Source: Synechococcales cyanobacterium PMM_0003
Lineage (GTDB): Bacteria > Cyanobacteriota > Cyanobacteriia > Pseudanabaenales > Pseudanabaenaceae
Reading direction: 5' to 3'
Length of the DNA stretch: 12,287 bases
Assembly (NCBI GenBank): GCA_949128015.1
Contig: CASBRC010000104.1
Location: forward strand, 1-12,287
Shown: positions 1-12,287 of the stretch, piece by piece
Layout: every line of letters starts with the position of its first letter
How positions within the stretch are numbered: the stretch's first letter is position 1
Position numbers and translations under genes: made by a program
The notes under the pieces: generated by a model
What the model was told of the DNA's origin: nothing
Database searches by the model: none
The model's input: only the letters and a program-made list of their open reading frames with translations

Positions 1-26
1 CCCCAGAATTGGGGGATTTAGGGGGC
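1..26. repeat. C/G-tract hairpin repeat, copy 1 (cut by window edge)
   Basis: A CCCC tract (1-4), a short A/T spacer, GGGGG (11-15), a second A/T spacer and GGGGG (22-26). The same order of tracts occurs at 107-137. The C-tract can pair with either G-tract. The left side runs off the window, so the full length is unknown. Confidence 0.5.
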
Positions 27-106
27 AGAATAGACTGAAATGAAGACAGGTAGGACTTGTGTGTACACAGTAGCCTTGCAAAGGGGAGGGAACAAGATTT
101 CTGGTC

Positions 107-137
107 TTCCCCCTTTACAAGGGGGAATTAAAGGGGG
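107..137. repeat. C/G-tract hairpin repeat, copy 2
   Basis: TTCCCCC (107-113) pairs with GGGGGAA (121-127) across a 7-nt loop. Alternatively CCCCCTTTA (109-117) pairs with TAAAGGGGG (129-137), so two mutually exclusive hairpins are possible. The layout matches the repeat at 1-26, which suggests a dispersed family. Frames read through it give proline/cysteine-rich peptides that look artefactual. Confidence 0.55.
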
Positions 138-210
138 TAAGTCCGACATGCGCGTTTTACAGGGTATTTTCTTTCTTAAAATTGTCCTAACCAAATAAAG
201 ATGTGGCGCT

Positions 211-237
211 AAGAGGCGGCGCTTTGCGCCGCCTCTT
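211..237. repeat. GC-rich palindrome upstream of pgeF
   Basis: A perfect 12-bp stem (211-222 with 226-237) closes on a TTT loop. The 17-bp core (216-232, GCGGCGC-TTT-GCGCCGC) differs by one base from the core of the palindrome at 10544-10560, so both look like members of one dispersed family. A T-rich stretch follows (239-246), so it could also terminate rightward transcription entering the window; that role is inferred. Confidence 0.6.
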
Positions 238-257
238 CTTGCTTTTGAGTTAAGATC

Positions 258-262
258 AAGGA
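258..262 (+). promoter_or_regulatory. Ribosome binding site supporting TTG start of pgeF
   Basis: AAGGA lies 8 nt upstream of the TTG at 271. The first in-frame ATG, at 298, has only weak purine-rich sequence before it, so the TTG start is preferred. Confidence 0.5.
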
Positions 263-270
263 TATTCAAA

Positions 271-1044
271 TTGGACTATTTTGAAGACTCTAAATCAATG
301 AATGCAAATCAATGGCAATGGCGAGACGGAGTACTAACTTGCGATTTACTGGCTGACTGGTCTCATGGATTTTTTACGCGATCGCATGCTCCTAAATCAC
401 CAACCGATCTGCATGATCATCTGGTCACATCTGGGAAAGCCTATCGCGCCAAACAAGTCCATGGCAATCATTTAATTCATGCCAATGAAATCGAAGCTAT
501 ACCAGATGCGCCCTTACCCGAAGCTGATGGAGTTTGGGCAACCCGCGATGGTCATAATCGGTCGGTATGGATTTGTACAGCAGACTGTGTGCCAGTTTTG
601 ATTGGCGATCGCAAGTTAGGCTCAGTGGCGGCTGTGCATGCAGGTTGGCGCGGCACGGCGGCGGGGATCGTCACAAAAGCGATCGCAATATTATGCGATC
701 AAGGCAGTGAGTTAAAGGATTTGCGGGTGGCTCTAGGGCCCGCGATTTCAGGTAAAGTTTACCAAGTGTCTCAAGATGTGGCGCAACAGGTAACCGCCAC
801 GATTAGTCAATCAGTTGGTTTACAGCCTGATGAGCATCCTGAGAGAGTCAAACTAGATTTGCGTCAGGTGCAATTGCAGCAGCTTCAAGAGATTGGCATG
901 TTGCCAGAAAATATGGCGATCGCCCCTTACTGCACTTTGCAAAATGAGGAAATCTTCTTTTCCTATCGGCGATATTTCCTGAATAATCCCGATCCGCATC
1001 CCAGAGCGCCACAGGTGCAATGGTCAGGAATTGCGATCGCTTAA
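271..1044 (+). CDS. pgeF: Peptidoglycan editing factor PgeF (YfiH/LACC1 family, multicopper polyphenol oxidase-like)
   Basis: The 257-aa product belongs to the YfiH/LACC1/DUF152 family. Members have been described as polyphenol oxidases, as purine nucleoside-cleaving enzymes, and in E. coli as a factor that keeps wrong residues out of peptidoglycan stems. It has no signal peptide, so it is cytoplasmic. Family signatures appear in order: KQVHGN with H64, ADGVWAT (85-91), TADCVPVLIGD with C106, VHAGWRG with H123, and a C-terminal APYCTL...FFSYRR block (218-234). H64, C106 and H123 correspond to the metal-binding His-Cys-His set of the family. Length is normal for the family. The TTG start at 271 has a good ribosome site; an ATG start at 298 would remove nine unconserved residues. 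The 3' end overlaps the converging membrane-protein gene by 21 bp, and the last codons read through a GCGATCGC site. Identity is secure; the physiological substrate in this organism is not. Confidence 0.93.
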   Translation: MDYFEDSKSMNANQWQWRDGVLTCDLLADWSHGFFTRSHAPKSPTDLHDHLVTSGKAYRAKQVHGNHLIHANEIEAIPDAPLPEADGVWATRDGHNRSVWICTADCVPVLIGDRKLGSVAAVHAGWRGTAAGIVTKAIAILCDQGSELKDLRVALGPAISGKVYQVSQDVAQQVTATISQSVGLQPDEHPERVKLDLRQVQLQQLQEIGMLPENMAIAPYCTLQNEEIFFSYRRYFLNNPDPHPRAPQVQWSGIAIA

Positions 1045-2913
1045 ATCGTCAAGGTCAGGATTGTCAGATAAGGGCTTACGATCTAGAAGCGCTTCAAGAT
1101 CGGCAAACTCGTCAACTTCAGAGTTAAGCTCCGAGATGTTTTCTTTAGATTGCTCAATAGATAACTTGTTAGCTTTGTCTGCAATATTTAGTTCTTCCAC
1201 TCTTGCTAAAAATTTATCAACTAGTAATTCCTGCGCTAAATATTGAGGATCTTTCGGTTCTTGATCGGCAGTCGGTTCTGCTATTTCGTCAACCTCGGCA
1301 ATAGCTTCAGTATCTTCAAAATCTTCAAAGTCTTCTAAGTATTTTTCCAGAATATTCTCAACATAAGCATTAAAAGCAATCAGCTCATCTAATTCGTCGT
1401 CAAAATCTTGAGTTTTGATTTCTGAAACTTCTAAATCTTGATCAGGTGATTTTATAAGTTCGATTTCTTCGGGATCTAAAGTTTCGGGAATTGAGACAAC
1501 AATATTGTCTCGTTTCGTAGATTTGCCAAACCCTAATTGTCTAGGATATGCTCCAGTTTTACGTGATTTTTTTAAAAAATCTAGCTCTCTTTTTTCCGTA
1601 CCTACTAAGGTTGTATTTAAAAAATCCTCAGCCTCAGATTCCTCAACAGTTCCAATAAATTCTAATTCATCATTGTCTTCTGTAATCTGTTGATCTAACG
1701 CATGCTCAGAAGAGTCTAAATCGGACTCAGGTTGTTCATGATCTTCAATTTTTGACTCTGAGCTAGTATTTGGAATGTCTAAAAATGCTAATTCAGGCTC
1801 TTCAGAAGTCTCAGAGAGTTCTAATTCCTCAGTTTTTTTAACAACGACCGCATTTGTCCATGAGTCTTCAACTTTTTCAACAAAAAGTTCATCTTGACCA
1901 ATATCAAAGACTTCTAAAAGAGTCTCAGCATCTTCAGAAACATCAATAGAATCTAAATCTCCAGATTCTTGAATAATTTCTTGATCCAAAAATGTCTCAA
2001 CCAGAGATTCTTCGATAAGCTGCACAATCTCAGGTTCAGAATTCAACTCAACAACTGATTCATCGGCAACGATCGCAATTATCTCTAACTCTTCAACTTC
2101 TGCAACTTTTTCAATAATTTCTTGATTTGTCTCAATCTGAATCTCTAAAATAATCTCTTCAGACTCGGTTTCTAAAGTAGGGTTAGAAGGTTCTATTACT
2201 GGAATTTCAATCTCTGAGACAATCTCAACAGGCTCTTTGATAGGAGATGCTGTAATCTCGTCTGCGATCGCAGTTTCTTCAAAAAACTTTAATAGCTGGG
2301 GGGATTGCCAGCCGATATTTGTAAAGCTATTTTTAATTTTTTCAACAGCAAAGGGCGTCATGCTGTTTAACTCTGACTCAGCCGTTAACTTAATTCGCAA
2401 AGCTGAAATTCCAGCTTGAAGCAAAACATTACTTAACAAAAAGAAAATCTCAGCCCATACGATCCCAAACAAGCGCAATCCCGCAGGAAATGGGGCAATG
2501 GTCTGAGCTAACGGCGCGGCTATGTACATCTTAGAAAATATAACGCTGATCACGATCGCCACAGCCGTAGCAATCCATCCTGTTACATACCAACCATTAC
2601 TATGCTGCTTAACTAGGGTTAAAACTTGACGATCGCGATCGCTCAAACTCTCAGTCGGCTTCGATATAACCCATAAACTAAATGGCGAAAATGGCTGTTG
2701 CCACTGCAACCAAGTCACAAATGCGATCGCAGGGAATCCTAACAAAAAGATCTCAAACCATGCAGGAAATACAGGATCGCCGACTGCTAATCCAGCCATA
2801 CTTAAAGCCAATAGCCAAGGTACACCTGCAATGAGGGCGATATGTCCCCAGATAAAAGGACTATTGCTTAGAGATAGATTGTCTGTTGGGGTAGTGTGAT
2901 TTGGTGATGTCAT
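1024..2913 (-). CDS. Low-complexity tail membrane protein (cyanobacterial)
   Basis: The 629-aa protein has two unlike halves. Residues 1-211 hold four hydrophobic segments (about 20-42, 49-70, 107-127 and 144-171), then a short amphipathic stretch ending near KFFEE. Residues 212-629 are an acidic, repetitive tail rich in Glu/Asp mixed with Leu/Ile/Val/Ser and with almost no aromatic residues. This matches the cyanobacteria-restricted type annotated as low-complexity tail membrane protein, recalled from memory. The tail is probably disordered or coiled and would hang from the membrane; which side is unknown. The gene starts 18 bp after the PotD-like gene stops, on the same strand, so it is probably the last cistron of that operon. 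Its stop codon (TGA, 1026-1024) lies inside the converging pgeF, so the last residues are read antisense to pgeF. Function is unknown. Confidence 0.82.
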   Translation of the reverse strand: MTSPNHTTPTDNLSLSNSPFIWGHIALIAGVPWLLALSMAGLAVGDPVFPAWFEIFLLGFPAIAFVTWLQWQQPFSPFSLWVISKPTESLSDRDRQVLTLVKQHSNGWYVTGWIATAVAIVISVIFSKMYIAAPLAQTIAPFPAGLRLFGIVWAEIFFLLSNVLLQAGISALRIKLTAESELNSMTPFAVEKIKNSFTNIGWQSPQLLKFFEETAIADEITASPIKEPVEIVSEIEIPVIEPSNPTLETESEEIILEIQIETNQEIIEKVAEVEELEIIAIVADESVVELNSEPEIVQLIEESLVETFLDQEIIQESGDLDSIDVSEDAETLLEVFDIGQDELFVEKVEDSWTNAVVVKKTEELELSETSEEPELAFLDIPNTSSESKIEDHEQPESDLDSSEHALDQQITEDNDELEFIGTVEESEAEDFLNTTLVGTEKRELDFLKKSRKTGAYPRQLGFGKSTKRDNIVVSIPETLDPEEIELIKSPDQDLEVSEIKTQDFDDELDELIAFNAYVENILEKYLEDFEDFEDTEAIAEVDEIAEPTADQEPKDPQYLAQELLVDKFLARVEELNIADKANKLSIEQSKENISELNSEVDEFADLEALLDRKPLSDNPDLDDLSDRNS

Positions 2914-2931
2914 AGTAGCTAGCCTAAATAA

Positions 2932-4080
2932 CTATCCTAAACCTGTGATTAAGCGCGTCCAGAAACCGTCATGAATTTGCTGAACTTCGGGATCGAGTGC
3001 GGTAAGGCGATAGCTTTTAGAAATAACCGCCTCCGATGGCTCTAAAGATTTAATTGCCTTAAGGTCATCAGAAATCATCGGCTTTGCAATCTTATTAGTC
3101 GTAGCTAGACTAATAGCATCGCTAATTTTGGCAGCAACTTCGGGTTTCATTACATAATTTATCCATGCATGAGCGCCTTCGATATTTGATGCGCCTCTAG
3201 GTATTGCGATCGTATCTGTCCAAATCGATGTGCCATCGCTGGGCAAAATATATTTTATATTAGGATCTTCTCTTGCCGCATTGATCGCATCACTCGAAAA
3301 AGCCATACACATCATCAGATCGCCAGAGGCTAACGGCTCCTTCCAAGCATCGGTGGTGAAATTTGCGATCGCAGGCATCAATTCTCGTAATTTTTGGAAA
3401 GCTTGATCGATATTTTGGGGTTCTTTGGTGGTGTAATCTTGACCAACAATATGTAACCCCATCCCCATCACTTCACGCGGATCGTTAAGCAGAGTAATCC
3501 GCAGCTTATTTTTGTGTTCCCATAGATAATTCCAATCAGTTGGTTCTTCACCAACAACTGACTTAACTGCCTCGACATTATAGGCAATTCCCGTTGTCCC
3601 CAAACTCACAGGAACGCTAAATACTGCGCCGCGATCGTGGGGCAGTTCTAAATAACGGGCGGCAATATTTTTGATGTTAGGCAATAGTTGCTTATTCAGA
3701 GGGGCAAGCAGCTTTTTCTCTCGCATCTGCGTCACCATATAATCACTGGGATAAATGATGCTATAGCCCGATCTCCCGCCCGAAGCCTCCAGTTTCGCCA
3801 ACATTACTTCATTCGAGTCATAGGCATCACCAAAAACCTTAATTCCCGTCTCTTTTGTAAATTCATCTAAAATTTCTCTGTTGTCAACATAGTTAGACCA
3901 ACCATAAATGTACAAAGTTTGCTTGTTTTGAGTAACTGGGCGCGGTACGTCCTCTGTAACAGACTCAGATGGTTGTGAATTCTTGTCAAAAATGCCACAG
4001 GCGGCAAGAGTGGAGGCACTAGCAAGAGCGGATGTGGCATAGGCAGTTTGTCTAAGAAATTTGCGCCGAGAGATATGCAT
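2932..4080 (-). CDS. potD: Polyamine ABC transporter substrate-binding lipoprotein, PotD/PotF-like
   Basis: This 382-aa protein is probably the extracytoplasmic binding component of a spermidine/putrescine importer. The N-terminus carries a twin-arginine motif (SRRKFLR, 4-10), a hydrophobic stretch and a lipobox-like TLAAC with C28, indicating Tat export and lipid anchoring. The mature part aligns by eye with E. coli PotD: W61 and Y64 in YGWSNYV, D200 and E203 in NDPREVM, and W287 and D289 in IWTDTIAIP fall where PotD contacts spermidine. PotD W229 is replaced by F261. The gene follows potA after 29 bp and precedes the tail-protein gene by 18 bp, so co-transcription is likely. No Shine-Dalgarno sequence precedes the ATG; instead there is a tandem heptamer repeat. 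The exact polyamine cannot be told from sequence, and no permease gene is in the window. Confidence 0.88.
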   Translation of the reverse strand: MHISRRKFLRQTAYATSALASASTLAACGIFDKNSQPSESVTEDVPRPVTQNKQTLYIYGWSNYVDNREILDEFTKETGIKVFGDAYDSNEVMLAKLEASGGRSGYSIIYPSDYMVTQMREKKLLAPLNKQLLPNIKNIAARYLELPHDRGAVFSVPVSLGTTGIAYNVEAVKSVVGEEPTDWNYLWEHKNKLRITLLNDPREVMGMGLHIVGQDYTTKEPQNIDQAFQKLRELMPAIANFTTDAWKEPLASGDLMMCMAFSSDAINAAREDPNIKYILPSDGTSIWTDTIAIPRGASNIEGAHAWINYVMKPEVAAKISDAISLATTNKIAKPMISDDLKAIKSLEPSEAVISKSYRLTALDPEVQQIHDGFWTRLITGLG

Positions 4081-4082
4081 AA

Positions 4083-4110
4083 TAAAATCTAAAATCTAAA
4101 ATCTAAAATT
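4083..4110. repeat. Tandem heptamer repeat between potA and potD
   Basis: Four head-to-tail copies of TAAAATC lie at 4083-4089, 4090-4096, 4097-4103 and 4104-4110; the last has one change and reaches the potA stop codon. The array fills nearly all of the spacer where a potD ribosome site would be expected. Confidence 0.85.
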
Positions 4111-5264
4111 TAAGTCGCAACTGTAGTTTTAGGAAGAGCCACACAATCTTCAGGCATCCATGAAACATAGACCTGACTATCAAAGGGCGGAGTCTTTTCG
4201 CCTTGGTGATTAGAACGCACGAGCATGACTCTGACAGGAGGAACATTTTCGCTAGCATGTAAATCCACCACAAACTGCGAGTGATCGCCTAGATACAGCA
4301 CATTATTAAGGATGCCACGATAGGTGTTGTAAGGTTGGTTCGGATATTCAGTAGAAAGCTTGATTTTTTCGGGACGGACGCTCACCACAGCTTCAGCAAT
4401 TGGTCGCCAGTGTTTGGGTTTGGCAGCCACGATCGCTAAACCAGTTGACGATCGCAATTCGACAAATGCACCATCCTGCTCAATGACTCGACATTCAAAC
4501 AAGTTTGTTTCACCGACAAAATCGGCAACAAATGCTGAAGAAGGGCGATCATAAACTTCCGAAGGTGTGCCGATCTGCTCGATCCGACCTTGATTCATCA
4601 CGGCAATTCTGGAGGAAATGGCAAGCGCCTCACTCTGATCGTGGGTAACCATAATGAAAGAAATGCCCAGCTCATATTGCAAATTGGACAACTCTACTTG
4701 CAGTTCTTTCCGAAGTTTGAAGTCTAGTGCTGCCAATGGCTCATCTAGCAAAATCACTTTGGGGCGGTTGACTAGGGCGCGAGCAAGGGCGACCCGTTGC
4801 TGCTGACCACCTGAAATTTGGCTAGGATAGCGATCTTTTAAATGATCGAGGCGAACTTGCTTGAGCGCATCCATCGCTCGCTGTTGAATTTCTGGCTTAG
4901 CAACTCCTTTAACTGACAAGCCAAAAGCAACATTATCAAAAATGGTCATATGACCAAATAGCGCATAGCTCTGGAAAACTGTATTGACAGGACGCTGATA
5001 GGCAGGAATGTAGGTCATTAGTTTGCCTTGGATCAGCACCTCACCTGCTGATGGCTCCTCGAAACCAGCAACTAATCTGAGCAAAGTCGTTTTGCCGCAG
5101 CCTGATGGGCCCAAGATGCTAAAAAGCTCACCTCTCTGCACTTGCAGATCGACACCTTGGACAACGGTATTTGCCCCAAACATTTTAAATACTCGCTGTA
5201 GCTCTACATCGGGGACTGTACCCGTTGCAGCGTCGAACTGTTTAGCCGTTGTTGACTGTGCCAT
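4110..5264 (-). CDS. potA: Spermidine/putrescine ABC transporter ATP-binding protein, PotA-like
   Basis: This 384-aa cytoplasmic ATPase would power a polyamine importer. The nucleotide-binding domain covers about residues 20-250: Walker A GPSGCGKTT (52-60), Q-loop Gln98 in VFQSYALF, signature SGGQQQR (151-157), Walker B VILLDEP (170-176) and switch His208 in MVTHDQSEA. GTPSEVYDRP and FVGETN (248-253) lead into a TOBE-like regulatory domain (about 260-375), normal for the PotA/MalK class. FQSYALFGHMTIFDNVAFGL is typical of the spermidine/iron/maltose subfamily. The adjacent PotD-like gene supports polyamine rather than sulfate or sugar transport. The PotB/PotC permease genes usually found between potA and potD are absent. 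A promoter with an overlapping inverted repeat lies upstream. The start codon is ATG at 5264; the first 19 residues are unconserved. Confidence 0.9.
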   Translation of the reverse strand: MAQSTTAKQFDAATGTVPDVELQRVFKMFGANTVVQGVDLQVQRGELFSILGPSGCGKTTLLRLVAGFEEPSAGEVLIQGKLMTYIPAYQRPVNTVFQSYALFGHMTIFDNVAFGLSVKGVAKPEIQQRAMDALKQVRLDHLKDRYPSQISGGQQQRVALARALVNRPKVILLDEPLAALDFKLRKELQVELSNLQYELGISFIMVTHDQSEALAISSRIAVMNQGRIEQIGTPSEVYDRPSSAFVADFVGETNLFECRVIEQDGAFVELRSSTGLAIVAAKPKHWRPIAEAVVSVRPEKIKLSTEYPNQPYNTYRGILNNVLYLGDHSQFVVDLHASENVPPVRVMLVRSNHQGEKTPPFDSQVYVSWMPEDCVALPKTTVAT

Positions 5265-5304
5265 GTTGTGATGCTCAAACGTCTACTATTCTTTAAAGTT
5301 AGAG

Positions 5305-5333
5305 ATTTTAGTTTTGCTGTACTAAATGTACAA
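5305..5333 (-). promoter_or_regulatory. Predicted potA promoter with overlapping inverted repeat
   Basis: Reading the minus strand, a -35-like TTGTAC (5333-5328) and a -10-like TAAAAT (5310-5305) are separated by 17 bp, 40 bp upstream of the potA ATG. A perfect inverted repeat, TGTAC-N5-GTACA (5318-5332), overlaps the -35 box and looks like an operator. Its GTA-N7-TAC layout is one base short of the NtcA consensus. A closely similar element precedes the histidine kinase gene at 8397-8415. Confidence 0.4.
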
Positions 5334-5352
5334 AAGACGAAAATCAGAATCA

Positions 5353-6942
5353 CTAGGTCTCTCGCATTTTAGCGCGTTGCAGTTGATAAATGAGTTGCAA
5401 TGTCAGCGCAATTATTACAGAAATTTGCCCAGCAAATGCCAAAATAATATCGGAAAGTTGGAGGTTTGACAAAACTAACCAAGGAAATCCAAAAAATAGC
5501 CACAAACTGGGATATCGATCAGGACTAATCGATAGACTCAGCATGATCAAAACTGGCAGAAAAATCAATGCAGAAATTATTCCTGTCACCCATGCTGAGG
5601 GATTTCTGGTCTTCAGAAACAAAACTAGTTGAGCAATTAGGGCAAACAATAGCATCGTGAGTACAAAAGAAGCCAAAACGATCATGGCTTTGCCACTAAG
5701 GTCGGGATTACCCCACGAGTTAAGCCAAATCACAATCGGGACTTGAGTGATTACAAGATTAACTGCGATCGCAATCGGAGCTGGGCTTTTGTCTGACCAA
5801 ATCAAGTCGCGCAGAATATAGCCAAATCCTGAAGGATGTTCTTCAGTGGTCGATAATGCGCCAAATTTCACCCAATCTAACAAGGATTGTCTTTGCGGAG
5901 TCAGGGACGCGATTATCGATAAGAATAAAAATAAATCAGCAATATAAATTCCGATAAATAACTGTAAGTGAATTTCTGAAGCGTAAGTAAGTTTTGGGTC
6001 AGTAAAAATAGACTGCATCCCGAATCCCAACATCAATATCTGTAAATAAGCTGTTATGACATAGCTTTGACCTTTGCTGACTAAAGTCGCGGCGGGATTG
6101 TGAAAGCGTCTTTGCAAGATGCGCCAGATCGCCAAGCTAAAAGCAGCTAAGTTAGCAATTGTAAAAATATGTGAATTTAAAATATTCGATGTAATCGACA
6201 AATACCACCATTCAGTTTGAATAGGATCGATCCTTCCGCCGACTAATACCTTGCTAAATGAACTCCATGTGGTGAAAATATTCCACCACATGAAAGCGGG
6301 GGCAATCCAGATAAAGGTAATAAATGAAAACGCCAAAGCTCCTGCTGATACCTGTCCACCAAATTTGGCTTGCCAACCACTCAGTAAAGCTAGCAATAGC
6401 GCGGCACTAAACAATAGAAAAGCCGTGCCGATCATCAATATATAAAAGCTGAATAAAAATGCGATCGGTACATTTGCGGCGATCGCAGCCGTTAGATGAT
6501 AGGGGATCGTTAGTGCGATGCTGATGTAAGCCAGCAATGGCACACCCATGATCTTACCCATGAGAATATTGATACTCGATCGCGGACTAATGCGAATGAA
6601 GTTAAGAGTACCTTTGTAGTCCTCTAGTGAGAGATCAGCAACTAGGCTATAGACCCCAGCTAAGAACAAAATAAATGGCTCAGTCCAAGTGATAAATCGA
6701 AACTGCTCTAGCCACCAAACTTGCCAAGACTCAGCACAGCCAAACCCACGTATCTGCAAACATTCTTCGCTAGGGATACGCTGGCTATAGAACAAAAGCA
6801 GCAAAATCTGAAATAGGATCGACAGCCCGATCGCAACGACGAGATTACGCAATTTCAGCTTGCCACGAATCTCTCGTAATAGTTGCGGATTCCAGTTGCC
6901 GATGCGATCGAGCCAAGATATTGCTTGTGGAGAATTGTTCAT
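5353..6942 (-). CDS. ABC-2-like transporter permease (multi-pass membrane protein)
   Basis: The 529-aa protein is mostly hydrophobic, with about twelve or thirteen predicted membrane segments: 33-51, 88-105, 133-155, 159-187, 201-221, 258-276, 298-312, 326-346, 388-407, 420-443, 450-472, 478-494 and 498-520. It begins with a short cytoplasmic stretch, WNPQLLREIRGKLKLRN (17-33), followed by a first membrane span. Segment 106-131 (LEDYKGTLNFIRISP...ILMGKIMGVP) resembles the coupling region of ABC-2 exporters, where the ATPase acts on the permease before it changes the membrane. Its length suggests two fused permease halves. No exporter-type ATPase is adjacent: the neighbouring PotA belongs to the importer class and is probably not the partner. 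The ATG start has no clear Shine-Dalgarno sequence. The cargo is unknown. It may be co-transcribed with potA (88-bp gap), though potA seems to have its own promoter. Confidence 0.7.
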   Translation of the reverse strand: MNNSPQAISWLDRIGNWNPQLLREIRGKLKLRNLVVAIGLSILFQILLLLFYSQRIPSEECLQIRGFGCAESWQVWWLEQFRFITWTEPFILFLAGVYSLVADLSLEDYKGTLNFIRISPRSSINILMGKIMGVPLLAYISIALTIPYHLTAAIAANVPIAFLFSFYILMIGTAFLLFSAALLLALLSGWQAKFGGQVSAGALAFSFITFIWIAPAFMWWNIFTTWSSFSKVLVGGRIDPIQTEWWYLSITSNILNSHIFTIANLAAFSLAIWRILQRRFHNPAATLVSKGQSYVITAYLQILMLGFGMQSIFTDPKLTYASEIHLQLFIGIYIADLFLFLSIIASLTPQRQSLLDWVKFGALSTTEEHPSGFGYILRDLIWSDKSPAPIAIAVNLVITQVPIVIWLNSWGNPDLSGKAMIVLASFVLTMLLFALIAQLVLFLKTRNPSAWVTGIISALIFLPVLIMLSLSISPDRYPSLWLFFGFPWLVLSNLQLSDIILAFAGQISVIIALTLQLIYQLQRAKMRET

Positions 6943-6957
6943 AGATTAATAATAAAC

Positions 6958-7002
6958 CCAAAAAGCTATGGCGCACGCTGCGCGTGCGCCATAGCTTCTT
7001 GG
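6958..7002. repeat. 45-bp palindromic repeat, copy 1 (3' of ndbB)
   Basis: Arms 6963-6978 and 6982-6997 form a perfect 16-bp stem with a TGC loop. The stem extends to 21 bp with one A-C mismatch (6962/6998). The element lies between the ndbB stop and the permease start. Apart from two bases it is the reverse complement of the copy at 8278-8322. It may act as a terminator or mRNA-stabilising hairpin; there is no strong T-tract on either side. Confidence 0.8.
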
Positions 7003-7011
7003 ATTACCTAC

Positions 7012-8202
7012 TTACACTGATTTTCTAAACATCTCAATTAAAGGTTTGGTCAACCAATGCGTGCCAATCTTCCATTGATGCTGTAAGGTTGGCATTCTTA
7101 GTAAATAGGCTAAACGTCTCATCACATAGGCAGGCTGTCCATCAATGCTGAATTTGCCAAAAATCGAAGCAGTCGCGCCATCTATTCCTAAACTAATAAA
7201 TTCTCCGAGGGGAATATAGCTAAAGGGAACTAATGGCTTTTGATTAAGGCTTGCCCAAATATTCCATGCACAATACTGCGATTGCTGGAAGGCAACCTGT
7301 GCGGTGGCAGGGACAAGACTGAAATTAACATCAAAACAATATGCTAAATCACCGATCGCAAATACATTTTCATATCCCTTAACCTGCAAGGTTGACTCAG
7401 TTGCGATCGCACCTTGACGGTTATGCTCAACTGGAAGGCTTTGAAGTATTTTGGAAAAGGTACTTCCCACTGTCCATAGGACAATATCAACGGGTAAGGT
7501 ATCGCTACCATTGGTGTAGTCGAGAGTAACTTCACCATCATTGACTTGTGAAACCCTCGTATTTAGGTCAGTCCAGATCCCACGCTGTGAGAGCGCAAGT
7601 TCGGCAATCTGGCGATTTGCATCGGTAGAGCTGCTTAAAATTTTGGCATTGCGATCGACTAGACGCACACGCCCCCGATCTTTGAGTCGATCAGCAACTT
7701 TACAAGCGAGTTCTACTCCACTAGCGCCACCACCTGCAATACAGACACGGATTTTGTCGCGGCTTGACGCTTCTAACAGTTCTAATTTGCTATTCAATCG
7801 ATAGAAGTCATTGAGATTACGAAATGGAATTGCATATTCTGAAGCACCATCGACAATGTTCGTCGGTGTCTCACCACCAATCGCTAGCACAAGGCGATCG
7901 TATTCCAAAATACTAGGCTGACCGATATTAACTTCTACTTGCTTCGATTCAAGATCGATATTGGTAACTAACCCTTGAACAAACTGAATACCAGTATCGA
8001 CCAGTAATTCGGCAAATGTGGGGGCAATTTCCCATTCCTGCATTTCTCCTGTGACCAGCTCATAGAGGAATGGCGTAAATAAAAAGCGATCGCTTTTGTC
8101 AACAAGGATAATTTCAGGCATGACCGTCCAAGGCAAGCGCGCGAGATTAAGTGCAGTATACAAACCGCCAAAACCACCACCAAGAATACAAATTCGTGTC
8201 AT
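7012..8202 (-). CDS. ndbB: Type 2 NAD(P)H dehydrogenase NdbB / demethylnaphthoquinone reductase (NDC1-like)
   Basis: This flavoprotein of two-dinucleotide-binding-domain type probably transfers electrons from NAD(P)H to a quinone at the thylakoid or plasma membrane without pumping protons. The FAD site is GGGFGG (8-13), the NAD(P)H site GGGASG (157-162), and the second FAD contact is FAIGD (D285). From memory it follows plant NDC1 along its whole length: RICILGGGFGGLYTAL, LYELVTGE, WEIAPTF, TTAQVAFQ-like ATAQVAFQQ, WNIWASLN and RRLAYLLRMPT. NDC1 and cyanobacterial NdbB reduce demethylphylloquinone so that it can be methylated to phylloquinone. I chose ATG 8202 (396 aa), with GGAT 8 nt before it, over the TTG at 8214. 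The gene is divergent from the histidine kinase and flanked by inverted copies of a 45-bp palindrome. The family is secure; NdbB rather than NdbA/NdbC is likely but unproven. Confidence 0.87.
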   Translation of the reverse strand: MTRICILGGGFGGLYTALNLARLPWTVMPEIILVDKSDRFLFTPFLYELVTGEMQEWEIAPTFAELLVDTGIQFVQGLVTNIDLESKQVEVNIGQPSILEYDRLVLAIGGETPTNIVDGASEYAIPFRNLNDFYRLNSKLELLEASSRDKIRVCIAGGGASGVELACKVADRLKDRGRVRLVDRNAKILSSSTDANRQIAELALSQRGIWTDLNTRVSQVNDGEVTLDYTNGSDTLPVDIVLWTVGSTFSKILQSLPVEHNRQGAIATESTLQVKGYENVFAIGDLAYCFDVNFSLVPATAQVAFQQSQYCAWNIWASLNQKPLVPFSYIPLGEFISLGIDGATASIFGKFSIDGQPAYVMRRLAYLLRMPTLQHQWKIGTHWLTKPLIEMFRKSV

Positions 8203-8228
8203 GTGAAAATCCAATTCGTTTTTTCTAT

Positions 8229-8237
8229 CTTATATCA
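8229..8237 (-). promoter_or_regulatory. Predicted extended -10 promoter of ndbB
   Basis: On the minus strand TGATATAAG fits an extended -10 element (TG-N-TATAAT), 26 nt upstream of the ATG at 8202. No convincing -35 box lies at the usual distance. It would give a leader of roughly 20 nt. Confidence 0.35.
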
Positions 8238-8277
8238 AGAGTTTGAAAAGAGGCTTTAAGCAATCCCTTTCTAAAAG

Positions 8278-8322
8278 CCAAAAAGCTGTGGCGCACGCGC
8301 AGCGTGCGCCATAGCTTTTTGG
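8278..8322. repeat. 45-bp palindromic repeat, copy 2 (between ndbB and the kinase gene)
   Basis: Arms 8273-8298 and 8302-8327 form a 26-bp stem with a GCA loop and one G-T wobble (8288/8312). Its central 45 bp is the inverted counterpart of 6958-7002. It lies in the divergent intergenic region, upstream of both genes, so it is not a normal terminator for either. Confidence 0.82.
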
Positions 8323-8396
8323 CTTTTAAGTTGGTTTAAATTTTGGTTAACCCTAGGTTATCTGTTTTCACTTGCATCCACATATTACGATCCGAT

Positions 8397-8415
8397 ATTG
8401 TACATTTGTTACAAT
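8397..8415. promoter_or_regulatory. Candidate operator upstream of the histidine kinase gene
   Basis: ATTGTA (8397-8402) and TACAAT (8410-8415) form a perfect inverted repeat with a 7-bp spacer, 20 bp before the GTG start. TACAAT also resembles a -10 box. The core GTA-N7-TAC matches the potA upstream element at 11 of 13 bases when strands are aligned. The binding protein is unknown. Confidence 0.35.
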
Positions 8416-8426
8416 TTTTCGTTATT

Positions 8427-8431
8427 GGGGG
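8427..8431 (+). promoter_or_regulatory. Ribosome binding site deciding the kinase start
   Basis: GGGGG lies 4 nt before the GTG at 8436 and favours it over the TTG at 8343. The TTG has no purine-rich site, and starting there would add 31 unconserved residues and place the inverted repeat inside the gene. Confidence 0.45.
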
Positions 8432-8435
8432 TTGC

Positions 8436-10424
8436 GTGGTCAAATCTGTCTTGCTGGCTCAGCTATCTGAAGAGCAATCCCTGATGTGGCACAATGTTTT
8501 GTCATCGCATCAACTTGAAGTATGGGCATCGCCTGAAACCGAAGATTTACTTAAACTACTCGATCAAAAGAGACTGTTAAAGCAAAATTTACCAAATCTA
8601 ATCATTTCTGATATCGGGATTAGATATGGTGGTGGCACATCGTTACTTGCCACTGACCTTTGTAAATGGTGTGCTGACCATGCACCTGAATTAAAAGTTT
8701 TATTGGTTAATCCTCGCCAAAGTCAAATAAAAGACGTGGAAAAACGCTGGGCAAATCGTCGTGGTGCGATCGATTTATTGCCGAAAATATCTCTAGAAAA
8801 TTTAAATTATGCCTTTAACGTAGCTGCCCAAGCCCTAGAGATCGAAGTAAATGCTGATGTATTAACAGCCTCGATCAGTAATATTAAGCTCCAACAGTAT
8901 CAGCCAGATAAAGGTGCGGTTAAGGGCAAAAATATCAGACAAACAGCAACGCAAGAATTAGCCCGCAAAATGGCTATGATTCCGCTGATGGTGATGGCAA
9001 GTGAGCCAGAGCTAAAGTTAAGTAACGATGATTTGTCTATACAAAGTCTCAACCGCCAATTAGCTTTAGACTCACCTATTTCTGAATTAAATTTGTACAA
9101 TGTCAAAATTGATTTAGAGCAAACAGGTGAATTTGCGCGTCAACTTTTTAAAGATGATCCTCTTCTACCTGCACTCATTATTTACGATCAAGATAAATAT
9201 GTAGGTATGTTGTCTCGACGGAGATTTTTTGAATGTCTGAGTCGTCCTTATGCTCTTGAGCTATTTACAAAAAGAGCATTGAGAGTACTTTACGAACAAG
9301 TACCCGTAGATACCCTTCAGCTACAGGGTAATATGTCGATTGTGATGGCATCTCAGTTAGCTTTAGGTCGTGCTAACGATGATATTTATGAGGCTGTCAT
9401 CATTCGTCTAGAAGGTAATATTTATGCAGTATTGGATGTTCATGATTTATTGCAAGCGCAGTCTTATATCCATGAATTAGCGACAAAGCTATTGCGATCG
9501 CAAACACAGACGACGATGTTTCAAACTGAAAAGATGGCAAGTTTGGGGCAAATTGTCGCTGAAGTATCTCATGATATTCGTAATCCTGTGTCGGCAATTT
9601 ATGGCAATACTGAATGTCTCTTAACCTATATCGAAGGGGTGATGAAAATCTTGAGAGCCTATGAAAAGGAATATGGAACTTCAGCCCCAACAATTAGTGA
9701 AACCCTTGAAGAGGTTGACTGGGACTTTGTCCGTTCTGACTTGCCTCAAGTTGTGCGGAGCATTCAATCTAGCTCGCGTTATCTTCGCCGACTAGTTGAC
9801 ACTTTGCAGAGTCTCTCTCACATGGAGGATCATGCTACAGCAGAGCCGCTTGATTTATTGGAATGTGTAGAAAGTAGTTTAATGATCCTCAGTGGAAGGA
9901 TCAGAGATGTCCAAATTGTCAAAAATTATATTGATCTTCCAAAAACTGACGGATTTAGCGATCGCATAATCCAAGTATTCATGAACTTGATCAGTAATGC
10001 CCTTGATGCTTTGGTGGATTTAAAATCTCATCCTGATTTAATCATCCAACGTGGACAGCTTCTACTCAAGGAAGATACTCTTGTTGAGCGTAGTAATATT
10101 CAGACTGATATTGAAATTGCATGGCAACCAATGTTGATGATCACTGCTGCGATCGCAAAAATTGATAGTCGCAACTGGATCTCGATCAAAGTTTCTGATA
10201 ACGGCATGGGAATTCCTAAAGAGATCCAAAATCGTATTTTTGATAGCTTCTTTACGACCAAAGGTCAGGGACAAGGTACTGGGCTGGGTTTAGCAATTTG
10301 TCATCAAATCATTACGCAGCAGCACCAAGGTAAGCTTGTTTTGCGATCGCCTTACCTCAATAATCAAGGCAATGTAACAATTGGGACAGAGTTTGAGGTT
10401 CTATTGCCAATTGCATCAAATTGA
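8436..10424 (+). CDS. Sensor histidine kinase with receiver-like and CBS-pair-like N-terminal regions
   Basis: With a GTG start the protein has 662 residues; an open frame extends upstream to a TTG at 8343 (693 aa). Residues 1-135 look like a response-regulator receiver fold: LIISDIG puts an Asp (D59) at the phosphoacceptor position and GAIDLLPKI puts a Lys (K117) at the conserved site, but the usual N-terminal acidic pair is missing. Residues about 185-350 resemble two CBS repeats (PALIIYDQDKYVGMLSRRRFF and AVIIRLEGNIYAVLDVHDLL), which usually bind adenine nucleotides. The kinase core follows: EVSHDIRNP with phosphoacceptor H379, N-box FMNLISNALDAL (515-526), G1 VSDNGMGIP (586-594), FFTTKGQGQGTGLGLAI (G2). 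No membrane segment is seen, so it is probably a soluble sensor. No cognate response regulator is adjacent. Kinase assignment is firm; input and output are unknown. Confidence 0.88.
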   Translation: MVKSVLLAQLSEEQSLMWHNVLSSHQLEVWASPETEDLLKLLDQKRLLKQNLPNLIISDIGIRYGGGTSLLATDLCKWCADHAPELKVLLVNPRQSQIKDVEKRWANRRGAIDLLPKISLENLNYAFNVAAQALEIEVNADVLTASISNIKLQQYQPDKGAVKGKNIRQTATQELARKMAMIPLMVMASEPELKLSNDDLSIQSLNRQLALDSPISELNLYNVKIDLEQTGEFARQLFKDDPLLPALIIYDQDKYVGMLSRRRFFECLSRPYALELFTKRALRVLYEQVPVDTLQLQGNMSIVMASQLALGRANDDIYEAVIIRLEGNIYAVLDVHDLLQAQSYIHELATKLLRSQTQTTMFQTEKMASLGQIVAEVSHDIRNPVSAIYGNTECLLTYIEGVMKILRAYEKEYGTSAPTISETLEEVDWDFVRSDLPQVVRSIQSSSRYLRRLVDTLQSLSHMEDHATAEPLDLLECVESSLMILSGRIRDVQIVKNYIDLPKTDGFSDRIIQVFMNLISNALDALVDLKSHPDLIIQRGQLLLKEDTLVERSNIQTDIEIAWQPMLMITAAIAKIDSRNWISIKVSDNGMGIPKEIQNRIFDSFFTTKGQGQGTGLGLAICHQIITQQHQGKLVLRSPYLNNQGNVTIGTEFEVLLPIASN

Positions 10425-10427
10425 GTG

Positions 10428-10488
10428 CAAACCGAGATTTTTCACAAAAGCCACGCTTTGTATGGCTTTTGTGAAAAATCTCGGTTTG
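10428..10488. repeat. Perfect 26-bp-arm palindrome after the kinase gene
   Basis: Arms 10428-10453 and 10463-10488 are exact reverse complements around a 9-nt loop (10454-10462), starting 4 bp after the kinase stop codon. The stem is A/T-rich (ACCGAGATTTTTCAC...). There is no T-tract after it, so a simple intrinsic terminator is doubtful. It looks like a miniature repeat element or an mRNA 3' protective hairpin. Confidence 0.85.
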
Positions 10489-10527
10489 GTTTGATCGGAA
10501 TTTGCTGTAATATTTACCCCCTTCCCT

Positions 10528-10576
10528 CCCAAGAATTAGCGTTGCGGCGCTTCGCGCCGCAACGCTAATTTTTGGG
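10528..10576. repeat. Long GC-rich palindrome before the ABM-like gene
   Basis: Arms 10528-10550 and 10554-10576 form a 23-bp stem with one G-T wobble and a TTC loop. The core 10544-10560 differs by one base from 216-232. Outside it, CCCTTCCC (10519-10526) and GGGAAGGG (10599-10606) form a second, wider inverted pair. It belongs to the same palindrome family as 211-237. Confidence 0.8.
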
Positions 10577-10631
10577 TTTTACTGTCTGATTTTCTACTGG
10601 GAAGGGAGTAGTTACAAGGCTTTACGCTAAA

Positions 10632-11357
10632 ATGACTGAATTTGAGCTTTTAGCTTTGGAAAATATGACAAATCCTTCCTTAGAAAAGCTTTTTTACTCT
10701 AGTCTCGTCACCGAGCATATTGTGCCGAAAGGTAATGACTTTGCTTTTAAAAAATGGCACCACAATCTCGTTGAAATATTAAAGCGCTATGACGGATTTC
10801 TTCGTAGCGATCTCTGTCCACCGCTCAGGTGCAAAGATCCAGTCGTAAAATGGTACTACATTATCCATTTTGACTCACCCGAACATCTCAATCAGTGGAT
10901 GGAGTCAAGCGATCGCAAAAAGTTATTAGAAACTGGTCAGGAGATATTTTCGGCATATCGATTTAAGTCTTTTACTACGGGCTTAGAGGGTTGGTTCTCG
11001 ATGCAGTCTGGTACTGCTGAGAATAAAGGCTTAGGGCCACCACGCTGGAAACAAATCCTAGTCGTCGTCTTGGGGCTTTATCCAGTAGTGATGATTCAAG
11101 CGATCGCATTTTCAATATTGGGCTTTATGCAATCTTGGTCACTGGCTAGCTCAATGATTGTAAATAACCTGATTACCTCAACAGTACTGAGTCTACTAGT
11201 AATGCCTTTTGTTTCAAAACGATTAAGCTTTTGGTTGCAACCTGCCTATCGACTAATATCTCTTAAAAAGAATTTAATTGGCTCTCTCATCGTGGCGGCT
11301 AGTTTGGGATTAATGGTAATTGCCTTTAATGGAGCTTGGAGTCTAGTTAAGCAATAA
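10632..11357 (+). CDS. ABM-like domain fused to a three-span membrane domain
   Basis: The 241-aa protein has a soluble N-terminal part (about 20-125) resembling the antibiotic biosynthesis monooxygenase (dimeric alpha-beta barrel) fold: a leading strand (SLVTEHIV), a helix (FAFKKWHHNLVEILKRYDGF), a middle strand (KWYYIIHF), the typical HFDSPEHLNQWMESSDRKKLL stretch and the GLEGWF ending. Residues 140-165, 171-195 and 213-235 are hydrophobic and form three likely membrane spans, so the barrel would sit on a membrane face. Such fusions are usually annotated only as ABM domain-containing proteins; no catalytic role is established. The gene stands alone between palindromes and a converging pseudogene, whose frame overlaps its last 11 bp. 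The ATG has a distant AAGG (12 nt). The start is reasonable but not certain. Confidence 0.75.
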   Translation: MTEFELLALENMTNPSLEKLFYSSLVTEHIVPKGNDFAFKKWHHNLVEILKRYDGFLRSDLCPPLRCKDPVVKWYYIIHFDSPEHLNQWMESSDRKKLLETGQEIFSAYRFKSFTTGLEGWFSMQSGTAENKGLGPPRWKQILVVVLGLYPVVMIQAIAFSILGFMQSWSLASSMIVNNLITSTVLSLLVMPFVSKRLSFWLQPAYRLISLKKNLIGSLIVAASLGLMVIAFNGAWSLVKQ

Positions 11358-11625
11358 ACCTTAAAAGCCTTGACGCATGTATTAAAATGCCAGCAACAAA
11401 GAAACCGACATAACGGCTTCCAACTCCTGTCATTTGGATTACGCCATTGTTTTGACTAAACGTAGTATTTGGGAATGTATTTAAAATTGAGGCAATTAAG
11501 GAGTTAATTCCATCTCCTAGCACTCCACTCTTGATTCTGCGGATATAAACTCCACCTGAAACTGGCTCTCCATATACAACGGATGTCGCATTTCCACCCC
11601 CAACCAACTCAAAATGCGATCGCAA
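11347..11625 (-). pseudogene. Internal fragment of an NCS2-family xanthine/uracil permease
   Basis: Residues 14-82 of this 92-codon frame (11586-11380) read like the middle of a nucleobase:cation symporter of the NCS2/NAT family. They include SGVLGDGINSLIASILNTFPNTTFSQNNGVIQMTGVGSRYVG (31-72 of the frame, given here in part as GVLGDG, FPNTTFSQNNGV and QMTGVGSRYVG), containing the family signature Q-N-x-G-x4-T. E. coli XanQ has very similar text from memory (TTFAQNNGVIQMTGVASRYVG region). A complete permease has more than 400 residues, and neither the upstream nor the downstream transmembrane parts are present. The upstream end merges into a GCGATCGC-containing repeat, and after GILI the reading turns to unrelated sequence. 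The only start is a TTG inside the repeat. It is a relic, not a functional gene. Confidence 0.8.
11585..11625. repeat. Degenerate extra copy of the flanking repeat
   Basis: This stretch (CGCATTTCCA, then CCC, ACCAA and TCAAAATGCGATCGC) matches the right half of the direct repeats at 11618-11684 and 12220-12287 with a few changes. It overlaps the broken 5' end of the permease fragment and abuts the next copy. Confidence 0.6.
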
Positions 11626-11684
11626 TTCCCAAAATCAAAGCCCGATCGCAATTTCCAACCCTCACCAAATCAAAATGCGATCGC
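11618..11684. repeat. Direct repeat bounding the toxin-antitoxin cassette, downstream copy
   Basis: A unit of about 67 bp contains two GATCGC-type sites and the phrase TTTCCAACCCTCACCAAATC, ending in AAAATGCGATCGC. It matches 12220-12287 with a few substitutions and single-base indels; the last 35 bases are identical. It lies 14 bp after the toxin stop codon. Confidence 0.8.
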
Positions 11685-11698
11685 AAAAATTGCTCGGT

Positions 11699-11965
11699 TT
11701 ATCCTTCGTAATGTCCACCAATAGCAATGATGTATATGTTTTCGTCATCAAAGCTATAGATTAGCCGATCTTTATCAGATAATCGCCGTGAGTAGTATCC
11801 AGCTAATTCATGTTTCAATGCTTCAGGTTTTCCTGTTCCTTGGGTGGGATCGCCCTTCTGCATCTCTTTAAGAATATTAAATAATTTTTTGTGAATGGGT
11901 TTATTAGTCTCTCTGAAATATTCGTATGCTTGCAGAGTGTCTTCATGAAATACGACTGAGCGCAT
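11699..11965 (-). CDS. yoeB: Type II toxin, YoeB/Txe family mRNA interferase
   Basis: The 88-aa protein matches the YoeB/Txe branch of the RelE/ParE superfamily, which cleaves mRNA in the ribosomal A site and halts translation. Features along the chain are FHEDTLQAYEYFRETNKPI (N-terminal helix), GTGKPEALKHELAGYYSRRLS (43-63), DRLIYSF and the C-terminal GGHYEG. E48, R67 and H85 fall where E. coli YoeB has its catalytic E46, R65 and H83, and Y86 matches the conserved Tyr. Length is normal and all key residues are kept, so it is probably active. The ATG at 11965 lies inside the antitoxin gene, so the two frames overlap by 23 bp, which suggests translational coupling with the antitoxin first. It is named by homology; the paired antitoxin is not the usual YefM. 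Confidence 0.9.
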   Translation of the reverse strand: MRSVVFHEDTLQAYEYFRETNKPIHKKLFNILKEMQKGDPTQGTGKPEALKHELAGYYSRRLSDKDRLIYSFDDENIYIIAIGGHYEG

Positions 11966-12161
11966 GATGCTTCTGCTTATGGTTTGTGATTAGTAATTGA
12001 ATTTGTGAGATGAGTTCTGGATTGTTGAGAATGTAGTCGAAATCAATAAAATGGTTTGGTTGAGGGGGAGATGTTTTCTGAGCTTTATTTTTAAATTGCC
12101 TGATCTGTTGCATCAGGGGTACGTTACTCAGGACATATTCGGTTTCTTGATGAGTGTCCAT
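11943..12161 (-). CDS. Putative antitoxin of the YoeB-type toxin
   Basis: This 72-aa hydrophilic protein precedes and overlaps the toxin gene, the standard antitoxin position. It is not a recognisable YefM/Phd protein: the N-terminal DNA-binding fold of about 50 residues is absent. It contains two similar segments, EYVLSNVPLMQQIRQ (8-22) and DYILNNPELISQIQL (42-56), sharing Y-x-L-x-N-x-x-L-x-x-Q-I. These resemble the toxin-binding helix at the C-terminus of Phd/YefM proteins, as judged by eye. A Pro-rich linker (about 30-38) separates them. The start is ATG at 12161 with no clear Shine-Dalgarno sequence. The antitoxin role is inferred from position, overlap and size. Without a DNA-binding domain, self-repression may be missing or supplied by another protein. 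Confidence 0.68.
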   Translation of the reverse strand: MDTHQETEYVLSNVPLMQQIRQFKNKAQKTSPPQPNHFIDFDYILNNPELISQIQLLITNHKQKHHALSRIS

Positions 12162-12219
12162 AAGGTTTAGTAAATTTGGTGGTCTACATTTACATTTCTA
12201 GCATATCTGACAACTTGTT

Positions 12220-12287
12220 GATCGCCCATTCCCAAAAACAAAACCCCGATCGCATTTCCAACCCTCACCAAATCAAAATGCGATCGC
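12220..12287. repeat. Direct repeat bounding the toxin-antitoxin cassette, upstream copy
   Basis: This is the second copy of the unit at 11618-11684, in the same orientation, starting 59 bp upstream of the antitoxin ATG and running to the window end. It may continue into further copies beyond the edge. The interval 12162-12219 between antitoxin and repeat must hold the promoter: on the minus strand a -35-like TTGTCA is visible but no convincing -10 box. Confidence 0.8.

Follow-up and report, generated by a model that had tools for sequence, protein, structure and literature searches.

Toxin-antitoxin operons of Pseudanabaena are strung in arrays between HIP1 repeat tracts, at which they appear to be won, lost and reordered

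Results

The window locus

The window, that is, the whole stretch of 12,287 nucleotides analysed here, is the entire contig C104 of a Pseudanabaena MAG (G000; 503 contigs, 77% complete). At its right end lies a two-gene cassette between repeats (Table 1). The earlier note had described a YoeB-type toxin-antitoxin (TA) module enclosed by two repeats of the same orientation, and both elements were confirmed: the repeats are co-oriented and 91% identical (E 1.3e-18), and the toxin gene is recognised by PF06769 and, above its cut-off, by TIGR02116, as is characteristic of the YoeB-family toxin of a YoeB/YefM type II TA system. A third, degenerate copy had also been proposed. This sequence is real and, taken as reference, matches the copy at 12250-12287 with 89% identity; however, it is one half-unit of the same left-hand tract and not a separate copy. 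The half-unit begins about where the homology to the NCS2 permease fades (alignment, judged by eye).

Table 1 Genes and repeats at the right-hand end of the window
Feature	Position	Strand	Basis
241-aa gene, left landmark of the locus	10632..11357	+	Present in relatives, six with an intact permease adjoining
NCS2 (xanthine/uracil) permease gene remnant, both ends missing, adjoins array	11347..11625	-	PF00860 positions 245-324 of 389; alignment with six relatives
Single B half-unit with terminal HIP1 core, left end of the tract	11586..11623	+	38-nt family; matches model positions 30-67 of 67
Repeat unit, A and B half-units joined by HIP1 cores	11618..11684	+	Repeat search, model match
YoeB/Txe-type toxin gene	11699..11965	-	PF06769 77.8 bits; TIGR02116 67.7 bits (cut-off 51.8)
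72-aa partner gene, probable antitoxin, overlaps toxin gene	11943..12161	-	Pair order, E-T-x-Y-V-L segment
Right-hand repeat unit beyond the cassette, truncated by the contig end	12220..12287	+	Repeat search, model match

The partner had no match in Pfam or NCBIfam, and the N-terminal DNA-binding part of a Phd/YefM-type antitoxin was not recognised in it by Pfam. It starts at a segment that in distant relatives comes after the N-terminal part. The order of toxin and partner is identical in genomes G023, G018 and G022, and the E-T-x-Y-V-L segment of the partner also occurs in the antitoxins of distant YoeB loci. On these grounds, the pair is a putative YoeB-type TA module, with the partner probably acting as antitoxin. 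By eye, the partner seems to be devoid of the Phd/YefM N-terminal part of its distant relatives, and a toxin-binding-like segment is apparently doubled in it (ETEYVLSN... and DFDYILNN...).

The contig terminates within the right repeat, and the window shows nothing beyond 12287. To judge from the other contigs and genomes described below, the window probably represents one end of a larger TA cassette array, and its module one bead of a many-cassette system. As the break of the MAG contig falls exactly inside repeat 12220-12287, short-read assemblies probably under-report such arrays.

Anatomy of the repeat tracts

The palindrome GCGATCGC (HIP1) was counted 22 times in the window, where 0.15 occurrences would be expected; thus, the octamer is ordinary for the host genome, but the longer unit is not. 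That the octamers form part of a larger repeat, as had been suggested beforehand, is borne out by 17 matches of the longer unit in its own genome at E<=0.001, 12 of which lie on contigs C104, C169 and C462. A model of the unit yielded at least 43 matches at E<=0.01 (150 of 7841 first-look candidates scored). HIP1 cores are over-represented and fixed in position within the unit, and the mean column identity of 21 aligned copies is 82%. Across the GTDB genomes, from which the window's own genome was perhaps excluded, the exact unit has five matches on two contigs, both of CAN_BIN31.

Each tract is composed of alternating half-units, A and B, which are joined by CGATCG cores. In 17 arrays with 429 classified half-units, 298 of the 307 neighbouring pairs alternate, and all half-units scored (427/427) are co-oriented within their array; the genes between co-oriented tracts face either way. 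G accounts for 3.2% of the half-unit interiors on the repeat strand. The spacer sequences vary: G000 and G006 share family F1, contig C433 of G000 carries a second family, most of the remaining genomes examined have F3, and one G023 array has F4. In the copies examined, tracts start and end with HIP1 or HIP1-like cores.

The folding of single strands of the unit gave z-scores of about -4 to -6. A hairpin was nevertheless rejected as the recombination site, since its stem consists mostly of two HIP1 palindromes pairing and is therefore uninformative beyond HIP1 itself. A G-quadruplex on the G-rich strand was likewise rejected (2 motifs in 96 tracts). Known RNA families gave no match at gathering score at six loci, and one 3.5-kb array query found no match in a plasmid collection.

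Arrays and their cargo

Other genes between copies of the repeat, which the earlier note had proposed to look for, were found in the same genome. On C169, C462 and C433 the cargo comprises RelB/ParE, DUF6883/DUF4926, BrnT with a CopG- or BrnA-type partner, ParE-like, HEPN/nucleotidyltransferase, PIN, DUF5615/DUF433, XisH/XisI and Gp49/HTH genes. A few ORFs there, including one for a pentapeptide protein and one of 108 aa, do not resemble TA genes or are unmatched. Similarly built arrays, the longest of about 16 kb (in G018), were detected in nine further Pseudanabaena genomes (G006, G023, G025, G002, G020, G018, G022, G001 and G017).

In the complete genome G023, three HIP1 cores lie within about 100 nt at 127 places. 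According to our own count, 88 of the 100 matches listed fall in five clusters; four are TA arrays and the fifth, by eye, adjoins a MazF-like ORF. Of the proteins scanned in the cluster at 1202-1212 kb, which was located by its HIP1 pattern alone, 9/10 belong to TA or XisI families. Gene counts exclude ORFs made of repeat sequence, which were recognised by a peptide-motif rule. The commonest Pfam families among 93 array representatives (set A2, 93 of 123 listed) are TA families. None of the 25 most frequent families was of this type in the neighbouring-gene control (set A3), for which 93 of 135 listed ORFs were retained by thinning by hand; the ORFs omitted included every one from L049 and L054, most from L053 and those in the TA-bearing part of L156.

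Several array genes deserve mention on their own account. The DUF6883/DUF4926 pair moves as a cassette like TA pairs (L018 8946-9550; L147 8352-8965; L151 8534-9132; L159 7084-7646) and may constitute a candidate undescribed TA system. A 211- to 240-aa protein that is unmatched in Pfam is common to arrays of five genomes (L154 10846-11481; L146 5525-6247). Finally, a Mutator-family transposase gene is located inside a TA array (L150 10110-11321; PF00872, assigned by matching description).

Cassette order in different genomes

The array proteins form 133 clusters, 47 of which are common to at least two genomes when G025, which is nearly identical to G023, is set aside. G025 is also omitted from the following adjacency and block-end counts, which are directed, most comparisons being counted from both genomes. 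Gene adjacency is kept within cassettes in 67/69 cross-genome comparisons and across a tract in 4/38; pairs of neither kind kept it in 3/3. At the nucleotide level, arrays of different genomes share 216 homology blocks, which span one gene (134), two genes (79) or three genes (3). Among the 430 ends of these blocks, 336 fall in non-coding DNA and 283 both fall there and lie at most 35 nt from a HIP1 core, compared with 33% and 17% of array positions (baseline), respectively. Block ends lie at a median of 11.5 nt from a core, random points at 111 nt. Between G000 and G006, cassettes are 91-96% identical and homology stops at the repeats.

The window's own cassette also recurs elsewhere, mostly beside different genes. 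Relatives of its YoeB gene with at least 85% identity are present in 11 other Pseudanabaena genomes (with an internal stop in two). Counting the window, 10 of 12 loci are flanked, on one side or both, by a tract with at least two HIP1 cores. In G002 and G021 the cassette lies between the same two chromosomal genes with no tract adjoining. The neighbour on the antitoxin side is a second YoeB-like gene in G023, G025, G024 and G012, and a different one in each of G018, G022, G010, G013 and G019; on the toxin side, agreement is confined to the pairs G023/G025 and G002/G021. Compared with G023 and G018, homology of the window's cassette starts close to a HIP1 core at one side and, at the other, reaches into the tract or passes through it; beyond the core the repeat families differ. 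Of the 30 YoeB loci retrieved, 15 lie outside the genus, and in none of these does a tract come within 300 nt of the cassette. A unit scattered over hundreds of sites unassociated with genes, together with a cassette fixed in place, would have spoken against exchange as a unit; this is not what we found.

Empty sites and a hybrid tract

Sites with a repeat and no cassette, the second search that had been proposed, exist as well. G023 and G025 are nearly identical (98.1-99.6% in most aligned blocks, 96.5% and 93.4% in two shorter ones). In one array, two tracts of G023 enclose four additional ORFs (about 2.1 kb); G025 possesses a single tract there. The left end of this tract matches the left tract of G023 and its right end the right one, as expected if recombination between direct repeats had left one hybrid copy; its middle is a full match to neither, so that the correspondence is incomplete there. 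The numbers of half-units per tract differ between the two genomes. In some of their other array differences, one end falls within a tract and the other does not.

At a second locus, a gene that we take to be RuvX-like is followed by a 184-aa gene in 22/26 genomes; at this junction G023 and G025 carry an array instead, and G016 and G007 other genes. The unoccupied junction of G002, G020 and G013 has no HIP1 core; therefore, the first entry of the array used no resident tract. At the window locus, relatives differ in what follows the 241-aa gene: of their 15 best loci, 6 have an intact NCS2 permease gene (400-480 aa) and 9 have other genes. In the window, the middle part alone of the permease gene is left beside the tract. 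Taken together, the comparison with relatives supports the idea of the earlier note that the cassette can be exchanged as a unit.

Occurrence beyond Pseudanabaena

In G037, which belongs to another family, TA-type genes lie beside the tracts in 7/7 tandem-looking HIP1 regions, picked by eye among the matches listed, and all ten proteins scanned match TA-type families, one of them below its cut-off. A HIP1-based cassette system may thus reach beyond Pseudanabaena. The seven G037 loci contain nine attC-like heptamers, and integron cassettes could therefore be present there. The tandem HIP1 tracts of these loci (L276-L282) have different spacer sequences. As a genus marker the HIP1-triplet count was rejected, because several other cyanobacteria reach similar counts.

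Discussion

In this study, we observed that TA operons are strung like beads in Pseudanabaena arrays, in which tracts of short repeats built around GCGATCGC serve as spacers. Comparison of strains suggests that the beads are won, lost and reordered at these tracts. Among the open-licence papers searched, including PMC4390886, PMC6604393 and PMC4963859, no earlier account of such arrays was found. The arrays bear on two long-standing questions, namely how chromosomal TA modules spread and what purpose HIP1 has. As HIP1 is located at the joints of the repeats where strains exchange TA operons, its role as a recombination signal becomes directly testable.

The most likely explanation, and in our view a probable one, is that homologous recombination between direct-repeat tracts reorders the cassettes. 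Each cassette would be a small operon, most often with one toxin and one antitoxin gene, flanked by direct-repeat A/B tracts. Recombination between tracts, presumably of the RecA type, would remove, add or exchange the intervening DNA and at the same time alter tract length. New cassettes would arrive on incoming DNA, and a common pool would be reordered among strains and arrays, whose genes are predicted to be active TA systems. Homologous recombination of this kind would be expected to leave mosaic arrays, a hybrid tract and tracts that share an orientation but vary in length. Neisserial repeat arrays are likewise exchangeable cassettes bounded by repeats, and short repeats could supply the homology for swaps between them; they differ from the HIP1 arrays in their repeats and their cargo. 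Against homologous recombination between tracts we count the incomplete middle of the hybrid tract, the entry junction devoid of HIP1, the G023/G025 differences that end outside a tract, the tract-less cassette of G002 and G021, the antitoxin-side neighbour shared by four genomes and the hand-thinned A3 control.

It is tempting to speculate, though we do so tentatively, that the arrays are a cyanobacterial analogue of the integron without integron integrase, which stores and trades TA modules and in which HIP1, or HIP1 methylation, is the recognised crossover site. In several respects they do resemble chromosomal integrons and integrase-less attC arrays (CALINs), in which cassettes of one or two genes, often TA pairs, are gained, lost and reordered. 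They also share with them short co-oriented repeats that vary between arrays and separate exchangeable cassettes. They differ in that the HIP1-built repeats lack attC boxes and vary in unit number, the genes lie in both directions and no integrase adjoins the arrays examined. The arrays thus show an attC-free route to shuffled gene-cassette arrays.

A related but rather unlikely explanation is that such an integron analogue has an enzyme of its own, a putative site-specific recombinase acting on the HIP1-bounded tracts. Exchange cassette by cassette and the uniform orientation of the sites do look integron-like, and the HIP1 or HIP1-like cores at the tract ends would suit such an enzyme. Elhai (2015; PMC4390886) also reports that there is evidence for a link of HIP1 to site-specific recombination and none for a link to homologous recombination. 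As in the HIP1-linked recombination of Synechococcus and the insertion of SDR5 into HIP1, both cited there, HIP1 is here found at repeat joints and near homology breaks; however, those cases concern single sites or a small element, and here tandem A/B tracts lie between exchanged TA operons. However, no candidate enzyme was found (the systematic search covered integron integrases), and the variable length of the tracts and the hybrid tract suit plain homologous recombination. The HIP1 arrays offer a natural test case for distinguishing the two kinds of recombination.

That the tracts are by-products, such as HIP1-rich spacers or small dispersed repeats growing beside TA genes, and that the TA genes are shuffled by other means, we regard as very improbable. 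HIP1 is common genome-wide, TA cassettes also exist without tracts, and HIP1-triplet counts are high in some other cyanobacteria as well. Against this reading speak the uniform orientation, the A/B alternation, the homology breaks within tracts and the hybrid tract.

Least credible of all is that the tracts are degenerate attC sites and the arrays integrons that have lost their integrase: integron cassettes often carry TA genes, integrases scored above the curated cut-off in two of six genomes tested (G002 and G023) and classic attC-like repeats lie at one integrase locus (G023), but 96 tracts (14 arrays) contain 0 ordered R''/R' box pairs and the L049 integron region six, the heptamers GTTAGRC/GYCTAAC number 12 in 113,178 bases of array sequence and 16 in 37,002 bases of control loci (two with integrases), and the arrays examined are located away from the integrase loci of G002 and G023. 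The box scans, and the different attC-like repeats at an integrase of the same genus, led us to reject an attC or integron identity. In G000 the best match to an integron integrase reached 32.7 bits (cut-off 265), which is no proof of absence since this MAG is 77% complete. The two integron integrases lie at L049 1-5317 and G002:C1:4696011-4696949, and one of them is adjoined by attC-like repeats and HicAB-like ORFs.
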